From Gemmatimonadota bacterium (lineage in GTDB: Bacteria; Gemmatimonadota; Gemmatimonadetes; Longimicrobiales; Gaopeijiaceae): DNA of 64,000 nt. Positions 1 through 64,000 of this stretch are shown in pieces. The DNA is taken from contig JAJDTB010000027.1 in assembly GCA_022827345.1 (NCBI GenBank), forward strand, positions 248,001 through 312,000, given 5' to 3'. The position numbers were made by a program, and so were the translations under genes. Numbering within the stretch: position 1 is the stretch's first letter; every line of letters begins with the position of its first letter. Below the pieces are notes generated by a model. That model worked only from the letters and a program-made list of their open reading frames with translations. It was not told the DNA's origin and did not search any database.

Positions 1-877
1 CCTCGAGGGAGTACCGCGCCACCATGTCGGTGTAGGGGCCCGCATCCCCGCCCCGGCGCACCAGCTCGCCCGCCAAAGCGAGCGCGATCGCGGCCTCTGA
101 ACCGGCCTGCGCGGGGATCCACTCGTCCGCGTTCTGTCCCGTAAGCGACAGCCGCGGCCCCACGAAGACGAAGCGGCCCTTCTCGCCGTGATCCACCCCG
201 TGCATGCTGGCGAAGTCGGCGGCGAACGTCACCGGCGAGATCCACGTCTCGAGGAAGTCGGCACCGAAGGAGACCAGGAAGCGCGCAGCCGCAATGTCGT
301 ACCTGGGCAGTGCGCTGACCCCGAACGCGATGTTGACCGCCTCGCGCAGCGCCGCGTCGTCGAGCGCGTCGTGGATGACGTGCTGCCCGTTGAGCGAGCC
401 GGCCAGCTCTCCCAGGAGCATCTGTTCGGTGGGGCCTCTCGTTCCCGTGAGGAAGAGAGGCCGGCCGCCCGCACTCAGCCGCTCGGCAAGAAGCGCCGAG
501 GCTTCGTCCCATCCGATCGGCTCGAAGCCGTTCGGTCCGGCACGGAGGGGCGTTGCCAACCGGTCGGGATTGTACAGCCCCTGCAGCGCGGAGACGCCCC
601 GCGAACAGAGGCCGCCCTTCGACACGGGATGATCCGGGTTGCCCTCGATCATCACTGCGCGTCCCTCGCGGGTCCTCACCCGCACCCCGCACCCGCTCGA
701 GCACTCGCCGCAGGTCGACGCGTACCAGGTCGCGACCCCCGGCGTGATCTCCTCCGGCGGCGTCACGTACGGGATCAGTCGCTCGATTTCGCCCGTGGAG
801 CACCCGGCAACGGTCGCACCTGCACCCCCGGCGCCGAGGACCTTGAAGAAATCGCGCCGCTTGAGGCCGTCGCTCAT
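1..877 (-). CDS. actB: Alternative complex III molybdopterin/Fe-S subunit ActB, 5' part (runs off the window)
   Basis: The reading frame starts with ATG at 877 and stays open to the left edge, giving about 292 N-terminal residues. A twin-arginine motif (KRRDFFKVLG, residues 6-15) starts the protein, followed by a C-x2-C-x3-C set at residues 56, 59 and 63 and a fourth Cys at 91, as in the N-terminal [4Fe-4S] domain of molybdopterin oxidoreductases. The rest resembles the Mo-bis-MGD fold. It lies 19 bp downstream of a pentaheme cytochrome, which is the actA-actB order of alternative complex III, the quinol:cytochrome c or oxidase electron-transfer complex that replaces bc1 in many bacteria. In that complex ActB normally lacks molybdenum and carries Fe-S clusters in a C-terminal domain outside this window. 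A polysulfide or formate-type oxidoreductase is the alternative, but the neighbour favours ActB. Confidence 0.85.
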   Translation of the reverse strand, partial: MSDGLKRRDFFKVLGAGGAGATVAGCSTGEIERLIPYVTPPEEITPGVATWYASTCGECSSGCGVRVRTREGRAVMIEGNPDHPVSKGGLCSRGVSALQGLYNPDRLATPLRAGPNGFEPIGWDEASALLAERLSAGGRPLFLTGTRGPTEQMLLGELAGSLNGQHVIHDALDDAALREAVNIAFGVSALPRYDIAAARFLVSFGADFLETWISPVTFAADFASMHGVDHGEKGRFVFVGPRLSLTGQNADEWIPAQAGSEAAIALALAGELVRRGGDAGPYTDMVARYSLE

Positions 878-896
878 GGGGACACCGGGAGGGGGA

Positions 897-1469
897 CTAG
901 TAGTGGCATACCGTGCAGTCGCGGGAGGCCCCGCGCTCCAGATGGCAGGAAACGCACCAACCCATCTTCAGGTCGCCCGCCTCCGGGGCCACCTCCTCCA
1001 GCACCCCCATCTCCTGTACCTCGCCGTGGCAGGTCTGACACTCGACCCCGGCGGCGACGTGGCGGAAATGCGGGAAATTGACGTGATCGGAGACCTTGTA
1101 GATCCGGCGCCACGGAATCGGCGTGCCGGTATCGTGGTACTCCCGGACCTTGCTGATCTCTTCCGGATTGGTCCGTCCGTCGATGATCCCCACCTGGTGG
1201 CAGCCGATACAGGTAGCGACGGGTGGAATCCCGGCGTCGACCGACCGCTCAGCGGAGAAATGACAGTACTGACAGTCGATCAGCCACTGCCCGGCGTGGG
1301 TGTTGTGCGGGAACTGGATCGGCTGGGACAGATCGTCCGGTTGCGCGGTCTCGGCATCGCCGCCGCTCTCGGGGGTCTGCTGACCGCCGATCACGGCAAC
1401 CGCCAGGAAGATCGGGACCGCGACGACCGCGGCCACCAGCCACAACCTTTTCATATGAGAGGTAGGCAT
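897..1469 (-). CDS. actA: Pentaheme cytochrome c, alternative complex III subunit ActA
   Basis: The 190-residue protein has one N-terminal hydrophobic segment (about residues 8-28) that should anchor it to the membrane, then a periplasmic domain with five CxxCH heme-c motifs at residues 66-70, 87-91, 144-148, 172-176 and 185-189. The last motif is two residues from the C terminus. Five hemes, a single anchor and a downstream molybdopterin-type subunit match ActA, which passes electrons from quinol oxidation toward cytochrome c or the oxidase. A second in-frame ATG at 1454 (MKRLWLV) would place the hydrophobic segment nearer the start; neither ATG has a clear Shine-Dalgarno sequence, so the exact start is open. 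It is probably the first gene of the operon. Confidence 0.9.
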   Translation of the reverse strand: MPTSHMKRLWLVAAVVAVPIFLAVAVIGGQQTPESGGDAETAQPDDLSQPIQFPHNTHAGQWLIDCQYCHFSAERSVDAGIPPVATCIGCHQVGIIDGRTNPEEISKVREYHDTGTPIPWRRIYKVSDHVNFPHFRHVAAGVECQTCHGEVQEMGVLEEVAPEAGDLKMGWCVSCHLERGASRDCTVCHY

Positions 1470-1529
1470 CGAAGACCCGTCGCCGGGCCTGGTTCGGGGT
1501 GGATTGAGGGTCCAACAACGTTGGCGAAA

Positions 1530-1557
1530 AAAGCCGACGCAAGGTAGATGCGGCTTT
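1530..1557 (-). promoter_or_regulatory. Hairpin with trailing T-run in the leader region upstream of actA
   Basis: Read on the minus strand, AAAGCCG and CGGCTTT form a 7-bp stem around a 14-nt loop, and the right arm continues into a run of six T (1527-1532 on the plus strand reads A). It looks like an intrinsic terminator but lies about 60 bp upstream of actA with no minus-strand gene feeding into it. It could be an attenuator in the act leader or an insulator against read-through. Function is inferred only from shape. Confidence 0.35.
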
Positions 1558-1668
1558 CGGCGATGTCAACGAGCATGGCGGGGTACAGCACGCGCGCCGC
1601 GGCAACCTCCTCCACGGCCGGACCGCGTCGGGGTGCGCCGACCCTTTTCGTTCGCTACACTAATCCGC

Positions 1669-1992
1669 ATGGAGCAGAAGTTGACGCCTTCCGGCGACTC
1701 GGACCCGGGCGGCTCGTCCAGGGAGGCGGGCGGCGACTCCCTGGGCATGCATCTGAAGACCTTTACCCACGAGGGAAGGTTCTGGGACGTTTTTTTCAAG
1801 GTCGTCGATGATCCCGCGGATCCTGATTCCTGCCGGGCCCGGCTCGGTTTCCTGCCGACCGACCGGGCCGATCACGAGGAACCGGTCCACACGGCGGTGA
1901 TTATCATCGAACCCAGTTACGAGGAGGCGCTGGAGGTGGCGCAGGAATTCGACCGCTATCACCTCTCCGCCATGCTTCGCTCCGTGATCTGA
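1669..1992 (+). CDS. Small conserved-looking protein of unknown function
   Basis: ATG at 1669 (MEQKLTPSG) gives 107 residues. A polar, Gly/Ser-rich N terminus of about 30 residues leads into a compact domain with alternating hydrophobic positions (FWDVFFKVV, GFLPTD, HTAVIIIEPSYEEALE) and a last segment FDRYHLSAMLRSVI. There is no signal peptide or membrane segment, so it should be cytoplasmic. I do not recognise the family. The gene diverges from actA across about 200 bp and precedes the amidotransferase by 53 bp on the same strand, so the two may be cotranscribed. The frame stays open upstream to 1504, but those residues look like translated intergenic DNA. Confidence 0.6.
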   Translation: MEQKLTPSGDSDPGGSSREAGGDSLGMHLKTFTHEGRFWDVFFKVVDDPADPDSCRARLGFLPTDRADHEEPVHTAVIIIEPSYEEALEVAQEFDRYHLSAMLRSVI

Positions 1993-2045
1993 ATCGTTCA
2001 ACGGGGCGTCGCCTGCACCGCCCATACGGAACACGCCCGAGCTTC

Positions 2046-2921
2046 ATGAACAACCCCGACGCCGAAACCATCCGCTGCCTCCTGCTTCAGGTCCGCGACG
2101 CGGACGACCCCATGGGTCCCCACGAGACAGCTTCGTTCCAACGCATCATGGCGCCGCTGCCGACCAGGATCGCGGTCTTCGATCTGCTCAGCCGCCCGTT
2201 GCATGCGAGCGACCTCGACGGCGTCGACCTGGTCCTGATGGGCGGCAGCGGCAGCTACTCGGCCACCAGCACGGAACCGTGGTTGGAAACCGCCCTCGCT
2301 TCCCTCCGCCTGGTGCATGCGGCCCAGGTGCCCGCCTTCGCATCCTGCTGGGGGTTCCAGGGGATGGCCGCCGCGATGGGCGGGGCGGTCATACGGGACC
2401 GTTCCCGCGCGGAGGTAGGCACCTACGAGATCGAACTGACCCCCGCCGGCCGCGCCGACCCCGTCTTCTCCTACCTGGGAGGCCGCTTCAGGGCCCAGCT
2501 CGGCCACGAAGACCTCGTCGAGACGCTTCCCCCGCGCACCACCCTCCTCGCCTCGTCGGCCAGGGTCACGCACCAGGCCTATCGTTTCGAGGACGCGCCC
2601 ATCTACTGTACGCAGTTCCACCCCGAACTCGACGCGGCGGGGCTTTGCTCACGGTTGCAGGAGTACCCGCGATACGCCGAAGAGGTCACCGGCCGCACGA
2701 TGGAGGAGGTGCTGGAGCGGTTCCACGATGCGCGGGAGGCCGAGCACCTCATCCCGCGTTTCGCGGAGCTGCACGTGAACCGCCAGTCACGCGGTCTTCA
2801 CCCAGCGCACCAGTTCGCGCAGCGTGGGCCTCTTCCCCTGCATCAGGATCCCCACGCGGTAGATCCGGCCGGCAACCCACGCCGTGCCCACCAGCGCCAG
2901 CGCCATGAGGACCAGGGATGA
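2046..2921 (+). CDS. Class I glutamine amidotransferase-like protein
   Basis: The first 240 of 291 residues form a GATase1 domain like that of GMP-synthase-type amidotransferases. The nucleophile elbow is ASCWGFQ with Cys101, and the His/Glu partners are in TQFHPEL (His192, Glu194), so the Cys-His-Glu triad is intact. VLMGGSGS (63-70) supplies the oxyanion region. Stand-alone proteins of this type hydrolyse glutamine or gamma-glutamyl compounds; the real substrate cannot be read here. The last 40-50 residues are basic, low complexity, and overlap the 3' end of the convergent ABC permease gene by 135 bp, so the natural C terminus may have been lost and extended into antisense sequence. Confidence 0.8.
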   Translation: MNNPDAETIRCLLLQVRDADDPMGPHETASFQRIMAPLPTRIAVFDLLSRPLHASDLDGVDLVLMGGSGSYSATSTEPWLETALASLRLVHAAQVPAFASCWGFQGMAAAMGGAVIRDRSRAEVGTYEIELTPAGRADPVFSYLGGRFRAQLGHEDLVETLPPRTTLLASSARVTHQAYRFEDAPIYCTQFHPELDAAGLCSRLQEYPRYAEEVTGRTMEEVLERFHDAREAEHLIPRFAELHVNRQSRGLHPAHQFAQRGPLPLHQDPHAVDPAGNPRRAHQRQRHEDQG

Positions 2922-4046
2922 AGCCACCATCCACCACGGCACCGCCCCCGCGGCCGCCCGGGGGAACATCATGACGGGGCTGAAGTAGGGGAAGAGCGCC
3001 ACCCAGTCCATCCAGGCGAAACCGCTTCCCTCGATGGTGGCCATCTGCAGGACGAAGGGGACGATCAACAGCATCATGACGGGGAACTGGGCCTGCTGTG
3101 CCTCCTCCTCGGAGCTGCACATCGCCCCCACGGCGGCAAACATGGAGGCGTACAGGAAGTACCCCAGCACGAAGTAGGTCCCGAGCAGCGCGATCACTCC
3201 CGGACCCGGAAGGAACTGCAGTACGTCCTCAAGGCCCGTCGCCTGAAGCTGGGCCACGACGAACGGCACCCCGAACATCGCCAGCACCGCCGCCGAGGCG
3301 AACCAGATCCCGAGCTGCGTCAGCCCCATCGACCCGACCCCCAGCACCTTGCCGAGGAGGAGACGCCACGGGCTGATCGACGAGATCACCACCTCGACCA
3401 CACGGTTGCGTTTCTCGTCCAGCACCGACCGCAGCACGTACGCGCCGTAGAGCAGCATCGTGAAATAGAGCAGAAAGGCTCCGCCGAAGCCGGTGACGAT
3501 CCCCGTGATCCTGTTGACCTCCGCATCCTCGCCGTCGGTCTCCTCCACGACCGATTCGAAGTCGAGCTGGCCTCCCTCGATGAGCGCCCGGACCGACGCC
3601 CCGTCCTCGAGCGCCGACAGATGCCGGTCCAACGCCGTCTGCACGACGAACCGCTCGAAGAGGTTGCGCCGCAGGCTGCCCGGACGGTCCTTTCCGCGGT
3701 AGGCGAACACACCTTCCGTGAGAGTCAGGTCGTCGATCACCAGGTAGCCCTCCAGCTCGTCTTCCATGATCTGGCGGTCCAGCTCTTCCTGGCCCACATC
3801 CGCACCGACCACCTCCATCTCGTAGCCGAACGCGGCCAACCTGCCCGCGACCTCTTCGCCGATCAGCCCCGTGTAGTCGATCACGGCCAGCTCACGCTGG
3901 GAGCGCTCGGACTGCACCCCCAGGAAAGCGCTGAGCCCGATCAGGCCGACCATCAGCACCGGCAGCGCGATCGTCGACAGGATGAAGCCCTTCGTCTTCA
4001 CGCGCTCGAGGTATTCCCGCCGCATCACGATCCATACCTGTCTCAT
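2787..4046 (-). CDS. ABC-2 type exporter permease (NatB-like)
   Basis: ATG at 4046 (MRQVWIVMRREYLERVKTK) gives 419 residues. A transmembrane helix near residues 20-40 is followed by a roughly 150-residue extracytoplasmic domain and then five or six hydrophobic helices in the C-terminal half, the usual ABC-2 exporter topology. The start codon overlaps the stop of the ATPase gene as ATGA, so the two are translationally coupled. Members of this family export sodium, drugs or unknown substrates; nothing here fixes the substrate. The frame is open well upstream of 4046, but that part lies inside the ATPase gene in another frame and is not coding. Confidence 0.88.
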   Translation of the reverse strand: MRQVWIVMRREYLERVKTKGFILSTIALPVLMVGLIGLSAFLGVQSERSQRELAVIDYTGLIGEEVAGRLAAFGYEMEVVGADVGQEELDRQIMEDELEGYLVIDDLTLTEGVFAYRGKDRPGSLRRNLFERFVVQTALDRHLSALEDGASVRALIEGGQLDFESVVEETDGEDAEVNRITGIVTGFGGAFLLYFTMLLYGAYVLRSVLDEKRNRVVEVVISSISPWRLLLGKVLGVGSMGLTQLGIWFASAAVLAMFGVPFVVAQLQATGLEDVLQFLPGPGVIALLGTYFVLGYFLYASMFAAVGAMCSSEEEAQQAQFPVMMLLIVPFVLQMATIEGSGFAWMDWVALFPYFSPVMMFPRAAAGAVPWWMVASSLVLMALALVGTAWVAGRIYRVGILMQGKRPTLRELVRWVKTA

Positions 4047-4984
4047 CGGGCACCTCCCATCGCCGCCATCGCCGGTTCCTCGGACTGCTCGCCCGCGTGG
4101 CGCACGAAGATCTCGCGCAGGGTGGGCTCGAGGACCTCGAAGCGGCGCAGCGTCACGCCTTCCCTGACCGCAGCCGCGAGGATGCTGTCGTGGCCGACCC
4201 GGTTGGTGACCGGGATGTGATGCGCGTCGTCCACAACCTCGATGTCGTGGATGCCCAGCCGGGTCAGCCAGCCGGCGTCCCCTTGGAACTCCACGGCCAC
4301 CGCGCCGGACCGCTCCCGCCGCTTGAGCTTCTTCAGGTCGCCGTCGAGCACCTTGTGGGACCTGGAGATCAGGCACACCCGCTCGCACAAACGCTCCGCC
4401 TGCTCCATGAGATGGGTCGAGAACAGGATCGTCTTGCCCCGCTCGCGCTCTTCGCGGACGATCGCCTCGAGAACCTCCTGGTTGATGGGGTCGAGACCGC
4501 TGAACGGTTCGTCCAGGATCAGCATGTCGGGATCGTGGAGCACCGTGCCGATGAACTGCACCTTCTGCTGCATCCCCTTGGACAGCTCCTGGATCTTCTT
4601 GCCCGACCATTCGGAGAGCTCGAGCCGCTCCAGCCATTGCCCTGCCCTGGACTGGGCCTCACGGCGGGCCAGGCCCCGCAGCTCGCCCAGGAAGACCAGC
4701 TGCTCCAGAACCTTCATCTTCTCGTAGACGCCGCGCTCTTCCGGCAGGTAGCCCACACGGCTGCGGCGCGCGAAATCCGGGAAGCCGCCGAAGAGCTCGA
4801 CGGTCCCCCTGTCCGGGAGAAGGATGGCCATGATCATGCGGATCATGGTGGTCTTGCCCGAGCCGTTGGGGCCGAGGAGGCCCACGATGGTGCCGCGGGG
4901 GATTTCCAGGTCGAAGTTGGAGACGGCTGTGTGCGTGCCGAACTTCTTCGTCACGCCCGCCAGTCGTACGGCGAGTTCCGTCAC
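4043..4984 (-). CDS. ABC transporter ATPase (NatA-like)
   Basis: The 313-residue protein has every ABC ATPase motif: Walker A GPNGSGKT (38-45), signature LSKGMQQK (134-141), Walker B MLILDEP (154-160) and the H-loop His191 in FSTHLME. A C-terminal domain of about 90 residues, typical of NatA-type ATPases (DUF4162-like), ends in LREIFVRHAG. It should power the ABC-2 permease encoded directly downstream with a 4-bp overlap. The region upstream of 4984 is AT-richer than its surroundings and is shared with a divergent AbrB-like gene, so it probably holds the promoter. No substrate can be assigned. Confidence 0.92.
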   Translation of the reverse strand: MTELAVRLAGVTKKFGTHTAVSNFDLEIPRGTIVGLLGPNGSGKTTMIRMIMAILLPDRGTVELFGGFPDFARRSRVGYLPEERGVYEKMKVLEQLVFLGELRGLARREAQSRAGQWLERLELSEWSGKKIQELSKGMQQKVQFIGTVLHDPDMLILDEPFSGLDPINQEVLEAIVREERERGKTILFSTHLMEQAERLCERVCLISRSHKVLDGDLKKLKRRERSGAVAVEFQGDAGWLTRLGIHDIEVVDDAHHIPVTNRVGHDSILAAAVREGVTLRRFEVLEPTLREIFVRHAGEQSEEPAMAAMGGAR

Positions 4985-5166
4985 GGATGTCGCTCCTTTT
5001 CCATGTTTGGTCTTGATTTCGGGCCTTGCTGGACGGTACGGGCAAGCAAAGGGTTTCGTTCATCGGCACGTCTTGCGTCGCAGCCCGCTGCCCGATTATC
5101 TCGACTTGACCGCGTCACTTTGATTATCATTCAAGAGCGTTTTTAACGAGTACCCAAGGAGTATGT

Positions 5167-5358
5167 GTGGCGATTTATCGAACGCTCTACTATGGCGACG
5201 TGACGGTTGGAACGGGAGGACGACTGACGATCCCGTTGGGTATCCGGTCCGACTGTGGCATTCGCAAGGGCGACACCTTGACAGTTCGCGTCGAAGAAAC
5301 ACCCAAGGGAACCCGCCAGTTGGTCATGTGGCGGAACGAGCGCGGCGCCGAAGAGTGA
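5167..5358 (+). CDS. AbrB/MazE-like DNA-binding protein, orphan
   Basis: The 63-residue protein looks like a swapped-hairpin AbrB domain: GDVTVGTGGRLTIPLGIRSDCGIRKGDTLTVRVEE, with the GR-x-TIP-x-x-x-R core and the G-x-x-x-GD turn. The start is GTG at 5167, chosen because a perfect AAGGAG (5156-5161) sits 5 nt upstream; the overlapping ATG at 5163 is out of frame. AbrB/MazE domains are most often antitoxins or transition-state regulators. No toxin gene follows, since the downstream neighbour is the convergent luxC. It may be a solitary regulator or a remnant of a toxin-antitoxin pair. Confidence 0.75.
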   Translation: MAIYRTLYYGDVTVGTGGRLTIPLGIRSDCGIRKGDTLTVRVEETPKGTRQLVMWRNERGAEE

Positions 5359-5394
5359 ATTCGTGGCGGTAGCCCGTTGCAGGCGCTGCCGCTG

Positions 5395-6807
5395 TCAGTG
5401 AAGTTCGGTCCAGCGGACAAGTTCGCGCAGGGGACGCTGCCCGTCGTGGAGCCATTCCGCACCGGGAAAGGGCACCTCGCGCAACGGGACCACTCGTGTT
5501 GCGCGGATCCGCGCCAACCCTTCCGCCAGAGCCTGCCGTTCCTCGCCGATCCCGGCGATCCCGACGGTCTGCAGCACCGGGGACAGCGGGGACAGCGCCT
5601 GCAGGCAGGCGGCAACATCGGCTGCGGGAATGACCCAGGCCGTGCGGCCCCCGGCGGGTGAGAACCCATCCAGGCTGCCCATAATCACGGTCCAGCGCAG
5701 TCCCTTGCGATACCATAGCTCGGTGTCGCGGCCCGACGCCGCATCCATCTCCAGGAATCCTCGCATCTGGTGAATTGCGGACAGTTCACCTGCCGGCGCG
5801 TGACCGGGAGGCAGCGCGAATTCGATCTTCGACAGTGCATCGGCCAGTTCACCGGACCACTCCCGGGCCGCGGCGCGGTCGCCGAGCACGAGAAACAGGT
5901 GCGTGCTGACGCAGCCCTCCTGGTCGAAGAGCGCGACCGCGCGGGCGGCGTCGGAAGCGGCCCGCGGGTCGCCGGTGGGGTCGACCACCGCCACACCGAC
6001 CCGGTGGCCGTGTTCGATGAGGCGGGTGGAGGCCGGAGTGCGGGTGCGTACGGATTCGACGGTGGTATCGCTCCCGTATACGACGACCTGATCGGCCGCG
6101 GCGAAGAGTTCCTGCTCCCACCGGGCCCACGGGGCCGTGCCGCCGGGCCAGTACTGGACCGCCACAGCCGCACCGAGAAGGGGATCGACGCGGCCGAGGT
6201 GCTGCGCGAAGGCCACGGTGAGCGCCACGTCCCCCGCGCCGGGCTTGGCCAGCACCGGGGACTTGACAAGCAGCGCCCGAATGATGGACGTGACGGTCAC
6301 CCCCGGGACGCTCCCCGCGCCCAGGTGCAGGGTGATCCCGGGAGCGGTTGCCGCTACCAGCCTTTCGTTATCGGGAACGAAGCCGTCGAGGACGCGCGGG
6401 TCCGGAAACTCCGCGTAAACGAGACCCTCGAGGGCTTCGGTGGACCACGTCGCAGCCATTCCGTTGACGACCTCCGCGGTCATTGCCCGCGACAGTCCGG
6501 CGTTCTGCGCAATACGCCGCGATCCCTTGTCGCCAATGCTGCCCACGAAACTCTCTCCCGCCTGGCCGAGGCAGGCGATCAGCTCGCGGGAGGGGATCGC
6601 CGCCAGCGTCCTGGCCGACGCGCGAAGCGATGCGACCAGTCGGCCGGCAAGGTCGAGGTCCGGCTTTGGGTGACGGATGTCCACGCCGCCCGCGCGGATC
6701 TGTAACAGCGACGTTGGGGGCGGCGCTGCCGGAGGCCAGACCCACCCGTCGATGACCGGCCGGCCCGAGGCGGAGCTGTCGTCGGTCGCGGGGGGGACTT
6801 CCGTCAC
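5395..6807 (-). CDS. luxC: LuxC-like acyl-CoA / fatty-acyl reductase
   Basis: The 470-residue protein has the length and features of the LuxC reductase family (aldehyde dehydrogenase fold). The catalytic cysteine motif is FDQEGCVSTH (Cys299), very close to the FDQ-x-x-CVS motif of bacterial LuxC, and a glycine-rich HLGAGSVPGVT segment lies at 161-171. LuxC reduces an activated fatty acyl group to an aldehyde with NADPH after the acyl group is passed from LuxE. The LuxE-like gene lies 6 bp upstream on the same strand, so they form one unit. No luxA or luxB is present, so bioluminescence is not supported; the aldehyde probably enters lipid or secondary metabolism. Confidence 0.85.
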   Translation of the reverse strand: MTEVPPATDDSSASGRPVIDGWVWPPAAPPPTSLLQIRAGGVDIRHPKPDLDLAGRLVASLRASARTLAAIPSRELIACLGQAGESFVGSIGDKGSRRIAQNAGLSRAMTAEVVNGMAATWSTEALEGLVYAEFPDPRVLDGFVPDNERLVAATAPGITLHLGAGSVPGVTVTSIIRALLVKSPVLAKPGAGDVALTVAFAQHLGRVDPLLGAAVAVQYWPGGTAPWARWEQELFAAADQVVVYGSDTTVESVRTRTPASTRLIEHGHRVGVAVVDPTGDPRAASDAARAVALFDQEGCVSTHLFLVLGDRAAAREWSGELADALSKIEFALPPGHAPAGELSAIHQMRGFLEMDAASGRDTELWYRKGLRWTVIMGSLDGFSPAGGRTAWVIPAADVAACLQALSPLSPVLQTVGIAGIGEERQALAEGLARIRATRVVPLREVPFPGAEWLHDGQRPLRELVRWTELH

Positions 6808-6813
6808 GGACTG

Positions 6814-8016
6814 TTATCCCGGGCCGCGGCCGCGCGTTGCCCGCAGGAAGGACTCCGCCGTCAGCGAACAGCCGCGCAGGTCGGATCCGGGTGCGCGCCC
6901 GGCCAGGCGCACCCCGCCATCCTCCGTGACGGCGCCCAGGTCCTCGGTCAGCAGGTGGCAGACGGACGCGGCGTTCGCGAGGTCGAAGTGCGCGAGCAGG
7001 CCGACATCGCCGTGCGGCAGCGGCGCCAGGTCCAGCGGGTCGAGCGCGCGGGTTCGCACCCACGGCGGAAACCGGTGCACGCGGCTCGGGGCCGGGCCGG
7101 CATGGCCGGCAGCGCCGTCGTAGGCCTGTGAGAGCATCTCGGTCATGCCGTACTCGTTAATGATGTGCGATTCGGGGACGGCCAGCACATCGCCTACGCG
7201 CCGGTAGAGCGCCGCGCGGTTCACGGCGGCGACGCGGCCCTTGAACCCGCCGGTCTCCATGAGGCGGGAGCCGCGGGGGAGAGGCAGGGCGGCGTCGCCC
7301 AGCGCGTCGAGGAGCTGGACGAGCGCGAAGGCGGTCGTGAGCAGGAGGACCGGGTGCGAGGCCGCGCGCGCCGCGCGCTCGAACGCGGCCGCGTCGACTC
7401 CGCGCCGGGGGTGGAAGGCCCAGGTGGCGTGGGCGACCTCGGGTTCCCGCGCGATGAACCCGGCCATGGCCGACAGCGATGAATCGGGTGCGGCCGCGGG
7501 GTGTGGAATGAGGGACACGAGGGCGACGGTGCTTGCGGCGGCGCTCGGGGTCCGCGCGGCCGCGCCATCCTCACCGAAGAGATGGCGCCGATAGTTGGGG
7601 CGGGCCGCCGTGCGGTACAGGTCGACGCTGGCGACATGATGCTCGCCGCGCCGTGCCGCCCCGCCGGTGGTGCCGCTGGTGCGAAAGACGACCTCGGCCG
7701 GGCCCGATGCGATGGGCACGTCCCTGAAAGCGGCCACCGGCACCGGCGGGATCTCGTGCCAGGCTCCGGGCTCCGATCCGCCGGCCGCGTCCCAGAAGCG
7801 GCGCAGCACCGGGTTCGTGGCACGCTGAACGGCGTGCACGCGGCGCGCCATGTAGTCGAACATGTCATCGCACCCGAAGATGCCTTCGGAGTCGCGGAAC
7901 AGGCCCGCAAGCTCCTCGATCAGCTCCGCGCATTCAGGCGGCAGGGTGCCCTGGGCGGCCATGGTCCGGGATTCCCGCGCCACTAGGCGAAGCGGCCGAC
8001 GCGGGTGCATCGCCAC
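6814..8016 (-). CDS. luxE: LuxE-like acyl-protein synthetase
   Basis: This 400-residue protein has LuxE/PaaK-type adenylation motifs: VVFRTSGTTGG, the phosphate-binding loop, and HIINEYGMTEMLSQ, which matches the YGMTE adenylate-binding motif. LuxE activates a fatty acid as acyl-AMP and transfers it to an enzyme cysteine and on to LuxC. A start at ATG 8016 adds 18 basic residues; ATG 7962 (MAAQGTLPPECAELIEEL) is an equally plausible start because homologues begin near this point. It is followed after 6 bp by luxC. The orphan pair probably makes a fatty aldehyde; the acyl chain is unknown. Confidence 0.82.
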   Translation of the reverse strand: MAMHPRRPLRLVARESRTMAAQGTLPPECAELIEELAGLFRDSEGIFGCDDMFDYMARRVHAVQRATNPVLRRFWDAAGGSEPGAWHEIPPVPVAAFRDVPIASGPAEVVFRTSGTTGGAARRGEHHVASVDLYRTAARPNYRRHLFGEDGAAARTPSAAASTVALVSLIPHPAAAPDSSLSAMAGFIAREPEVAHATWAFHPRRGVDAAAFERAARAASHPVLLLTTAFALVQLLDALGDAALPLPRGSRLMETGGFKGRVAAVNRAALYRRVGDVLAVPESHIINEYGMTEMLSQAYDGAAGHAGPAPSRVHRFPPWVRTRALDPLDLAPLPHGDVGLLAHFDLANAASVCHLLTEDLGAVTEDGGVRLAGRAPGSDLRGCSLTAESFLRATRGRGPG

Positions 8017-8049
8017 TCGAAGGCCGGGAAGGTCCTGTTCACGAGCCGC

Positions 8050-9738
8050 CTAGCGCGCCGGACCGCCGCCCCGGACCGCCCGGCCACCCATCTGGCCCGT
8101 CTGCTCGCCGTCACGGATCGTGTGCACCCCCGAGACGATGACGTGCGGAATGCCGTCGGGATATTGGTGCGGGTTGTCGAAGTCGGCCCGGTCGCGAACG
8201 GCGTCGGGATCGAAGACGACGACATCGGCCACGGCGCCGGCCCTCAGCACGCCGCGGCCGCCGAGCCCGAGCTTCGCGGCCGGGAGCCCCGACATCTTGT
8301 GGACGGCGGTCTCCAGGGGCATGGCCCGCCGGTCCCGCACATAGTAGCCGAGCACCCTGGGGAAGCTGCCGTAGCCGCGAGGATGCGGAGACGAGCGTGA
8401 CAGGGGGCCGTAGGGCGCGTAGGCGCCGCCGTCCGAGCACACCATCCCGAGGGGGTGGGAGAGCATGCGCTCGGTGTTGTCCTCGGACATGCCGAAGCCG
8501 ATCATGCCGACGCTGCCGCCCGCTTCGCGCAGCAGCCGCACGGTGAGCTCGTAGGGATCTTCGCCGCGTTCGGCGGCCAGCTCACCGAGCCGCCGCCCGC
8601 GCGCGTAGGCGTTGGGGCCGCCGATCCGGCTGATCTGGACCGCGTCCCACGAGCCCAGCAGGGCGATCTTGTCGCGGCACGCGCGCTCGAGCGCCGGGGC
8701 GGTCTCCGGATCGGCGAGCCGCGCGAGGAACCTTGCCGTGCCGCCGGCCCGCGCCGAAGCGGGGAACAGGTTGGTGAGCCCCGTCGCATAGGCCACGTAG
8801 GGATAGCGGTCGAAGTGCACGTCGACGCCCGCGCGCCGCGCGGCTTCGATCGCCGCGAAGGCCGCGTCGGCCTTCCAGTGGTTGCGCTGTCCCTGCGCCT
8901 TCAGGTGCGAGACCTGAACCGCCACCCCGGCCACGCGGCCCACGTGCAGCGCCTCCTCGAGCGCGGCCAGCAGGCGGTCGTCCTCGTTGCGCATGTGCGA
9001 CGCGTACGGGTAGATCGTGCCGCGCAGCTCGCCCGCCAGCGCCACCAGTTCGTCACGGTCGGCGAAGCTGCCGGGTGTGTACTCGAGCCCGGTCGAGAGC
9101 CCCACCACCCCGCCGGCGAGCCCGTCGCGCACCAGCCCGCGCATGCGCCCCACCTCCGCCTCCGTCGCGGGACGGTCCGTGCCGCCAACCACGAGCCCGC
9201 GGATATTGCCGTGACCGATCATCGACGCCACGCTCACCGCGGGCCGCTCCCGGTCGATCCGTTCCAGGAAGCCCCCGACATCGCGGAAGTCGATCTCGAC
9301 CCCGAAGTCGCGCTGATAGCGGTCGCGCGTCAACTCGAAAACGCCGTCGCTCCACGGGCCGATCGAGGAGCCGTCCTGGCCCACCACCTCCAGGGTGACG
9401 CCCTGCCGCACGCGGCTCTCGGCCCGGGGGTTGACGAGGAGCGACAGGTCGGCGTGGGAGTGGATGTCGATGAAGCCGGGCGCCACCGCCATCCCGCGGG
9501 CGTCGATCTCGACGGTGCCGGCTTCCGTGACGCGCCCGACGGCGGTGATGCGGTCGCCGTCGATGGCGAGGTCGCCGCTGCGCGGGGGGCCGCCCGTGCC
9601 GTCGAAGAGGGTGCCGCCGCGGATCACCAGCGATGCGCGGCCGCGGGTGGCCGCGACCCGGGGCGCGGCAGGCCGGCTCAGGCCTGCCAGCCCGGCCAGG
9701 GCAGCCGTGCTGCCCACCAGGAAGTCGCGACGCCTCAC
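8050..9738 (-). CDS. Tat-exported D-aminoacylase-like amidohydrolase
   Basis: GTG at 9738 overlaps the stop of the upstream gene as GTGA and gives 562 residues. A twin-arginine signal (RRRDFLVGSTAALAGLAGL) precedes the mature enzyme. The amidohydrolase metal motif is DIHSHAD (His93, His95), followed later by YASHMRNE, VQVSHLKAQG and the SDGGAYAPYG Asp motif near the C terminus. This matches N-acyl-D-amino-acid deacylases. In those enzymes a metal-binding cysteine sits in a GNCG turn, whereas here it reads VVGQDGSS, so the metal site or specificity differs. The export signal implies periplasmic hydrolysis of N-acyl D-amino acids or similar amides. Confidence 0.85.
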   Translation of the reverse strand: MRRRDFLVGSTAALAGLAGLSRPAAPRVAATRGRASLVIRGGTLFDGTGGPPRSGDLAIDGDRITAVGRVTEAGTVEIDARGMAVAPGFIDIHSHADLSLLVNPRAESRVRQGVTLEVVGQDGSSIGPWSDGVFELTRDRYQRDFGVEIDFRDVGGFLERIDRERPAVSVASMIGHGNIRGLVVGGTDRPATEAEVGRMRGLVRDGLAGGVVGLSTGLEYTPGSFADRDELVALAGELRGTIYPYASHMRNEDDRLLAALEEALHVGRVAGVAVQVSHLKAQGQRNHWKADAAFAAIEAARRAGVDVHFDRYPYVAYATGLTNLFPASARAGGTARFLARLADPETAPALERACRDKIALLGSWDAVQISRIGGPNAYARGRRLGELAAERGEDPYELTVRLLREAGGSVGMIGFGMSEDNTERMLSHPLGMVCSDGGAYAPYGPLSRSSPHPRGYGSFPRVLGYYVRDRRAMPLETAVHKMSGLPAAKLGLGGRGVLRAGAVADVVVFDPDAVRDRADFDNPHQYPDGIPHVIVSGVHTIRDGEQTGQMGGRAVRGGGPAR

Positions 9739-10052
9739 GTCCCGTCTCCCGAAGACTCCGCCCTTCGGCTCAGCCGACCCTTGCGCTGCAGCGAACCCGA
9801 GCCGACCAGGCCCCCCGCGCTGATTCCGCCGCCGCGCAGGACCTTGGCCTGCTGACGCGCCTGCTCACGGTGAACCGCTTCGACGACGGCGGCCAGATGA
9901 TCGTCCATCTCGGCATAGTCGTCGCCCGGGTAGCTTTCGGCCTCGGACTGGTCGAGCAGTTCGCGCAGCCCACGGACCTCGCGGCGTGCCTTCTCGAGGG
10001 CGCGGCGGAGTCGGGTGAGGGCGCGGCGTGCCTCTGCTTCCGGTGTCTTCAT
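9735..10052 (-). CDS. Small charged coiled-coil protein of unknown function
   Basis: The 105-residue protein has an N-terminal heptad-like helix rich in Arg and Glu (RRALTRLRRALEKARREV), then an acidic stretch (DQSEAESYPGDDYAEMDDH), and a Gly/Ser-rich tail (LRGGGISAGGLVGSG). No signal peptide or known domain is visible. Its stop overlaps the GTG start of the downstream amidohydrolase (GTGA), so translation is coupled, and it starts 32 bp after the vapC stop. The conserved order suggests a cytoplasmic partner or simply a leading gene in the operon. I cannot assign a function. Confidence 0.5.
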   Translation of the reverse strand: MKTPEAEARRALTRLRRALEKARREVRGLRELLDQSEAESYPGDDYAEMDDHLAAVVEAVHREQARQQAKVLRGGGISAGGLVGSGSLQRKGRLSRRAESSGDGT

Positions 10053-10084
10053 GCCATGAAGGATGCACCCGGTTCAGGGGCGGA

Positions 10085-10543
10085 TCAACGGCTGGATGGG
10101 ACAGATTGCCCGCTCGATGGGACTGCTTGGGCATCGCCGGCTGCCACGGGGTCGAGCACCGGCGCCCCGGTGGGCTCGAAATGGCGAACGTTGCGGGTCA
10201 CGACGGTGAGGCCGTGCTCGAGGGCGGTGGCGGCGATGAGCAGGTCCGCGCTGTTGTGGCCGAGGCTCTGCGACAGCCGCCCCCAGCGCCGGGCCACCGG
10301 GAGGTCGATGGGCAGAATCCGGTCGGCGTACACCCGCAGCACGTCGTCCAGCCAGGTGCCGAGGCGCTCCGCGAACGCCGGGTCCCGGTCGAGTTGAGCG
10401 GTGATGCCGCGCTCGATCTCTCCGACCGTGACGACGCTCAGGTAAAGGTCCGCGGTTCGCTGCGCCGACATCCAGTCGGCGATCCGGGGGTCGCGCTGCC
10501 GCTTGCGGAGGGCCGAGAGGATGTCGGTGTCGATGAGGTACAT
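10085..10543 (-). CDS. vapC: VapC-type PIN-domain toxin
   Basis: ATG at 10543 gives 152 residues. The PIN fold starts YLIDTDILSALRKR (Asp5 conserved), has GEIERG with the second acidic residue, and ends with NSADLLIAATALEHGLTVVTRN, the third acidic motif followed by the typical strand. VapC toxins are Mg-dependent endoribonucleases that cut tRNA or rRNA when not bound by antitoxin. Its start overlaps the antitoxin stop by one base (TGATG), so it is made only after the antitoxin is translated. The final 20 residues (QAVPSSGQSVPSSR) are low complexity. Confidence 0.9.
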   Translation of the reverse strand: MYLIDTDILSALRKRQRDPRIADWMSAQRTADLYLSVVTVGEIERGITAQLDRDPAFAERLGTWLDDVLRVYADRILPIDLPVARRWGRLSQSLGHNSADLLIAATALEHGLTVVTRNVRHFEPTGAPVLDPVAAGDAQAVPSSGQSVPSSR

Positions 10544-10812
10544 CAGGAATCCGGTGCGCCGAAAGCCACCGGGCGCGGGTCGACGGCCAGCCGCTCGAAG
10601 TCGCCGTCGTCGCGGGGCAGCGCCAGCAGCATGTCGGCGAGCGACGGGGCGGTCGCGGTTTCGAGCCGGCGCAGGCGATCGTACTCGTCTTCGGCCAGCA
10701 CGACCACGGCGCGCTTTCCGCGCCGAGTCACATGTTGCGGATACCCCGCCAGCGCTTCCCTGACAACGGCGCTGAACCGGTTCTTGGCATCCTGCAGGTT
10801 CCAATCGGGCAT
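10543..10812 (-). CDS. vapB: Phd/YefM-type antitoxin of the VapBC pair
   Basis: The 89-residue protein starts MPDWNLQDAKNRFSAVVREAL, the conserved Phd/YefM N-terminal DNA-binding helix, followed by HVTRRGKRAVVVLAEDEYDRLRR. The C-terminal 35 residues (APSLADMLLALPRDDGDFERL) resemble the toxin-neutralizing tail. The start is ATG at 10812; frames extending further upstream read through the promoter. It is cotranscribed with the PIN toxin and should repress its own promoter. Confidence 0.9.
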   Translation of the reverse strand: MPDWNLQDAKNRFSAVVREALAGYPQHVTRRGKRAVVVLAEDEYDRLRRLETATAPSLADMLLALPRDDGDFERLAVDPRPVAFGAPDS

Positions 10813-10850
10813 TCCGGCGTCCTCGTCTGTCCAGTTGAGTGGGCTAGCCG

Positions 10851-10879
10851 AATATACTGGCCAGTCACAGACAGCGCAA
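10851..10879 (-). promoter_or_regulatory. Promoter of vapBC with a palindrome between the hexamers
   Basis: On the minus strand, -35 TTGCGC and -10 TATATT are separated by exactly 17 bp, placing the transcription start about 30 nt before the vapB ATG. The perfect 10-bp palindrome ACTGGCCAGT (10856-10865) lies directly against the -10 element, the expected site for autorepression by the antitoxin. The AT-rich -10 stands out in this GC-rich sequence. No binding data exist. Confidence 0.5.
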
Positions 10880-10952
10880 TCGCGGTTGCGGTCAATTCCG
10901 CCTGTAGATACCTCTTTAGGTCCCAAACGTCCCGTTGATGGAGGATGACCCG

Positions 10953-12530
10953 GTGGACGAATTCAGGAACACAACCAGTCGGCTTCCGGCCGGAACGGCC
11001 CCCGCCAGCGCGCGATCCGGGCGGGTGACGGGCAGTCGGGCGCTCCCCGCACTTTGCGCCATCGCGCTGCTGGCCGGCGGCCTCGCCGGTCCGGCCCCCT
11101 CGGCCGCGCAGGACCGCTACGACATCGTGCTGAGCGGCGGGCGGGTCATGGACCCCGAAACGGGGCTGGACGGAGTGCGCAACGTCGGCATCAACGGCTC
11201 GGTCATCGTGGCCGTCTCGGAGGAGCCGCTCGACGGCGATGTCGTGGTCGACGCCTCCGGGCTCGTGGTCGCGCCGGGCTTCATCGACCTTCACGCACAC
11301 GGCCAGACCAACCGAGCCAACGAGTTCCAGGCGCGGGACGGCGTGACCACAGCGCTGGAGATGGAGAGCGGGGTGGGGGACCTCACGGCCTACCTCACCG
11401 ACCGCGGCACGGGCGCGATCCTGAACTACGGCGCCACCGTGTCGCACATGATAAACCGGGCCTGGGCGATGTTCGACCGGGCCGACCTGTTGCGGCGCGC
11501 CGAATCCATGCTTGACAGCGACCCCGACGCCGGTCTCCGCGAGCTGGACCGCATCGCCGGCGGCGCGCGCTACGAGTCGGTTTCGGCGGACGAATTCGGA
11601 GCCCTGTGGGCGGCACTCGCCCAGGGGCTCTCGGAGGGCGCTCTCGGGATCGGGATGGCGCACCAGTACTATCCGGGGGCGTCGCTCGAGGAGATCCTCG
11701 ATGTGTTCAAGTTCGCGGCCTACGAGAACACGACCATCTACACCCATGTTCGGGACATGGCGATCAGCGCCATGCAGGAGGTGATCGCCAACGCGGTCGC
11801 GACCGGCGCGTCACTCCACATCGTGCACGCGAACAGCTCCAGCCTGTGGAATATCGAGCCGATCCTGGAAATGATCGGTGGCGCCCAGAGCCGCGGATTC
11901 GACATCACCACCGAGGTCTACCCCTACACGGGCGCTTCGACCGGGCTCGGGTCGGCGATCTTCGATCCCGGGTGGCAGGAGAAGCTCCAGATCAGCTACG
12001 GCGACCTGCAGTGGCAGGACACCGGCGAGCGGCTGACGGAAGAGACCTTCAACAGCTATCGGGCGAGTGGCGGCACCGTCATCATCCACATGATGCGGGA
12101 GGAGTGGATCCGGCACGCGCTCGCCACCGACTTCGTGATGGTCGCTTCGGACGGGATGCCCTACGCGCCGGGTGCGCACCCGCGCAGCGCCGGCACCTTC
12201 GCGCGTTTCCTGGGCCGTTACGTGCGCGACCAGGGGCTGATGCCGCTCATGGACGGACTCGCGAAGATCACCATCATGCCTGCGAGGCGGCTTGAGGGGA
12301 TGACCGACCAGGCCAGGCGCAAGGGGCGCCTCCAGGCCGGCGCCGACGCCGATATCACCGTCTTCGACGCAGACAGAATCATCGATACCGCGACCTTCGA
12401 GGACGACCTGTCCTACTCGGAGGGCGTGGTCCATGTCCTGGTCAACGGAGAGTTCGTGGTCCGGGACGAGGAGAACGTCCCGGGAGCCATGCCCGGACGC
12501 GCAATCATCGGAAGGCTGAGCGCAAAATGA
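10953..12530 (+). CDS. Secreted amidohydrolase (D-aminoacylase / dihydroorotase-like)
   Basis: GTG at 10953 is chosen because GGAGG (10940-10944) lies 8 nt upstream; an ATG at 10938 would put the SD inside the gene. This gives 525 residues: a basic N region, a signal peptide ending near PAPSAAQDRYD, a beta-sandwich segment (YDIVLSGGRVMDPETG) and the metal motif DLHAHGQTN. Further motifs are VASDGMPYAPGAHPRS, the metal-binding Asp, and ARRKGRLQAGADADITVFD, the C-terminal amidohydrolase signature. Substrate is unknown; similar proteins are called D-aminoacylases. It overlaps the next amidohydrolase by ATGA, so the two are translationally coupled. Confidence 0.85.
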   Translation: MDEFRNTTSRLPAGTAPASARSGRVTGSRALPALCAIALLAGGLAGPAPSAAQDRYDIVLSGGRVMDPETGLDGVRNVGINGSVIVAVSEEPLDGDVVVDASGLVVAPGFIDLHAHGQTNRANEFQARDGVTTALEMESGVGDLTAYLTDRGTGAILNYGATVSHMINRAWAMFDRADLLRRAESMLDSDPDAGLRELDRIAGGARYESVSADEFGALWAALAQGLSEGALGIGMAHQYYPGASLEEILDVFKFAAYENTTIYTHVRDMAISAMQEVIANAVATGASLHIVHANSSSLWNIEPILEMIGGAQSRGFDITTEVYPYTGASTGLGSAIFDPGWQEKLQISYGDLQWQDTGERLTEETFNSYRASGGTVIIHMMREEWIRHALATDFVMVASDGMPYAPGAHPRSAGTFARFLGRYVRDQGLMPLMDGLAKITIMPARRLEGMTDQARRKGRLQAGADADITVFDADRIIDTATFEDDLSYSEGVVHVLVNGEFVVRDEENVPGAMPGRAIIGRLSAK

Positions 12531-14260
12531 TCACTGCAAGAGCTCTTTTCACCGGCCTCGCGCTTGCGCTCGCGGCCCAGACCGCCGCGGCCCAGGACTA
12601 CGACATCATCATCCGGGGCGGCCGCGTCCTGGACGGCACCGGCAACGACTGGTTCCGCGCCGACATTGCCATCGACGGCGACGAGATCGTGCGCATCGGC
12701 CGCATGCCGGACGCCACCGCACGACGCGTGATCGACGCCACCGGCCTGTACGTCTCGCCCGGGTTCATCGACCTGCATTCGCATTCCGACCAGGCCATGA
12801 TGTCCCAGTTCCCGGAGGCGCGCCGGGCCAAGAGCCTCAACAGCCAGGGGCTCACGACGGTGATCGGGGGGCCGGACGGGCGCAACGCCAGATGGCCGCT
12901 CAGCGCGGAGGTCACGGCGCTGCAGGACCAGGGCCACGCCATGAATTTCGTGCCGATGGTGGGCCACAGTACCGTGCGCAATGCGGTGATGGGGGATGAC
13001 TACGAACGCCCTGCCACGGCCGACGAAGTCGCGCGCATGCGGCAGCTGGTGCGGCAGGGGATGGAAGCCGGCGCATGGGGGCTCGGTGCGGGGATCGAGT
13101 ACAGGCCCGCCCGTTTCAGCGACCCGGAGGAGATTATCGCGCTGGCTTCCGAGGTGGCGCCCTACGACGGGTTCTACGTGGCACACCAGCGCAGCGAGGC
13201 CACCATGCCGCTCTGGCAGCTGCCCAGCAACGTGGACGACTGGCCGGTCGACGGGCTGCAGGGCCTGGCGGAGACGATCAACATCGCGCGTGAGACCGGG
13301 ATCCGCGTGGTGGCGAGCCATCACAAGGCGCGCGGGCGCTCAAGCTTCGGCCGCTCGGGCCACGACACGCTGGTGGTGAACGCTGCGCGGGCCGAGGGGC
13401 TGGAGATCTATCTGGACGTCTACCCGTACGAGACCTTCGGCGGCGGCGCCCGTCCGATGATCCCGCGCTGGAGCCTGGTGGCCGACGGCGTGGACGTCAG
13501 CGGCGGGCGCGACAGTCCCGTTTACTACGCCGCCGGGATCTTCAGCGACGCGCAGGCGCACCTTGCACGGCGGTGGAACCACCCCGAGACGCGGGAGCGG
13601 ATCGCCCGGGATATCGCCTGGATCGTGGATCACAACGGCGGCGAGGAACGGGTGGTGGTGGTGGATTATCCGGATCCCGCGTTCGTCGGGAAGACGCTCA
13701 CCGAACTGGCCAGGGAGATGGGCGTGACCTTCCAGGAGGTCGTCATCCACATGGCCCTCAACGGGTACCCGGACGTGATCGGCGGGGCCTGGACCCGGGG
13801 ATACGGCATTCACGATGTGGACGTCATCAACTACTACCAACAGGAATACACGGCGACGGCCTCGGACGCGGGTGTGAGCGGGGTCGCGGGCGTGCCGGAG
13901 TTCGGGTCGCGGCCGGGTGCGCATCCGCGGCATTTCGGTGCGTTCACGCGCAAGATCGCGCACTACGTGAAGGACCTGCAGGCGATTTCGCTGCCCTTCG
14001 CCGTGCGTTCGATGACGGGCTTGCCGGCGCGGATCATCGGGCTGGAGGATCGGGGGCTGCTGCGCGAGGGATACAAGGCCGACGTGGTGATTTTCGACTA
14101 CGAGCGGCTGCGGGACCGCGCGACCGTGCTGGAGCCCGACCTGTACAGCGAAGGCGTGGACTACGTGATGGTCAACGGCGTGCTCACGATCGACGACGGC
14201 GAGTTCACCGACGCGCTGCCCGGCGAGGTGGTGCTGCGGGGTGGGCGGCCGGTGAGCTGA
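12527..14260 (+). CDS. Secreted D-aminoacylase-like amidohydrolase
   Basis: The 577-residue protein has a signal peptide cleaved near AQTAAAQDYD, the N-terminal strand DYDIIIRGGRVLDGTGND, and the metal motif DLHSHSDQAMM. VVASHHKARGRSS carries another metal His, and TASDAGVSGVAGVPEFGSRPGAHPRH carries the catalytic Asp region. The C-terminal signature is GLLREGYKADVVIFD. The D-aminoacylase GNCG turn is replaced by IGGPDGRN, so the bound-metal arrangement may be altered. Its ATG overlaps the upstream amidohydrolase stop. Together the two suggest periplasmic release of amino acids from N-acyl or cyclic derivatives, possibly of D-configuration. Confidence 0.87.
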   Translation: MITARALFTGLALALAAQTAAAQDYDIIIRGGRVLDGTGNDWFRADIAIDGDEIVRIGRMPDATARRVIDATGLYVSPGFIDLHSHSDQAMMSQFPEARRAKSLNSQGLTTVIGGPDGRNARWPLSAEVTALQDQGHAMNFVPMVGHSTVRNAVMGDDYERPATADEVARMRQLVRQGMEAGAWGLGAGIEYRPARFSDPEEIIALASEVAPYDGFYVAHQRSEATMPLWQLPSNVDDWPVDGLQGLAETINIARETGIRVVASHHKARGRSSFGRSGHDTLVVNAARAEGLEIYLDVYPYETFGGGARPMIPRWSLVADGVDVSGGRDSPVYYAAGIFSDAQAHLARRWNHPETRERIARDIAWIVDHNGGEERVVVVDYPDPAFVGKTLTELAREMGVTFQEVVIHMALNGYPDVIGGAWTRGYGIHDVDVINYYQQEYTATASDAGVSGVAGVPEFGSRPGAHPRHFGAFTRKIAHYVKDLQAISLPFAVRSMTGLPARIIGLEDRGLLREGYKADVVIFDYERLRDRATVLEPDLYSEGVDYVMVNGVLTIDDGEFTDALPGEVVLRGGRPVS

Positions 14261-14261
14261 G

Positions 14262-15401
14262 GTGGCTGCCGAGACCGAGCCGCTTGACCTCGTAATCGTC
14301 GGGGCCGGGCCGTGCGGGCTCGCCGCGGCGGTGGCGGCGAAGCGGGCCGGACTGACGTATGTCGTCCTCGACCGCGGGTGCATCACCGAGTCGCTGACGC
14401 ACTACCCGTACTACATGACGTTCTTCTCCACTGCCGAGCGGCTGGAGATCGGGGGCGTGCCGTTCACGATTCCCGAGCCGAAGCCGACGCGGCGGGAGGC
14501 GCTGGCGTACTATCGGCATGTGGTGGCGCACCATGGGTTGAGGGTGCGGCAGTACGAGGATGTGACGCGGATTGTCCGCCAGAATCGGGGTGATGTGGCG
14601 GACAAACGCGAGAAACGGCGGGTTGTTCGCCAAAATCCGGCTGTAATGGCGAACAAATCGGGCTTCATCGTCCACACGCGTGCCCAACAAGGGCTCGAGG
14701 ATCGGATCAGGACGCGGGCTGTGGTGATCGCCACCGGCGGCTTCGGCGAGCCCAACCGGCTGGAGCTGGATGGCGGGGAGCCGGAAGGAAGAGTCATCCA
14801 CTACTACAAGGACCCGTTTCCCTTTTTCGACCAGGACGTGATCGTGGTCGGAGGCGGCAATTCGGCGGTGGAAGTGGCGCTGGAACTCTACCGCAGCGGC
14901 GCGCGGGTGCGGATGGTGCACTTTCTGGACGTCTTCGACCGGGGCGTGAAGCCGTGGGTCCGGCCCGACATCGACAACCGGGTCGAGAGCGGGGAGATCC
15001 CGATGCACTGGGGGTCGCGGGTGGCGCGGCTGGGACCCCGCACGGCGACGATCGTCCGTGACGACACCGGTGCGGCGAGCGAGGTCGCCTGCGACTGGGT
15101 GCTGGCCATGACCGGGTGGCGGCCGGACCGGACGCTGCTGCACGAGCTGGGTGTCGAGACCGACCCGGTGACGGGGATTCCGGAGCACGACCCGACGACC
15201 ATGCAGACGAATGTCACCGGAGTGTACATCGCCGGGGTGATCGCGGCCGGGTACAACGCCAACAAGATCTTCATCGAGAACGGACGCGAGCACGGTGGGC
15301 TGATCGCGGGGCATCTGGTAGCGCAGGCGCCTGATCTTGCCGGTGCCTTTCCCGGGCCCGAAAACCTCTCGACAAATTACATGGATGGCTTCGGTCAGTA
15401 A
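14262..15401 (+). CDS. ypdA: YpdA-type putative bacillithiol disulfide reductase with an inserted segment
   Basis: GTG at 14262 gives 379 residues. GAGPCG (14-19) is the FAD-binding Rossmann motif, VVGGGNSAVEVALELYRSGARV is the NADPH-binding motif, and the C terminus GVYIAGVIAAGYNANKIFIENGREHGG is the YpdA signature. YpdA (Bdr) is thought to recycle bacillithiol disulfide. Residues about 105-132 (between VTRI and SGFIVHTR) do not fit the family and correspond exactly to the double palindrome at 14572-14656. The insertion is 28 codons, keeps the frame open, and lies in a loop between the FAD and NADPH parts. The following lipoprotein gene starts by TAATG overlap. Confidence 0.88.
   Translation: MAAETEPLDLVIVGAGPCGLAAAVAAKRAGLTYVVLDRGCITESLTHYPYYMTFFSTAERLEIGGVPFTIPEPKPTRREALAYYRHVVAHHGLRVRQYEDVTRIVRQNRGDVADKREKRRVVRQNPAVMANKSGFIVHTRAQQGLEDRIRTRAVVIATGGFGEPNRLELDGGEPEGRVIHYYKDPFPFFDQDVIVVGGGNSAVEVALELYRSGARVRMVHFLDVFDRGVKPWVRPDIDNRVESGEIPMHWGSRVARLGPRTATIVRDDTGAASEVACDWVLAMTGWRPDRTLLHELGVETDPVTGIPEHDPTTMQTNVTGVYIAGVIAAGYNANKIFIENGREHGGLIAGHLVAQAPDLAGAFPGPENLSTNYMDGFGQ
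14572..14656 (+). repeat. Two tandem 34-bp palindromic elements inside ypdA
   Basis: Unit 1 (14572-14605) has arms TTGTCCGCCA and TGGCGGACAA around a 14-nt loop. Unit 2 (14623-14656) has arms TTGTTCGCCA and TGGCGAACAA, also around 14 nt. The units are 17 nt apart. In each unit the two arms are perfect inverted repeats, and the differences between units are compensatory: C in the left arm of unit 1 pairs with G in its right arm, T in unit 2 pairs with A. This points to selection for the hairpin. The 85-bp block matches the 28 extra codons in YpdA. Confidence 0.85.
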
Positions 15402-16675
15402 TGCGGGGCACGGTTGGGAAGGCGAGATCTGCTGAACGCTCGACGCCCCTTTGGGTAGCCACCGCCCTGACCGGTTTGGCGAGCCTCGCGGGCTGTGATG
15501 GTGGGGATACGGGCAGCGGGCCGGGCTCCCCGATCGACTTGAGCGAATCGGCCATCGAGGTGCTGGGCGGCTCGGACTCCCTCGCCGTGGTGCGGGATCT
15601 GGAGTTGGCGAGCGATGGGTCCGTCTGGGTGCTGAACTCGGCCGAGCCGTTTTTCGTTGGATTCGGCCCGGACGGGGAGTCGCTCGGCGTCCACGGACGA
15701 TCCGGCAGGGGGCCCCGCGACTTCCCGATGCCCGCGGGCTTCGTCACGGGCGGATGGCAGGGTGAGGTATGGGCCCTTGACCTTGTGCGCCACGCGATGA
15801 TCCGCGTCTCGCGGCCTGACGCGGACTGGGCGGAGATTCCGCTGCGGTCGGCCTCCCTTCCTCCCGGCACCGTGCGGGGCGGCATGAGCATGCTGGGCTC
15901 TTCGGTGCGATCGGCGAGGCTTGGCGGGGAGTTCATCGTGGGGCGCACGAGCGAAACGATGGAGGCCGGTGTCCTCAACTACCGTTTTTCGCTCTTGCAC
16001 CCGGACCTGATCGCGGTTGATCCGGAAGCGGGCGGAGCACGAACCGTCCTGGCTTTCAGCGAGGTGCTGGACGACCCGTCCGGAGACTTCATCGCCAGCG
16101 ACGGCGGGTTCCCGATGTGGTACCGGTTGTGGGCTTCATGCGGGGACAGCGTCGTCCGGATCCATGATCGGGTGAGGAATCAGCTCCGGGGGTTCGACGG
16201 AACGGGGGCCGAGGTGCGGCCCATCGACCTGCCGCCCGTTCCCTTCACGGAGGTCACACCCCGGCAGTTCGCCAAAGCGGTCTTCCCGATCCGGCAGGCC
16301 GAGTTGACGGGAGATGTCTGGAGCAGGCTCAGCCCGGAGGACAGCCTTCGAGTCCTCAATCAGGCGGCGCGCTCCGTTCAAGGGGAGCCCCGCGAACTCG
16401 CAAGCTACCTGCCGCGCTATGTGGACTTCCGCTGCAGCGAAAGCGGGACGATGTGGATGAACCCCATCGATCTCGACGCGGGTGGACTGAAGGGAGCTTT
16501 GACGTGGCTGCGGATCACGCCCGACGGAGCCATCCGGGAAGTGCACCTGCCCGAGCGGTTCGATGCGTTTCGCTTCTCGGACTCCCGGATCTGGGGCGTG
16601 TACAGGGACGAATTCGATATCCCGGCCGTTGCGTCGATCGGGCTGCCGGTTGTGGCTGGGATGCCTGATTCCTAG
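15401..16675 (+). CDS. Lipoprotein with six-bladed beta-propeller (NHL-like)
   Basis: The 424-residue protein starts with a lipoprotein signal, lipobox LAGC with Cys32, then propeller-like repeats: VVRDLELASDGSVWVLN, FFVGFGPDGESLG, GGWQGEVWALD, and a C-terminal blade LTWLRITPDGAIREVHLP. It should sit on the outer or inner membrane facing the periplasm. The start is ATG at 15401, overlapping the ypdA stop (TAATG). Proteins of this class are abundant in this lineage and their ligand is unknown. Two similar lipoproteins occur at 17578 and 39573. Confidence 0.78.
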   Translation: MRGTVGKARSAERSTPLWVATALTGLASLAGCDGGDTGSGPGSPIDLSESAIEVLGGSDSLAVVRDLELASDGSVWVLNSAEPFFVGFGPDGESLGVHGRSGRGPRDFPMPAGFVTGGWQGEVWALDLVRHAMIRVSRPDADWAEIPLRSASLPPGTVRGGMSMLGSSVRSARLGGEFIVGRTSETMEAGVLNYRFSLLHPDLIAVDPEAGGARTVLAFSEVLDDPSGDFIASDGGFPMWYRLWASCGDSVVRIHDRVRNQLRGFDGTGAEVRPIDLPPVPFTEVTPRQFAKAVFPIRQAELTGDVWSRLSPEDSLRVLNQAARSVQGEPRELASYLPRYVDFRCSESGTMWMNPIDLDAGGLKGALTWLRITPDGAIREVHLPERFDAFRFSDSRIWGVYRDEFDIPAVASIGLPVVAGMPDS

Positions 16676-16711
16676 CTTTCCTCCGCGTGTTACACCTCAA
16701 GGGAGAACGTG

Positions 16712-16810
16712 ATGCTTACGTTTGTGGTGGTTCGCCATGTCCGCGCATCGGACACCCCGGCGTGCCGACCTTTCACAGCACTTCCTGCGGAGCAGGGCGC
16801 TTGCCTCTAG
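16712..16810 (+). CDS. Candidate erm leader peptide (attenuator)
   Basis: ATG at 16712 has a well-placed GGGAG (16701-16705) six nt upstream and encodes 32 residues beginning MLTFVVVRHVRASD, ending at TAG 16808-16810. It overlaps the first 74 bases of the erm gene in another frame. The N terminus resembles known macrolide-stalling leader peptides: MLVF of ErmBL and the hydrophobic IFVI/IAVV core of other leaders. The better ribosome site belongs to this frame, not to erm. Translation is inferred from the SD and context only; codon signal cannot be judged at this length. Confidence 0.4.
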   Translation: MLTFVVVRHVRASDTPACRPFTALPAEQGACL

Positions 16811-17528
16811 CCTGATCACTCAGGCCCCCGTCACGCGAAGAGACCTGGTCGTCGAGATCGGGTCGGGGCGCGGCATTCTGACTGGCGAGCTGGCCCGTAG
16901 TTGCCGCGAGGTAGTTGGGGTGGAGTTCGACGGAGCACTGTGCCAGGCGCTTCGCAGACGGTTTCGTGGCAACGCGCGGATCACGATCGTCCAGGCCGAC
17001 TTTCTGCGTTTTCGGTTGCCGGATGCGCCGTACAAGGTCATGGGGAACATCCCGTTCAACCGGACTGCAGCGATCATGCGGCGGCTGGTCCAGGCCCCCC
17101 TGCCGCCGGAGGACGCCTGGCTTTTGGTCCAGCGTGAAGCGGCGGAGCGGTTTGCGGGAGGGCCCTACTGCCGGGAAAGCCTGTCCTCCCTGCTGCTCAA
17201 ACCGTGGTGGCAGGTCGAGATCGCGCGGCGTCTGCGACGCACCGACTTCGACCCCCCTCCGAATGTCGAGGCTGTCGCGCTCTGGCTCGCCCGCCGAACG
17301 AGGCCGCTCGTCGACCGATCGCAGGCCGCGGACTATCGGCGTTTCATCAGGACCTGCTTTGGCCGGGGCGGTCACACGATCAGCCGGTGCCTGCGGTCGG
17401 AGTCCACGCGCACGCAAGTCCACCGGTTGGGTCGCGACCTGAGGTTCGACCCGTCCGGGCCACCCTCCGGGCTGACCTTCGATCAGTGGCTGGGGTTGTT
17501 CAGGTTTTGGGTGCTGGCGGGGTCGTAG
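16737..17528 (+). CDS. erm: Erm-family 23S rRNA adenine N6-methyltransferase
   Basis: ATG at 16737 gives 263 residues. The start DLSQHFLRSRALASSLI matches the Erm/KsgA family N terminus. VVEIGSGRGILTGELAR (SAM-binding motif I), VVGVEFD (motif II) and MGNIPFNRTAAIMRRL (motif IV) follow. NIPFN rather than NLPYN points to Erm, which methylates A2058 of 23S rRNA and gives macrolide-lincosamide-streptogramin B resistance, rather than to KsgA. The C terminus has the helical substrate domain. It lies 61 bp after a lipoprotein gene and behind a candidate leader peptide. Its own upstream region has only a weak GGTGG, consistent with controlled initiation. Confidence 0.85.
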   Translation: MSAHRTPRRADLSQHFLRSRALASSLITQAPVTRRDLVVEIGSGRGILTGELARSCREVVGVEFDGALCQALRRRFRGNARITIVQADFLRFRLPDAPYKVMGNIPFNRTAAIMRRLVQAPLPPEDAWLLVQREAAERFAGGPYCRESLSSLLLKPWWQVEIARRLRRTDFDPPPNVEAVALWLARRTRPLVDRSQAADYRRFIRTCFGRGGHTISRCLRSESTRTQVHRLGRDLRFDPSGPPSGLTFDQWLGLFRFWVLAGS

Positions 17529-17577
17529 TGCGGGGGTGGCGCCAAGGTTCCACCGGCGAGCCGATGCCGGCCCAGCG

Positions 17578-18687
17578 TCACTCGGGCAATTGCAACCTGT
17601 ACTTCCCCACCCGCCACGGCGGGATGTCGGGATTGAGCAGTACGTAGAGATACCGACCGCCGCCCACGATCTTGCTGCCTTCCGGCAAGGGAACGTCCTC
17701 GAAGAGTTTGGTTCCGGTGTGGCGGTTGTACGCTTCCACCACCGTGTGGATCTCGCGGATGGACGGCGGCAGCTTGGTTGGATCGGGACGGGCCAGGGTG
17801 AACACCATGTAGTCGCCGTCTACGATGTCCATTCGTGAGACCAGATCGTAACTCTCCAGTAGTCTCTGCATCCGATTGGCGTCCGGTGCTTCGCCTGCCC
17901 GGAACGCGAAATAGCCGGCGGGGATTTCGGGGATTCGCCTGAAGGAGGGGGACGGTTGGCCGATGGTTCCCACCGAATCCCCTGCCCCGTTCAGAATTGT
18001 CGCCGGATACAGCAGCGATGCCATGATGTACAGCGAGTCGCCTGCGGTGGCGGTCGCCAGGCCTCCCATGGCGTTCCAATAGGGTTTGTCACGAGCCGGC
18101 GTCGTCCAGCTGCTCCATGCCACCTGTCCGGCATCCAGGCGATGAAAGATGCCAACCTGCCTCGCCGGTCCCCATCTGGGCTCTGCAGTGTTCTCTGGTG
18201 TGAAGCCCGTGAACAGCACGTCATCTTCAAAGGCGACCAGGCGACCGAAGACGTGGCCGTCGAGTGTAACGATGGTGTCGCGGGTCAGGTCCGAATGGAG
18301 ATAGGTCAATCGTGAATTGCTCGCACTGACCACGATCCCTCCAGCGGCGGTCTCGGCCAAGCCGCTGATTCTCCGGAATTCCCACGGCCCATCGCCGAAG
18401 CGGCCGAATGCGGCTTCGAGCTCACCGTTTTCGGCATAGGTCCGGACTCGGGGCCTGAGCCGGTCGCTCATCACAAACCCACCGCTGCGCCGTTCCAGAA
18501 AAATCCCCACCTCGGCAATGGAATCGATCGGATCGTCCTCGAGCTCGATCACCTCCGCCAGCTGAAAGACGTCTTCGAAGGGGGGCGAGGGGATGGCAGC
18601 CTCCTGGTCATTGCACGAGGCCAGGGTTCCAACTGCGGTCAGGGGGATGAATGCGGAGAACCGAAGACCGCGGAATGGATGTCGCAA
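17578..18687 (-). CDS. Lipoprotein with six-bladed beta-propeller
   Basis: TTG at 18687 is preferred because AAGAGG sits 5 nt upstream and it directly precedes a good lipoprotein signal (RHPFRGLRFSAFIPLTAVG, lipobox LASC, Cys25). The frame is open further upstream, but that part is Cys/Arg-rich and unlike coding sequence. The 369-residue product has propeller strands such as SDRLRPRVRTYAENGELEAAFGR, VVSASNSRLTYLH and YLYVLLNPDIPPWRVGKYRLQL. It is exposed in the periplasm, with unknown ligand. It is convergent with erm and lies downstream of the Asp-box gene on the same strand across 195 bp. Confidence 0.8.
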   Translation of the reverse strand: MRHPFRGLRFSAFIPLTAVGTLASCNDQEAAIPSPPFEDVFQLAEVIELEDDPIDSIAEVGIFLERRSGGFVMSDRLRPRVRTYAENGELEAAFGRFGDGPWEFRRISGLAETAAGGIVVSASNSRLTYLHSDLTRDTIVTLDGHVFGRLVAFEDDVLFTGFTPENTAEPRWGPARQVGIFHRLDAGQVAWSSWTTPARDKPYWNAMGGLATATAGDSLYIMASLLYPATILNGAGDSVGTIGQPSPSFRRIPEIPAGYFAFRAGEAPDANRMQRLLESYDLVSRMDIVDGDYMVFTLARPDPTKLPPSIREIHTVVEAYNRHTGTKLFEDVPLPEGSKIVGGGRYLYVLLNPDIPPWRVGKYRLQLPE

Positions 18688-18882
18688 GGTGTCCTCTTGG
18701 ATGACCCGGTTAGTGCATCGGCCGCATCCCACGCAAGTGCGCGACGCAACCGCCAGAGCCAAGTGCCTGCTTCCGCGTCCACACCTGACCCGGCGGCTGC
18801 GCGTGGCACAACCCCCAATCATCCTTACCCCCTCGGGCGACCCGGCATTACTGGGGCATCGAGCGGGCCGGTCGGCATGCGA

Positions 18883-21800
18883 TCAGCTGATCACCCGCCT
18901 CCAGTTCGTAATGATCTTCGGGGCGTCCTCCAGGAGGTTGTTGAGGTCGGCGATCACGCCGTTGACGATGCCGGAGAGTTCCTCGGCCCGCTGAGCGGCA
19001 CCGGCTTCGATCTCCGTCAGCACATCCATCTGGCCAACCGTCGGCCGTGCCTGCGGGCCCGAGACGGCGCGGGAGATGTTGCGGAGCTGCTCGATGAGAC
19101 GCGGCCAATCGCGGTAGCTCATCGATCCCGGCGGACGGCGGACTTCGCTCGACACCGCCGTCAGCTGACCCTGCGCGTCGCCGGCGACGGCTTTCACCTG
19201 TTCCTCGTTGGAGAGGTTCTTGCCCTCGATGGACTCGAGCAGGCCGTCGATCTGGCCGTTGAGGTCGTTGATCGTCCCCATCATCTGGTTGAGCTGTGTC
19301 TCGAGGTCGCGGGCCCGCATGGCCGCGGTGAAGCGCTCCTCGTACACAGCCTGCGATGCGGCCACGTTCGGGTCGCCGCGGAGCTCGAAGTCCTTCGACA
19401 GCTCGCTGCCGCCGACGTCGATCGTCGCCGTGTAGGTGCCGGGCACGGCGGGCGGGCCGGTCGGGCCGAAGAAGAAGAACCCACCCCCCGGGGGGCCCTG
19501 TCCCGGTATCGGCTCGGCGCCGGACCAGCGGAGGTCCCAGATCGCACGGTTGACGCCCGGCGTGACGCCGCGGTGCTGGAACTCGCGCACGAGGGTGCCG
19601 TTGCTGTTGGTGATGCGCACGGCGACCGAGTTGCCCGCCGCCTCGGCGGCGTCCTCCGAGAGATGGAAGTGGATCCACGCGCCGGGGTCGGGGTTCTCAC
19701 CCGCAAAGCGGCTCTGGCCGAAGTTGCTGGTGCGGCCCCACATCTCCCACTCCGTCGCCATGCGGATGTCGAAGAGATGGGCGTCCTGGGCGAGTGCCTC
19801 GGTCAGCTCGACCATGGGCTGGATGTCGTCCAGGATGAACGCGCCGCGCCCGTGCGTGCCGATGACGAGGTCGTTGTACTGGCGCTGGATCTTCACTCCC
19901 CGCACCGAGACGCGCGGAAGGTTGCCGCGAATGTCCACCCAGGTGTCGCCCCGGTCCCACGACGCGAAGATGCCGCGCTCCATGCCGACGAAGAGCAGAT
20001 CCGGGTTCGAGGGGTGCTGCCGCACGACCTTCACGTAGTCGTCCTGCGGGAGTCCGGTGGAAATGTCGCGCCACGTCTGCCCGTAGTCGCGCGTCTCGTA
20101 CAGGTGCGGAGTGAAGTCGTCGAGGCGGTGGTTGTCGACGGCCATGTACGCAGCGCCGGCATCCGTGGGTGACGCCTCGATGTTGCCGATCCAGGTCTCG
20201 GCGGGCAGGCCGGGCACGCGGTCGCGGACGTTCGTCCAGGTCGCGCCGTTGTCGCGCGTGATCTGCACGTTGCCGTCGTCGGTGCCGACCCAGATTACGC
20301 CCGGCTCGAACTCGTCCTCGGCGATCGTGAGGATCGTGGTGTGGAATTCGGCGGCCGTGTTGTCGAGGTAGATCTCGCCGCCGGAATCGAGCTGCTTCTC
20401 CGGGTCGTCCGTGGTGAGGTCGGGGCTGATCACGTCCCACGAGTGGCCGTAGTCGTTGCTGCGGAAGACCACGTTGCCGCCCCAGTACACGGTGCCCGGA
20501 TCATGCGGCGAGATGACGATCGGCGCGTCCCAGTTGAAGCGGTAGCGCGCCTGGAACATGCCCTGCCCCTGCGAGCCGATCATGAGCGGCCACGGCTCGA
20601 TCGACCGCATCTGTCCCGAGTTGATGTCCGTGATGCGGAAGTAGCCGCCCTGCGCGTTCGAGTAGATCAGGTTCGGCTGACCCGGCACCGGCACGGTGTA
20701 GAAACCGTCACCGCCGGAGACGGTGTAGAAGTAGCCGGGCAGGATGCCGCGTCGGTCGTTGAGCCGGCTCGGACCGCACCAGTTGCCGTTGTCCTGCAAA
20801 CCGCCGCACACGTAGTACGGGTCGCGGTCGTCCACAAAGATGTGGTAGTACTGCGCCAGGCTGAAGTTGCGGAAGATGTGGAAGTTGGCGCCGCCGTCGT
20901 ACGACACCTGCATGCCGCCGTCCGAGCCCGAGAGTACGCGCTCGCCGTCCGCCGGATCGATCCAGTAGGCCTGGTGGTCTCCGTGCACGTCGTTGGCGAT
21001 GCGGTCGAAGGTCCGGCCCCCGTCGGTAGATTTCGCCAGCGCGCCCGAGAGCGTGTAGAGCGTCTCGTGGTCGGACGGGTCGACGTAGACGTCGGAGTAG
21101 TAGAAGGGTCGGAAGTTGATCAGATTCTTGTTGTCGTTGACCATCTCCCAGGTCTCGCCGTAGTCGTCGGACCGGAAGAGCGTGCCCGCGGTGGGATACT
21201 CGGTGATCAGGTAGACGATGTTCGGACGCGACTGCGCCACGCTGATGCCGATCCGGGCCATGGGCTCGTCCGGCGTGGTCGTGATCTTATTCCACGAGAT
21301 GCCGCCGTCCCGCGAGACGTAAAGCGCCGTCTCCCTGCCCCCGTCGTCAAAACGCCACGGCTTGCGGCGGAAGGTCCACATCCCGGCGTAGACGTTGCGG
21401 GGATTGGTGAGGTCGAGGTCCATGTCCGAACACCCCGTGTCCTCGTCGATGAACAGCACGTGCTCCCAGGACTGCCCGCCGTCGGTCGTGCGGAAGACGC
21501 CGCGCTCCTGGTTGGGACCCCATTCGTGGCCCATCGCGCAGACCAGTGCGACGTCGGGGTCGCGCGGGTCGACGACGATGCGCTTGATGCGCTCGCTGTC
21601 GTCGAGGCCGAGGTGGGTCCAGGTGGCGCCGCCGTCGGTCGAACGGTACACGCCGTCGCCGTAGGAGACCGAGTTGCGCGGGTCCGCCTCACCGGCACCG
21701 AGCCAGAGCACGTTGTGATCGGAGGGAGCGAGCGTGAGCGCCCCGACCGAGTAGGTGTTCTCGTCGTCCCACTGGTGCTCGAAGGTCACGCCGCCGTTGG

Positions 21801-22032
21801 TGGTCTTCCAGACGCCCCCGTTGGCGGCGCCGACCCAGAAGGTCCGCGGATCGCCCGGCACCCCGATGATGGCGGAAACGCGCCCGCCCATGTTCACGGG
21901 ACCGATGTGACGCCACTCGATGTCGCCGAGGGCGGCCGAGATGGCGTCGGGGTCCTGGGCGTGGGCCGGTGTGGCGGCGAGCGGGGCGAGGAGCGCGAGG
22001 GCGAGCCAGAGTGGGCTGCGGGGCGACTTCAT
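18883..22032 (-). CDS. Secreted multi-Asp-box (BNR / sortilin-like) beta-propeller protein
   Basis: The 1049-residue protein has a signal peptide (WLALALLAPLAATPAHAQ) and at least nine Asp-box repeats, for example STDGGATW, TTDGGQSW, SRDGGISW, SDDYGETW, SNDYGHSW, TRDNGATW and SWDRGDTW, spread over residues 70-760. These repeats form ten-bladed-type propellers as in sortilin/VPS10 and xyloglucanase-like proteins. The C-terminal quarter begins with a fibronectin-like strand set (VAVRITNSNGTLVREF) and ends with a helical, possibly coiled-coil region. Genomes annotate such proteins as glycosyl hydrolases, but no catalytic residues can be named. A GGAG SD precedes the ATG, and doubled operator-like sites lie 65-105 bp upstream. 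Confidence 0.82.
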   Translation of the reverse strand: MKSPRSPLWLALALLAPLAATPAHAQDPDAISAALGDIEWRHIGPVNMGGRVSAIIGVPGDPRTFWVGAANGGVWKTTNGGVTFEHQWDDENTYSVGALTLAPSDHNVLWLGAGEADPRNSVSYGDGVYRSTDGGATWTHLGLDDSERIKRIVVDPRDPDVALVCAMGHEWGPNQERGVFRTTDGGQSWEHVLFIDEDTGCSDMDLDLTNPRNVYAGMWTFRRKPWRFDDGGRETALYVSRDGGISWNKITTTPDEPMARIGISVAQSRPNIVYLITEYPTAGTLFRSDDYGETWEMVNDNKNLINFRPFYYSDVYVDPSDHETLYTLSGALAKSTDGGRTFDRIANDVHGDHQAYWIDPADGERVLSGSDGGMQVSYDGGANFHIFRNFSLAQYYHIFVDDRDPYYVCGGLQDNGNWCGPSRLNDRRGILPGYFYTVSGGDGFYTVPVPGQPNLIYSNAQGGYFRITDINSGQMRSIEPWPLMIGSQGQGMFQARYRFNWDAPIVISPHDPGTVYWGGNVVFRSNDYGHSWDVISPDLTTDDPEKQLDSGGEIYLDNTAAEFHTTILTIAEDEFEPGVIWVGTDDGNVQITRDNGATWTNVRDRVPGLPAETWIGNIEASPTDAGAAYMAVDNHRLDDFTPHLYETRDYGQTWRDISTGLPQDDYVKVVRQHPSNPDLLFVGMERGIFASWDRGDTWVDIRGNLPRVSVRGVKIQRQYNDLVIGTHGRGAFILDDIQPMVELTEALAQDAHLFDIRMATEWEMWGRTSNFGQSRFAGENPDPGAWIHFHLSEDAAEAAGNSVAVRITNSNGTLVREFQHRGVTPGVNRAIWDLRWSGAEPIPGQGPPGGGFFFFGPTGPPAVPGTYTATIDVGGSELSKDFELRGDPNVAASQAVYEERFTAAMRARDLETQLNQMMGTINDLNGQIDGLLESIEGKNLSNEEQVKAVAGDAQGQLTAVSSEVRRPPGSMSYRDWPRLIEQLRNISRAVSGPQARPTVGQMDVLTEIEAGAAQRAEELSGIVNGVIADLNNLLEDAPKIITNWRRVIS

Positions 22033-22097
22033 GATGGGGTCTCCGGGGGTGGCTGTTGGGAAGGGAGGGATGGACTGCTTGGATCAGCTCTCTGTGC

Positions 22098-22136
22098 TGT
22101 AAGGAGAACATTACATTCTGTCATGTGTCGATTACA
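22098..22136 (-). promoter_or_regulatory. Tandem TGTAA-N8-TTACA type operators upstream of the Asp-box gene
   Basis: On the plus strand, TGTAA-N8-TTACA (22098-22115) and TGTCA-N8-TTACA (22119-22136) are spaced 21 bp start to start, two helical turns. The 9-mer ACATTACAT (22108-22116) also occurs at 33898-33906 upstream of another minus-strand operon, and CAGAATGTAATGT (reverse strand here) is shared exactly with 33862-33874. The AT-rich block stands out sharply in GC-rich DNA. It is likely a regulator-binding region overlapping the promoter; no regulator is encoded nearby. Confidence 0.6.
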
Positions 22137-22170
22137 TTTCTGAGTGTCCGTGGTGCGGGGAGTCGGGGCA

Positions 22171-25100
22171 TCAACCCTCCGGAGGCTCATCCTCCACAAA
22201 CCCCCGGTACCCCAGCGCCCGCTGCCGCGGCCACACCTCGTCCAGTGTCTCGGCGTCAAAGAGGCGTCCATTCATCATGACCCGCTCGACCGACAGCGTG
22301 TTGCGCAGGTCGTCGAGGGGGTTGCTCGACATGATCGCCAGGTCGGCGAGCTTGCCGGGCTCGATGGACCCGATCTCGGTCTCGAGGCCGATGCCGTTGG
22401 CGCCGAGGATTGTCGCCGAGCGCAGCGCGTCGTGGTTCGACATGCCGCCCGAAGCGACCATCCACAGCTCCCAGTGGAAGCCGAGGCCCTGGAGCTGGCC
22501 GTGGCTGCCGACTCCCGCGAAGCCGCCGTCGGCGACGACATCGGCGAGGAAGCGCGCATGGTCTTCGAAGACGTACTCCTCGTCGATCGCCCACGCGACC
22601 GAGCCCGCCGCGCCGGCACGCCGCCGGGTGCGGGAGTCGAGGGTCTCGCGGGGCGTGAAGCGGACGAGGCGCTCGTTGCCGAGGACGTTTTCGTTCGTGA
22701 ACCAGTAGATCTCGCCCATGGGGCCGCCGAACGAGACGATGAGCGTCGGCGTGTTGAGGACTTTCGTCTCCGAGAAGAGCCTCACGACATCGTGGTAGAG
22801 CGGGTAGATGGGCAGGTTGTGCTCGATGCCGGGATAGCCGTCCATGGCGTGCGTCAGGTCGGCCTGATAGTCGAGCCCGGCCTCGGTCGTCGGCATGAGT
22901 TCGAGTTCGCGTGCGGCCATGACGAGCCACTGGCGCTGCTGGCGGTTCCCCGAGAGGTACATCTTGAAGGTCTTGGTGTCGTAGTAGTCCGAGTAGCGCC
23001 TGAGGACGTCGCGGGCGTGGTCGAGATCGCGGATGCCCTCCAAGGCCTGGTAGTTGCCGAAGACTCCAGGACCGGTGGAATAGATGCGGGGGCCCAGGAT
23101 GTCGCCTGAGCGCACACGGTCGGCGTAGGTGAGGACGTCGGAGACGCCGGTCTGGGGGTCGCGCGTGGTCGTGACGCCGAACGCGAGATTGGCGAGGTAG
23201 CTCCACGGCTGCGTGGTGTGGACGCTGGCCGGCGGACGGAGGTGGGCGTGGGTGTCGACGAAGCCGGGTGTGATGGTCATGCCGCTGACGTCGCGGGTCT
23301 CGGTGCCGACGGGGACATCGAGGGTGCCGGTGGGGCCGACGGCGGCGATGCGGTTGCCGTCGATCAGGATGTCGCCGTTCTCGATGACTTCGTCACCGCG
23401 CATGGTGATGACACGGGCGCCGCTGAGGAGGAGGGTGCCGGAGGGGAGGTCGCGGGGGATGTCGAGAGCGACGCGGATCTCGGTGGGCTGGTAGGTGGGG
23501 TCGTCGTCGGGGGAGTCGGAGTCGGCGGGGTCCTCTGGGTCGTCGGCAGCGGCAGCGGGGTCGGCGGCGGCAGCAGCTTCCACGCTGTCCGCGAACGCGT
23601 CCGCATCGTCGAGGTTGTGGCGGAAGTAGGCATTCCCCAGCGCCCACACCACATCCTCGCCGTCGCTGCTCCAGGATTGGAACTCGCCGCCGAATTCGGT
23701 GATGCGGGTGACGGGTACGGCCGCGCCCGATGGATTTCGCACCGAAACCGTCGGGGCTTCGGCGCCCACCTGCGGGACGGTCACGAGGTAGAGGTCGTTG
23801 CCGACCTTGGCCAGCGCCTGACTGCCGGTGGGCGACAGGCGGATCGCAGACGCGTTTGCCGGGGGGCCGCCGCGGTTGGCCGAGAAGCCGGTGACCTTGA
23901 GGTGCTCCTTCTCGTCGGTGCCGTCCCAGCGGACCGAGACGAGCCCGCGCGCGCCCGCGTGCAGATAGATGCGGTCGGGCTGATCGGCTCGGAAGTGGGG
24001 CCCGGAGCGTCCCAGGGACTCGGCGATGACCGTCGGCGCGCCGCCGCCCTGAGCGTACCAGGCAAGGTCGGGCTGGCTCCCGCCGCCAGCTCCCTGCAGG
24101 CGTGCGCGCACGGGGGCCTGCAGGACCACGATCCGGTCGCCGCCGGGGGACCACGCCGGCGTCTGCATGTAGTGGGGGGCCTGCGAGAGGCGCTCGGCAT
24201 TGCCGCCATCGGGTGGGATGGCCCAGAGATGGCCGCCGTCGGGCTCACGCCAGCTCACCGCCGCGATCGTGGCACCGTCGGGCGACCATGCGGGATGGAA
24301 CAGGCCACCGTCGACCTCCGCGCCGATCCGGCGCGGCACCCCTCCTTCGGCATCCATCACGTACAGGCTGCCAAGTGCGGTGAAGGCGAGCGTGCTGCCG
24401 TCCGGCGACAGGGCGACGTCGCGGATCTGGCGCGCGCGGAAGGCGGGCGTGTCCTCGACCGGGTAGTCGAAGTCGAGACGCGGGCCGGCGTGGATGGTCA
24501 CGTCGGCGGTGAAGGGAATCGCGGTGGGGTCGCCGCCATCGAGCGGGACGCGCCAGAGGCCGCCGTCGTAGGAGGCGATGAGGGCCGAGCCGTCGGGGGT
24601 GAAGGCGTAGCCGGGCAGGATGTCGAGGGTCGCGCGGCTCTCCATGTCGTCGCGCTGGACGGGGTAGACGAGCCAGCGTTCGCTGCCGGTGGCGAGGTCG
24701 CGGGCGCGCAGGCCGGTGGCGTCCTCGTGCCGGGTGCCGTAGACGAGGGTGGTACCGTCGGGGGAGACCGAGGGTCGGAAACCGGAGCCGTAGCGGCCGG
24801 TCAGCGTGGCCTGGCGGCCCGTCTCGCGGTCGTAGCGGACGAGCTGGTACTGCGGGAAGGCGGCGTCGTAGTTCCAGTCGCGGGTGCCGCGGGCGAGGTA
24901 GATGTAGCGGCCGGTCGGGTCGAAGGCGGGACCGATGGCCTTGAGGTTGTCGGGTTCGTCGATCAGCGCGATGCCGCTGCCGCCGTCGCGGTGGAAGAGC
25001 CAGGGCTTCGCGGTGCCGCCAAGCGGGCTGAAGGTACGGGACGCGACGAGATACTCGCCGTCGGGCGACCACTCGGGGGACGTGTAGAGGTTGTCGTTGC

Positions 25101-25542
25101 CGCGTGTGATCTGCGTCGTGTCTGAGCCGTCGGCGCTCAGCACCCAGAGGTTCTGGCCGCCGCTCCGGTCGGAGACGAATACGATCTCTGTGCCGTCGGG
25201 GCTGTAGCGCGGCTGGCTCTCGAAGGCGGGGCCGGTGAGGAGCGGGGTCGCAGTGCCGCCGTCGGCGGGGAGGGTGTAGAGGTCGCCGAGGAGGTCGAAG
25301 ACGAGGGTGGTGCCGTCCGGGCTGATGTCGACCGAGATCCAGGAGCCTTCGCTGGTGGTGAAGCTGACCGTGCGGGTGGGCTCGAGGGGGAGGGCGGCGG
25401 TGGCGAGGGAGTCGGGGGTGTCCGCGGACTCCTGGGCGTGGGCGGGGGCCGCACCCGCCGCCAGGGACGCGATGGCGATGAGGCTGAGGACGGCCGAGGC
25501 CGGCAATGCGAGCCCCGCCTTTGGTGCTGAACGTCTCTTCAT
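22171..25542 (-). CDS. TolB-like propeller fused to a metal-dependent amidohydrolase
   Basis: ATG at 25542 (MKRRSAPKAG) gives 1123 residues with a signal peptide ending near PAHAQESAD. Residues 50-700 are PD40/WD40-like TolB repeats (SPDGTTLVFD, SPDGTEIVFVSDRSGG, SPDGEYLVASR, SPDGATIAAVSW). An acidic Asp/Ala/Pro-rich linker of about 45 residues (encoded near 23500-23600) leads to the amidohydrolase domain with HxH in FVDTHAHLRPP, GVGSHGQLQG and the signature EIGSIEPGKLADLAIMSSNP. The fold suggests an imidazolonepropionase-like hydrolase gated by a propeller; the substrate is probably peptide-derived. It lies 5 bp after the PIN toxin gene, so it may be transcribed with it. A paralog is at 49861. 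Confidence 0.88.
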   Translation of the reverse strand: MKRRSAPKAGLALPASAVLSLIAIASLAAGAAPAHAQESADTPDSLATAALPLEPTRTVSFTTSEGSWISVDISPDGTTLVFDLLGDLYTLPADGGTATPLLTGPAFESQPRYSPDGTEIVFVSDRSGGQNLWVLSADGSDTTQITRGNDNLYTSPEWSPDGEYLVASRTFSPLGGTAKPWLFHRDGGSGIALIDEPDNLKAIGPAFDPTGRYIYLARGTRDWNYDAAFPQYQLVRYDRETGRQATLTGRYGSGFRPSVSPDGTTLVYGTRHEDATGLRARDLATGSERWLVYPVQRDDMESRATLDILPGYAFTPDGSALIASYDGGLWRVPLDGGDPTAIPFTADVTIHAGPRLDFDYPVEDTPAFRARQIRDVALSPDGSTLAFTALGSLYVMDAEGGVPRRIGAEVDGGLFHPAWSPDGATIAAVSWREPDGGHLWAIPPDGGNAERLSQAPHYMQTPAWSPGGDRIVVLQAPVRARLQGAGGGSQPDLAWYAQGGGAPTVIAESLGRSGPHFRADQPDRIYLHAGARGLVSVRWDGTDEKEHLKVTGFSANRGGPPANASAIRLSPTGSQALAKVGNDLYLVTVPQVGAEAPTVSVRNPSGAAVPVTRITEFGGEFQSWSSDGEDVVWALGNAYFRHNLDDADAFADSVEAAAAADPAAAADDPEDPADSDSPDDDPTYQPTEIRVALDIPRDLPSGTLLLSGARVITMRGDEVIENGDILIDGNRIAAVGPTGTLDVPVGTETRDVSGMTITPGFVDTHAHLRPPASVHTTQPWSYLANLAFGVTTTRDPQTGVSDVLTYADRVRSGDILGPRIYSTGPGVFGNYQALEGIRDLDHARDVLRRYSDYYDTKTFKMYLSGNRQQRQWLVMAARELELMPTTEAGLDYQADLTHAMDGYPGIEHNLPIYPLYHDVVRLFSETKVLNTPTLIVSFGGPMGEIYWFTNENVLGNERLVRFTPRETLDSRTRRRAGAAGSVAWAIDEEYVFEDHARFLADVVADGGFAGVGSHGQLQGLGFHWELWMVASGGMSNHDALRSATILGANGIGLETEIGSIEPGKLADLAIMSSNPLDDLRNTLSVERVMMNGRLFDAETLDEVWPRQRALGYRGFVEDEPPEG

Positions 25543-25547
25543 TTCGG

Positions 25548-26030
25548 TTACTCCCCGATGCTGTAGCGCCGGCGCCGGTCCGGCACCCTGGGCACCGTCT
25601 CGAATCCAGCCTGAGAAAAGTGGCGATCGGTCGTCAGGGCTCTGCGTAGGCTCAGTTCCTCCATGACGACGAAGCTCGTGCAATCTGTAAACGAGAGGTT
25701 CTTGTCGGTCCAGGCGAAAAACCGCGTCCGGGCCTTCTCGGCCCGCGAGGCATCGATGCGCTCCCAGCGGATCCGGGGACTGGCGTCGATCTGGGCCCAC
25801 CATCCCTCGGCCGCGCTCAGCCCCAGTCGAACCCGGATGAGTGTAAGCGTCTCGTCGATCACATAGTCTGTCGAAACCAGCATCCCGCCACCCTCCAGGC
25901 ACGAATCGCGTTCCCGGCGGCTGGCTTCATGCGCCGGATCGGCAGCGTCGGCCATCGCCATCCAGCCGGCCGTATCGACGAAGAGCGCCAGGCTGCTGGA
26001 CACTTTGCTCGTCGGCTTACTCCCCACCAT
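25548..26030 (-). CDS. PIN-domain toxin
   Basis: The 160-residue protein carries PIN motifs: LFVDTAGWMAMADAADPAH (first Asp), STDYVIDETLTLIR (central acidic residue) and SFTDCTSFVVMEELSLRRALTTDRHF (third Asp cluster). The first 15 residues (MVGSKPTSKVSSSL) precede the fold and overlap the antitoxin gene by 14 bp, so coupling is likely; a later start is possible. It should be an RNase controlled by the upstream Phd-like antitoxin. The stop is 5 bp before the TolB/amidohydrolase gene. Confidence 0.85.
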   Translation of the reverse strand: MVGSKPTSKVSSSLALFVDTAGWMAMADAADPAHEASRRERDSCLEGGGMLVSTDYVIDETLTLIRVRLGLSAAEGWWAQIDASPRIRWERIDASRAEKARTRFFAWTDKNLSFTDCTSFVVMEELSLRRALTTDRHFSQAGFETVPRVPDRRRRYSIGE

Positions 26031-26265
26031 AGAGAATCCGGTCGTGATCCGCGGATGTCAGCCCATCGGCCGACCGGCCCACCGCTTCCGCCCCGTACAG
26101 CGAATCGTCCTCCAGGGGGCCGAGGGCGGCCCCACCATGCAGCGGGACAATCCGAAACGCCGGGCGGCTCCGGTAGAGCACGGTGAAGTGCTCCCCCTTC
26201 TTCACCCGCGCGATGACCCGGCTCATTTCGTGCCGGAGCGTCTTGACGTTGATCGTGTTGGACAT
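26017..26265 (-). CDS. Phd/YefM-like antitoxin
   Basis: The 82-residue protein begins MSNTINVKTLRHEMSRVIARVKKGEHFTVLYRSRPAFRIVP, a Phd/YefM-like N-terminal fold with the R-H-x-x-S-x-x-x-x-x-V-K-x-G-E pattern. The acidic C-terminal third (EDDSLYGAEAVGRSADGLTSADHDRILYGGE) would cover the toxin. It overlaps the PIN toxin by 14 bp. An imperfect palindrome centred on CTTAAG (26318-26335) lies 50 bp upstream and may be its operator. Confidence 0.82.
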   Translation of the reverse strand: MSNTINVKTLRHEMSRVIARVKKGEHFTVLYRSRPAFRIVPLHGGAALGPLEDDSLYGAEAVGRSADGLTSADHDRILYGGE

Positions 26266-26317
26266 GGGTGCGTCCGGTTGCTGGATTCGAGGCTGCGATA
26301 CCGCGTTGGGCCCTAAA

Positions 26318-26335
26318 GGTAAACTTAAGATAACC
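26318..26335 (-). promoter_or_regulatory. Imperfect palindrome upstream of the Phd/PIN operon
   Basis: GGTAAACTTAAGATAACC is an 18-bp imperfect inverted repeat (14 of 18 positions symmetric) centred on CTTAAG. It is AT-rich against the GC-rich background and lies between the antitoxin start and the end of the DUF1801 gene, so it is a reasonable autoregulatory operator. Binding is not shown. Confidence 0.4.
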
Positions 26336-26341
26336 TTGGTT

Positions 26342-26791
26342 TCAGAACAGCCCCTCGCCCTGCAGCGCCGACGCCTGCTCGAGCCAGCTGACCATCAGCG
26401 TCTCGTCGGGCTCGTCGTCTTCATGGATGTGGAAATACCGCACCTGCTCGTGCTTGGAGGCGACGGGCGGAACCGGCCTCAGCGATGCGCCGTTGAGCCA
26501 GGTCACCTTGATGTACTTCGTGAAGCAATGGAACGAGAGGAACCAGCCCCGGCCCTCGATGCCGTAGAAGGGCGAATTCCACCGCACCGCCTTGCGGACC
26601 TCGGGCACGGTGCGCTCGATCAGCGCGTCGAGCTGGCGGCCCACCCCCCGTTTCCAGCCCGGCATGGCCGCGATGTAGGCCTGCACGGGCGCATCCCCGT
26701 CACCCTTCGGGATCTGGGGATTGCCGCCCGAGAGGAGCTTCGGCTTCGCGGTCTCGCCCCTGGCTGTGCCGGCGCCGGCCTTCTTCGCCAC
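26342..26791 (-). CDS. DUF1801 (YdhG-like) domain protein
   Basis: The 149-residue protein matches DUF1801: YIAAMPGWKRGVGRQLDALIERTVPEVRKAVRWNSPFYGIEGRGWFLSFHCFTKYIKVTWLNGASL, with the conserved AVRWNSPFYG and WLSF-type segments. The first 30 residues are basic and disordered. This family binds small ligands or lies near stress genes, but its biochemical role is not settled. The gene starts 6 bp after the S9 peptidase stop, so it is probably in its operon. Confidence 0.8.
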   Translation of the reverse strand: MAKKAGAGTARGETAKPKLLSGGNPQIPKGDGDAPVQAYIAAMPGWKRGVGRQLDALIERTVPEVRKAVRWNSPFYGIEGRGWFLSFHCFTKYIKVTWLNGASLRPVPPVASKHEQVRYFHIHEDDEPDETLMVSWLEQASALQGEGLF

Positions 26792-26797
26792 GGGTGA

Positions 26798-28885
26798 TCA
26801 GCTCGCCGCGGGCATCGCCCGGTACTTGTCGAACCACGCCACGATGTTCGCGATCTTCGCCATCAGTTGGCTCGGCCGCCGGCTCATGTCATGCGAAGCA
26901 CCCGGCAGGCGGATCACGGCGGTGTCGATCCCGCGCATCTTGAGCGCGTGGTACATCTGGTAGGATTCGGACAGCGGCGTCCGCAGATCCTCCTCGCCGG
27001 TGATGATCATCGTCGGGGTGTTCACGTTGCCGACCAGCGACAGCGGCGAAAAGCGCCAGTAGGGCTCCGGATCCTCCCACGGCAGTCCCTCGTAGCGGCT
27101 GAAGTAGTAGCCGTACCAGTTGTCGGCGGTCAGCGTCTTGCTGATCCAGTTGACGACGGGCTTCTGCGACACCGCGGCCCGGAACCGATCCGTCTTGCCC
27201 ACGATCCACGCGGTCATGATTCCGCCCGCGCTCCCGCCGGTAACGAACAGGTTGCTCTCGTCGACGTACCCGCGCTCGATGACCGCATCGACGCCCGAGA
27301 TCAGGTCGTCGTAGTCCTGGCCGGGATAGTTGTGGTAGAGGAGGTCGCCGAACTCCTCGCCGTAACTGGTGCTCCCCCTCGGGTTGGCGTAGAGCACGAC
27401 GTAGCCTGCGGAAGCCAGAAGCTGCATCTCGGCGGAGAACCTGTCGCCGTAGTTGGACACCGGCCCGCCGTGGATCTCCAGGATGAGGGGATAGCGGCGG
27501 TTCGGATCGAAGTCGGGCGGCTTGACGATCCAGCCCTGAACGGGGCGGCCATCGAAGGACGACTCCCACCAGATCTCCTCGACCTCGCCGAGCGTCTTGC
27601 CCGCGAGGAGGTCGGCGTTGAGGGTCGTGATGGGGCGGGCGGTTGGGCCGCCGCGCCTGCCGATGGCGAGTTCGCCGGGCATGTCGGGGCGGGTCTGGTT
27701 GAGGGCGATGGTGCCGTCGCTGGCGACGGAGAAGGAGCCGCCGCCGTAGGGGCGGCCGTACGATGTACCGCCGAGGTCGCCGGCGAGGACCTCGGTGTCG
27801 CCGTCGAGGGTGACGAAGCCGACCTTCGAGTTGCCTTCGTCGTCGTACTGGAAGTAGAGGCCGCTGCCGTCGCTGGCCCAGACGGGGCTGGAGACGCTGC
27901 GGTCGAGCCCGGCGGTGAGCGTGCGGTGGCCGCTGCCGTCGAGGTTGATGACCTGGAGGCGGCTGACCTGGTAGGTGCGGGTGCGGTCCTCGTAGCCGGT
28001 GAAGGCGACCTGGCGGCCGTCGGGAGAGACGGCGGGGCTGCCGTCGGGGCCGGGGCGGTCGGTGAGTGCGCGGATATCGCCGGTCGGCAGCGACGCGATG
28101 TACAGCTCCGAGTTGCGGTAGTCGAGCACGTCCGGATTGCGGTTCGCCGAGAAGACGAGGTGGGTGCCGTCGGGGACCCAGGCGGCCGGGCTGGAGTGCT
28201 GGAAGTCCCCGGAAGTGACCTGGGTGGGCGTCCCGCCGTCGACCGGGAGGACGAAGATGTGGCTGTAGCCGAAGTCGAGGTAGCCGACGCCGTCCTGACG
28301 GCTCTTGAAGCGGTCTTCCATGATGGGGGGAGCGGCCCACTCGGCGCCGGGGGGCGGGCTCGGCGGCGCGGCCAGGCTCGGCGCCGGATAGGGGACGAGC
28401 ATGTTGAAGGCGATCTGGCGGCCGTCGGGGGACCAGCGCAGGCCGCTGGGGGATTCGGTCAGCTGGGTGAGGGCGGCGGTCTCGCCGGTGTCCATCCAGC
28501 GCAGGTGGATCTGGCCGTCGGCGGTGTAGGCGAGGCGCGTGCCGTCGGGTGACCAGCGCGGGGAGCCGCCGTCGCCGAGGCTGCGGTGGTCGGAGCCGTC
28601 CGCGTCGATGATCCACAGTTCGGAGCGCTTGCGGTCGCGCATGATGTCCATCGACGTGCGGACGTAGACGACCTGGGTGCCGTCGGGGGAGATCCGGGGG
28701 TCGGCGGCGTATTCGAGCTGGAAGACGTCCATGGGCTCGAAGTGGGACTGGGCAGTGGCGGGGGTGGGCGCGGCGGCGGTGGCCGTGAGGAGGGTGGCGA
28801 TCACTGCCGCGGTCGCCGCCGGTAGGAGGGCGCCGGCGAGGGTGGGCGTGGCCTTGGTTGGGCTGGTCGTCTTGATCTTGGGCAT
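26798..28885 (-). CDS. Secreted S9-family prolyl oligopeptidase-like peptidase
   Basis: The 695-residue protein has a long signal peptide (cleavage near PATAQSHFEP), a TolB/DPP-like propeller from residue 60 to about 410 (SPDGTQVVYV, SPDGTRLAYT, SPDGRQIAF, SPDGRQVAFTGYEDR) and a C-terminal alpha/beta hydrolase. The triad is visible: Ser552 in TGGSAGG, Asp633 in GEEDLRTP and His665 in GASHDMS. Acylaminoacyl or dipeptidyl peptidases of this class release N-terminal dipeptides or acyl amino acids. It is periplasmic or extracellular, and the DUF1801 gene follows at 6 bp. Confidence 0.92.
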   Translation of the reverse strand: MPKIKTTSPTKATPTLAGALLPAATAAVIATLLTATAAAPTPATAQSHFEPMDVFQLEYAADPRISPDGTQVVYVRTSMDIMRDRKRSELWIIDADGSDHRSLGDGGSPRWSPDGTRLAYTADGQIHLRWMDTGETAALTQLTESPSGLRWSPDGRQIAFNMLVPYPAPSLAAPPSPPPGAEWAAPPIMEDRFKSRQDGVGYLDFGYSHIFVLPVDGGTPTQVTSGDFQHSSPAAWVPDGTHLVFSANRNPDVLDYRNSELYIASLPTGDIRALTDRPGPDGSPAVSPDGRQVAFTGYEDRTRTYQVSRLQVINLDGSGHRTLTAGLDRSVSSPVWASDGSGLYFQYDDEGNSKVGFVTLDGDTEVLAGDLGGTSYGRPYGGGSFSVASDGTIALNQTRPDMPGELAIGRRGGPTARPITTLNADLLAGKTLGEVEEIWWESSFDGRPVQGWIVKPPDFDPNRRYPLILEIHGGPVSNYGDRFSAEMQLLASAGYVVLYANPRGSTSYGEEFGDLLYHNYPGQDYDDLISGVDAVIERGYVDESNLFVTGGSAGGIMTAWIVGKTDRFRAAVSQKPVVNWISKTLTADNWYGYYFSRYEGLPWEDPEPYWRFSPLSLVGNVNTPTMIITGEEDLRTPLSESYQMYHALKMRGIDTAVIRLPGASHDMSRRPSQLMAKIANIVAWFDKYRAMPAAS

Positions 28886-29033
28886 CTTCGTGCTCGCTGG
28901 GTTGGGTTAGGTGCGGTGTCCCCAAGTTTTCGTCATGTCGGCGTGTGGGGCAACCGGCGGTTACCTTACGGCCCGTCCTTTCTTTCACGCATATCACCCT
29001 GGAACCGGAGTCGGTGGTTTGACTGCTGGACGC

Positions 29034-29372
29034 GTGGTCTCGAAGCCCGTATATCGCGCAGATCTTGCCCGGTGGGCCGAAGAGGGGTTCGGAGACTGGA
29101 TCAAGGCCGTTGTCGATGTGTCGCGTGGGATAATGGCCGTCGGAGGCGACCTGCACGCGGACGACGCAGCGCTGCTCCTTGCCCAGGGTTCATACCAGCA
29201 GGATCTCTGGGGAATCAACCTCTATCCCGCAGACGAGGGTCCCGATTGGATCGAGTTCGACTCCATGATCAACATCCGTCCCCGGGACGGGAACCGGTCG
29301 CGCGGTGTCGACGATGAGCGAACGCGTGCCCGGATCCGCGACGTCGTCGAGTCATTGATCCCGGCGGAGTAA
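29034..29372 (+). CDS. DUF5674 family protein
   Basis: GTG at 29034 (VVSKPVYRADLARW) gives 112 residues and lines up with the usual family N terminus; an alternative TTG at 29019 has a GGAG 8 nt upstream. The diagnostic block is VVDVSRGIMAVGGDLHADDAALLLAQGSYQQDLWGINLYP followed by WIEFDSMINIRPRDGNRSRGVDD. This is a small family of unknown function. The next gene starts 10 bp downstream and encodes a helical protein, and the two probably form a pair. The gene is divergent from the S9 peptidase. Confidence 0.8.
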   Translation: MVSKPVYRADLARWAEEGFGDWIKAVVDVSRGIMAVGGDLHADDAALLLAQGSYQQDLWGINLYPADEGPDWIEFDSMINIRPRDGNRSRGVDDERTRARIRDVVESLIPAE

Positions 29373-29382
29373 ATCGCTCGGC

Positions 29383-29769
29383 ATGCGACGCACCATCCAT
29401 AAGCGAGCCGCCGACGGCGCTTGGGGCCGTCTGGAACTTGTGGAGCAACTCGGCAACGTGGGCAGTGAAGTGGATCGCGCGATCCGGGCCTGGAACGCGG
29501 GGCGGATCGGCCGGTTCGAGAGTGCTCTCGAGCGGGCCCTCGAACTCTTCGACCTGACGGTCGCCGACCCCCGCTGGCACGGCCACCGCTGCCAGGAAGT
29601 CCTGCGCGCCCGCGAGGAGTTCTGCCGACTGTTTTTCGACCCTGATGTTCCGCCCGATTCGGCAGAGGGGTTGCGCAGGTACTTCTTCGGTTTCGGATAC
29701 GCGGCCCGGATGCTCCACTACCGGCGGCAAACGGCAGACCAGGGGGCCGGTCGTCAGCCCCTTCGATAG
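29383..29769 (+). CDS. Small helical protein paired with DUF5674
   Basis: The 128-residue protein is predicted mostly helical: RLELVEQLGNVGSEVDRAIRAWNAGRIGRFESALERALELFDLTVADPRW and then LRAREEFCRLFFDP, LRRYFFGFGYAARMLHYRR. There is no signal peptide or known catalytic motif. The pattern of alternating Glu/Arg and Leu in helices suggests a helical bundle. It starts 10 bp after DUF5674, so one transcript is likely. The 3' end overlaps the convergent RelE-like gene by 16 bp. I recall this protein as a common neighbour of DUF5674, but cannot verify it here. Confidence 0.65.
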   Translation: MRRTIHKRAADGAWGRLELVEQLGNVGSEVDRAIRAWNAGRIGRFESALERALELFDLTVADPRWHGHRCQEVLRAREEFCRLFFDPDVPPDSAEGLRRYFFGFGYAARMLHYRRQTADQGAGRQPLR

Positions 29770-30014
29770 GCCTCGCGCCGGTGCGCGACCCGCACCACAA
29801 GCACGACCACTTCCCCATCCAGCACTTCGTACACGACCCGGTAGCGCCTGACGCGAATGCGCCGCAGCCCGCGCAGTTCTCCTTTCAATGCGGTTCCCGA
29901 GCGCGGTTCATCCGCGAGCCCGTCGATGGCCCGCACGACGCGAACACGATCTTTGCGCGGGACCCGGGCCAGCTCTCGGGCCGCACTGCGCTTAATCCGA
30001 ATCGAGTAGGTCAC
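29754..30014 (-). CDS. RelE/ParE-type toxin
   Basis: GTG at 30014 (VTYSIRIKRSAARELARVP) gives 86 residues, the normal length of this family. The pattern KRSAARELARVPRKDRVRVVRAIDGLADEPRSGTALKGELRGLRRIRVRRYRVVYEVLDGEVVVLVVRVAHRREAY contains the RelE fold core: two helices, then LKGELRGLRRIRVRRYRVVYEV and the C-terminal VAHRREAY. Such toxins are ribosome-dependent mRNA interferases or gyrase inhibitors. It overlaps the antitoxin gene by 23 bp, and its 3' end overlaps the convergent helical gene. Confidence 0.9.
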   Translation of the reverse strand: MTYSIRIKRSAARELARVPRKDRVRVVRAIDGLADEPRSGTALKGELRGLRRIRVRRYRVVYEVLDGEVVVLVVRVAHRREAYRRG

Positions 30015-30213
30015 GCCGCACCTCGTCCCAGTCGAGGACAGGGTCCGAGGGATCGCGAAGCCGCCCGATGGCCACGGCAAGATCGTCGTAGTCCTCCAGG
30101 TAGTGTTCCAGTGCTTCGCGAACGACCTGCGCACGGCTGCGCCTGAGTTGCGCCGCTACGGCGTCGAGTTCATCGACAACCGCCTGGGGTACTCGCGCGG
30201 TGATCTGGCTCAT
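29992..30213 (-). CDS. Ribbon-helix-helix antitoxin
   Basis: The 73-residue protein starts MSQITARVPQAVVDELDAVAAQLRRSRAQVVREALEHYLED, a textbook ribbon-helix-helix: a short strand (QITARVP), two helices, and the SRAQVVREAL segment. The acidic tail (LDWDEVRRDLLDSD) should bind the toxin. It overlaps the RelE-like gene by 23 bp. An 11-bp palindrome at 30267-30277 is the likely operator. Confidence 0.88.
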   Translation of the reverse strand: MSQITARVPQAVVDELDAVAAQLRRSRAQVVREALEHYLEDYDDLAVAIGRLRDPSDPVLDWDEVRRDLLDSD

Positions 30214-30266
30214 CGTGTTTCCGTTCTTTGGTCCACAGTGATCGCGATTGAAGTCATGTGCATTGA

Positions 30267-30277
30267 TTGACAGTCAA
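30267..30277 (-). promoter_or_regulatory. Palindrome TTGAC-A-GTCAA between divergent genes
   Basis: The 11-bp sequence TTGACAGTCAA is a perfect inverted repeat around one central base. It lies about 55 bp upstream of the RHH antitoxin and 113 bp upstream of the divergent chimeric propeller gene, in an AT-richer stretch. Its TTGACA also forms a -35-like hexamer on the plus strand. An autoregulatory operator of the antitoxin is the simplest reading. Confidence 0.4.
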
Positions 30278-30389
30278 AATACGATTCAGGCAGCCGGGCG
30301 TCAATGAACACGGGTGCGCTCGCAGCGACGGGGTAGCAGGGTTACCATGCTGCCGAGTACCAAGACACCGCGTTTCCGGGACCCACGCC

Positions 30390-31070
30390 ATGAAGAGAGC
30401 AACGAAGCGACCCATCTCGATCCTCTCGGCCTCGGCCGCCGCGGCATTGCTGGCACTTTCTGCTAGCATCACCGCCGCCGCCCAGCAATACGAATATCCC
30501 GACCCCTTCCCGGGCGGCTACCCGAACCTGAGGGGCGTCAGCGGCGCGGGCCGGATGTACATGGAGAGCTACTTCCCGCCCCCGGTCACGGCCTCGCCCA
30601 CCTATCCGGCCTGGTCACCCGACGGCGAGTCCATCGCCTTCGCCTACCAGGGGCGGATCTGGGTCGTGCCCGCCGAGGGCGGCACCGCGCGCCAGGTCAC
30701 CGGCGGGCCGGGGTATCATTCGCAGCCGAGCTGGTCGCCCGACGGGCAGCACATCGCCTACGCGGCGGGATACCGGGAGAAACCGAAGAAGTGGCACTAT
30801 GGCGGGGGCTCATCCGGGTTGAGCTTCGATGGCGAGAGCCGCCTTTGGGCAGCCACGTCACGCGACCGGGACACCTTTTCGTATTTGGATGTCTGGATCG
30901 GCACAGAGTACGCGGGCACTGTCCGCATACGCGACCGACTGCTGGGTTACGACATTCTGGGGTCCACCCTCGTAGCACACGTCGAACGCAAACCCGACCG
31001 GTATGGAATCGGGCAAAGGGCTATCGACTGGTACGACATCAGCGAGGTTGACTTCGGGCTGGAGGAGTAG
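30390..31070 (+). CDS. Chimeric short propeller protein (TolB-type N part, NHL-type C part)
   Basis: ATG at 30390 (MKRATKRPIS) gives 226 residues with a signal peptide cut near SITAAAQQYE. Residues about 30-130 match the N-terminal TolB/PD40 part of the amidohydrolase-fusion family (YPAWSPDGESIAFAYQGRIWVVPAEGG, QPSWSPDGQHIAYAAG). From about residue 135 the sequence changes to DGESRLWAATSRDRDTFSYLDVWIGTEYAGTVRIRDRLLGYDILGSTLVAHVERKPDRYGIG, which reads as the C-terminal blade of a six-bladed propeller lipoprotein. Neither half is complete, so this is probably a deletion fusion. The frame is intact, so it may be expressed as a small secreted protein. Confidence 0.6.
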   Translation: MKRATKRPISILSASAAAALLALSASITAAAQQYEYPDPFPGGYPNLRGVSGAGRMYMESYFPPPVTASPTYPAWSPDGESIAFAYQGRIWVVPAEGGTARQVTGGPGYHSQPSWSPDGQHIAYAAGYREKPKKWHYGGGSSGLSFDGESRLWAATSRDRDTFSYLDVWIGTEYAGTVRIRDRLLGYDILGSTLVAHVERKPDRYGIGQRAIDWYDISEVDFGLEE

Positions 31071-31161
31071 GCGTCACCCCCACCGTCTGTGTGTGTGGAC
31101 TGCCGACGGAGGTTCTCGTGATCCCTCGTCAGCCAGGCACAGAGCGCCTTGATTGAGAGTC

Positions 31162-32670
31162 CTACTCCGTCACCCGCGCCTGAAATGCGCCCGTAAGCAC
31201 CTCTCCATCGCGCTTCACCTGCACCCAGATGGTGTACTCTCCCGGCTGCGGGAAGGCGTACGGGAACTCGACCTCGCCGGTGCTCGCGGGGTCATTCGGG
31301 TCACCGCGGGCCGCTTCGTCATTCGCAACGGCGGCCATCGCACCGTCCTCCCCCATCGACTGCATGTCGGGCGCCAGCACGGACAGCGACCCCATCGAGA
31401 TCGTGCCCGCCGGATGCAAGTGGACGAACACCGACCCATCGTCACGCGTGATCGCCGCGTGGCTGATCATACCCATGTAGGGTTCGAGGACGGCAGCGTC
31501 GCCTGCCGGGTCCTGCACCGCGAACGAGAGCACCGTCTCTTCGTCGACGCGGAGTTCGGTCGCTCCGAGCCACTGCAGGGTCGATCCGTCTGGCAGCGGC
31601 GTTGTCGCACCGGCACCAGACACCCGAGCGGCCGTCCCACGCCATGACGAATCGTCGGGGTCGGCTTCCAGCCTTGAGTCCGACTCTCCTTCTGCCAGCA
31701 TCCCCGCGTCCACAAGCACAGTGTCGACGACCGTCTGTGCAAACCCGGACTCATCCACGATGTCGCCGTAGATGCGGTATTCGCCCGGTGGGAGGTCCGG
31801 CCACGGTGCGCGGAAGGTCGCCGAGTCCACCGGCACCGGGTGGACGTGCGCGAACGCATCCATGTCTGGCGCGCCGATCACGAACATGTGCATGAGCTTG
31901 CCGTGGTCGGGCACCAGGCGGCTCCAGGTCCGGCCCAGCCAGGACGGATCCGTCATGCGGACCTCGAGCACGGGCGCGCCGCCGTCCCGGATGACCGCGC
32001 CCTCCACGGCGAGGCGCTCGAAAATGCCACTCCGCACGTCCCGGTCCACCGCATCCCACCAGGCATTGCCCCAGTAGGCCCCAGTCAACAGCAGGGCGGC
32101 TGCACAGGCCATGGCCAACCAACCCCAGCGGCGATGGGTCGTTTGCACCGCCTCGTCGGGGGTAAGCCGGCTCTCGCGCACCGCCGCACCCGCAATCGAC
32201 ACCGCGCCCGCAAGCAGCAGGACCCCGAGGATGAGAAGCACCCCACCCAGCACAGGCGGCAGGTCGCGCACGCCCAGCATAACCGAAGTCACGGGTACGG
32301 AAGCCATCCCCGCCCCCCGCGACCCCTCCACCGCCACCTCGATTCGGTACGCGCCCACGGTCATCAGCCAGAGCTCGGCGCTGTAGAGTTCCGCATCGCC
32401 CGGCACGGGCTGGGCCGGGTCCGGCGGGGGCGCCCCTCCTTCGGGCGCGGCGTCCCAGCGCGCGGGCCGCACAGTGACCTGCTCCACTTCGCCCTCGCCA
32501 CCTGGAATCCGCACCGAGATCTCCGCCAGGCCCGGAACGACATCGGGCGGCCGGACGACGACGGACACCGGGTAGGGACCCGCCTGGCCCGTGAAGAAGA
32601 CGTTCTTGCTGCCTACGTGTCCCGTGGTCGCCAGGTAGAGCCCCGCCACGATCAGCGCGGCGCGCCTCAT
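31162..32670 (-). CDS. Membrane-anchored periplasmic protein of unknown function
   Basis: ATG at 32670 overlaps the upstream stop (ATGA). The 502-residue product has an N-terminal hydrophobic segment (AALIVAGLYLATTG), an Ig-like domain (PYPVSVVVRPPDVVPGLAEISVRIPG) reminiscent of YtkA/FixH-type domains, two further helices (VLGGVLLILGVLLLAGAVSIAGAA and WLAMACAAALLLTGAYWGNAWW), then a soluble C-terminal half. That half has repeated His motifs: HGKLMHMFVIGAPDMDAFAHVHPV, GMISHAAITRDDGSVFVHLHPAGTISMGS. The His/Met-rich HxHP pattern suggests metal (perhaps copper) binding. No name can be given. Confidence 0.7.
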   Translation of the reverse strand: MRRAALIVAGLYLATTGHVGSKNVFFTGQAGPYPVSVVVRPPDVVPGLAEISVRIPGGEGEVEQVTVRPARWDAAPEGGAPPPDPAQPVPGDAELYSAELWLMTVGAYRIEVAVEGSRGAGMASVPVTSVMLGVRDLPPVLGGVLLILGVLLLAGAVSIAGAAVRESRLTPDEAVQTTHRRWGWLAMACAAALLLTGAYWGNAWWDAVDRDVRSGIFERLAVEGAVIRDGGAPVLEVRMTDPSWLGRTWSRLVPDHGKLMHMFVIGAPDMDAFAHVHPVPVDSATFRAPWPDLPPGEYRIYGDIVDESGFAQTVVDTVLVDAGMLAEGESDSRLEADPDDSSWRGTAARVSGAGATTPLPDGSTLQWLGATELRVDEETVLSFAVQDPAGDAAVLEPYMGMISHAAITRDDGSVFVHLHPAGTISMGSLSVLAPDMQSMGEDGAMAAVANDEAARGDPNDPASTGEVEFPYAFPQPGEYTIWVQVKRDGEVLTGAFQARVTE

Positions 32671-33824
32671 CTGCGGACCGCCAGCATCCAGTTGCCCACC
32701 CACAGGCCGGCGCGCGCCGACGCAAACCCGATCGGCAGCGCCCACCACACCGTCGGCCAGAGCCGGCTCCCGCCCCAGAACTCGTACTGCCAGGGACCGG
32801 GACGGTTGAAGTACCCCCAGGTGTCACCCTGGAAGACGTAGTTGCGCGCCGCTTCGGACAGCATGAACTCGCCGAAGTACCAGTGAATCACTCCGAAGAT
32901 GCCGACGAACATCAGGGAGCCCACCGCGGCCAGCCCCCAGTCCACCGAACGCCGGGCCGGCGCCTGGCCGGGTCGCGACGCCCGCCGCAGGAGAATGTCG
33001 AGCGCGATTGCGGGAACGACCAGCAGCAGGGGGAACTCCGGCGGCACCATCCGATCCACGTCGCGCAGGATGGGCGCAAGCAGCGGCTCCGCGGGGAACA
33101 GCGGGAGCACCCACATCATCACCAGCGTCACGCCTGTGTAGACCACCGCCGCCCAGGTGGCCGGCCAGCGGAGGCGTCCAGCCCGGGCCACCGCGAACAG
33201 CACCAGCGGGTAGACGCCCGCCGAGATCATGTGGAACGCGGGCCCGCGCCAGTCGTTCGGCATCGAGTATTCCATCATGACCACGGAGAGATTCAGCAGG
33301 AGCAAACCCGCACTGAAGGCGTAGGCGAACCCCAGCAGGCGCTGCCCGCGCTCCGATGCCCGGTTCTGCCACGACAGCGCCATCAGCATGGCCCCCAGCT
33401 GGATCGCGCAGATACCCATGGCGAGCACGACATGGGGTGGACTCAGGATCTCGACATCGAGTCCGTAGGCGTTGTGCCACCAGTCGTCGAAGGGCGCGGA
33501 GGTGAGCATCGCGATCGTGCCCCAGATCGCCACCCAGGCTCCGAGCGGCGCGCGAAAGCCCCACATCCGCACCGAGCGCCCGACTTCGGTTCCGGAGCCG
33601 GCGAACGTCGTCTTCAGCGCCAGCCATCCGCAGGACAGCCCCGCCGCGAGGCCGCCCGCGTAGATCGCGAGGTGTGCCGGCGTCCAGAAGGTGTCGCGGC
33701 CGATCGTGCGGTGCCACGAGATGTCCCAGATGATCCCGACGATGACGCTGGTGGACGCGAACAGGACGGCGGTCAGGTACCAGGGGATGCGACTCGCGTT
33801 TTCGCCTCCAAGTGTCCGATTCAT
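32667..33824 (-). CDS. Polytopic membrane protein of unknown function
   Basis: The 385-residue protein has about ten hydrophobic segments beginning at residue 15 (YLTAVLFASTSVIVGIIWD). Conserved-looking loops are DISWHRTIGRDTFWTPAHLAIY and FDDWWHNAYGLDVEILSPPHVVLAMG, rich in Trp and His, as in heme or copper membrane proteins. No transporter signature is visible. It overlaps the downstream His-rich protein by ATGA, so they form an operon and likely one membrane complex. Its upstream region carries the doubled TGTAA/TTACA sites shared with the gene at 22032. Confidence 0.72.
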   Translation of the reverse strand: MNRTLGGENASRIPWYLTAVLFASTSVIVGIIWDISWHRTIGRDTFWTPAHLAIYAGGLAAGLSCGWLALKTTFAGSGTEVGRSVRMWGFRAPLGAWVAIWGTIAMLTSAPFDDWWHNAYGLDVEILSPPHVVLAMGICAIQLGAMLMALSWQNRASERGQRLLGFAYAFSAGLLLLNLSVVMMEYSMPNDWRGPAFHMISAGVYPLVLFAVARAGRLRWPATWAAVVYTGVTLVMMWVLPLFPAEPLLAPILRDVDRMVPPEFPLLLVVPAIALDILLRRASRPGQAPARRSVDWGLAAVGSLMFVGIFGVIHWYFGEFMLSEAARNYVFQGDTWGYFNRPGPWQYEFWGGSRLWPTVWWALPIGFASARAGLWVGNWMLAVRR

Positions 33825-33865
33825 CAGCCGCCAAAGGCTCCGGGAACTGTGCTCACCAAGTCAGA

Positions 33866-33906
33866 ATGTAATGTCAACTTGTCATATTGTAAGGCCAACA
33901 TTACAT
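33866..33906 (-). promoter_or_regulatory. AT-rich inverted repeats upstream of the two-gene membrane operon
   Basis: ATGTAATGT (33866-33874) and ACATTACAT (33898-33906) are perfect 9-bp inverted repeats. Inside, TGTAA-N8-TTACA (33888-33905) and TGTAA-N8-TGTCA (33867-33884) start 21 bp apart, the same geometry as at 22098 and 22119. In the coding direction the two promoters share ATGTAATGTT-x2-CCTTACA. Start of the operon is 42 bp away. Strong candidate for binding of one shared regulator. Confidence 0.6.
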
Positions 33907-33929
33907 CATTTGCTTCGCGGCGGATTCGT

Positions 33930-35738
33930 CTACTCCGTCGCCTGCCTGCGCGCCCTCACCGGTAAGATAATGCGCGACGGATACTCCCGGCTGTGATGGA
34001 TGATCTGCCGCGCGGTGTTCCACTCCGTGTCGGTCGCGACCGGGTTGCCCGTGTTCTGATTCGGGGCGATTTCCGGGTAGGCGCTGCTCGTCAGATCGAT
34101 GCGGATCCTGTGTCCCGGCTCGAATGAGTGGGCGATGTGTCCCAGGTCGATCTCGTAGCGCGCGACTTCGCCGGGGGTCAGGAGCTCTTCGCGGTCGAAG
34201 CCGTTGCGGTAGCGGGCCCGCACGACGCCGGTGCGCGGTCCGAGCCTGACCGCCCTGCCGTCGGGATAAACATCCATGATGGTTGCGACGAAGTCGGTGT
34301 CGCGCGCGTCCGTGGCGGCGTGGAACTCGACCACGATCTGTCCCACGACCTCGACCGCCTCCTCGATCTCCTCGCTGGTGTAGACCAGGACGTCATCGCG
34401 CCGATGAAGCGGCCTCCGATCCTCACCGAGGGGCATCTGGCCGACCGAACCGGGGACCGGCCTCCTGGGGTCGAAGGTGAAGCGGTCGGGCGGGGAGTCG
34501 GCGTCCGGCGGCGTCCATGCAAGCGCGCCGTCGCCGGCGATCGAGTTGGCCCTGCCGCCGCTCGTCAGATAGAGGTTGGTCGCCTGGACATCCGCTGGCG
34601 GGTACTCGTCGAACTCGCGCCACTCCTCGGCCCCGACCACATAGATCCGGGCCCGGGGCTGATCGTAGCTGTCGGCTGTGCCCTTCAGGTAGTGATCGAA
34701 GAACTCGAGGTGCTCGGCCTTGTTGTCCACGATGGAGTGGGGCGCGAACTCCATGTCCCCGAGCGTGAGCGTGCCGCCGATGAACGTTTCGGCGTGACCC
34801 CACGGTCCCGACAGCATGTACTGCTCGTCCGCGGCGGGGGAATGGGCCATCATCCCGTCCCAGTAGAACATTGCGCCGGGCTGGTCGCCGTCGAACCACC
34901 CGGTGACGTGCAGAATCGGCAGGTCGAGTCCCCGGAAGTCCTCCTCGGTGAAGTGCAGGCGCTGCCAGTACTCGTTGAAGGTGGAGTTCTCGAGGAAGTC
35001 GTTGAAGAGCGGCATGTCACGGCCCATCGCGTCGTCCTGGGTGATGAGCGGTCGGTGCCAGTAGACGGAGTCCATGTCGATCCCCTGCATGTTGGCCGAC
35101 TGGCTGTTCCGTCCGGACGTGTCGTTGATCCATGCGAGGGCCCACTGCATCATCCACGCGCCGCCGTAGTGCGGCAGTTCATGCATCCAGCGCCCGGCCG
35201 CCGCTGTCGCGACCATGCATTTCAGCGAGGGCGGGTGTTCGCGCGCCGCCAGCCACTGGTCGGTGCCCAGGTACGACACGCCGGCAGTGCACACGTCACC
35301 GTTGGACCAGGGCTGGGCCGCCATCCACTCGATGGTGTCGTAGCCGTCCTCGCCCTCCTGGAAGAAGAAGTCGAAACTGCCGTCCGAATCGCCCCGGCCG
35401 CGCACATCCTGCATGGCCACGGCGTACCCGCGCTCCGCGAAGTACGTCGCCCACCCGGCGAGGCTGAAGTCGCCAACAGCCATCGTCTTCATGTACGGCG
35501 TGCGGATGATGATGGTGGGAAACGGCCCGCCTTCGGCCGGCATCCAAACATCGGACGACAGTTCGACGCCGTCGCGCATGGGGGTGCGTACGTCGAACAT
35601 GCGCTTGATCTGGGCGGTTTGGGCGGAGGAGGGGGCGGGCGTCGCGGCCGAGGTCAACAACGCAAACGCAACCGCGAATGCCGCTGTTGCCGGCAGAAGG
35701 GCGAACCCGATTCCCCTGGGGGGGCGCATGCTGGTCAT
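33930..35738 (-). CDS. CocE/NonD-family alpha/beta hydrolase, paralog A
   Basis: ATG at 35738 has AGGAGG six nt upstream and gives 602 residues with a signal peptide (ATAAFAVAFALLTSAATPAPSSAQ). The X-Pro/CocE hydrolase motifs are RTPMRDGVELSSDVWMP, DVRGRGDSDG, TAGVSYLGTDQW with nucleophile Ser155, VTGWFDGDQPG, and GPWGHAE with the catalytic His. The C-terminal jelly-roll domain reads LGHIAHSFEPGHRIRIDLTSSAYP. These enzymes cleave esters or peptides (cocaine esterase, Xaa-Pro dipeptidyl peptidase). It lies 1 bp after a near-identical paralog. Confidence 0.92.
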   Translation of the reverse strand: MTSMRPPRGIGFALLPATAAFAVAFALLTSAATPAPSSAQTAQIKRMFDVRTPMRDGVELSSDVWMPAEGGPFPTIIIRTPYMKTMAVGDFSLAGWATYFAERGYAVAMQDVRGRGDSDGSFDFFFQEGEDGYDTIEWMAAQPWSNGDVCTAGVSYLGTDQWLAAREHPPSLKCMVATAAAGRWMHELPHYGGAWMMQWALAWINDTSGRNSQSANMQGIDMDSVYWHRPLITQDDAMGRDMPLFNDFLENSTFNEYWQRLHFTEEDFRGLDLPILHVTGWFDGDQPGAMFYWDGMMAHSPAADEQYMLSGPWGHAETFIGGTLTLGDMEFAPHSIVDNKAEHLEFFDHYLKGTADSYDQPRARIYVVGAEEWREFDEYPPADVQATNLYLTSGGRANSIAGDGALAWTPPDADSPPDRFTFDPRRPVPGSVGQMPLGEDRRPLHRRDDVLVYTSEEIEEAVEVVGQIVVEFHAATDARDTDFVATIMDVYPDGRAVRLGPRTGVVRARYRNGFDREELLTPGEVARYEIDLGHIAHSFEPGHRIRIDLTSSAYPEIAPNQNTGNPVATDTEWNTARQIIHHSREYPSRIILPVRARRQATE

Positions 35739-35739
35739 C

Positions 35740-37566
35740 TCAATCCTCCTGTTCCGTCGCGCGCCGGCGTCCACGCACCGGCAGAATGATCCGGGAGGGA
35801 TATTCCCGGCTGTGGTGAATGATCTGTCGCGCCGTCTTCCACTCCGTATCGGTCGCCACAGGGTTGCCGGTATTCTGATTGGGTGCAACCGACGGGTAGG
35901 CGCTGCTGGTCAGGTCGATGCGGATCCTGTGCCCGGGCTCGAACGAGTGGGCAATGTGTCCCAGGTCGATTTCGTAGCGTGCGACCTCGCCGGGGGTGAG
36001 GAGTTCCTCCCGGTCGAATCCGTTCCGGTAACGCGCGCGCACGACCCCGATGCTGGGTCCCAGCTTGACTGCCCTGCCGTCCGGGTAGACGTCCATGATG
36101 CTCGCGACGAAGTCGGTGTCGCGCGCGTCGGTGGCGGCGTGCAAATCGATCACGACCCGGCCCACGACCTCGACGGCCTCGTCGATCTCTTCGCTGGTAT
36201 ACACGAGTACGTCGTCGCGGCGGTGCAGGGGGGTGCGGTCTTCGCCGTGGTACATCTCGCCGGCGGAAGCGGGGACCGGCCTTTGGGGGTCGTAGGTGAA
36301 CCGGTCGGGCGGTGCATCGTCGTCCGGGGGCGTCCACCCGAGCACGCCGTCTCCGACGATGGAGTTCGCATTCCCGCCGCTGGACAGGTACAGGCTGGTC
36401 GCCTGGACGTCGGCCGGAGGATACTGGTCGAATTCGCGCCACTCTTCGGCGCCCATCACGTAGACACGGGCCCGGGGCTGGTCGTAGCTGTCGGCGGTGC
36501 CCTTCAGATAGTGGTCGAAGAAGGCGAGGTGTTCGGCCTTGTTGTCGACCAGGGCGTGGGGCTCGAATTCCATGTCTCCGAGGGTGAGCGTGCCGCCGAT
36601 GAAGGTCTCGGCATGACCCCAGGGTCCCACCAGCATGTACTGCTCGTCCGCGGCCGGGGAATGGGCCATCATCCCGTCCCAGTAGAACATGGCGCCCGGC
36701 TGGTCGCCGTCGAACCACCCCGTGACGTGAAGAACGGGCAGGTCGAGTCCCCGGAAATCCTCGTCGGTGAAGTGGAGCCGGTTCCAGTACTCGTTCATGG
36801 TCGAGTTTTCGAGCATGTCGTCGAAGAGGGGCATGTCCCGGCCCATCGCGTCATCCTGCGTGATGAGCGGCCGGTGCCAGTAGAGTGACTCCCGATCGAC
36901 GCCGAGCGTGTTCGCCGACTGGTCATTCCGCCCGGAGGTGGCGTTCACCCAGTCGAGAGCCCAAGCCATCATCCAGGCACCGCCGTAGTACGGCGCCTCG
37001 TGCATCCACCGGCCGGCCGAAGCGGTCGCGACCATGCACTTCAGCGCGGACGGATGCTCGCGTGCCGCCAGCCACTGATCGGTTCCCAGGTAGGATACGC
37101 CGGCAGTGCACACGTCGCCGTTCGACCAGGGCTGGTCCGCCATCCACTCGATGGTGTCGTGGCCGTCCTCGCCTTCCTGGAAGAAGAAGCCGAACTCGCC
37201 GTCCGAATCGCCCCGGCCGCGCACATCCTGGATCGCCACGGCGTACCCGCGCTCCGCGAAGTACGTCGCCCAGGCAGCCATGGTGTAGTCGCCGAGGGTC
37301 ATCGTCTTCAGATAGGGCGTGCGCATGATGATGGTCGGGAACGGACCGCCCTCGGCAGGCATCCAGACATCCGCGGAGAGCTCGACGCCGTCGCGCATGG
37401 GGGTGCGGATGTCGAACATGCGCTTGACCCGGGTGGTGTGGGCGGACGCGGGGGCGGTGGCTGCGGCGAGGAGAACCAGGGCGAAGGTGACGAGCGCCGA
37501 GGTGGATCCGGCGAGCAGTCCGAACCGCCGGCAACAAATCGCCGGGTGATGACCAGTTCCTGACAT
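35740..37566 (-). CDS. CocE/NonD-family alpha/beta hydrolase, paralog B
   Basis: ATG at 37566 (MSGTGHHPAICC) with AAGGA 8 nt upstream gives 608 residues. A signal peptide (LVTFALVLLAAATAPASAH) is followed by the same motifs as the neighbour: Ser158 in TAGVSYLGTDQW, VTGWFDGDQPG and GPWGHAE. From RMFD onward it is clearly more than 80 percent identical to paralog A by eye, with identical spacing, so this is a tandem duplication. The signal region and a few segments (AGEMYHGED vs VGQMPLGED) differ. The stop is 1 bp from the start of paralog A, so they are cotranscribed. Confidence 0.92.
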   Translation of the reverse strand: MSGTGHHPAICCRRFGLLAGSTSALVTFALVLLAAATAPASAHTTRVKRMFDIRTPMRDGVELSADVWMPAEGGPFPTIIMRTPYLKTMTLGDYTMAAWATYFAERGYAVAIQDVRGRGDSDGEFGFFFQEGEDGHDTIEWMADQPWSNGDVCTAGVSYLGTDQWLAAREHPSALKCMVATASAGRWMHEAPYYGGAWMMAWALDWVNATSGRNDQSANTLGVDRESLYWHRPLITQDDAMGRDMPLFDDMLENSTMNEYWNRLHFTDEDFRGLDLPVLHVTGWFDGDQPGAMFYWDGMMAHSPAADEQYMLVGPWGHAETFIGGTLTLGDMEFEPHALVDNKAEHLAFFDHYLKGTADSYDQPRARVYVMGAEEWREFDQYPPADVQATSLYLSSGGNANSIVGDGVLGWTPPDDDAPPDRFTYDPQRPVPASAGEMYHGEDRTPLHRRDDVLVYTSEEIDEAVEVVGRVVIDLHAATDARDTDFVASIMDVYPDGRAVKLGPSIGVVRARYRNGFDREELLTPGEVARYEIDLGHIAHSFEPGHRIRIDLTSSAYPSVAPNQNTGNPVATDTEWKTARQIIHHSREYPSRIILPVRGRRRATEQED

Positions 37567-37638
37567 CAGGTGCTTCCTTTGGGAGCAGAGGCGGAGTCCT
37601 ACGGGCAGGATAGGCAGCCCGGGCGCGCGGCTCAATGA

Positions 37639-37652
37639 TGTACTACAATGTA
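37639..37652 (+). promoter_or_regulatory. Overlapping palindromes at the RHH/PIN promoter
   Basis: TGTA-C-TACA (37639-37647) and TACA-A-TGTA (37644-37652) overlap, covering a -10-like TACAAT (37644-37649). The ATG at 37657 lies 7 nt after that hexamer, so transcription could begin at or near the start codon. No good -35 is visible. The palindromes suit autoregulation by the ribbon-helix-helix protein. Confidence 0.4.
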
Positions 37653-37656
37653 TGAC

Positions 37657-37878
37657 ATGAAAACACAGACCGTGACAATCAGAATCGACGCGGCGCTCGG
37701 ACACCGGTTGGACCGTGCCGCCCGCCGGAGCGGCCGGAGCAGAAGCGCCGTCGTGCGTGACGCCCTGGAGCGCCAACTGGCGATTGACCAGCTCGCTGAT
37801 CTGCGCCGCCGCATCGTTCCCTTCGCGGAGGCTCGTGGCTATCTGACCGACGAGGACATCTTCCGCCATCTCTCTTGA
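37657..37878 (+). CDS. Ribbon-helix-helix antitoxin
   Basis: The 73-residue protein begins MKTQTVTIRIDAALGHRLDRAARRSGRSRSAVVRDALERQL, a typical CopG-like ribbon-helix-helix. The acidic C terminus (AEARGYLTDEDIFRHLS) should wrap the toxin. An upstream in-frame ATG at 37648 would add three residues but falls in the promoter-like TACAAT box. It overlaps the PIN gene by TTGA. Confidence 0.85.
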   Translation: MKTQTVTIRIDAALGHRLDRAARRSGRSRSAVVRDALERQLAIDQLADLRRRIVPFAEARGYLTDEDIFRHLS

Positions 37879-38273
37879 GGGTCTTGCTCGACACAAACGT
37901 CCTTTTGAGCGCAATGGCGACGCGAGGCATCTGCGCGGATGCGCTTCGGGTCGTCATTGCCGACCATGTCCTCGTCATCAGCGAGACGGTGCTCGACGGG
38001 TTGTGCCGTGTTCTTCGTGACAATCTGGGCGTACCCGACGTCACCGTCGAAGCTGTCGAGGTGTTCCTTCGGCGCCAGGGAATCGTGATCGGGCAGGCGC
38101 CGTCGCTCGGGATCGCTGTGCGGGACTGCGACGATGTCGCGGTATTGGAGGAAGCGGTCGGGGGACAGGCGAATGTTCTCGTAACCGGCGATCGGGATCT
38201 CCTGGAGGTCGCGGGAGAAGCCCCGGTCGACATCGTCACACCGCGAGGCTTCTGGGAGTCCCTCAGACGCTGA
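37875..38273 (+). CDS. PIN-domain toxin (COG1569-like)
   Basis: TTG at 37875 overlaps the antitoxin stop. The 132-residue protein has LLDTNVLLSAMATRG (first Asp), ISETVLDGLCRVLRD and the late motif VRDCDDVAVLEEAVGGQANVLVTGDRDLLEV, the PIN pattern of putative toxin-antitoxin toxins. TTG as start limits its translation relative to the antitoxin. It is expected to be an RNase controlled by the upstream protein. Confidence 0.88.
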   Translation: MRVLLDTNVLLSAMATRGICADALRVVIADHVLVISETVLDGLCRVLRDNLGVPDVTVEAVEVFLRRQGIVIGQAPSLGIAVRDCDDVAVLEEAVGGQANVLVTGDRDLLEVAGEAPVDIVTPRGFWESLRR

Positions 38274-38341
38274 ACTCCTCGGGGTGATCGTCGGGGTGGG
38301 CGGCTCCGCTGGTCGTTCTCGCGGAATGGCCTCGTCTTGCT

Positions 38342-38378
38342 ATGGTTATCAGCAAATGACAACCTGTCTGATGACCAT
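38342..38378 (+). promoter_or_regulatory. Inverted repeat upstream of the truncated HVO_A0114-type gene
   Basis: ATGGTTATCAG (38342-38352) and CTGATGACCAT (38368-38378) form 11-bp arms with one mismatch. A second repeat, GACA-ACC-TGTC, sits inside the spacer. It lies 33 bp upstream of the ATG at 38412. It looks like a two-site operator for the DNA-binding protein encoded next. Confidence 0.5.
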
Positions 38379-38411
38379 ACCTGACCGGGATCCGGGGCTG
38401 GACACGATTCC

Positions 38412-38630
38412 ATGAAGACACTGAAGATTGGCATCGCTGGCTACGACCAGATGAAGGCGCGCACCATGGCGATTGCCCGCGGGGAGCGCACGCCGGCGAA
38501 GGACGAGCCCAAGGTCTGGTTCACCTCGATCGAGAGCTTCGCGAGGTTGCTGTCCGAGCACAACCGGGATCTCCTGGAGCTGATTGCCCGAGAGCGTCCA
38601 CGGTCCCTCACGGAGCTCGCGGAGACATGA
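38412..38630 (+). CDS. Truncated HVO_A0114-family antitoxin/DNA-binding protein
   Basis: The 72-residue protein is MKTLKIGIAGYDQMKARTMAIARGERTPAKDEPKVWFTSIESFARLLSEHNRDLLELIARERPRSLTELAET. Its N-terminal half matches the HVO_A0114 family of MarR-like antitoxins (often paired with TumE toxins). Family members normally continue for 30-40 residues with the rest of the winged helix (a GR-x-x-SNLSRTL-type segment); here a stop falls just after SLTELAE. Its stop overlaps the Smr gene start as ATGA, so the C-terminal part was probably replaced by that gene. The operator upstream still looks intact. Confidence 0.7.
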   Translation: MKTLKIGIAGYDQMKARTMAIARGERTPAKDEPKVWFTSIESFARLLSEHNRDLLELIARERPRSLTELAET

Positions 38631-39193
38631 AACTTGAGCACCGGACGGAAGACGGGGACGAGACCGGACAGGACGATTTCGAACAGCGGATGGCAGGCGT
38701 TTCGCGTCTTCCGGGACGGGACCGACTGGTCGAGGACACTGTAGTGAAGACGCGTCACGGCGCGACGGTCCGCGAGCGCCCGGCAGGTTCCGCGCGGAGA
38801 GGCTCCCGCATCGAAATCGGCTCGGTCGCCGGGCTCAACCGGCGTCAAGCCGACGCTTTGCGTGGCGGCAGTATCGCGATCGACGCCCGGCTGGATTTGC
38901 ATGGATTGTCACGCAGGGAGGCTGCGGGCAAGGTGGCTGAATTCCTGGCCCGGTCTGGCCGTCGTGGTCTTCGCTGCGTCCTCGTCATTACCGGGCAGGG
39001 AAGGCGTGATCCGCTCGCCGCGGCCCGGGGCGTGCTGCGCGGTGGGCTCGAAGGGTGGCTTAACCAGCCCGCAACCCGCCCGCTTGTGCTGGCGTGCGTG
39101 CCCGCGCAGCGCAGGCATGGGGGCCAGGGGGCGTTCTACGTGCTGTTGCGGCGGAGCCGTGGTGCAGAGAATCCCTTGCCGCTCAACCGCTGA
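38627..39193 (+). CDS. Smr-domain protein
   Basis: The 188-residue protein has a polar, charged N-terminal region (about 75 residues) and a C-terminal Smr domain: ARLDLHGLSRREAAGKVAEFLARSGRRGLRCVLVITGQGRRDPL, containing the LDLHG and TGQG motifs, then PAQRRHGGQGAFYVLLRR. Stand-alone Smr proteins bind nucleic acids and may nick DNA or RNA. ATGA overlap couples it with the truncated regulator. Its normal partner in many genomes is unclear. Confidence 0.82.
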   Translation: MKLEHRTEDGDETGQDDFEQRMAGVSRLPGRDRLVEDTVVKTRHGATVRERPAGSARRGSRIEIGSVAGLNRRQADALRGGSIAIDARLDLHGLSRREAAGKVAEFLARSGRRGLRCVLVITGQGRRDPLAAARGVLRGGLEGWLNQPATRPLVLACVPAQRRHGGQGAFYVLLRRSRGAENPLPLNR

Positions 39194-39203
39194 GGTGACT
39201 GTC

Positions 39204-39434
39204 GTGATCGTCAGCAAACTCACTTCAAAGGCGCAGACCACCATTCCGAAGCCGATCCGCACGGCCCTCGATCTGCAACCGGGAGACCAGCTTTCTTACG
39301 AGATCCTCGATGGGCGGGTCATTCTCACCAAGGTCCAGCAAGATGGGACGCTGCTGGACGACCCGTTCCGAACCTTCGAGGAGTGGCACTCGGAAGCGGA
39401 TACCACGGCTTATGCCGACCTCTGCGCCAGATGA
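39204..39434 (+). CDS. AbrB/MazE-like antitoxin
   Basis: GTG at 39204 gives 76 residues with VSKLTSKAQTTIPKPIRTALDLQPGDQLSYEILDGRVILTKV, a typical AbrB/MazE swapped hairpin with TTIPK-x-x-R and the GD turn. The C-terminal tail (DGTLLDDPFRTFEEWHSEADTTAYADLCAR) is acidic and long, as in MazE antitoxins. Its stop overlaps an ATG that begins a decayed MazF-like gene. Confidence 0.85.
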   Translation: MIVSKLTSKAQTTIPKPIRTALDLQPGDQLSYEILDGRVILTKVQQDGTLLDDPFRTFEEWHSEADTTAYADLCAR

Positions 39435-39557
39435 CGCGATCAGGGTGCCGTTCCCCTACACGGATCGCGCGACGCGACAGTCGCGCCCGGCCGGTTGTCA
39501 GCGGCTCAGCTCTCGCAGGTCGCCGACAAGATCAGACGGAGGTTGGGGGCGGCGTGA
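39431..39557 (+). pseudogene. Decayed MazF/PemK-type toxin
   Basis: ATG at 39431 overlaps the antitoxin stop and starts frame 2 (MTRS). Frame 1 then reads VPFPYTDRATRQSRPA, the conserved MazF N-terminal motif; frame 2 reads VVSG, which in intact MazF follows RPAL directly; and the third frame reads AQLSQVADKIRRRLGAA with a stop at 39555-39557, resembling a MazF C terminus. About 60 central residues are missing. So three frames hold fragments in the right order: at least two frameshifts and a large deletion. It is not functional. Confidence 0.75.
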
Positions 39558-39572
39558 ACATCAGGTGCTCCT

Positions 39573-40781
39573 CTACGGGCGCCGTATCGTCAAACGCACG
39601 AGAAAAGGCACGTCGAGCAGCCCCGGAGAAACCACGATCAGCGTATCGCCTACGAGCGCCGGTCGGTTGCGTCGTGGGATGGTGATCCCCAGATCGATGG
39701 TGCCGAGGAAGAACCCCTCCGGGTCGAACACATCGAATGTGCTGGGGTCTTCCCCCACCTGTTCAAAGATCCCAACCAGGATGTGCCCGTCGTCCATCAG
39801 GTAGATCTCGCTCACCAATGGACGGACCAGCTCGACATCCTGTCTCGATAGCCCCGCTTCGGCCAGGCCCTTCGAGATTGCCTCCCGGTCTCGCCGGTCG
39901 AATGACTCTGGCCGATGCGACGTCTCGACGATCCGCAGGGTGTCGCCGTTGGAATCCGTCTTGACCAGCCGAAGCCGACCGTTCATCGCCGACCACACAG
40001 TCCCGTCGGGAGCCATGCTCCATCGCCCACTCGCCAGGTAGTGCCTGGCCAGAAACCGAAAAGCATCCCGGCCCCGGATCATCGTGCTGATGCCCGGAAG
40101 TCCAGTGCGGAACCGAGGCGGCGTCGCAAGTATCGACGCCGTGTCGACGACCTGTCCCAATGTATCCACGCGCAGAAACAGGACCATCAAGGGTTCTTCT
40201 GTGCTCATGACGGTCTCGTCGATCAGGGTTCCCGTCTCCTCCCACACCAGCGGATGCTGAATGCGAGTGGCCGCGCGAACCGGTCTTCGCATGGACTTCT
40301 GGAACACACCCGTCGAATCGAAGACGTGATACCGCCCGTTGAGGCCGGCCGCCACCCATAGCCGGTCTGTTCCATCCCACGCCATGCCCATCGGGCTCCG
40401 AAGGTCCCCGGGACCCTCGCCCGGGCCGCCGAAACTCCGTACGAACTCGCCCTCGCCGCTGAAGACGACCACGCGGTCGGTCGAATACTCCAGGACGAAG
40501 ATCTGGCCGTTCGGTCCCAGGGACACGCTGTTGTTTCTGGGAGTCGTTAGATCCTCGTCCGTCGCTCCCCGGACGCGGCCGACCCTGAATTCCTCGACAA
40601 CCTGCCATTGCTCGGACTCCCGCCAGAGACCGGCGGGCCCGTTGCGGACCACCACCACGCCGTCGATGGTATCGACCTCCGCCGACATGCGCGGGTCCGG
40701 GTCAACAGCGCAGGCTGCGGGCAAAAACGCGATGACTGCCATGGCACGGTACGTCACGAGCCAGCAACGCCGGATGCTCAT
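39573..40781 (-). CDS. Lipoprotein with six-bladed beta-propeller
   Basis: The 402-residue protein has lipobox LPAAC (Cys24) and propeller strands: NSVSLGPNGQIFVLEYSTDRVVVFSGEGEFVRSFGGPGEGPGDLRSPMGMAWDGTDRLWVA, the typical FGGPGEGPGE-type repeat, and later SMAPDGTVWSAMNGRLRLVKTD and YLMDDGHILVGIFEQ. It lies 13 bp downstream of the CocE hydrolase, so it is probably in its operon. Ligand is unknown. Similar lipoproteins occur at 15401 and 17578. Confidence 0.82.
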   Translation of the reverse strand: MSIRRCWLVTYRAMAVIAFLPAACAVDPDPRMSAEVDTIDGVVVVRNGPAGLWRESEQWQVVEEFRVGRVRGATDEDLTTPRNNSVSLGPNGQIFVLEYSTDRVVVFSGEGEFVRSFGGPGEGPGDLRSPMGMAWDGTDRLWVAAGLNGRYHVFDSTGVFQKSMRRPVRAATRIQHPLVWEETGTLIDETVMSTEEPLMVLFLRVDTLGQVVDTASILATPPRFRTGLPGISTMIRGRDAFRFLARHYLASGRWSMAPDGTVWSAMNGRLRLVKTDSNGDTLRIVETSHRPESFDRRDREAISKGLAEAGLSRQDVELVRPLVSEIYLMDDGHILVGIFEQVGEDPSTFDVFDPEGFFLGTIDLGITIPRRNRPALVGDTLIVVSPGLLDVPFLVRLTIRRP

Positions 40782-40794
40782 GTTAGCCTCCCCC

Positions 40795-42759
40795 CTACCC
40801 CCCCGGATTCACCAGCACCGTGATATGCGTCGGGTGCTCCGCCGACCGATAAACCCGCTTCGTCGCCTTCTGGAAGTCCCCCTCCACCGCCTCGAAAATG
40901 CTTGGCACCCACGTCTGCGGGTTGCGATCGATGATCGGAAACCACGTGCTCTGCACCTGCACCATGATCCGGTGTCCCGGGAGAAACCGGTGGTCGCGGT
41001 CGCGCAGGCTGATCGCATACGGCGTGATCTCGTTCGGGACTACAGGCTCGGGCTCGCGGAAGCTGTTGCGGAAGCGGGCGCGGAAGACCTCGCCGGCGAC
41101 CATGTACTGGTAGCCCCGTAACGCCGGATTGGGGTGATCGTCCGGGTAGACATCGATCAGCTTCACGATCCAGTCCGCGCCGCTGCCGCTTGTCGAGGCG
41201 TAGAGGTGGGCCACGATGTCGCCGGTGATCGCGAACCCTTCCTCGAGGGGCTCGGACTCCCAGGTCAGCACGTCGGGGCGGCCGTCGACGAAGCGCTGGT
41301 CCTCGGCCTGCCAGAAGTGCCAGCGGTCGTAGTGGATCGGGCGGTACTGGTAGGGCACCGGGTTGTCGGGGTCGGAGACGTACTCGTCGTAGGCGGTGTC
41401 GTCGGAGGCGGACGCGGGCGGCGGGTCGAACGAAACGCCGCCGTCGGCCCGTAGATAGACGTTGCGTGGCTCCATGCCCTCGGCAGGCCAGCTGTCATAG
41501 TACTTCCACTCGTTGGAGCCGGTCTGGAAGGTGATCACCTCGGCGGCGGGCAGGGCGCCCTTGTCCTTCAGCCAGTAGGCGAACCATGGGGCGTGGATCT
41601 CGTCGCGAAAATGGCGGGCGGTGGCGCTGCCCAGGTCGAACTCCAGCACCTTGTCGCCGACCTCGTCGAAGGTCCAGCCGCCGTGGCGCCAGGGGCCGAG
41701 GACGAGGAAGTTCTCGTTGTTTTCATCGTCGGCCTCCAGCTGCTTGTAGACCTCGATGGGGCCGTAGAAGTCCTCGGCGTCGTACCAGCCGGTGAGGTGA
41801 AGCGCGGGGACGGTCACGCCCTGCAGGTACGGGAAGACGCCGCACATCTCGGTCTCCCAGTACTCGTCCATGTTCGGATGGGCCACGTAGTCGTTCCACA
41901 TGCGCGACCGCCCGCGCAGGATCTCGTTGGTGACCCGGGACAGCGGCCCCATCTCCAGATACCGCCTGTACTTGTCCCATGGGCCGTCGGGGGGCCACTC
42001 CTCGGGCGGCATCTCGAACCGCACAGCCGCCTCGTAGGCGTAGCTGAACCGGAAGGCGCCGTTGTGGTGGAAATCGTCGCCGATGAACATGTCGGCGCAG
42101 CTCGCCTGCGGTGAGACGGCGGCCAGCGCGGGGTGGGGGTCGACCATCGCGCGCGTGGCCAGGAAGCCGCCGTACGAGATGCCCCATGTGCCGACCCGCC
42201 CGTTGTTGCCGGGCACGTTGTTCACCAGCCACTCGATCGTGTCGTAGAAGTCGGTGGACTCGTCGATGCCGTCGACGTCGTCGGGCTTGCGGTTGGGACG
42301 CAGGGTGACGAATTCGCCCTCGGATTCGTAGCGCCCGCGCAGGTCCTGCAGGACGAAGATGTACCCCTCGTCGAAGAACTCCTCGTACCAGTCCAGCCGG
42401 ATCGAGTACTCCTGCTCCTGCGGGTTGGCGTAGTAGGGCGTGCGCTCCAGCATGATCGGGAGCGGCTCGGTCCGGCCCCGCGGGATGTAGATCTCGGTGT
42501 GCAGCCGCACGCCGTCGCGCATGGGAACCATGACGTCCCACTTCGGCTCGAAGATGGCCGCGAGGTCGATGTCCGCGCGGTCCTCGTAGGGGTACCGAGT
42601 CATGAGCGCGTCCTGGGCGGCGGCGGGTGGAGCGCTGACCACGAGGGCGACCGCAGCCAGCAGGGCCGCCACAGCCACGAGCGCCGGGCCGGCCCGAACG
42701 AGCCGAAGTGAGTATATGAGTATATGAGTATGTGAGTAATTCGCGTCGGGTCGTCGCAT
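40795..42759 (-). CDS. CocE/NonD-family alpha/beta hydrolase with tandem repeats near its start
   Basis: ATG at 42759 (MRRPDANYSH) gives 654 residues. Hydrolase motifs are VPMRDGVRLHTEIYIP, QDLRGRYESEGEF, GTWGISYGGFLA with Ser195, LTGWYDAEDFYG and LGPWRHGGW. The C-terminal jelly roll ends with LPGHRIMVQVQSTWFPIIDRNPQTW. Residues 7-19 (NYSHTHILIYSLR) are encoded by four 8-bp repeats, and the signal peptide follows (ALVAVAALLAAVALVVSAPPAAAQ). Because the repeat length is not a multiple of three, a gain or loss of one unit would break the frame. A start downstream of the repeats is the alternative, in which case they would lie in the leader. Confidence 0.85.
   Translation of the reverse strand: MRRPDANYSHTHILIYSLRLVRAGPALVAVAALLAAVALVVSAPPAAAQDALMTRYPYEDRADIDLAAIFEPKWDVMVPMRDGVRLHTEIYIPRGRTEPLPIMLERTPYYANPQEQEYSIRLDWYEEFFDEGYIFVLQDLRGRYESEGEFVTLRPNRKPDDVDGIDESTDFYDTIEWLVNNVPGNNGRVGTWGISYGGFLATRAMVDPHPALAAVSPQASCADMFIGDDFHHNGAFRFSYAYEAAVRFEMPPEEWPPDGPWDKYRRYLEMGPLSRVTNEILRGRSRMWNDYVAHPNMDEYWETEMCGVFPYLQGVTVPALHLTGWYDAEDFYGPIEVYKQLEADDENNENFLVLGPWRHGGWTFDEVGDKVLEFDLGSATARHFRDEIHAPWFAYWLKDKGALPAAEVITFQTGSNEWKYYDSWPAEGMEPRNVYLRADGGVSFDPPPASASDDTAYDEYVSDPDNPVPYQYRPIHYDRWHFWQAEDQRFVDGRPDVLTWESEPLEEGFAITGDIVAHLYASTSGSGADWIVKLIDVYPDDHPNPALRGYQYMVAGEVFRARFRNSFREPEPVVPNEITPYAISLRDRDHRFLPGHRIMVQVQSTWFPIIDRNPQTWVPSIFEAVEGDFQKATKRVYRSAEHPTHITVLVNPGG
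42709..42740 (+). repeat. Four tandem 8-bp repeats (TGAGTATA family)
   Basis: Units are TGAGTATA, TGAGTATA, TGAGTATG and TGAGTAAT, in perfect register over 32 bp. They fall within 20-50 bp of the start of the CocE-type gene at 42759, in its n-region. Two units are identical and two are diverged by one or two bases. Short tandem repeats of this type can change copy number by slippage. Confidence 0.85.
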
Positions 42760-42864
42760 TCTCTGGCCTTTCGGGAATCGGGGTGCCAATGGCATTGTTA
42801 CGGCGTGAAACCTTGGGAAGCAACCGACCCCTTTCAGGACCGATCAGCAACAGGAGAGCATTTC

Positions 42865-44295
42865 ATGTCACGCACGCTGCGCACCGCGGCACTCACACTC
42901 GCGGCACTGCCGGCCACCCTCGCCATCGCAGGCTGCCAGCCGGACACCGACAGCGAACCCACCTACCGGGAAGCCGCCGCGGCAGACGATGACTTCCGCC
43001 TCAGGTCCGATGTCGAAGCAGCCCTTCCCGCCCGCGCCGAAGCCTTCACGGCCGACCCCGACGACAACGATGCCCGCTGGGCCTACGCCGACATCCTCTT
43101 CAAGCTGGGGAACATGTGGGAGGCCGACGACGTCATCGCGCCGCTCGCCAACCCCTCCTCGTCCAACGTGGACGACCTTCACCTCGCGGCCCGGCTGGCC
43201 TACGTGCTCGGCGACTACGCCCGCGCCGAGCCCCTCTACCGCCGCATGATGGAGCTCACCGAGGCAGGCTCCGAAGCCCACGACGACGCGACCCGGGGCC
43301 TCGCCCTCACCTTCTACCAGACCAACCGGTTCGCCGACGCCCAGGAACTCCCCGCGCCCGAGGACAGCGAGGGCGCATCGAGCCTCATCACCTTCATGCA
43401 GGCCTTCGAGGGCGAGCCCTACGGCATCGAGTGGGCCACGGGCGAGCGCATCGCGCACCTCCCGATGACCAACGACATCACCGTGCCCGGCGCCCTCCCC
43501 ATCGTCGACCTCGAAGTCAACGGCCAGACCGTCTCGCTCATCCTCGACACCGGCGGCGACCGCCTCTACCTCGACAAGGGCATCTACGAGAGCCTGGGCC
43601 TCAACACCCTCACACACCGCCAGGCCCGCTACGCCTACACCGGCGGTGAGACCGTCGAAGAGCCCCTCGGGGTCGCCGAGTCGGTCACCATGGGCGATGT
43701 CACCCTCACCAACGTGCCCGTCGTCGGCGCCACCTGGAAGGAGATCGGCCAGACCAGCGACGGCGTCCTCACCACCCAGCTGCTCAAGCAGTTCCTGAGC
43801 ACAATGGACTACGACAACAGCCGCATCACGCTGCGCGAACGCACCCCGGAATCCCTCGCCCAGGTCATGGCGACCCTCGGCGACATGCCGCCGCCGGTCC
43901 AGGCGCCCTTCTACATGACGACCACGCACCTCATGTTCGCCAAGGGCAGCCTGAACGGCCACGAAGGCATCAACTACTTCCTCGACTCGGGCCTTGCAAT
44001 GAGCATGCCCATGATCGTCGTCGACGAAACCGTCGAGCTCCTCGGCCTCGAAACCAACGCCATCGAAGGCACCAACTACTACTGGACATCCATCGAGTCC
44101 CACGGCCTGAACGGCCTGACCAGCGGCGCCACGCAAGCCCTGGGCAACGTCTTCGTCGAAGACAATTTCTTCTGGCAGGCCGGCTTCATGGCGGACGCCC
44201 TCATGTCCCACCAGTACCTCTGGCCCCTCGGATCCTGGACGATCGACTTCGACAACATGACCTACTACTTCCCGGCACAGGAGTCTGAAGGATGA
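42865..44295 (+). CDS. Retropepsin-like aspartyl protease lipoprotein with TPR region
   Basis: ATG at 42865 has AGGAG 8 nt upstream; earlier in-frame codons are upstream of it. The 476-residue protein has lipobox AIAGC (Cys24), a TPR-like helical region (about residues 65-165, DARWAYADILFKLGNMWEADDV, LAARLAYVLGDYARAEPLYRRMMEL), and an aspartyl protease domain. DTGGD at 228-232 is the catalytic Asp motif, and FLDSGLAMSMP may be the second. It resembles bacterial retropepsin-like aspartyl proteases anchored in the envelope. The stop overlaps the M23 gene as ATGA. Confidence 0.82.
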   Translation: MSRTLRTAALTLAALPATLAIAGCQPDTDSEPTYREAAAADDDFRLRSDVEAALPARAEAFTADPDDNDARWAYADILFKLGNMWEADDVIAPLANPSSSNVDDLHLAARLAYVLGDYARAEPLYRRMMELTEAGSEAHDDATRGLALTFYQTNRFADAQELPAPEDSEGASSLITFMQAFEGEPYGIEWATGERIAHLPMTNDITVPGALPIVDLEVNGQTVSLILDTGGDRLYLDKGIYESLGLNTLTHRQARYAYTGGETVEEPLGVAESVTMGDVTLTNVPVVGATWKEIGQTSDGVLTTQLLKQFLSTMDYDNSRITLRERTPESLAQVMATLGDMPPPVQAPFYMTTTHLMFAKGSLNGHEGINYFLDSGLAMSMPMIVVDETVELLGLETNAIEGTNYYWTSIESHGLNGLTSGATQALGNVFVEDNFFWQAGFMADALMSHQYLWPLGSWTIDFDNMTYYFPAQESEG

Positions 44296-45518
44296 GAGTA
44301 CGCCGCTGTTCTCCCGGATCGCTTTCCACGCGCCTCCGCTTCGCGCTCGGCCACGCAATCGCGCCTGCGTTATGCGCGGCGCCCCTCGCGGCCTCCGCGT
44401 TGCTGGCTTTGCCCGCGGTCCCGGCCGCGGCCCAGTCCCTGCGCCCCTTCCCCCCACCCTTCGAGATCCGCGTGCCCGTCCCCCCCGGCCCGCTCGTCTC
44501 CGGAGACACCCGCTACTTCGTCTACGAGCTCCTGATCACGAGCTTCCTGCCCGCCCCGGCGCAGGTGAGCCGTGTCGAGGTCTTCGCCGAATCGGCAGAG
44601 GGACAGCGCCTGCTGGAGTACACGGGCGAGGAGCTGGGCGGCAACATGCTTCCGCCGTTCATCCAGGAGGACGATCCGGTCGTGCAGCGAACCATCGAGC
44701 CCCGGTCGCACGGGGTGGTGTACGTCATGCTGTCCCTGCCGGCATCCGCCGCCACCCCGCGGCAGTTCTTCCACCGCGTGTGGTTCGACCTTCCCGCGGG
44801 CGACTCCACCGAGGCCGACTACGTGGCCCTGGAGACGCCGATCCACGAGGGCTCCGTGATCGAGGTGGGGCCGCCGCTCCGGGGCGGACCGTGGGCGGTG
44901 TTCAACGGTCCCTCCAACGACTCCGGGCACCGCCGCATGCCGCTGCAGCTCTTCGGGCGCTCGGCGTTCGCGCAGCGGTACGCGATCGACTACATGCTGG
45001 TCGACGCCGAGGGCCGCGCCTTTCCTGTGGAGGGCGGCGACAACGACACCTATCCGGGCTACGGCGCCGAGGTGATCGCCGTGGCGGACGGGGTCGTCTC
45101 CTCCGTGCTCGACGGCGTCCCGGAGAACCGTCCCGGAGAGACCTCGCGCCCCGAGGTCTTCAACCTGTCCACCGCCATCGGCAACCACGTCATTCTGGAC
45201 ATCGGAGAGAACCGCTACGCGCTGTACGCCCACCTTCTGCCCGGGAGCGTGCCGGTCCAGGTCGGCCAGCAGGTGCGGCGCGGCCAGGTGCTCGGCCAGG
45301 TCGGCAACTCCGGCAACTCGGGTGGTCCGCACCTGCACTTCCACATCACCGACGAGAACGTGCCGCTCGGTGCGGAAGGGTTGCCGTTCGTGCACGATGC
45401 CTTCGACCTGCTGGGCTTCTGCCGCCAGGGACCAGCCGGGCCATGCGAGATGCACGAGCCCAAGACGCGGCGAGGCGAGACCCCCATGCGGGATCAGCTG
45501 ATCCGGTTTCCGAGGTAG
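44292..45518 (+). CDS. Secreted M23-family (LytM) metallopeptidase
   Basis: The 408-residue protein has a signal peptide (ALLALPAVPAAAQ), an all-beta N-terminal domain (to about residue 215) and an M23 domain. Its zinc motifs are GHRRMPLQLFGRSAFAQRYAIDYMLVD, which supplies the first His/Asp region, and PHLHFHI (HxH 347-349), with GYGAEVIAVADGVVSSVLDG and GNHVILDIGENRYALYAHL between them. These enzymes cut peptidoglycan cross-links or act as Zn endopeptidases. ATGA overlap with the upstream protease implies coupled synthesis in the envelope. Confidence 0.88.
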   Translation: MRVRRCSPGSLSTRLRFALGHAIAPALCAAPLAASALLALPAVPAAAQSLRPFPPPFEIRVPVPPGPLVSGDTRYFVYELLITSFLPAPAQVSRVEVFAESAEGQRLLEYTGEELGGNMLPPFIQEDDPVVQRTIEPRSHGVVYVMLSLPASAATPRQFFHRVWFDLPAGDSTEADYVALETPIHEGSVIEVGPPLRGGPWAVFNGPSNDSGHRRMPLQLFGRSAFAQRYAIDYMLVDAEGRAFPVEGGDNDTYPGYGAEVIAVADGVVSSVLDGVPENRPGETSRPEVFNLSTAIGNHVILDIGENRYALYAHLLPGSVPVQVGQQVRRGQVLGQVGNSGNSGGPHLHFHITDENVPLGAEGLPFVHDAFDLLGFCRQGPAGPCEMHEPKTRRGETPMRDQLIRFPR

Positions 45519-45784
45519 CGGAGATCAGCCTCCACGTCAGGGAACATTCCAGGCGACGGAAGTCTGGCACCGTCAGTGGTCAAGGAATCCTTGGTACCTG
45601 ACACGTGTGGCAAAGGCTGGGAACGAGCAGGAACGCCCGATTCCTCCCTGCGTCCGCCGCACCTCCACGGACGACGACGCCCAAGCCAGGAACGCCGGTG
45701 CGAACGTCCGCCAGCTCCATCCGCAGTCGCACCTGGAAAGCGTGGAATCTTGAGCGTGATAATGCGTTATCAAGCGGTTATCTC
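45519..45784. other. Intergenic region upstream of the defence-like pair
   Basis: No supported gene lies here. It has a small palindromic block, CAAGG-AAT-CCTTG (45581-45593), with TGGCACCGTCAG to its left and GGTACCTGACAC to its right, an arrangement like short REP-type palindromes. GC content falls toward the 3' end where the promoter lies. No protein with recognisable features was found in any frame. Confidence 0.4.
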
Positions 45785-45813
45785 TTGACAGTCGACGAAA
45801 AATTTGCTAGTAT
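45785..45813 (+). promoter_or_regulatory. Sigma70-type promoter predicting a leaderless transcript
   Basis: TTGACA (45785-45790) and TAGTAT (45808-45813) are separated by exactly 17 bp. The -10 ends 5 nt before the ATG at 45819, so the predicted transcription start coincides with that ATG. There is no Shine-Dalgarno sequence ahead of the ATG, consistent with a leaderless mRNA. This is the best consensus promoter noticed in the window. Confidence 0.65.
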
Positions 45814-45818
45814 GGATT

Positions 45819-47024
45819 ATGATTCACAATTTCTCGGTATCCAACTACGGATCAGTTCGGGACACGGTGACCCTTGATCTGCGGATTCGGGGCACGGCGC
45901 CCGACCTGGCGTGCTTCCGCCACAGCAGTGTCAAGCCCGACCTTCAGCTACCTGCGGTCGCTGTCCTGATGGGGCCCAACGGGTCCGGAAAGACGACCTT
46001 GCTACGTGCCCTGCTGGACATGGCGCGCTACGTCTCCTCATTCAACGAGACCATCTGGCTGGTGCCCTTTCTGAGCGAAGAGACCCGGTGGGAACCGACT
46101 CGGTTTTCGGTGGAGGGTGAATGGGACTGGTTGTCGCCCGGTAACGGCTCACAGCGATTCCGCTACGAGCTGGTGGTCGGGCGGATGCCGTCCGAGAACG
46201 GGTCCGAACACATGTTCGTGATCCGCGAGGCGCTTCTCCACTTCCCTAAGGGGCGGAAGCGGAGGTTGTACGAGAGGCGTGGCGAAGGAGCGCCGGTCTA
46301 CGTCTCGCGCGATTTTGGGGTCCGACGGTCGGACGACCGGCTGCGGGGCCTCGGTCCGACCACGTCGGTGATCGCCATGATGGCCATGTTCAACGTGCCC
46401 CTGGCTCGACGAATCGCGGACTGGATGCGGGGCTGGCTCGGAAATACGACAAACGTGTTCGGCAACGACACTCGTTCGCTGGACACCGAAACGGCGATTG
46501 GATGGATCGAAGCGAATCCCGACTCGAGACGTTGGGCAGAGACACAGCTCGGTCGCAGTGATGTAGGGATACGAGGCCTCGAGGTCGCCCGGGACGCCGA
46601 AGGGACCAGGTACGTGCGGTTCGAACACTCCGGGTTAGACGCCCCTGTCGTCCTTGGTCTGGAGTCCAACGGCACCCGGCGCCTGTTCCACCTACTGCCG
46701 ATGATCAAACACGCGCTCAACGTAACCGGCCTGGCGGTTCTGGACGAGATCGACGGTGATCTTCACGTGGATGTCGTTGTGGAGTTGCTGCGACTGTTCC
46801 GCTCTCGCGAGAGCAATCCCCGGGGTGCGCAGCTTCTCGTAACTTCGCATCACGTCGGCCTCCTTGACGAGCTGGAGAAGGAAGAGGTCTTCATCGTGGA
46901 GAAGGACGCGGGAGGTGCCACACAGGTGTACGGCGCCCAGGATGTTCGAGGTCTTCGCCGCGATGTCCGGCTGTACCCAAAATACCGAGCGGGAGTGCTC
47001 GGCGGCATCCCTCGGATCGGGTGA
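45819..47024 (+). CDS. AAA15-type ATPase of a candidate RloAB/AbiL-like defence pair
   Basis: ATG at 45819 gives 401 residues. The N terminus MIHNFSVSNYGSVRDTVTLDL is typical of RecF/SMC-like AAA15 ATPases (RloA, AbiLi), with Walker A GPNGSGKT (52-59). Near residue 305 is the Walker B-like LAVLDEIDGDLH, followed by LLVTSHHVGLLDEL (switch region) and EEVFIVEKDAGGATQVY. The stop overlaps the next gene as GTGA. In such pairs the ATPase binds or senses phage DNA and controls a nuclease-like partner. The gene uses AT-richer promoter DNA than its neighbours. Confidence 0.8.
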   Translation: MIHNFSVSNYGSVRDTVTLDLRIRGTAPDLACFRHSSVKPDLQLPAVAVLMGPNGSGKTTLLRALLDMARYVSSFNETIWLVPFLSEETRWEPTRFSVEGEWDWLSPGNGSQRFRYELVVGRMPSENGSEHMFVIREALLHFPKGRKRRLYERRGEGAPVYVSRDFGVRRSDDRLRGLGPTTSVIAMMAMFNVPLARRIADWMRGWLGNTTNVFGNDTRSLDTETAIGWIEANPDSRRWAETQLGRSDVGIRGLEVARDAEGTRYVRFEHSGLDAPVVLGLESNGTRRLFHLLPMIKHALNVTGLAVLDEIDGDLHVDVVVELLRLFRSRESNPRGAQLLVTSHHVGLLDELEKEEVFIVEKDAGGATQVYGAQDVRGLRRDVRLYPKYRAGVLGGIPRIG

Positions 47025-47590
47025 GGGGGTCGCGGCGTAGGCGAGACGTGCCGCGCAGGCGCGTCATCTTTGTTGGGGTTGAGGGAAAGAGCGACCGAGC
47101 GTTCGTGCGGTTTCTCGGTCTGCTGTGCGATCAGGAGAGCCTCCACGTGCACCTCGACGTCAAGCCTTGCAACGGCGGTGACTCGCTGAGCGTCGTTAGA
47201 GAGACTGCGCGTCGACTGAGGCGGCATCCCGAAAAGCGCGGAATAGCGACGCGCTTGGTGCTGCTGGACTTTGACCGCATGCAGGCGGATCTGGCTTCGG
47301 GCCGGGATGCGCTCCCGGAGGCTGAGAAACACGGGCTGGAAGCGGTGCTCTTCAATCCGAACCTTGAGGGGCTGATTGTGCGACTATACAAGGGATACGA
47401 GGGGCGTCGGATAACCGCGCGAGACGCGCAGAACCAATTGCGGAGACTCTGGCCGACATACTCAAAATCTTCGTTGACCGCCAATCAGCTGTGGCAGCGA
47501 TTCTCCCTCGGTGACCTCAAGCGGGCAGCGGGACGCGACGACGAGCTGTTTAAGCTACTCTTGGCCTTGGGGCTCATTCGGCGGGCTTGA
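47021..47590 (+). CDS. RloB/AbiLii-like TOPRIM-fold protein
   Basis: GTG at 47021 overlaps the ATPase stop (GTGA) and gives 189 residues. The TOPRIM-like pattern is visible: VGVEGKSDRAFVRFL (Glu21), CNGGDSLSVV and ATRLVLLDFDRM with Asp83 and Asp85. FNPNLEGLIVRLYKGYEGRR corresponds in place to the SNP-x-FELW motif of RloB, and LWPTYSKSS to its YsKs segment. RloB-like proteins partner AAA15 ATPases and are thought to cut nucleic acids in abortive infection. The match is divergent, so subfamily is uncertain; the fold and the pairing are the stronger evidence. Confidence 0.72.
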   Translation: MRGSRRRRDVPRRRVIFVGVEGKSDRAFVRFLGLLCDQESLHVHLDVKPCNGGDSLSVVRETARRLRRHPEKRGIATRLVLLDFDRMQADLASGRDALPEAEKHGLEAVLFNPNLEGLIVRLYKGYEGRRITARDAQNQLRRLWPTYSKSSLTANQLWQRFSLGDLKRAAGRDDELFKLLLALGLIRRA

Positions 47591-47624
47591 TTCCTGCTCT
47601 TGAAGACCTCAATAGGAGCGCACC

Positions 47625-49901
47625 ATGAACCCAACCCGCATTCTCGCCGTTGGCGCGGCGTTGCTGGCGGTCACCGCCGCGCTGCCCGACATCCCACGGA
47701 CTCATCCCTCCACAGACCGGGTCGCCACGTTCGGCCAGTCCGCCGACCAGGTCACCATTCACCGCGACCCGTGGGGAGTCCCCCACATCATCGCCGACAC
47801 AGAGGAAGCCGGCTTCTACGGTCTCGGGTACGCTCAGGCTGAAGATCAACTTGAGTTTATCTTGACGATGTTCCTGGCCGGGCGCGGCGAACTCGCGGCG
47901 GCTTTCGGGGAGGAACCGACCAGCGGTTTCGGCGGCCCGGCGGCGGCGAGCGCCATCCCCGGCGACATCCAGTCCCGCATGTGGCGGCACGTCGAGGAGG
48001 CACAGGCGGGGTGGGAGCGCCTCAGCCCCCAGCTGCAGGCCAACTACACCCACTACGTCGCGGGCATGGAAGCGTGGATGGCCGAACACCCGGACGACAC
48101 GCCGGACTGGGCGCCCGACCTCGAGCCCTGGGACCCGGTGGTGCTCTCGCGCTTCGTGCTCTGGCCCGGCTACCAGGCGGGACAGGGCCTGCAGGACTGC
48201 GCGCGCGGCGGCGTCCAGCTCGCCGCCATCGACCGCGACGGCCTCGCCCGCGCCGACCAAAACGCATCCAACGAGTGGATCCTGGCTCCGTGGCGGACGC
48301 GTGCGGGTGCCATGATCGTGCTGAGCGACCCGCACGGTGGCATCGACGGCGCCTTCACCTACGAGTCACGCATGCACGCCGGCGATCTGCACGCGGCGGG
48401 CTACTCGCTCGGGCCCATGCTCATCCTCACGCACACTCGCGACGTGTCCTGGGGGATGACCACCGGTGCGCCCGACGTCGCCGACTGCTACGAGGTCGAA
48501 GTCGATCCCGCCGACTCGCTGCGCTACCAGTACGATGGCGAGTGGCGCCGGATGGAGACGCACGACGTCACCATCGAGGTGCGGGGCGGTGACCCGGTCA
48601 CCCAGACCTTCGCGTATACCCGCCACAACGACGTCCTCTCGCCCGTCGTTGCGCGGCAGGACGGCAGGGCCTTCGTGGTGAGCACGTCCTACATGCACAC
48701 CGCCGGCGACTTCGACCAGGAGGTCTACGAGATCAACCACGCCCGCAACATCGGCGACGTCAAACAGGCCATGCGGCGGCTCGGCATGTTCCCCCAGAAC
48801 GTCATGTTCGGCGACCGCCACGGCGACTCGTGGTACATCCGCGCGGGCCGCACCCCGCAGCGCCCCGACGGCTACGACTGGAACCGTCCCGTCCCGGGCA
48901 ACACGTCGGCCACGGCCTGGCTCGGGATCCACCCGGTCGAAGACCTCGTCCAGCTCGAGACCCCCGCCGCGGGCTACATGCAGAACAACAACATCGCGCC
49001 CGACGTGATGCTCGAGGACAGCCCGCTCACCGCCGACCGCTATCCGCCGTACATCTACAACGACACGCCGGGACGACGGAATTCGCGCGGCGTGCGCGCC
49101 GTCGACGTCCTATCGGGCGCGTGGGACTTCACCTTCGACGACGCCGTCGAACTTTCCCTCGACGAGATGTGGGTCGGCACCGCGGCCTGGCAGGACGCGC
49201 TCCGGCAGGCCCTCAATGCCGACCTCGACCGCGTCCAGGCCGCCGCGCCGCAGGTCCGTACCCTCGCCGCCCGGATCCTCGGCTTCGACGGCCACGCCCG
49301 CCAGGAGTCCCGCGCCGCGCACGCCTACCTCGTCTGGCGCGAACAGATCTTCTCGCTCCCCGACCTCGACGAAACGGCCCGCGCAGCCCTCACCGACCCG
49401 CTCTGGGAGAAGGGCGGCGTCCCCGCCGAACACCTCCCGCGCCTCCTCGACGCCCTCGACGGCACCGCCGCCTTCATGCTCGACACCTACGGCTCGATCG
49501 ACCGCACCCTGGGCGACGTCTTCCGCATCGGCCGCGGCGGCCGCACCTGGCCCCTCGGCGGCCTCTCGATCATGCCGCCCGGCACGGCTGGGGTGGGATG
49601 CGCGCTCGACCTCAGCTGCATCTTCACCCTGCGCGCGATGAGCACCTTCAGCCCACCCGACTCGCTGGGCCTGCGCCATGTCCAGATCGGCTCGCGCCTC
49701 CTGCGCCTTGTGCAGTTCACCGACCCCATCCGGTCGTTCACGCTCCACAACTTCGGCCAGAGCGAGAACCCCGATTCGCCGCACTATGTGGATCAGGCCC
49801 AGCTTACCAGCGAGCGGCGCCTCAAGCCGACCTACTTCGACACAGCGGAGCTCATGAACCATGTGGTCTCGACCAAAGTTCTCGACATCAGCGTGCCCTG
49901 A
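47625..49901 (+). CDS. Penicillin acylase-family Ntn hydrolase
   Basis: ATG at 47625 has AGGAG six nt upstream. The 758-residue precursor has a signal-like N terminus, DQVTIHRDPWGVPHIIADTEEAGFYGLGYAQAEDQL at the start of the alpha chain, and the nucleophile NASNEWILAPW with Ser215 as first residue of the beta chain after self-cleavage. GYMQNNNIAPD supplies the oxyanion Asn. Members cleave N-acyl groups from penicillins, homoserine lactones or N-acyl amino acids; the last fits the D-aminoacylases in this window. The 3' end overlaps the next gene by 41 bp. Confidence 0.92.
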   Translation: MNPTRILAVGAALLAVTAALPDIPRTHPSTDRVATFGQSADQVTIHRDPWGVPHIIADTEEAGFYGLGYAQAEDQLEFILTMFLAGRGELAAAFGEEPTSGFGGPAAASAIPGDIQSRMWRHVEEAQAGWERLSPQLQANYTHYVAGMEAWMAEHPDDTPDWAPDLEPWDPVVLSRFVLWPGYQAGQGLQDCARGGVQLAAIDRDGLARADQNASNEWILAPWRTRAGAMIVLSDPHGGIDGAFTYESRMHAGDLHAAGYSLGPMLILTHTRDVSWGMTTGAPDVADCYEVEVDPADSLRYQYDGEWRRMETHDVTIEVRGGDPVTQTFAYTRHNDVLSPVVARQDGRAFVVSTSYMHTAGDFDQEVYEINHARNIGDVKQAMRRLGMFPQNVMFGDRHGDSWYIRAGRTPQRPDGYDWNRPVPGNTSATAWLGIHPVEDLVQLETPAAGYMQNNNIAPDVMLEDSPLTADRYPPYIYNDTPGRRNSRGVRAVDVLSGAWDFTFDDAVELSLDEMWVGTAAWQDALRQALNADLDRVQAAAPQVRTLAARILGFDGHARQESRAAHAYLVWREQIFSLPDLDETARAALTDPLWEKGGVPAEHLPRLLDALDGTAAFMLDTYGSIDRTLGDVFRIGRGGRTWPLGGLSIMPPGTAGVGCALDLSCIFTLRAMSTFSPPDSLGLRHVQIGSRLLRLVQFTDPIRSFTLHNFGQSENPDSPHYVDQAQLTSERRLKPTYFDTAELMNHVVSTKVLDISVP

Positions 49902-52900
49902 GGCAGGCGCCCCGCGAGGCGCACCCACCGTATCCCTGGCGGGAACGGCAGCCGCGCTCCTCACCGCCGCCCTCCTCATCTCCCCCACCTCGGCCCACGC
50001 CCAGAGCGTCACCGAGTGGGACGCCACGCTGGCCCGGGGCACACCCCGCGAGATCGACTTCACCACCCAGCAGGGCACGTGGATGTCCCTCGACATCAGC
50101 CCCGACGGTCGCTGGATCGTCTTCGACCTCCTCGGCCACATCTACCGGATCCCGGCCGCGGGCGGCGACGCCGAATCTCTCACGCAGAACAGCGGCATCG
50201 CGGTCAACTACCACCCGAGCTACTCGCCCGACGGCGCCCGCATCGCCTTCGTCTCCGACCGCGGCGGACAGGACAACCTCTGGGTGATGGACGCCGACGG
50301 CGCCAACCCGCGAGCCATCCACCTCGACGTCAACTACCGTCTGCAGGAGCCCGAGTGGACCCCCGACGGCCGCCAGATCGCGGTCACCCGCAAGCTCAAG
50401 GGGCCGGTCGGCTTCTACCGCACCACCGACGTGATCTCCGTCTTACCCGCCGAGGGCGGCCCGCCGACCGACCTCGTCATTCTCGGCGCGTCGGGCGCCA
50501 CCGCCCCGGCCCGCTCCGGCTTCTGGGATGGCGCCGACCGCGCGCAGAACCCGTCGTTCACCGCCGACGGCCGCACCCTCTTCTTCGGCTCCGCGATCTT
50601 CACCGGCGAGGAGCGCCGCATCCGCCGCCTGGACCTCGCCACCGGCACCATCGACGACATCACCGAGAGCACCGGCCGCTACCTCCACTGCTGCGGCCGT
50701 CCCGCCTACCCGCTGCGCCTGGGCGAGGTCGGCGCCGAGGTCTCGCCCGACGGCCGCTGGCTCACCTTCGCGCGCAAGCTCCCGGGCGGCGTCACCTCGT
50801 ACCGCGGCCACGAGTACATGGGGCGCACCGCGCTCTGGATCCGCGACCTCGAGACCGGCGACGAGCGCATCCTGATGGACCCGATCACGCCCGCCGCCAC
50901 CGATCATCACCCGAGCTGGAACATCGGCGTACTGCCGGGCTACAGCTGGGCCCCCGACGGCCGCTCGCTCGTGATCACCCAGGGCGGCCGCATCCGCCGC
51001 GTCCACGTCGAGTCCGGCGACGTCGAGACGATCCCCTTCCGCGCCCGCGTCCAGCGAACCATCTCCGAAATGGCGCGTGCCTCGCGCCGGATCGCCGACG
51101 ACGACTTCGCGGTCCGTTTCGCCCGCACGCCCGTGACCTCGCCCGACGGCACCCGTGTCGTGTTCGAGGCCGGTGGTTGGCTGTGGATTGATGAGGGCGG
51201 CGAAGGCAGTCCCCGCCGCCTCACCGACGCCACCGGCTACCTCCTGGACACTCCGCATCCTGCCGATCAGCCCCTCGAGACCGGCCCGGCCTGGTCCCAC
51301 GACGGACGGTGGGTCGCCTACACATCCTGGGACGACGTGCACGGCGGCCACGTCTGGAAGGTCCCCGCGCAGGGCGGCGCCCCCACGCGCCTCACCACCA
51401 CCCCCGGCCGCTACGCCCGGCTCGCCTGGCGCCCCGACAACGGCGCGCTGGTCGTCAACCGCTGGGACCCCGCGCTCACCTGGGTCACCTTCGGCGCGGG
51501 CGGCTGGCAGCTCGTCGAGATCCCGGCCGGCGGCGGCGACGCGCGCGCACTCACCCCTACCGGCCCCCAGCGCGACATCGCGGTCGGCGACGACGACCGC
51601 CTCTACTTCGCCGGCGCCGACGGCGGCGCACCCGCAATCCTCTCACTGGCCCCCGACGGCGGCGACCAGCGCGCCCACCTGCGGCTCCCCCCCGGCACCG
51701 AGCAAGCTGCGCTGTCTCCGGACGGCCGCCACGTCGCCTTCCGGCACCTCCAGTCCATGCACGTCGCCCCGGCCCCACCCGGCCTGACCGCGTCCGGCCC
51801 GCTCACCATCGATCCCGCCGCGCCCGGTGTGGTGCGGCTGCACGAAGGCGGCATCTACCCCCACTGGCGCGACGACCGCACGCTGGAATACGCCACCGCC
51901 GCCCGCCACGCCACCGTGACCATCGACGGCGGCGAGGTGTCCTCCAGCGTCCGCGACCTCGGCCTCCGCATCCCCCGGCCCCGCCCCACCGGCACCCTCG
52001 CGCTGGAGGGCGCCCGCATCGTGACCATGGCGGCTTCGGCGGCCGCCTCTTCCGGCCCGGCCCCTGCCGCCCCCTCCCTCGCCGACGTCATCGAGCGCGG
52101 CACGATCGTCATCGAAGGCAGCCGCATCGCCTGCGTCGGCGACTGCGACACCACGGGCGCGGACCGCGTGGTCGATGTCTCCGGCAAGACCATCATCCCC
52201 GGCCTCCTCGACGTGCACGCCCACCACCTGACCTTCGCCGGCAGCACCTTCATCCCGCCCCAGCGCCGCCACGAGTCCGCGCGCTACCTCGTCTACGGCG
52301 TCACGACCACCCACGATCCCTCCGCACAGCCCGACCCTTCGTTCGTGATCGCGGAGATGCACGAGGCCGGCCGCGTGATCGGCCCGCGCACCTACTCCAC
52401 CGGCCAGACCCTGGTCTGCCCGCCGCACGGCCCCGTGCGCGAGATCCGGTCGTACGATGACGCACGCAACCACGTCAACCGCCTCGCCGACCAGGGCGCC
52501 CTGTCGCTCAAGGACTACAAGCAGTGCACCCGCGTCCAGCGCCAGATGCTCGCGCAGGCGTCCCGTGAGCGCGGCGTCACCCTGACGGCCGAGAACGGCG
52601 ATTTCCTCTACCTGATGGGTCTCGTCATGGGCGGCCACACGGGCTGGGAGCACCCCATCCAGAACGTGCCCACCTACGGCGACGTGACGACGTTCATGGG
52701 ACTGGCCGGCGCAACCTACTCGCCGCAGATCACCCTGACCGACTACCCGAAGGGCGTCGCGCTCGAGTTCTGGCTCGGCGAGCACGACCTGTGGCTCGAC
52801 CCGCTGCAGCTCAAATGGTCACCGTGGCAGGAGATCGCGGTGCGGCGCAGCTTCGTGAAGAAGCCGGCCCGCGAGTTCATCTTCCCGCTCGTCGCGGAAG

Positions 52901-53313
52901 GCGCCGCCGACATCGCCCGCGCGGGCGGCCACGTCGCGGTCGGCGCACACGGCGAGGTCGACGGCCTCGGCGCGCACTGGGAGATGTGGGCGCTCGGCGA
53001 GGCCATGACCCCGTTGGAGGCCCTGAAGACCGGCACCATCAGCGCCGCCCGCTTCATCGGGCTGGAGCAGGACATCGGCTCGATCGAAGTCGGCAAGCTC
53101 GCCGACCTGGCCATCCTCGACAACAACCCGCTCGAGGACATCCGCCTGTCGTCCGAAGTCAGCTTGGTACTCGTCGGCGGCAACCTCTTCGACGCCCGCA
53201 CGCTGCGGCAGACCTGGCCGATCGAGCGCGACTACGGGCCCCGCCCGTGGACGAACGACGACATCACGCGGACCGATGTGCGCGCGGACGACTACTGGGA
53301 CCGGCGGCGTTAG
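49861..53313 (+). CDS. TolB-like propeller fused to a metal-dependent amidohydrolase (paralog)
   Basis: ATG at 49861 lies inside the penicillin acylase gene (41 bp overlap, GGAG 9 nt upstream) and gives 1150 residues with a signal peptide (LTAALLISPTSAHAQ). Residues 70-700 are PD40 repeats (SPDGRWIVFD, SPDGARIAFVSDRGGQDN, SPDGTRVVFE). The amidohydrolase part has LLDVHAHHLTF, GAHGEVDG and DIGSIEVGKLADLAILDNNPLEDIR. It has the same domain order as the gene at 22171, from which it differs in the linker and by a shorter Ala-rich insert. Overlap with the acylase implies coupled synthesis and perhaps a joint substrate. Confidence 0.88.
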   Translation: MWSRPKFSTSACPEAGAPRGAPTVSLAGTAAALLTAALLISPTSAHAQSVTEWDATLARGTPREIDFTTQQGTWMSLDISPDGRWIVFDLLGHIYRIPAAGGDAESLTQNSGIAVNYHPSYSPDGARIAFVSDRGGQDNLWVMDADGANPRAIHLDVNYRLQEPEWTPDGRQIAVTRKLKGPVGFYRTTDVISVLPAEGGPPTDLVILGASGATAPARSGFWDGADRAQNPSFTADGRTLFFGSAIFTGEERRIRRLDLATGTIDDITESTGRYLHCCGRPAYPLRLGEVGAEVSPDGRWLTFARKLPGGVTSYRGHEYMGRTALWIRDLETGDERILMDPITPAATDHHPSWNIGVLPGYSWAPDGRSLVITQGGRIRRVHVESGDVETIPFRARVQRTISEMARASRRIADDDFAVRFARTPVTSPDGTRVVFEAGGWLWIDEGGEGSPRRLTDATGYLLDTPHPADQPLETGPAWSHDGRWVAYTSWDDVHGGHVWKVPAQGGAPTRLTTTPGRYARLAWRPDNGALVVNRWDPALTWVTFGAGGWQLVEIPAGGGDARALTPTGPQRDIAVGDDDRLYFAGADGGAPAILSLAPDGGDQRAHLRLPPGTEQAALSPDGRHVAFRHLQSMHVAPAPPGLTASGPLTIDPAAPGVVRLHEGGIYPHWRDDRTLEYATAARHATVTIDGGEVSSSVRDLGLRIPRPRPTGTLALEGARIVTMAASAAASSGPAPAAPSLADVIERGTIVIEGSRIACVGDCDTTGADRVVDVSGKTIIPGLLDVHAHHLTFAGSTFIPPQRRHESARYLVYGVTTTHDPSAQPDPSFVIAEMHEAGRVIGPRTYSTGQTLVCPPHGPVREIRSYDDARNHVNRLADQGALSLKDYKQCTRVQRQMLAQASRERGVTLTAENGDFLYLMGLVMGGHTGWEHPIQNVPTYGDVTTFMGLAGATYSPQITLTDYPKGVALEFWLGEHDLWLDPLQLKWSPWQEIAVRRSFVKKPAREFIFPLVAEGAADIARAGGHVAVGAHGEVDGLGAHWEMWALGEAMTPLEALKTGTISAARFIGLEQDIGSIEVGKLADLAILDNNPLEDIRLSSEVSLVLVGGNLFDARTLRQTWPIERDYGPRPWTNDDITRTDVRADDYWDRRR

Positions 53314-53675
53314 CTTCCCGCGCCCGCGTCTGCAAAGCCGTTGCCGCCGGACGCCGCGAACTCCGCAAAGTCGACACGCAGATCGGTAACGAGCGCCTCG
53401 ATCCTGTCGTCCGCGAGCTGGTTCTCCTTGCGCATTTCCGCCAGCAGTTCGAGGGTCCTGATCTCCGAGTCCTTGATCGCCGTCGTCACGGCGAGTTCGA
53501 CCTCCGACACCTTGAGTTCGACTTCGGATATTCTGAGCGCGGTGTCCGAGACGGAACGCTCAAAGACCCATGTGGCCGACACGGCCGCAACGACGATCGC
53601 GATGATCGTGGCGCCGGCCGCGGCCAGCATCTCCCAGAGCCTGGGCGGTTCAGACAGTCGCTTCACTTCGTTCAT
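53310..53675 (-). CDS. Small single-pass membrane protein with coiled coil
   Basis: The 121-residue protein has one hydrophobic segment (WEMLAAAGATIIAIVVAAVSATWVF, residues 14-38) and then a heptad-like, Glu/Leu-rich stretch (ALRISEVELKVSEVELAVTTAIKDSEIRTLELLAEMRKENQLADDRIEALVTDL). It would be anchored with a helical domain on one side of the membrane. It is convergent with the amidohydrolase and overlaps it by 4 bp. No family is recognised. Confidence 0.6.
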   Translation of the reverse strand: MNEVKRLSEPPRLWEMLAAAGATIIAIVVAAVSATWVFERSVSDTALRISEVELKVSEVELAVTTAIKDSEIRTLELLAEMRKENQLADDRIEALVTDLRVDFAEFAASGGNGFADAGAGS

Positions 53676-54146
53676 ACCGGTCTCCGAGGCTTGGGCAAAC
53701 GGTAGGCAGGATGGGACAAGGCCGTCAAGGATAATGCAGCAGACGCACGGGACCCATCATCAAGTCATTCCAACCGGGTCACCAGCGGTAACCCTAACGT
53801 AACGTCGGATTCATGGCAGGGTAAATCCCGGCAGGAAATCGTCTAAAGTCATACAGGACTGCACGATCTGCGCTTCCTGCCGTTGGACTGGACCCTGCCA
53901 GACCGTACCGCAAAAGCGGGAAAACCGGACCTGGATGGCGGGACTCCCAGCCGCTCCCGCTGGGTCTTCGGCACAGGTTCTGGAAGCCCACTTCCCGCCC
54001 TCGTCCGGGCACACGGAATCTCTGCGGACATGGGCGTCGGGCGGATGGGTATCTTGAGGTCGGTCCGCGCGACCGGCTCGCGACGACCCCGTCGGTGAGC
54101 TTGAATTGCGGCAGGAGCCAACCACGCAGCAGAACCTTCCCTGGGC
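53676..54146. other. Gene-poor region of about 470 bp
   Basis: No open frame here shows recognisable protein features; frames on both strands are short or repetitive in composition. There is no clear terminator, tRNA or repeat. It separates the small membrane protein from the MscS-like gene and may hold the promoter of the former. I see nothing else. Confidence 0.4.
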
Positions 54147-54827
54147 CTACTCCGGGGGAGGCGAGAGGCGATCGACCAAATCGCTCATCCAGCGTCCCAC
54201 CAAATCCTTGCATCCAAGCCCGAATGCGAGGGCCAGACCGAAGCTGAGGGCTCCAAGGATGATCAGGAAGGCGTCGCCCACGAACTGGATCTGGACCTGT
54301 TGCAGGGCCACGACCACGGAGAAGATGATGACGATGGCCTGGGCGAACTGCCCGAGCACCGCGGCTTGGGCGATGCCGGCGTTGCTGGCTATGGTGCGGA
54401 CCGTTGCCGCCAGAAAACCGGCAGCCAGGATCCCGAGAATCAGAACCACGATTGCCGTGACGATGGTGGGCAGGAAGCCAACGAGCCGTTGAAGCAGTTC
54501 CGCCGTGGCGGTGAGTTGGAGGGCGTTCAGGGCTGCCACCAGGACCACGAGCATGACGATCCAGTATGCCATTGCTCCCACCAACTGGGAGAAAGTGCGC
54601 TCGATGCCTCCTCTGGCCAGCATCTCCGCGAACTGGATTCTCTCCGCCAGGCTGTCTGCCTTCACTGCCGTAAGCAGCCGGACGAGCACCGTTTGGATCA
54701 CCTTCGCGGCGATCCAGCCACCGACCAGTATCGCCAACACGGCCAGCAAGTTGGGCAGGAAGCCGACCAACTGACCAAAGAAGACGCGGATCGGGTCGAG
54801 CAGTATCGCGTTCCAGTCCATTTCCAT
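54147..54827 (-). CDS. Mechanosensitive-channel-like protein with repeated TM helices
   Basis: The 226-residue protein has five or six hydrophobic segments without the usual cytoplasmic MscS domain: LVGFLPNLLAVLAILVGGWIAAKVIQ, GFLPTIVTAIVVLILGILAAGFLAATV and FVGDAFLIILGALSFGLALAFGLGCKDLVGRW. The repeated FLPN/FLPT-x-x-x-AI-x-x-L pattern followed by GLG-x-KD is the TM-helix repeat of small MscS-like proteins. It probably forms or modulates a channel. It starts an ion/osmotic gene cluster on the right side of the window. Confidence 0.85.
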   Translation of the reverse strand: MEMDWNAILLDPIRVFFGQLVGFLPNLLAVLAILVGGWIAAKVIQTVLVRLLTAVKADSLAERIQFAEMLARGGIERTFSQLVGAMAYWIVMLVVLVAALNALQLTATAELLQRLVGFLPTIVTAIVVLILGILAAGFLAATVRTIASNAGIAQAAVLGQFAQAIVIIFSVVVALQQVQIQFVGDAFLIILGALSFGLALAFGLGCKDLVGRWMSDLVDRLSPPPE

Positions 54828-55270
54828 CTTGAGCTACCTCCGTCATCGAACATGTCGGGCTGCCGGTCAAGCAGCCGCGTCGTGACCGTCGGCCCGACAC
54901 ATCCATGACCCGTTCATCGGGGTCGCTCCAGCGGCTACGGCGTGCTGTCATCCGGGTGTGGGCAAGATACGGGGGTTGGAGTCCAAGCCGCCAGCGGCAC
55001 ATCAATGGCAGTGTTGCCGCTCGGGCACTAAGTTGCCGGGCCTACTGGCGTCCGGGTGCCTTGAGGTCATCGGCCTTGGGGGCCTCGGGACCAGCATAAG
55101 GAGGGTGCAGATGGACACTGGGGGTGACCGGTGATTGCATCGCGCGACGATCAGGAGGGCTACAGAGAGCCACGGGGGGTGGCCTCCCGCCCCCGAACGG
55201 AGTCGGGCCGGGCCAAGGCCCGATTGGTGCCGGAAACGGCGCGTGGCCAGCGAGACGACCACGGGTCTCC
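54828..55270. other. Intergenic region between divergent membrane-protein genes
   Basis: About 440 bp without a supported gene. The frame of the downstream transporter is open back to 55124, but that part has no conserved character. Promoters for both genes should lie here. No strong hexamer pair, repeat or terminator was recognised. Confidence 0.35.
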
Positions 55271-57610
55271 ATGGCGCGGACAACCTCGCGTTCTCAGAAG
55301 TCATCCGTGAACGCGCCGAGAAGCGCGTCGGCCGGGGGCAAGTCGGCCCACGGCGTGGCTGCGGGCGGCACATCCGGCGTCGGCGGCGACTCTTCCGAGG
55401 CCGGTCACGGCTTCGGCACGGCGCCCGTCTTCCTGGCGTCGATCAGCACGATCCTCGGAGCCATCCTCTTCCTCAGGTTCGGCTATGCCGTCGGACACGT
55501 CGGCCTCTGGGGCACGATGATGATCATCGTCATCGGCCATATGGTGACGATTCCCACCGTGCTGGCCGTCTCCGAGATCGCGACCAACCGGCGTGTCGCC
55601 GGGGGCGGGGCATATTTCATCATCAGCCGCTCCTTCGGCACCACGATCGGCGGCTCCATCGGGATCGCGCTGTACCTGTCCCAGGCGATCTCGGTCGCCT
55701 TCTACCTTGTGGCGTTTGCGGAGGCGTTTCAGCCGATTCTGGAGTGGTTCGGCGGAAGATTCGGGGTCGTCCCCAGTCTTCAATGGGTGAGTGTTCCAGG
55801 CCTGGCCGCGCTGGTTACCCTCATGCTGACCAAGGGTGCGGACCAGGGTGTGCGCGTGCTGTGGATTGTATGCGGCATTCTGGCGGCGGTTATCGGGGCG
55901 TTCCTGCTGGGATCTGGGCCGGAGGAGATTCGTCCCGAAGGACTCAACTTGACGTCGACGATTGCCAACCCCGATGGCTTCGGCATCGTCTTCGCCACCT
56001 GCTTCCCCGCCTTCACGGGAATGATCGCGGGCCTTGGACTGTCGGGTGACCTCAAGAACCCCATGCGGTCGATCCCGCTGGGAACGATCGGGGCGACGCT
56101 GGCCGGAATGGCCGTCTACGCGCTGGTCGCGATCAAGCTCGCGCAGAGCGCCACGCCGGACGCCTTGGCGGAAGACCAGTTCGTCATGGCCCGCATCGCG
56201 CTCTGGGGGCCTTCCATCTATATCGGGCTTGCGGCGGCTGCGTTTTCCTCCGCGCTGGGTTCCGTCATGGTGGCCCCGCGCACGCTTCAGGCGCTGGCCC
56301 GCGACCGCGTCTTCCCGGGCGCAAAGGTCAACACCCTGCTGGCTTCGGGACGGGGCGAGGCGGGCGAACCCATCAACGCCACGTACGTGTCGGTTGCATT
56401 GGCCGCCGTGTTTGTCGCGCTTGGGGACATCGACTTCATCGCGCAGATCCTGAGCATGTTCTTCATGGTGACGTACGGCACCCTCTGTTCCGTGTCATTC
56501 CTGGAGTACTTCGCGGGCAACCCGTCGTACCGCCCGACCTTCCGCTCGCGGTGGTACATATCGCTCGTCGGCGCGGTCATGTGCGTGCTCATGATGATCC
56601 AGATGAGCGCCGTGTATGCGTTGCTGGCCATGGCGATCATGCTCGTCATCTACGTGGGCCTACGGCGCTCGCGGCGGGGGGAACGGGATCTGGCCGCGAT
56701 TCTCCAGGGAGCGATGTTCCAGTTGGTCCGCAGGCTTCAGATCATGCTCCAGAAGAACCAGAGCGCGCAGCAGGACGGCGGGTGGCGCCCGTCGTTCGTG
56801 GCGCTCACTCAGTTCGGCGACCGCCGCGTTGCCCAGTTCGACCTGCTGCGCTGGATCTCCCATCGCCACGGTTTCGGCCACTTCGTCCAACACATGAAGG
56901 GTGACTATTCCCTGGAGACGGAGCTCCAGGCCCGCGCCCAACTCAGCAAGCTGGTGAAACGCTCCGACCTCAGCCGGGCGGGGACCTTCGTCGACACGCT
57001 GATCGCGCCTTCGTTCGAGAACGCGGTCACGCAGGCGCTCCAGTACCCCGGCATTTCGGGCCTGCCCAACAACAGCATTCTGCTGGAGTTCGACCAGGAT
57101 CATCCCGAGGAGATCCCGCGGCTGGAGCGCGCCATGCGTCTCGCGGCATCGTCAAGGTTCAACGCGGTCGTCCTGCGCTCCACCACCTTCCGCTTCGGCT
57201 ACCGCTCGTCAATCCATGTCTGGCTGACGCCGGAGACTCTGCCGAACGCGGCCATGATGCTGATGCTGGCCTACATCATCGTCGGGCACCCCGAATGGAG
57301 AACCGCCGAGATCCGCGTCTTCGCCTGCATCGGCACGGACGGCGACGAGCGCGAGGCGGACCAACTGTCCGCTCTTGTCGACCAGGGGCGACTCCCGATC
57401 GGGAGAAAGAACGTCGAGATGCTGCCCGTCGAGTCCCAGGCCAGGATCGAGACCGAAGTGGAGCATCGGTCATCCGACGCGGATCTGGTGATCGCGGGAA
57501 TCTCGGCCGATCAGATGAAGGAAGGAAGCCTGACCGAGGTTCTCCAGAGCCACCGGGCGGCGAACGACATCCTGTTCGTGCACGCGGTGGAAGAGATTGT
57601 GATCGACTGA
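55271..57610 (+). CDS. SLC12-like cation-chloride cotransporter / APC-family permease
   Basis: ATG at 55271 gives 779 residues; an extended frame from 55124 is less likely. After a low-complexity N terminus, FGTAPVFLASISTILGAILFLRFGYAVGHVGLWG is the first pair of helices, and about 12 segments follow up to residue 470 (PAFTGMIAGLGLSGDLKNPMRSIPLGTIGA is the conserved TM6 region). The C-terminal 300 residues are soluble and resemble the tails of cation-chloride cotransporters. It should carry Na or K with Cl, or amino acids. An MscS channel gene lies 62 bp downstream on the same strand. Confidence 0.85.
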   Translation: MARTTSRSQKSSVNAPRSASAGGKSAHGVAAGGTSGVGGDSSEAGHGFGTAPVFLASISTILGAILFLRFGYAVGHVGLWGTMMIIVIGHMVTIPTVLAVSEIATNRRVAGGGAYFIISRSFGTTIGGSIGIALYLSQAISVAFYLVAFAEAFQPILEWFGGRFGVVPSLQWVSVPGLAALVTLMLTKGADQGVRVLWIVCGILAAVIGAFLLGSGPEEIRPEGLNLTSTIANPDGFGIVFATCFPAFTGMIAGLGLSGDLKNPMRSIPLGTIGATLAGMAVYALVAIKLAQSATPDALAEDQFVMARIALWGPSIYIGLAAAAFSSALGSVMVAPRTLQALARDRVFPGAKVNTLLASGRGEAGEPINATYVSVALAAVFVALGDIDFIAQILSMFFMVTYGTLCSVSFLEYFAGNPSYRPTFRSRWYISLVGAVMCVLMMIQMSAVYALLAMAIMLVIYVGLRRSRRGERDLAAILQGAMFQLVRRLQIMLQKNQSAQQDGGWRPSFVALTQFGDRRVAQFDLLRWISHRHGFGHFVQHMKGDYSLETELQARAQLSKLVKRSDLSRAGTFVDTLIAPSFENAVTQALQYPGISGLPNNSILLEFDQDHPEEIPRLERAMRLAASSRFNAVVLRSTTFRFGYRSSIHVWLTPETLPNAAMMLMLAYIIVGHPEWRTAEIRVFACIGTDGDEREADQLSALVDQGRLPIGRKNVEMLPVESQARIETEVEHRSSDADLVIAGISADQMKEGSLTEVLQSHRAANDILFVHAVEEIVID

Positions 57611-57672
57611 CGGGATGAACCGCCGACATCCGGGTGTTCCTGGCCCGGGCGGGTCGGCAGAAAGAGACCGAG

Positions 57673-58743
57673 ATGGAGAGACTTCAGCGTGCCCTTGGGG
57701 TCCTGGCGGACATGCCGGACTGGGCGATGTTCCTCGCCATGCTCCTGCTTGGAATCGGGGTAGGGTGGCTATGCGAAAGGCTACTGGTCCGCTGGACCCG
57801 ACGTGTGCAGCAAGAGCCCTTCGCAGGCTGGGGCAACGCGCTGCTGGGTGCGATCCATCGCATGCCGATCATTTGGTTCGCGGCAGCCGGCGCCTATCTG
57901 GGCGTGACGCTGGCCGGAGTCGTGGGGCCGGCGCTCGATCTGGTCGGCACCGCGGTGAGTGTGACCGTCATCGTCACGCTGATCATCGTCGCAATGCGAC
58001 TCGCCACAGCGGGGATCAGCGGGTTCGCCAAGCGAGCCTCTGGGGCCGAGAAATCCACGACGCTGGTGCAGAACGTCGTCCGGCTGCTTCTGCTGATCCT
58101 CGGGGCCGCCCTCGTCCTGCAGAATCTGGGGATCGACATCACGACCCTGGTGACCGCGCTCGGGATCTCGGGACTCGCCGTCGCGCTGGCCCTGCAGGAC
58201 ACGCTCGGCAACCTGTTCGCCGGGATGCAGATCATCATGTCCCGCCAGATCAGAACCGGCGACTACGTCGCCTTGTCCACCGGCGAGGAGGGAGCGGTCA
58301 CCGACATACAGGCCAGGAACACGACGATACGGACGTTTCCGGAGCGCAACCGCGTCCTGGTGCCCAACTCCATACTGGCATCGACCGTGGTGACCAACTA
58401 CAGCCTGCCCGAGAAGCGGCTCTTCATCACGCTACCGATCGGCGTTTCCTACGACTCGGATCTCGAGAAGGTGGAGGCCGTCACCCTTGACGTCGCCAAC
58501 GAGGTTCTGAGCGAGGTCGAAGGCGGGCTGACGGACGAAGAGCCATTCGTGCGTTTCGAGGAGTTCTCCGACTTCAGCATCAACTTCCTCCTGCGCGTGC
58601 ACGTACGCGAGTTCACGGACCAGTTTCTGGTTCGTCACGCACTGGTGAAACGGCTTCACGAGCGCTACGGGGCCGAGGGAATCGAAATCCCCTTCCCCAT
58701 TCGGACGGTCTACATGCGGGAGCCAGCCGGGAGAACGGAGTGA
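57673..58743 (+). CDS. MscS-family small-conductance mechanosensitive channel
   Basis: ATG at 57673 gives 356 residues. Several N-terminal membrane segments lead to the pore helix region VTALGISGLAVALALQDTLGNLFAGMQIIMSRQIRTGDYV, the MscS signature with alternating Gly and Ala, and the cytoplasmic domain (GAVTDIQARNTTIRTFPERNRVLVPNS, SYDSDLEKVEAV). It opens on membrane tension to release solutes. It follows the cotransporter by 62 bp, so the two probably share a transcript. Confidence 0.92.
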   Translation: MERLQRALGVLADMPDWAMFLAMLLLGIGVGWLCERLLVRWTRRVQQEPFAGWGNALLGAIHRMPIIWFAAAGAYLGVTLAGVVGPALDLVGTAVSVTVIVTLIIVAMRLATAGISGFAKRASGAEKSTTLVQNVVRLLLLILGAALVLQNLGIDITTLVTALGISGLAVALALQDTLGNLFAGMQIIMSRQIRTGDYVALSTGEEGAVTDIQARNTTIRTFPERNRVLVPNSILASTVVTNYSLPEKRLFITLPIGVSYDSDLEKVEAVTLDVANEVLSEVEGGLTDEEPFVRFEEFSDFSINFLLRVHVREFTDQFLVRHALVKRLHERYGAEGIEIPFPIRTVYMREPAGRTE

Positions 58744-58840
58744 GGCGGCAACTCCCGGAGGCTTTTCCCGCGCCGTCGAGTCCGGTCATGTTGGACACCC
58801 CAAACCACGTAATCAATCCCAATCTAGGAGGACTCAACTC

Positions 58841-59362
58841 GTGTTTAAGCGAATACTGTTGATCGGAGCCTTGGCGGCCCTCTCTGCTGGTTGTTCGCTC
58901 GTGCTGGTTGACGGCCCGCCCGACTTCCTCCCGGCCAACGATCCGGTGCCTCCCGGGTCGTGCACGGTCGACAGGACCATTCCGCTGATTGACGCGGTTG
59001 GGGCCGCTGGGGGCTTGGTGACCGCACTCACGAATTCCGATGGGGATGCTGTAAGGATCGGTGCCGTGGTTGGTGCGGCATTGGGTTTTTCCTCGTACCG
59101 CGGCTTCAGCAGGGTCGGCCGATGCCGGGAGAGAATGACGATCGCGCCAGACAGCGCCTCGGTTGGGCAGGCACCGTTTTCGCCCTTCAAGGCTTCCGCC
59201 GTGACGATTCCAAGGGAGCAGATTGATGGCTGGCCCCGCGTCCCCGGCATCGAGGCTCCGCCACTACCGGTGGTCCCAGCGACCGCTCCTTACCGGCGTC
59301 TCCGGATTCCAGAATCCGCTGCCGCACCCACGCCGCTCCAAGCCAGACGGACCGGCGGGTGA
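58841..59362 (+). CDS. Small lipoprotein with glycine-zipper-like segment
   Basis: GTG at 58841, with AGGAGG (58826-58831) nine nt upstream, gives 173 residues. The lipobox is LSAGC (Cys18). After a variable stretch with two cysteines, IDAVGAAGGLVTALTNSDGDAVRIGAVVGAALGFSSYRGF is a Gly/Ala-rich segment typical of small envelope lipoproteins. The C-terminal 70 residues are Pro-rich. Function is unknown; it follows the MscS gene and is convergent with the potassium channel gene. Confidence 0.7.
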   Translation: MFKRILLIGALAALSAGCSLVLVDGPPDFLPANDPVPPGSCTVDRTIPLIDAVGAAGGLVTALTNSDGDAVRIGAVVGAALGFSSYRGFSRVGRCRERMTIAPDSASVGQAPFSPFKASAVTIPREQIDGWPRVPGIEAPPLPVVPATAPYRRLRIPESAAAPTPLQARRTGG

Positions 59363-59369
59363 CAGCCTG

Positions 59370-61073
59370 TCATTTGAACACGCGCTTGAATTCGTCGCGT
59401 TGAGAGGCGGTACCGACAAAGAGGACGCGTTCTCCCCTGCGGAGTTCGCGCTCCGGCCGCGGGTGGGGGTCAACCACTCCGTCGCATTCGATGGCGAGCA
59501 CGGCGAGGCCCGTGCGCGCAAGGATTCGGCTGCGTAGGAGCGCCCTGCCCTCCAGCGAGCGGGGCACTTCGGCAATGAACAGGTCAAGGCCCTCCCCAAG
59601 GATCATCGGCTCGGTTCCTCTCACAGCCGCCAGAACGGACTGGATCTTGATCTGGGAGTCGCTGACCGCGAAATCGGCACCGGCCCTGTGGATGGCCTCG
59701 ACGTTGGCGGGGTGGGTAATCCGGCTGACGATGATCGCGTCTGGATTCAGCTTCCGACAGTACACGGCGAGAAAGATGTTCGTTGCGTCGTCGTGGGTGG
59801 TCAGGACCAGGGAAGCCGCGGTCCTGATCCCCGCCTGCCTGACCAATCGGTCATCTGTCATTTCTCCGATCAGTACGTCATCGGTAACCCTCTCGATGCT
59901 CTCGCGTAGCTTCGGATCGCGTTCCACGATCCGAACCGATGCCCCACGTTCGTCGAGTGCCCGTGCCACCTGGCACCCCACGGGACCTCCCCCGACAACA
60001 AGCACACGACCCCCGCCGGCAACGCTTCCGCCCAAATACTTATCGAGAGCCGCCACTTGGGTAGAGCTTCCCACCGCAAGCCCGATGCAATCCCCCCGCA
60101 GCCGCGTTCCCGGCAACCCCGGCTCCAGGTGTCCCCGTTTGGCCAGGGCGAACACGGTCACACCAGTATGTGTCCGCACACCCGCGTCCCTCAGGGTCAA
60201 CCCGGCAAGTCGGGTGTTGCGAATGGGAAACTCGGCGATCACGATCTCCTCATAGCGACCGACCGTCAGCGCCCGCACCGATCCGACTGGCACCCGGTTG
60301 GCCAACTGGTTGCCCAGCCGCCGGGTGGTCAACACGATCTGGTTGGCCCCCGCCAGCCTCAGCACGGCCTCGCTCTCGGGTTTCACGGCGGTGGCCACGA
60401 TGGGAACCCGCTCGGATACCTCGCGCGCCGTGAGCACGATGTTGCTGTTGATCACATCCGGTGCATTGGCCAGCAGAAGGCTCGCGCGTTCGAAGGCGCA
60501 GTCCTCGTAGGTGGTCCGCAGCCCCGGGTCCCCACGCACCACGGGCAGCTTGTCCGCATGCATCGAGGCGGCTCGCACGGGATCGGACTCGATCACCACG
60601 CTCTCGATTCCGGCGTGGGCGAGTCTCTCGATGAGCTCAGCCGTGACATCGTCGTGGGTGCTGATGATGGCGTGTCCGCTGAGGTGATCGGGCACGCGCG
60701 TGCTGACCCGCGTCTTCAACTGCGCTTCCAGCCAAGGCGCGTAGAAGAAGCGGATAAAGGCGAAAGGCAGCACGATGAGCAGCAGGATCACGCCGGTAAT
60801 CAGCACCACCATGCTGAAGACCTGACCGAGGATCGACCGGAAGACGATGTCGCCGTATCCCAGCGTGCTCATCGTCGTCAGCGTCCAGTAGACGCCCCTG
60901 AACCAGTCGTATTGCTGGCCTTCGTGGGCCATCAGCACATGGAAGATCAACGAAAAGAGCGCGACGACGAGAGCCAGCAGAACCCCGAAGCGCAGCAGCG
61001 TGAGGGGCTTCAGTTCGGAATGATCCCGATGACTCCTGATGAGGTTGGCAATCGCGCCGATGGTACCCTTCAT
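59370..61073 (-). CDS. RCK-domain potassium channel (Kch-like)
   Basis: The 567-residue protein has a two-helix pore module, with FGVLLALVVALFSLIFHVLM, pore TMSTLGYGDI (TLGYG at 70-74) and VFSMVVLITGVILLLIVLPFAFI, then two Rossmann-type RCK/TrkA-N units (GHAIISTHDDVTAELIERLAHAGIESVVIES and GGRVLVVGGGPVGCQVARALDERGASVRIVERD), each followed by a TrkA-C region. It should pass potassium under nucleotide or calcium control. Its ATG overlaps the stop of the upstream MscS gene (ATGA). Confidence 0.93.
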   Translation of the reverse strand: MKGTIGAIANLIRSHRDHSELKPLTLLRFGVLLALVVALFSLIFHVLMAHEGQQYDWFRGVYWTLTTMSTLGYGDIVFRSILGQVFSMVVLITGVILLLIVLPFAFIRFFYAPWLEAQLKTRVSTRVPDHLSGHAIISTHDDVTAELIERLAHAGIESVVIESDPVRAASMHADKLPVVRGDPGLRTTYEDCAFERASLLLANAPDVINSNIVLTAREVSERVPIVATAVKPESEAVLRLAGANQIVLTTRRLGNQLANRVPVGSVRALTVGRYEEIVIAEFPIRNTRLAGLTLRDAGVRTHTGVTVFALAKRGHLEPGLPGTRLRGDCIGLAVGSSTQVAALDKYLGGSVAGGGRVLVVGGGPVGCQVARALDERGASVRIVERDPKLRESIERVTDDVLIGEMTDDRLVRQAGIRTAASLVLTTHDDATNIFLAVYCRKLNPDAIIVSRITHPANVEAIHRAGADFAVSDSQIKIQSVLAAVRGTEPMILGEGLDLFIAEVPRSLEGRALLRSRILARTGLAVLAIECDGVVDPHPRPERELRRGERVLFVGTASQRDEFKRVFK

Positions 61074-62260
61074 CGCGTCACATCGTCCGCCGCTTCGAGT
61101 CCTCCTCGAAGCCGGTCGCCCTCCCGGCCCTGATGGATGTACAGTTCCCGCTTGGGATACGGAATCTCCACCCCGGCCTTACGGAACTTGGCCATCGCCT
61201 TCCCGGTGATCTCGTCCGCGATGCTGCGCCGGTTCCGCGCCTCGTGGATCCACACGCGCAGCTGGAGGTTGACCTCGGACGGCCCAAAGCCCCGCACGAT
61301 GACGACGGGCGCGGGATCGAGCTTCACGCCCCGGACCTCGCCCGCGGCCTCGACAAGTAGCGCCTTGGCACGCTCGATGTCCGACTCGTACGCGCACGAG
61401 AAGGGAATGCGCAACCGGATGTCCTCGCCCGAAATCGTATAGTTGACGATGTCGCGCCGCATGATCTCATTGTTGGGCACCACCACAACCAGATTGTCGG
61501 GATTGCGGATCTGGGTCGCCCGCAGGCCGATCTCGACCACGTCGCCCCAGGTGCCCGTCTCCAGGGGCGCGCTCCACAACTCGATCCGGTCGCCCACCCG
61601 AAACGGACGGTCCACGATCAGGAGCAACCCGGCGATCAGGTTCGAAAGGGTGTCCCTCGCGGCCAGCGACAGTGCCAGACCAGCCACCCCGGCGCTCGCG
61701 AGAAGGGGTGCGATCGGGAGCCCGAGATGGGCCATGGCCAGAAGTACGCCAAGCGCGATGACCGTGAACCGCACCAACCGGTTGACCATCGGCAGCGCCG
61801 TCTCCTCCAGGACCGTGTCCGCGCGGGAGATCGTGCGTGACTCAAGGCCATGCAGCAGGTGAACAACGAAACGGCTCAGCGGCACGAAGACCGCCGCAAT
61901 CCAGACGCCCCACACCCAGTCGCGGGGCTGACTCGCGTAGGGCACCTCAATGCCTTCCGCGTTCACCGCGCTGAGTGGCGCTATCCACAGGCCCATCAGC
62001 CGCCACGCCACCCAGGCCACCACCGTGAGCCGGAGTCCCTGACGGATCGCCCGCACCAGTTCGTCATCGAGACGGGTTGCGGTCCTGGCGGCGAAACGCG
62101 CATGGATCAGACGAAGGAGTGAGCTGCCCAGAACGTATCCGAGCAGAGCCAACACGATGATCCCCACGCTGGGCACGACGAGGGGTGCCGCATGAGAAAC
62201 GGCACGGTCCCACCAAGCCGCCACATCGGCCCAACTGAAATCGATTCCGAGAAGCTCCAT
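61070..62260 (-). CDS. MscS-family mechanosensitive channel
   Basis: ATG at 62260 (MELLGIDFSW) gives 396 residues. Membrane segments include IIVLALLGYVLGSSLLRLI and GLRLTVVAWVAWRLMGL. The pore region is ASAGVAGLALSLAARDTLSNLIAGLLLIVDRPFRVGDRI, and the beta domain reads WGDVVEIGLRATQIRNPDNLVVVVPNN. The frame extends to 62311 but the extra part is unlikely. It overlaps the potassium channel by ATGA, so the two form an operon for turgor control. Confidence 0.92.
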   Translation of the reverse strand: MELLGIDFSWADVAAWWDRAVSHAAPLVVPSVGIIVLALLGYVLGSSLLRLIHARFAARTATRLDDELVRAIRQGLRLTVVAWVAWRLMGLWIAPLSAVNAEGIEVPYASQPRDWVWGVWIAAVFVPLSRFVVHLLHGLESRTISRADTVLEETALPMVNRLVRFTVIALGVLLAMAHLGLPIAPLLASAGVAGLALSLAARDTLSNLIAGLLLIVDRPFRVGDRIELWSAPLETGTWGDVVEIGLRATQIRNPDNLVVVVPNNEIMRRDIVNYTISGEDIRLRIPFSCAYESDIERAKALLVEAAGEVRGVKLDPAPVVIVRGFGPSEVNLQLRVWIHEARNRRSIADEITGKAMAKFRKAGVEIPYPKRELYIHQGREGDRLRGGLEAADDVTR

Positions 62261-62375
62261 AGCCGCACGGCCTCCGCGATTCACGGCGGTTCGTTGATCC
62301 GAGACACTCAAAGTTACGTTCCGGAACCGTGGGAATCACGCCTCTTTCCGGTGTCATTCTGAGCGCCGTCAATGG

Positions 62376-63578
62376 TCATCGCTCGAACCCTCCCCCGCCA
62401 CGCTCGGGGCCTCTGGGCCGACGAGGCCGGGGAATGGGGGTGACGATGCCCGGGCCGCTCTCCCGCTCCCCCGTCTCTTGGCGCTCCCTCATCCCCTCCC
62501 GCACTGCCCATGCGCTCCGCTCCGCGTCCACCAGCCTACTTCGATAGAACTTGCTCCAACCGCGCTCGATCTCCCGGGCGCGTTCGCCGTGTGCCTTGCC
62601 CAACTCGGCCCGCTCGTCCCTGTGATCCCGGTCGAGATCCTCGCGCCAGCCCTCGACCAGATCCTCCCGGCCCCGAATCGCCCCGGCCAGTTCCCTTAGC
62701 GAGCGATCGAGCCGCCAGATCCGGAGCCGCCCGAGCACGGTGCGGCTCTCCCGGTCGAGCGTCTGCCGCATCTCCTCCTGCCGCTTGTGCAGTTCGGCCC
62801 ATTCCTTCCGCGCCCGGGTCTCAAGGTGCCGGAAGCTCGACTGGCGCCCATCCGCGACCGTCTCCCAAGCCTCCGCTTCGCCATGCCGCCATGCCGCCAC
62901 GTCGATTTGATCCTCGCGGCGCGGCTTCCTCGTCCGCCGCGCCCGCCCGGGCTGCATCCCCTCGCGCCGGACGCGCGCCCAGTGGCGCGGCCGGTTTGAC
63001 GGACCTCGAACCACCTCCTGGCCTGCCCGCCGCCGCTCGTTGTTCTCGACCCGCCTCTCGCACCGGATCCGGCCCTGCTCCCGCTCGTAGCCCTCGGCCC
63101 AGCGCGACAGCCGGAGCTTGCTGTTGCCCAGCGTCGCCGCCTTCCCGGTCTCCGGATCGACCCGGTTGGCGATGACGTGGACGTGCGGGTGCCGGGTGTC
63201 GTCGTGCGCGACGATCAGCGCCTCGTGGCCCTCCAGCCCCAGCGCCTCCAGACTCCGGTCCACCGCCCGGCTCATCTCCCGCCTGTCGGGCGTCTCGTCC
63301 TGAGCCCAGCTGAGCGAGTAGTGCAGGACCGGCTTCGCCAGCTTCCGGCCCCCTGGCGCACCGCCCGCCAGCCGCTTGAGGTCGGGGGCCGCCCTCGCCG
63401 TCGCGGCCATCAGCCGCGCGGCCCGCTCCGGCCGGAACGTCGCGAGGTTGCGGGTGTCGGCCCACCCGACCCGCTCCGATGTCCTCGGACGGCGGTCGTC
63501 CGGCTCCGGGGCGTCGTGCAGGCAGTACGCCGCGACCCCGGCGAACGACCGCCCCAGCCCGTTGATCTTCGGGATCAA
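62376..63578 (-). CDS. mobA: Relaxase / mobilization nuclease
   Basis: The 400-residue protein has the relaxase domain in the first 200 residues: GLGRSFAGVAAYCLHD with candidate catalytic Tyr18, LHYSLSW with His86, and the HxHxH motif TRHPHVHVIANRV (130-134). The C-terminal half is basic and helical with repeats of Arg/Glu, as in mobilization nucleases. It nicks DNA at oriT and stays covalently bound. ATGA overlap with the MobC gene. A chromosomal location next to housekeeping genes suggests an integrated mobilizable element extending past the right edge. Confidence 0.92.
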   Translation of the reverse strand: MIPKINGLGRSFAGVAAYCLHDAPEPDDRRPRTSERVGWADTRNLATFRPERAARLMAATARAAPDLKRLAGGAPGGRKLAKPVLHYSLSWAQDETPDRREMSRAVDRSLEALGLEGHEALIVAHDDTRHPHVHVIANRVDPETGKAATLGNSKLRLSRWAEGYEREQGRIRCERRVENNERRRAGQEVVRGPSNRPRHWARVRREGMQPGRARRTRKPRREDQIDVAAWRHGEAEAWETVADGRQSSFRHLETRARKEWAELHKRQEEMRQTLDRESRTVLGRLRIWRLDRSLRELAGAIRGREDLVEGWREDLDRDHRDERAELGKAHGERAREIERGWSKFYRSRLVDAERSAWAVREGMRERQETGERESGPGIVTPIPRPRRPRGPERGGGGFER

Positions 63579-63919
63579 CGGTCCAGCGCCTCGCCGCTCA
63601 GCAGGCCAGCCGCGAGTTCGCCCACCCGCTCGACCACCTCCAGCGTCCCGGCTGGGGCCGAGGCCCCGGAGTTCAGGGCGCGGGCGATCTGGTTGAGGTT
63701 GACGCCGATCCGGTGGAGTTCGACCCGCTCCGCCGCGCCGAGGCGGAGAACGGCCGCCTCGCGGACCGGCTGCCCGAGCGCCCTGCGGCGCATGTAGCCG
63801 CCCCTCGTCATGCGGGCCGCTCCGGCCCGCTCGGTGATCTCCGCGGCTTCCGCGGTGGTGACGCGCACGCCGATCGTGCGGCTCCTGCGCTCGGCCTCGG
63901 GCTTCCGGGGACGGGCCAT
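63575..63919 (-). CDS. mobC: MobC-like relaxosome accessory protein
   Basis: The 114-residue protein has a ribbon-helix-helix-like segment (RTIGVRVTTAEAAEITERAGAARMTRGGYMRRRALGQPV) and the helical tail ELHRIGVNLNQIARALNSGASAPAGTLEVVERVGELAAGLL, which matches MobC-type mobilization proteins. It binds oriT and helps the relaxase. It overlaps the relaxase by 4 bp. The oriT is expected upstream, near the right edge. Confidence 0.9.
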   Translation of the reverse strand: MARPRKPEAERRSRTIGVRVTTAEAAEITERAGAARMTRGGYMRRRALGQPVREAAVLRLGAAERVELHRIGVNLNQIARALNSGASAPAGTLEVVERVGELAAGLLSGEALDR

Positions 63920-63965
63920 GTCGGGCGGCCTCCTTTGGTGGCGCGCGGAAGTGTCGTTCGGGGGT

Positions 63966-63982
63966 CCGGGGGCATCCCCCGG
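63966..63982. other. Strong hairpin upstream of mobC
   Basis: CCGGGGG-CAT-CCCCCGG is a perfect 7-bp stem with a 3-nt loop, about 47 bp upstream of mobC. It could be part of an oriT structure or a terminator for an upstream gene beyond the window. There is no T-run on the plus-strand side within the visible sequence; a short TTTT follows 8 nt later. Confidence 0.35.
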
Positions 63983-64000
63983 CCAGAGGTTTTCGTGCAG

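Follow-up and report, generated by a model that had tools for sequence, protein, structure and literature searches.

Translational attenuation, in which a stalled leader ribosome opens a hairpin and another ribosome starts erm, is the standard mechanism of genes of the ermC and ermD type (PMC8298421). Arrest at codons 6–8 is established for the ErmDL leader, and in +X+ arrest the residue X occupies the P site and Arg the A site; the Arg-Leu-Arg (RLR) sequence of ErmDL is dispensable with erythromycin and required with telithromycin (PMC8298421). Macrolides also promote the drop-off of short peptidyl-tRNAs, and drop-off followed by reinitiation has been reported both in vitro and in cells (PMC8934632). 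A search of the literature, covering titles and abstract openings, yielded no description of overlapping or nested erm leaders.

The window, i.e., the whole stretch of 64,000 nucleotides that was analysed, carries a gene that scored 228.2 bits with the Erm equivalog model, above the cut-off of 212. A KsgA identity was rejected on the basis of this score and of a distinct KsgA-like gene found elsewhere in the same genome. An earlier note on this DNA had described a short frame, preceded by GGGAG, that starts 25 nt before the erm ATG and overlaps erm out of frame, and the coordinates (Table 1) bear this out: the distance between the leader ATG and the Erm ATG is exactly 25 nt, and GGGAG is spaced 6 nt from the leader ATG. 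The 3′ end of the 16S rRNA of the same genome was identified as ...GGATCACCTCCT. The TTG at 16722 was rejected as the conserved Erm start, since most relatives do not have it and a stop at −12 is present in many of them. A promoter-like element of the type TTGC/TTGT-N16..18-TAGCGT is located at about −100 from erm in relatives and, in the window, at −87. The pattern fitted 21 of 26 sequences and is descriptive only, as it was derived from the same sequences. A generic sigma-70 promoter scan returned no promoters, the Rfam search gave no matches, and the tRNA scan found no tRNA.

Table 1. Positions of the predicted features at the erm locus of the window.
Feature	Position	Strand	Remarks
Promoter-like element TTGTGG-N17-TAGCTT (tentative)	16650..16678	+	Overlaps the 3′ end of the upstream ORF
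Leader Shine-Dalgarno (SD) GGGAG	16701..16705	+	AGGAG/GGAG kept in relatives
Leader ORF, MLTFVVVRHVRASDTPACRPFTALPAEQGACL, 32 codons (ATG at 16712, stop at 16808–16810)	16712..16810	+	Out-of-frame overlap with erm; conservation, synonymous bias
Leader codons 8–11 (R-H-V-R)	16733..16744	+	Site of the R-X-R of distant relatives; no strict +X+ in the window
erm, 23S rRNA (A2058) methyltransferase family, 263 aa (predicted)	16737..17528	+	NF000499, PF00398
Erm start codon (ATG in the window, GTG in other relatives)	16737..16739	+	Within leader codons 9–10
Small hairpin TGTCC/GGACA, Erm start in the 5′ arm	16738..16754	+	Weak, lineage-specific

Comparison of the leader in related genomes, which the earlier note had proposed as a check, showed that it is conserved. 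In 27 of 36 Erm loci from named genomes, a leader following the pattern MxxFVxVR starts with an ATG located exactly at −25; the other nine comprise the leader-less L049, six distant loci, a copy broken by inserts (L074) and a distant locus without leader (L076). The leader was also found in 26 of 27 further oriented loci, many of them copies already counted, the lone exception (L141) being the L049 gene. The stop of the leader was not conserved in 2 of the 27 leader-bearing loci from named genomes (L051, L071). The short frame is an SD-led leader (uORF) upstream of erm that relatives share at the peptide level. At E ≤ 1e-40, the erm gene was detected in 23 of 121 genomes of the family of the window; at E ≤ 1e-33, a sample of 374 genomes of the class gave 32, a second family included, although one of these 32 is a 33% match of the KsgA type by score. 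In the second family, the gene starts were checked for seven genes; the leader is present in six, and the remaining one is again the L049 gene. The leader–erm unit thus recurs in two families of the class, at variance with the earlier description of such control as unusual for this lineage. When the neighbours of 25 loci were compared, close homologues of the genes flanking the window gene on both sides were seen in the closest relative (L042) only, with weaker or partial matches at L052, L054 and L059, which argues that leader and erm travel as a unit.

The leader of the relatives reads MSTFVxVRRVQ. The beginning MLTF is restricted to the window, its closest relative (L042/L003) and their copies, while MSTF, MPTF, MSAF or MSKF is found elsewhere. 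The likeness to ErmBL (MLVF) and to the IFVI/IAVV core of other stalling leaders, on which the earlier note had drawn, rests on sequence private to the window, and kinship of the leader with ErmBL was rejected. The motif at the Erm start is H-V-R in the window and R-V-Q, R-V-H or R-V-P in the clade, none of which is a strict R-X-R; Arg-X-Arg is present in the distant leaders described below.

Some of the erm copies in this group are altered. L049/L141, within the clade of the window, is a second erm copy in a MAG of 'Candidatus Palauibacter denitrificans', in which about 36 nt with the leader SD and ATG are missing while erm, its start and the promoter-like element are still there; it is possibly a natural leader-less, constitutive allele. 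Two genomes (G016, contig C79; G011, contigs C110 and C97) carry, besides an intact erm in each, second copies (L116–L119) that are broken at identical codons (KPWWQ). In G016 the two halves share a contig, with about 25 kb between them, whereas in G011 they are on two contigs; both halves have a core of 12–14 nt in common (GCCGTGGTGGCA / GCCATGGTGGCAGA). A tyrosine recombinase (PF00589, E 2e-19) adjoins the left half in G011, and a similar ORF was recognized by eye in G016. These observations suggest that erm serves as the attachment site of an integrative element. In L115 (G001:C1:13800-18700), erm is in three pieces, separated by two transposase-bearing inserts (PF13358; PF01609/PF13751).

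Selection on the leader frame was evaluated on a tree built from the Erm sequence outside the overlap, with 25 sequences (24 of the 27 leader-bearing loci of the clade plus the window), omitting L049 and the copies L069, L070 and L071. The number of inferred changes was 27 between −25 and −1 (1.1 per site) as against 146 over the 35 sites upstream, the latter count being ungapped and hence overstated. Read in the leader frame, 13 of the 27 changes were synonymous (31% expected); the two alternative frames gave 4 of 21 (7 involving stops) and 1 of 20. Outside codon 6, which varies only among Met, Leu, Val and Thr, 12 of 18 changes fell on third positions of the leader frame. The third positions of Erm showed 1.2 changes per site inside the overlap compared to 2.42 elsewhere, i.e., their rate was halved. 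The heptamer CGTGTCC, spanning leader codons 9–10 and the Erm start, was invariant except in the window and L042, where it reads CATGTCC. This pattern of substitutions favours the leader frame and points to constraint on the leader N-terminus at the amino-acid level.

A distant set of 27 Erm-like loci was assembled from the named-genome loci and from searches of genomes around the distant hits. L103–L106 were not counted as distant Erms because of their KsgA-like scores; L103 and L104 group with a KsgA on the tree, and L105 and L106 were judged by score alone. A leader with Arg-X-Arg was present in 12 of the 27 (L064, L066, L067, L072, L073, L075, L088, L107, L108, L109, L110 and L111), and in all 12 the Erm start is a GTG embedded in the Arg-X-Arg codons, formed from CGT and the first base of X. 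The nested leader starts 16, 19 or 25 nt before this GTG, placing Arg-X-Arg at codons 6–8 (L107, L108, L111), 7–9 or 9–11, and erm is always read in +1 relative to the leader. X always starts with G, since the GTG start demands it. The first Arg codon of the motif is CGT in 12 of 12 loci; CGT makes up only 10.5% of the Arg codons in these Erm ORFs, and this is far from chance even when relatedness is allowed for. The remaining 15 distant loci (L076, L089–L102) had no nested leader, and the erm start is preceded by an SD of its own in L089, L090 and L091. On the Erm tree, drawn with 41 of the 111 rows, two changes sufficed for the nested state, and the loci that have it are spread over at least seven deep branches. 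As a background, an SD-led open frame beginning with ATG, GTG or TTG 13–28 nt before the start was found at 32 of 2608 gene starts, and such a leader with a nested R/K-X-R/K at one of 2608, which is the erm of L067 itself; the arrangement thus exceeds what chance would give.

The nested loci belong, by the titles of their MAGs, to Chloroflexota-type and gammaproteobacterial genomes. These names are record titles, of which at least one is wrong: RHO2_bin_50, titled Gammaproteobacteria, corresponds by contig and coordinates to G067/G151, placed in the family of the window. When the genomes around two gammaproteobacterial hits were searched, only the starting genomes matched (1 of 341 and 1 of 371). 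None of the known plasmid Erms compared, namely Erm(42), one from Acinetobacter and Erm(X), has the nested leader. The Dehalococcoidia MAG of L067 and L082 (G147) holds a third, weak RrnaAD-type match beside its erm and KsgA-like gene.

The poorer ribosome site that the earlier note had ascribed to erm is less certain. Among 25 Gemmatimonadota sequences, the leader SD was stronger than that of erm in 22, but this was so in only 4 of the 11 distant sequences, and in the window the anti-SD duplex, by a simple measure, amounted to −7.1 kcal/mol for the leader and −7.2 kcal/mol for erm, the latter through a GTGGTGG stretch. L072 and L073 have no clear leader SD. A fair SD-like stretch also precedes several of the distant nested erm starts, which makes plain independent initiation of erm possible. 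In L109 and L075, the stretch GGTGATC lies inside the leader codons and ends one base before the Erm start; we take it to be a match to the 3′ part of the extended SD complement.

From the conserved leader, we infer a drug response and a hand-off: the short frame could well be a translated uORF whose leader peptide detects macrolide-type drugs on behalf of the overlapping erm gene, with the ribosome then passed on to erm, a reading to which we give an even chance. With drug, the leader ribosome would arrest in the +X+ manner (X in the P site, Arg in the A site), covering the Erm start. As the two starts are 16–25 nt apart, a distance at which the general size of the ribosome footprint leaves no room for a leader ribosome beside one initiating erm, no second ribosome could start erm, and any drug-dependent activation would have to come from a hand-over by the same ribosome. 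Most likely, the short peptidyl-tRNA would drop off and the ribosome would re-initiate at the Erm start two bases back; less likely, the arrested ribosome would enter the frame of Erm by a +1 shift. If no drug is present, ribosomes on the leader would pass the Erm start and continue out of frame to the stop at 16810, with erm remaining low, and the mutual exclusion of the two ribosomes would explain how. The strict retention of the start codon, along with the change from GTG to ATG in the window at the cost of Arg, favours re-initiation over frameshifting. The fuller form of the proposal is put forward tentatively, at less than even likelihood: the nucleotides of the resistance start codon would themselves be the arrest site, and the same ribosome would make Erm by drop-off and re-initiation (or by a +1 shift), with no refolding of the RNA, in Gemmatimonadota as well as in the genomes labelled Chloroflexota and Gammaproteobacteria. 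Judged by its codons, the window gene is a derived member, in which Arg was replaced by His as the start became ATG, and its erm may be less tightly drug-dependent. Since arrest by erythromycin does not always depend on +X+, the window leader may respond with a broader use of motifs, or weakly.

The earlier note had taken the locus for a macrolide-responsive attenuator. The conserved leader, the selection on its frame and the +X+ motif in the 12 distant loci support the first part, i.e., that the leader probably senses the drug; the second part, a hairpin that hides the erm start until a stalled leader ribosome frees it for another ribosome, is not supported. A classical attenuator has its arrest site upstream and leaves the erm start free, whereas here the start lies inside the leader. 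With leader start, arrest codons and erm start all within 25 nt, a leader ribosome at any position would, by this geometry, overlap the footprint needed at the erm start, and freeing of that start is geometrically implausible. Folding of 16680–16860, where alternative hairpins had been suggested, gave a z-score of −0.42 against shuffled sequences, i.e., no unusual structure, and across 32 loci z was mostly between −2 and 1. Members of the Gemmatimonadota clade do have a small hairpin over the Erm start (GTGTCC/GGACAC; TGTCC/GGACA in the window), with counterparts at L066, L073, L107 and L108, but this start hairpin is absent or weak in L064, L067, L075, L109 and L110, its significance is marginal and its covariation term is near zero. 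It was hence rejected as a general part of the system and may help to keep erm off in those lineages that have it. Classical attenuation, even as the standard mechanism of such genes, is therefore quite unlikely here. Alternatively, leader arrest could protect the mRNA from Rho or RNases, with erm initiating ordinarily at the embedded start once the leader ribosome leaves. Published work reports that erm expression tracks mRNA stability (PMC5118997), and the SD-like stretches at several embedded starts, that of the window included, would suit such initiation. But an arrested ribosome would still block the translation of erm, and protection leaves unexplained why the erm start stays inside the arrest codons; we regard this explanation as unlikely.

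Drug-induced +1 frameshifting, in which the leader ribosome slips by one base and Erm gains a leader-encoded N-terminal extension, would account for the constant +1 relation of the frames in the nested loci and has a precedent in the ketolide-induced frameshifting on the ermC leader (PMC5009743). A frameshift product would not need a start codon, yet one is kept throughout: all 12 distant loci have GTG, and the window has ATG. The nested loci also share no common slippery site (CGT-GTC, CGT-GGC, CGT-GTT, CGT-GGA and CGT-GCC all occur), and an Arg-tRNA on CGT appears, by eye, unable to re-pair on GTG, so that frameshifting as the principal route is rather improbable. Least probable of all is that the overlapping leader ORF acts independently of the drug and does no more than couple or dampen the translation of erm, with R-X-R incidental to GC-rich codons around GTG. 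The Gemmatimonadota clade has no strict +X+, and R or K occupies the third motif position at 20% of the background starts, as this explanation would have it; against it stand both Arg residues in 12 of 12 distant leaders counted and the amino-acid-level constraint on the leader N-terminus.

If the hand-off is true, the drug-induced loss of nascent peptides, normally a part of macrolide damage, would be the activating signal itself, and a whole erm attenuator would fit in about 40 nt without RNA switching. The nested architecture would then mark a large environmental group of Erms as responsive to the drug, which would make them likely to be true resistance genes. A search designed to find a separate leader upstream of the resistance gene would overlook leaders of this type. 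The arrangement suggests a new variant of erm leader control and a possible way of switching on resistance.

Similar to ErmDL, a +X+ leader with RLR at codons 6–8, the distant relatives have a short SD-led leader with Arg-X-Arg within the first 6–11 codons, while the window and its nearest kin lack a strict R-X-R. Arrest on ErmDL is described as refolding the mRNA in favour of ermD (PMC8298421), whereas in the nested loci the arrest codons themselves contain the Erm start. Erm(X) of plasmid pNG2 (L114) likewise has a +X+ leader (MLISGTAFLRLRTNR) upstream of an Erm of GC-rich bacteria; unlike the nested leaders, it does not overlap erm, its start being at −147 and its end some 100 nt upstream of the gene. 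The ermB gene has a second leader ORF, ermBL2, which also overlaps in a shifted frame and affects erm induction but overlaps ermBL and not the erm start (PMC8274638). In drop-off-reinitiation, likewise, a ribosome that has lost a short peptidyl-tRNA resumes on the same mRNA; it was shown for Pro stretches, with a restart from the A-site aminoacyl-tRNA and with no start codon, drug sensing or regulation involved (Tajima et al., 2022), so the step proposed here, a restart at a start codon, differs from it. Ketolide frameshifting on ermCL is another case in which drug-altered reading of a leader moves the ribosome towards erm; there, the shifted ribosome unfolds a spacer (PMC5009743), whereas here a +1 shift would enter erm directly, at a start codon that is conserved.

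Follow-up and report, generated by a model that had tools for sequence, protein, structure and literature searches.

The locus analysed here lies in a window of 64,000 nucleotides, by which we mean the whole stretch of DNA that was examined. It holds two overlapping genes, termed A and B, which stand behind a sigma-70-type promoter and between the genes of an M23-type peptidase and a penicillin acylase family protein. The features are listed below in the order of their coordinates.

44292..45518, plus strand: M23-type peptidase gene, the left border, outside the system; found next to the penicillin acylase gene in sister genomes
45785..45813, plus strand: sigma-70-type promoter, TTGACA, 17 nt, TAGTAT, with an extended -10 TG (10/12 matches)
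45794..45807, plus strand: position of the dyad RACG-N6-CGTT, of which only the left half GACG (45794-45797) is intact, as seen by comparison with relatives
45819..47024, plus strand: gene A, AbiLi/RloA-type stand-alone ABC/RecF-like ATPase, 401 aa, assigned by AbiLi and AAA_21 matches, motifs and dN/dS
47021..47024, plus strand: GTGA overlap of the A stop TGA (47022-47024) with the B start GTG (47021), read from the sequence; a 4-nt overlap is also found in plasmid relatives
47021..47590, plus strand: gene B, divergent RloB/AbiLii-type TOPRIM protein, 189 aa, assigned by profiles, a structure model and a structural match to OLD TOPRIM domains
47625..49901, plus strand: gene of the penicillin acylase family, which has an AGGAG ribosome site of its own, the right border, outside the system

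All the features from which the first-pass annotation had started, namely the promoter boxes, the ATG at 45819, the Walker A motif at residues 52-59, the GTGA overlap and the residues Glu21, Asp83 and Asp85, are present. A TTG upstream (45804) was considered as the start of A and rejected, since the MIH encoded from the ATG onwards is conserved and the promoter includes the TTG. The GTGA overlap suggests that translation of B is coupled to that of A, and the same 4-nt overlap occurs in the plasmid relatives L067, L068, L069 and L098-L100. Both frames are under purifying selection when compared with same-genus relatives, with dN/dS of 0.10-0.20 for A and 0.14-0.30 for B. The order of A then B recurs in the distant relatives examined, and wherever the surroundings of A were seen a relative of B lies downstream on the same strand, the exceptions in both respects being copies with a damaged or lost B. 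No terminator of note was found after B in the window sequence.

The comparison of the window gap (45519-47624) with nine other loci (L057-L065) shows what else may lie between the two border genes. In the sister genomes G004, G016 and G008 the spot is empty and the border genes are adjacent, about 35-40 nt apart, while the A-B pair fills it in the window. A Schlafen-AlbA_2 gene occupies it in G013, a gene for a small helix-turn-helix protein in G019, and a second M23 copy in G002, G009 and G015. Judged from these sequences, the gap between the M23 peptidase and the penicillin acylase is a small variable spot for accessory genes, and the earlier remark that the pair sits alone between these borders is right for the window locus. 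Upstream of the penicillin acylase gene of G001 there is also a 315-aa protein (L063 880-1827) with no Pfam or PADLOC match, whose C-terminus reads like a nucleoside deoxyribosyltransferase or a TIR-like domain and which may be an effector.

Gene A encodes an intact stand-alone ATPase, whose chain ends at residue 401 without a TOPRIM domain. It carries Walker A (GPNGSGKT, residues 52-59), an ABC-signature-like stretch (LESNGTRRL, residues 281-289), Walker B (LAVLDEIDG, residues 305-313) and an H-loop (SHH), and these motifs are largely conserved among the relatives. The PADLOC check that had been proposed gives a strong match to AbiLi (190.5 bits, E 9.7e-57, residues 1-400), while the AriA model scores 85 bits, more than 100 bits lower. 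In Pfam the best match is AAA_21 with 87 bits (cut-off 27), and AAA_15 reaches 31.4, just under its cut-off of 32.1, a refinement of the original description of A as an AAA15 protein. The solved structures related to A by sequence are PtuA ATPases. Its own structure model is poor (54.5), too poor for a structure search.

Gene B contains the motifs Glu21, Asp83-x-Asp85, Pro113-x2-Glu116 and Tyr147-x-Lys149, with Glu21, Asp83 and Asp85 invariant in 10 homologues. Taken by itself it scores 15 bits with the Pfam RloB model PF13707, below the curated cut-off of 31.5, and a weak 13 bits with AbiLii. Among the ten members of the B family, aligned from genus and plasmid relatives, five match RloB (best 6e-10) and four match AbiLii (best 4.8e-12). 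The hhalign comparison of the B profile with four RloB proteins of the same phylum gives a probability of 96.5% (E 8.7e-10), and the EG, DxD, PxxE and YxK motifs of B and of canonical RloB stand in register in the profile alignment. In G059 and G075 an A relative is followed immediately by one of these four RloB genes, and both of these genes score above the Pfam cut-off. The homology of B to RloB and AbiLii, though divergent, is therefore supported by its sequence family. DUF4435 gives no match in B at E up to 1 in Pfam.

The structure model of B (m35cd894c5837), built from the window and viral-contig sequences only, has a mean pLDDT of 82.6 and presents the TOPRIM order of elements, with Glu21 ending strand 1 and Asp83 and Asp85 at the end of strand 3. 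A plain Foldseek search with this model gives no match at E <0.001, lumazine synthases leading the list. In the realigned list PH0156 comes first (Z 8.3) and the OLD protein of Thermus scotoductus next, its TOPRIM domain aligning with a Z of 7.2 and an rmsd of 4.4 over 132 residues, a score that unrelated alpha/beta folds closely approach; the OLD C-termini reach Z 6.3, overlapping unrelated alpha/beta folds such as lumazine synthase. Structures of RloB and AriB are absent from the structural lists, which says nothing either way, and phmmer and hmmsearch against PDB sequences return nothing meaningful for B. With unrelated folds so close behind in Z, we base the TOPRIM call on motifs, topology and homology and do not rely solely on the structural score. 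According to the model, B is predicted to have TOPRIM topology with Glu21, Asp83 and Asp85 at the catalytic positions. The TOPRIM-like residues and RloB-like character ascribed to the second protein at first reading are thus borne out by family profiles, hhalign and model topology, and the fold for which a model had been called is the one predicted.

The promoter deserves a separate description. TTGACA (45785-45790) and TAGTAT (45808-45813) are separated by 17 nt, a TG stands just before the -10 box, and with 10/12 matches this is the best of 3 sites found against 0.6 expected. The ATG is at 45819, so that a start of transcription about 6-7 nt past the -10 box, as predicted, falls on it. In the class, 14 of the 15 copies, the window included, have a TANNNT box that ends 4-6 nt ahead of the start codon, and a Shine-Dalgarno sequence before A is found in none of the 15; several more remote relatives of A do carry one. 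When 43 rough gene calls in the window were compared, A alone combined a -35/-10 pair at leaderless distance with the absence of a Shine-Dalgarno sequence. As the spacing is kept at a protein identity of about 60%, chance is unlikely, and the mRNA of A probably starts at its start codon, that is, without a leader. The leaderless-type promoter proposed for the window accordingly extends to nearly all of its relatives in the class.

A dyad, RACG-N6-CGTTR, lies between the -35 and -10 boxes in many relatives of A. The search for it began with the window, where it is not intact, the window copy having decayed to its left half. Of 26 sequences taken upstream of A, each 60 nt long, 10 contain it (L025, L026, L027, L028, L031, L087, L088, L068, L069 and L102), seven of them from the class, all at one fixed distance, and three from alphaproteobacterial plasmids, so that two distant bacterial groups share it. 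Elsewhere, with both strands read, it appears at about 6-7 other distinct places in about 260 kb. Since the seven copies from the class share a common descent, most weight falls on the plasmid copies. The dyad is possibly an operator, and we list it as a candidate.

Gene A is distributed sporadically. It is present in 10 of 23 genomes of the genus and in 18 of 395 sampled genomes of the phylum, the last few being more remote relatives, and none of the fetched loci outside the window has flanking genes in common with it. Relatives of A are carried by conjugative and mobilisable alphaproteobacterial plasmids and by viral contigs, which we take for prophages; in one viral contig the relative adjoins what appear to be terminase and portal genes. 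Among the neighbours are NACHT and TIR proteins, a type I restriction-modification (R-M) specificity gene and hsdM, an AbiE pair, a Fic protein and a kinase-NERD protein. By these sequence comparisons the pair is exchanged horizontally between genomes, and the search for conserved neighbours of a housekeeping kind shows instead patchy presence and no shared flanks. The AbiEi/AbiEii type IV toxin-antitoxin pair (L028 4690-6241) follows, some 4 kb downstream, an A gene whose B has been lost.

The two genes do not decay alike. In the genus, all 11 main copies keep A as an open, full-length frame, and L032 contains an extra A fragment. Of the B genes in these copies, about four are full-length, two have a changed end and three are truncated (G021, G009 and G003), while two copies lack B (the second one of G007, and that of G020). 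The loci concerned are L024 10433-10789, L029 11814-12158, L031 10115-10492, L025 13388-14593, L028 9937-11142 and L107; some of the assemblies surveyed are fragmented, and G021 is a single contig. The genomes G020 and G008 have a catalase-peroxidase-like neighbour in common, so the B of G020 was probably lost in place. Likewise, no B is annotated behind A in the Rhizobium plasmids CP140869 and CP140833, in the latter of which A is split too. Loss of B ahead of A would be expected were B toxic and kept in check by A.

Considering the known systems, the pair is, as far as sequence can place it, a divergent member of the AbiL (AAA + RloB) kind and not a new kind of system. AbiL of Lactococcus (AbiLi/AbiLii) is likewise bicistronic, an AAA ATPase followed by an RloB-like TOPRIM protein; the window A matches AbiLi over its whole length, while the window B is divergent, and the pair differs by its leaderless-type promoter and perhaps by its GTGA overlap. 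The RloA/RloB-type pairs on plasmids of Agrobacterium, Sphingobium and Mesorhizobium (L067-L069) have the same order and 4-nt overlap as the window, with about 34% identity in A, 28-33% in B, and the EG, DxD and other motifs invariant. They differ in having leaders, several with a Shine-Dalgarno sequence, and the window B in falling under the Pfam cut-off. The proposal of a new subtype is therefore upheld only in part: the sequence of B is divergent, but it belongs to a continuous family, of which annotated 'RloB domain-containing' proteins of alphaproteobacterial plasmids, in the same gene order, are already members. The AbiL/RloB class, which is poorly understood, gains a divergent clade. 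The standard RloB model misses the effector of this clade, and such pairs are for this reason probably under-counted.

Other systems share part of this architecture. PARIS (AriA/AriB) is likewise a split ABC ATPase with a TOPRIM effector, but the window A is closer to AbiLi and the window B is without DUF4435, the effector named in the PARIS detection rule (PMC9122126); membership was rejected on this definition, the AAA_21 ATPase it also names being found in A. OLD family class 1, GajA and retron OLD combine ATPase and TOPRIM modules, and the B model aligns with OLD TOPRIM domains, but the OLD family is a single chain and the window pair has no helicase or reverse transcriptase partner. OLD classes 1-3 were rejected on definition too, A ending at residue 401 and the TOPRIM-like protein being a separate ORF. 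The NetFlax pairs of AAA (D29) and TOPRIM_OLD (D44) are alike by description, D44 being described as RloB-homologous and neutralised by its AAA partner (PMC10440598).

From HMMs, profile-profile comparison, the model, the operon and the mobile, defence-rich contexts, which all agree with the AAA + RloB-like TOPRIM reading of the first-pass annotation, we infer that the pair functions in defence. We consider it probable that it is a horizontally exchanged, two-gene, AbiL-type operon of abortive-infection or toxin-antitoxin-like defence. In the proposed mechanism, which follows that of the split ATPase-TOPRIM systems and is the best supported, the operon would be transcribed from the start codon of A, with B translated by coupling via the GTGA overlap. 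The ATPase A (AbiLi/RloA) would most likely oligomerise, keep the small TOPRIM nuclease B inactive and sense a phage product, whereupon B would be released or activated. With Glu21, Asp83 and Asp85 as its metal-binding site, B would then cut a nucleic acid. The most plausible substrate would be RNA, for instance tRNA as with AriB, and this cleavage would halt growth and block the phage. That A restrains B is, in our estimate, evenly poised. By analogy, AriA sequesters the tRNase AriB and releases it on a phage trigger, upon which AriB cuts tRNA (PMC12409363), and AAA partners neutralise RloB-like TOPRIM toxins (PMC10440598). An AbiLii of Fusobacterium is toxic as well, though its AbiLi did not neutralise it in the one pair tested, and lactococcal AbiLii was not toxic in E. 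coli (all PMC3985639). That RNA is the target of B, again suggested by AriB, is plausible if somewhat doubtful.

Four other readings were weighed against the AbiL-type defence operon. One of them, a plain toxin-antitoxin or addiction module of plasmids and islands with little anti-phage effect, would account for B decaying while A stays intact, for carriage on plasmids and for the neutralisation of RloB-like toxins cited above. It is unlikely, because chromosomal copies lie at many loci beside defence genes and because the AbiL that was studied protects against phage, so far as later papers cite that work (Deng 1999, as cited in PMC10440598 and PMC3985639). The pair might instead be an 'R-linked' accessory that guards or modulates type I R-M and is not an independent abortive system, given that in G021 a type I specificity gene follows it directly, with hsdM about 4.5 kb beyond the pair, and that RloB was originally noticed in operons of type I R-M (PMC10440598); yet an R-M gene beside the pair is seen neither in the window nor in most relatives, and we hold this reading to be quite improbable.

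The chance is slight that the pair is PARIS itself, with a DUF4435 TOPRIM tRNase sensing anti-restriction proteins. The AAA_21 assignment of A, its 85 bits with the AriA model and the same two-gene logic speak for it, and the mechanism may well be alike, but A scores far higher as AbiLi, B lacks DUF4435 and the B family matches RloB and AbiLii. RecF-like ATPases and TOPRIM proteins act in repair, and the activity of B is predicted from sequence and model; B could hence be no nuclease effector and serve DNA repair or another housekeeping task with a RecF-like partner. This is very improbable indeed in view of the sporadic presence in the phylum, the variable insertion spot and the lack of conserved neighbours.

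Within the AbiL-type reading, pairs of this kind might further be self-regulated, with the ATPase, alone or in complex with the toxin, binding the dyad. Activation in the course of infection would then free the toxin and at the same time derepress the operon, and the window lineage would keep a leaderless message from a strong promoter after the dyad decayed. We regard this extension as speculative and rather unlikely. The asymmetric decay of B together with the conserved promoter dyad offers a direct and cheap entry to the toxin-antitoxin logic and autoregulation of AbiL systems. A scan of the genome contigs with the A profile gave only remote ATPases, swamped by Walker A patterns. One remote AAA ATPase of the same superfamily is found in the window's own genome (L002 1501-1878, G000 contig 19), with 30% identity to A over the C-terminal part (E 7.6e-4).
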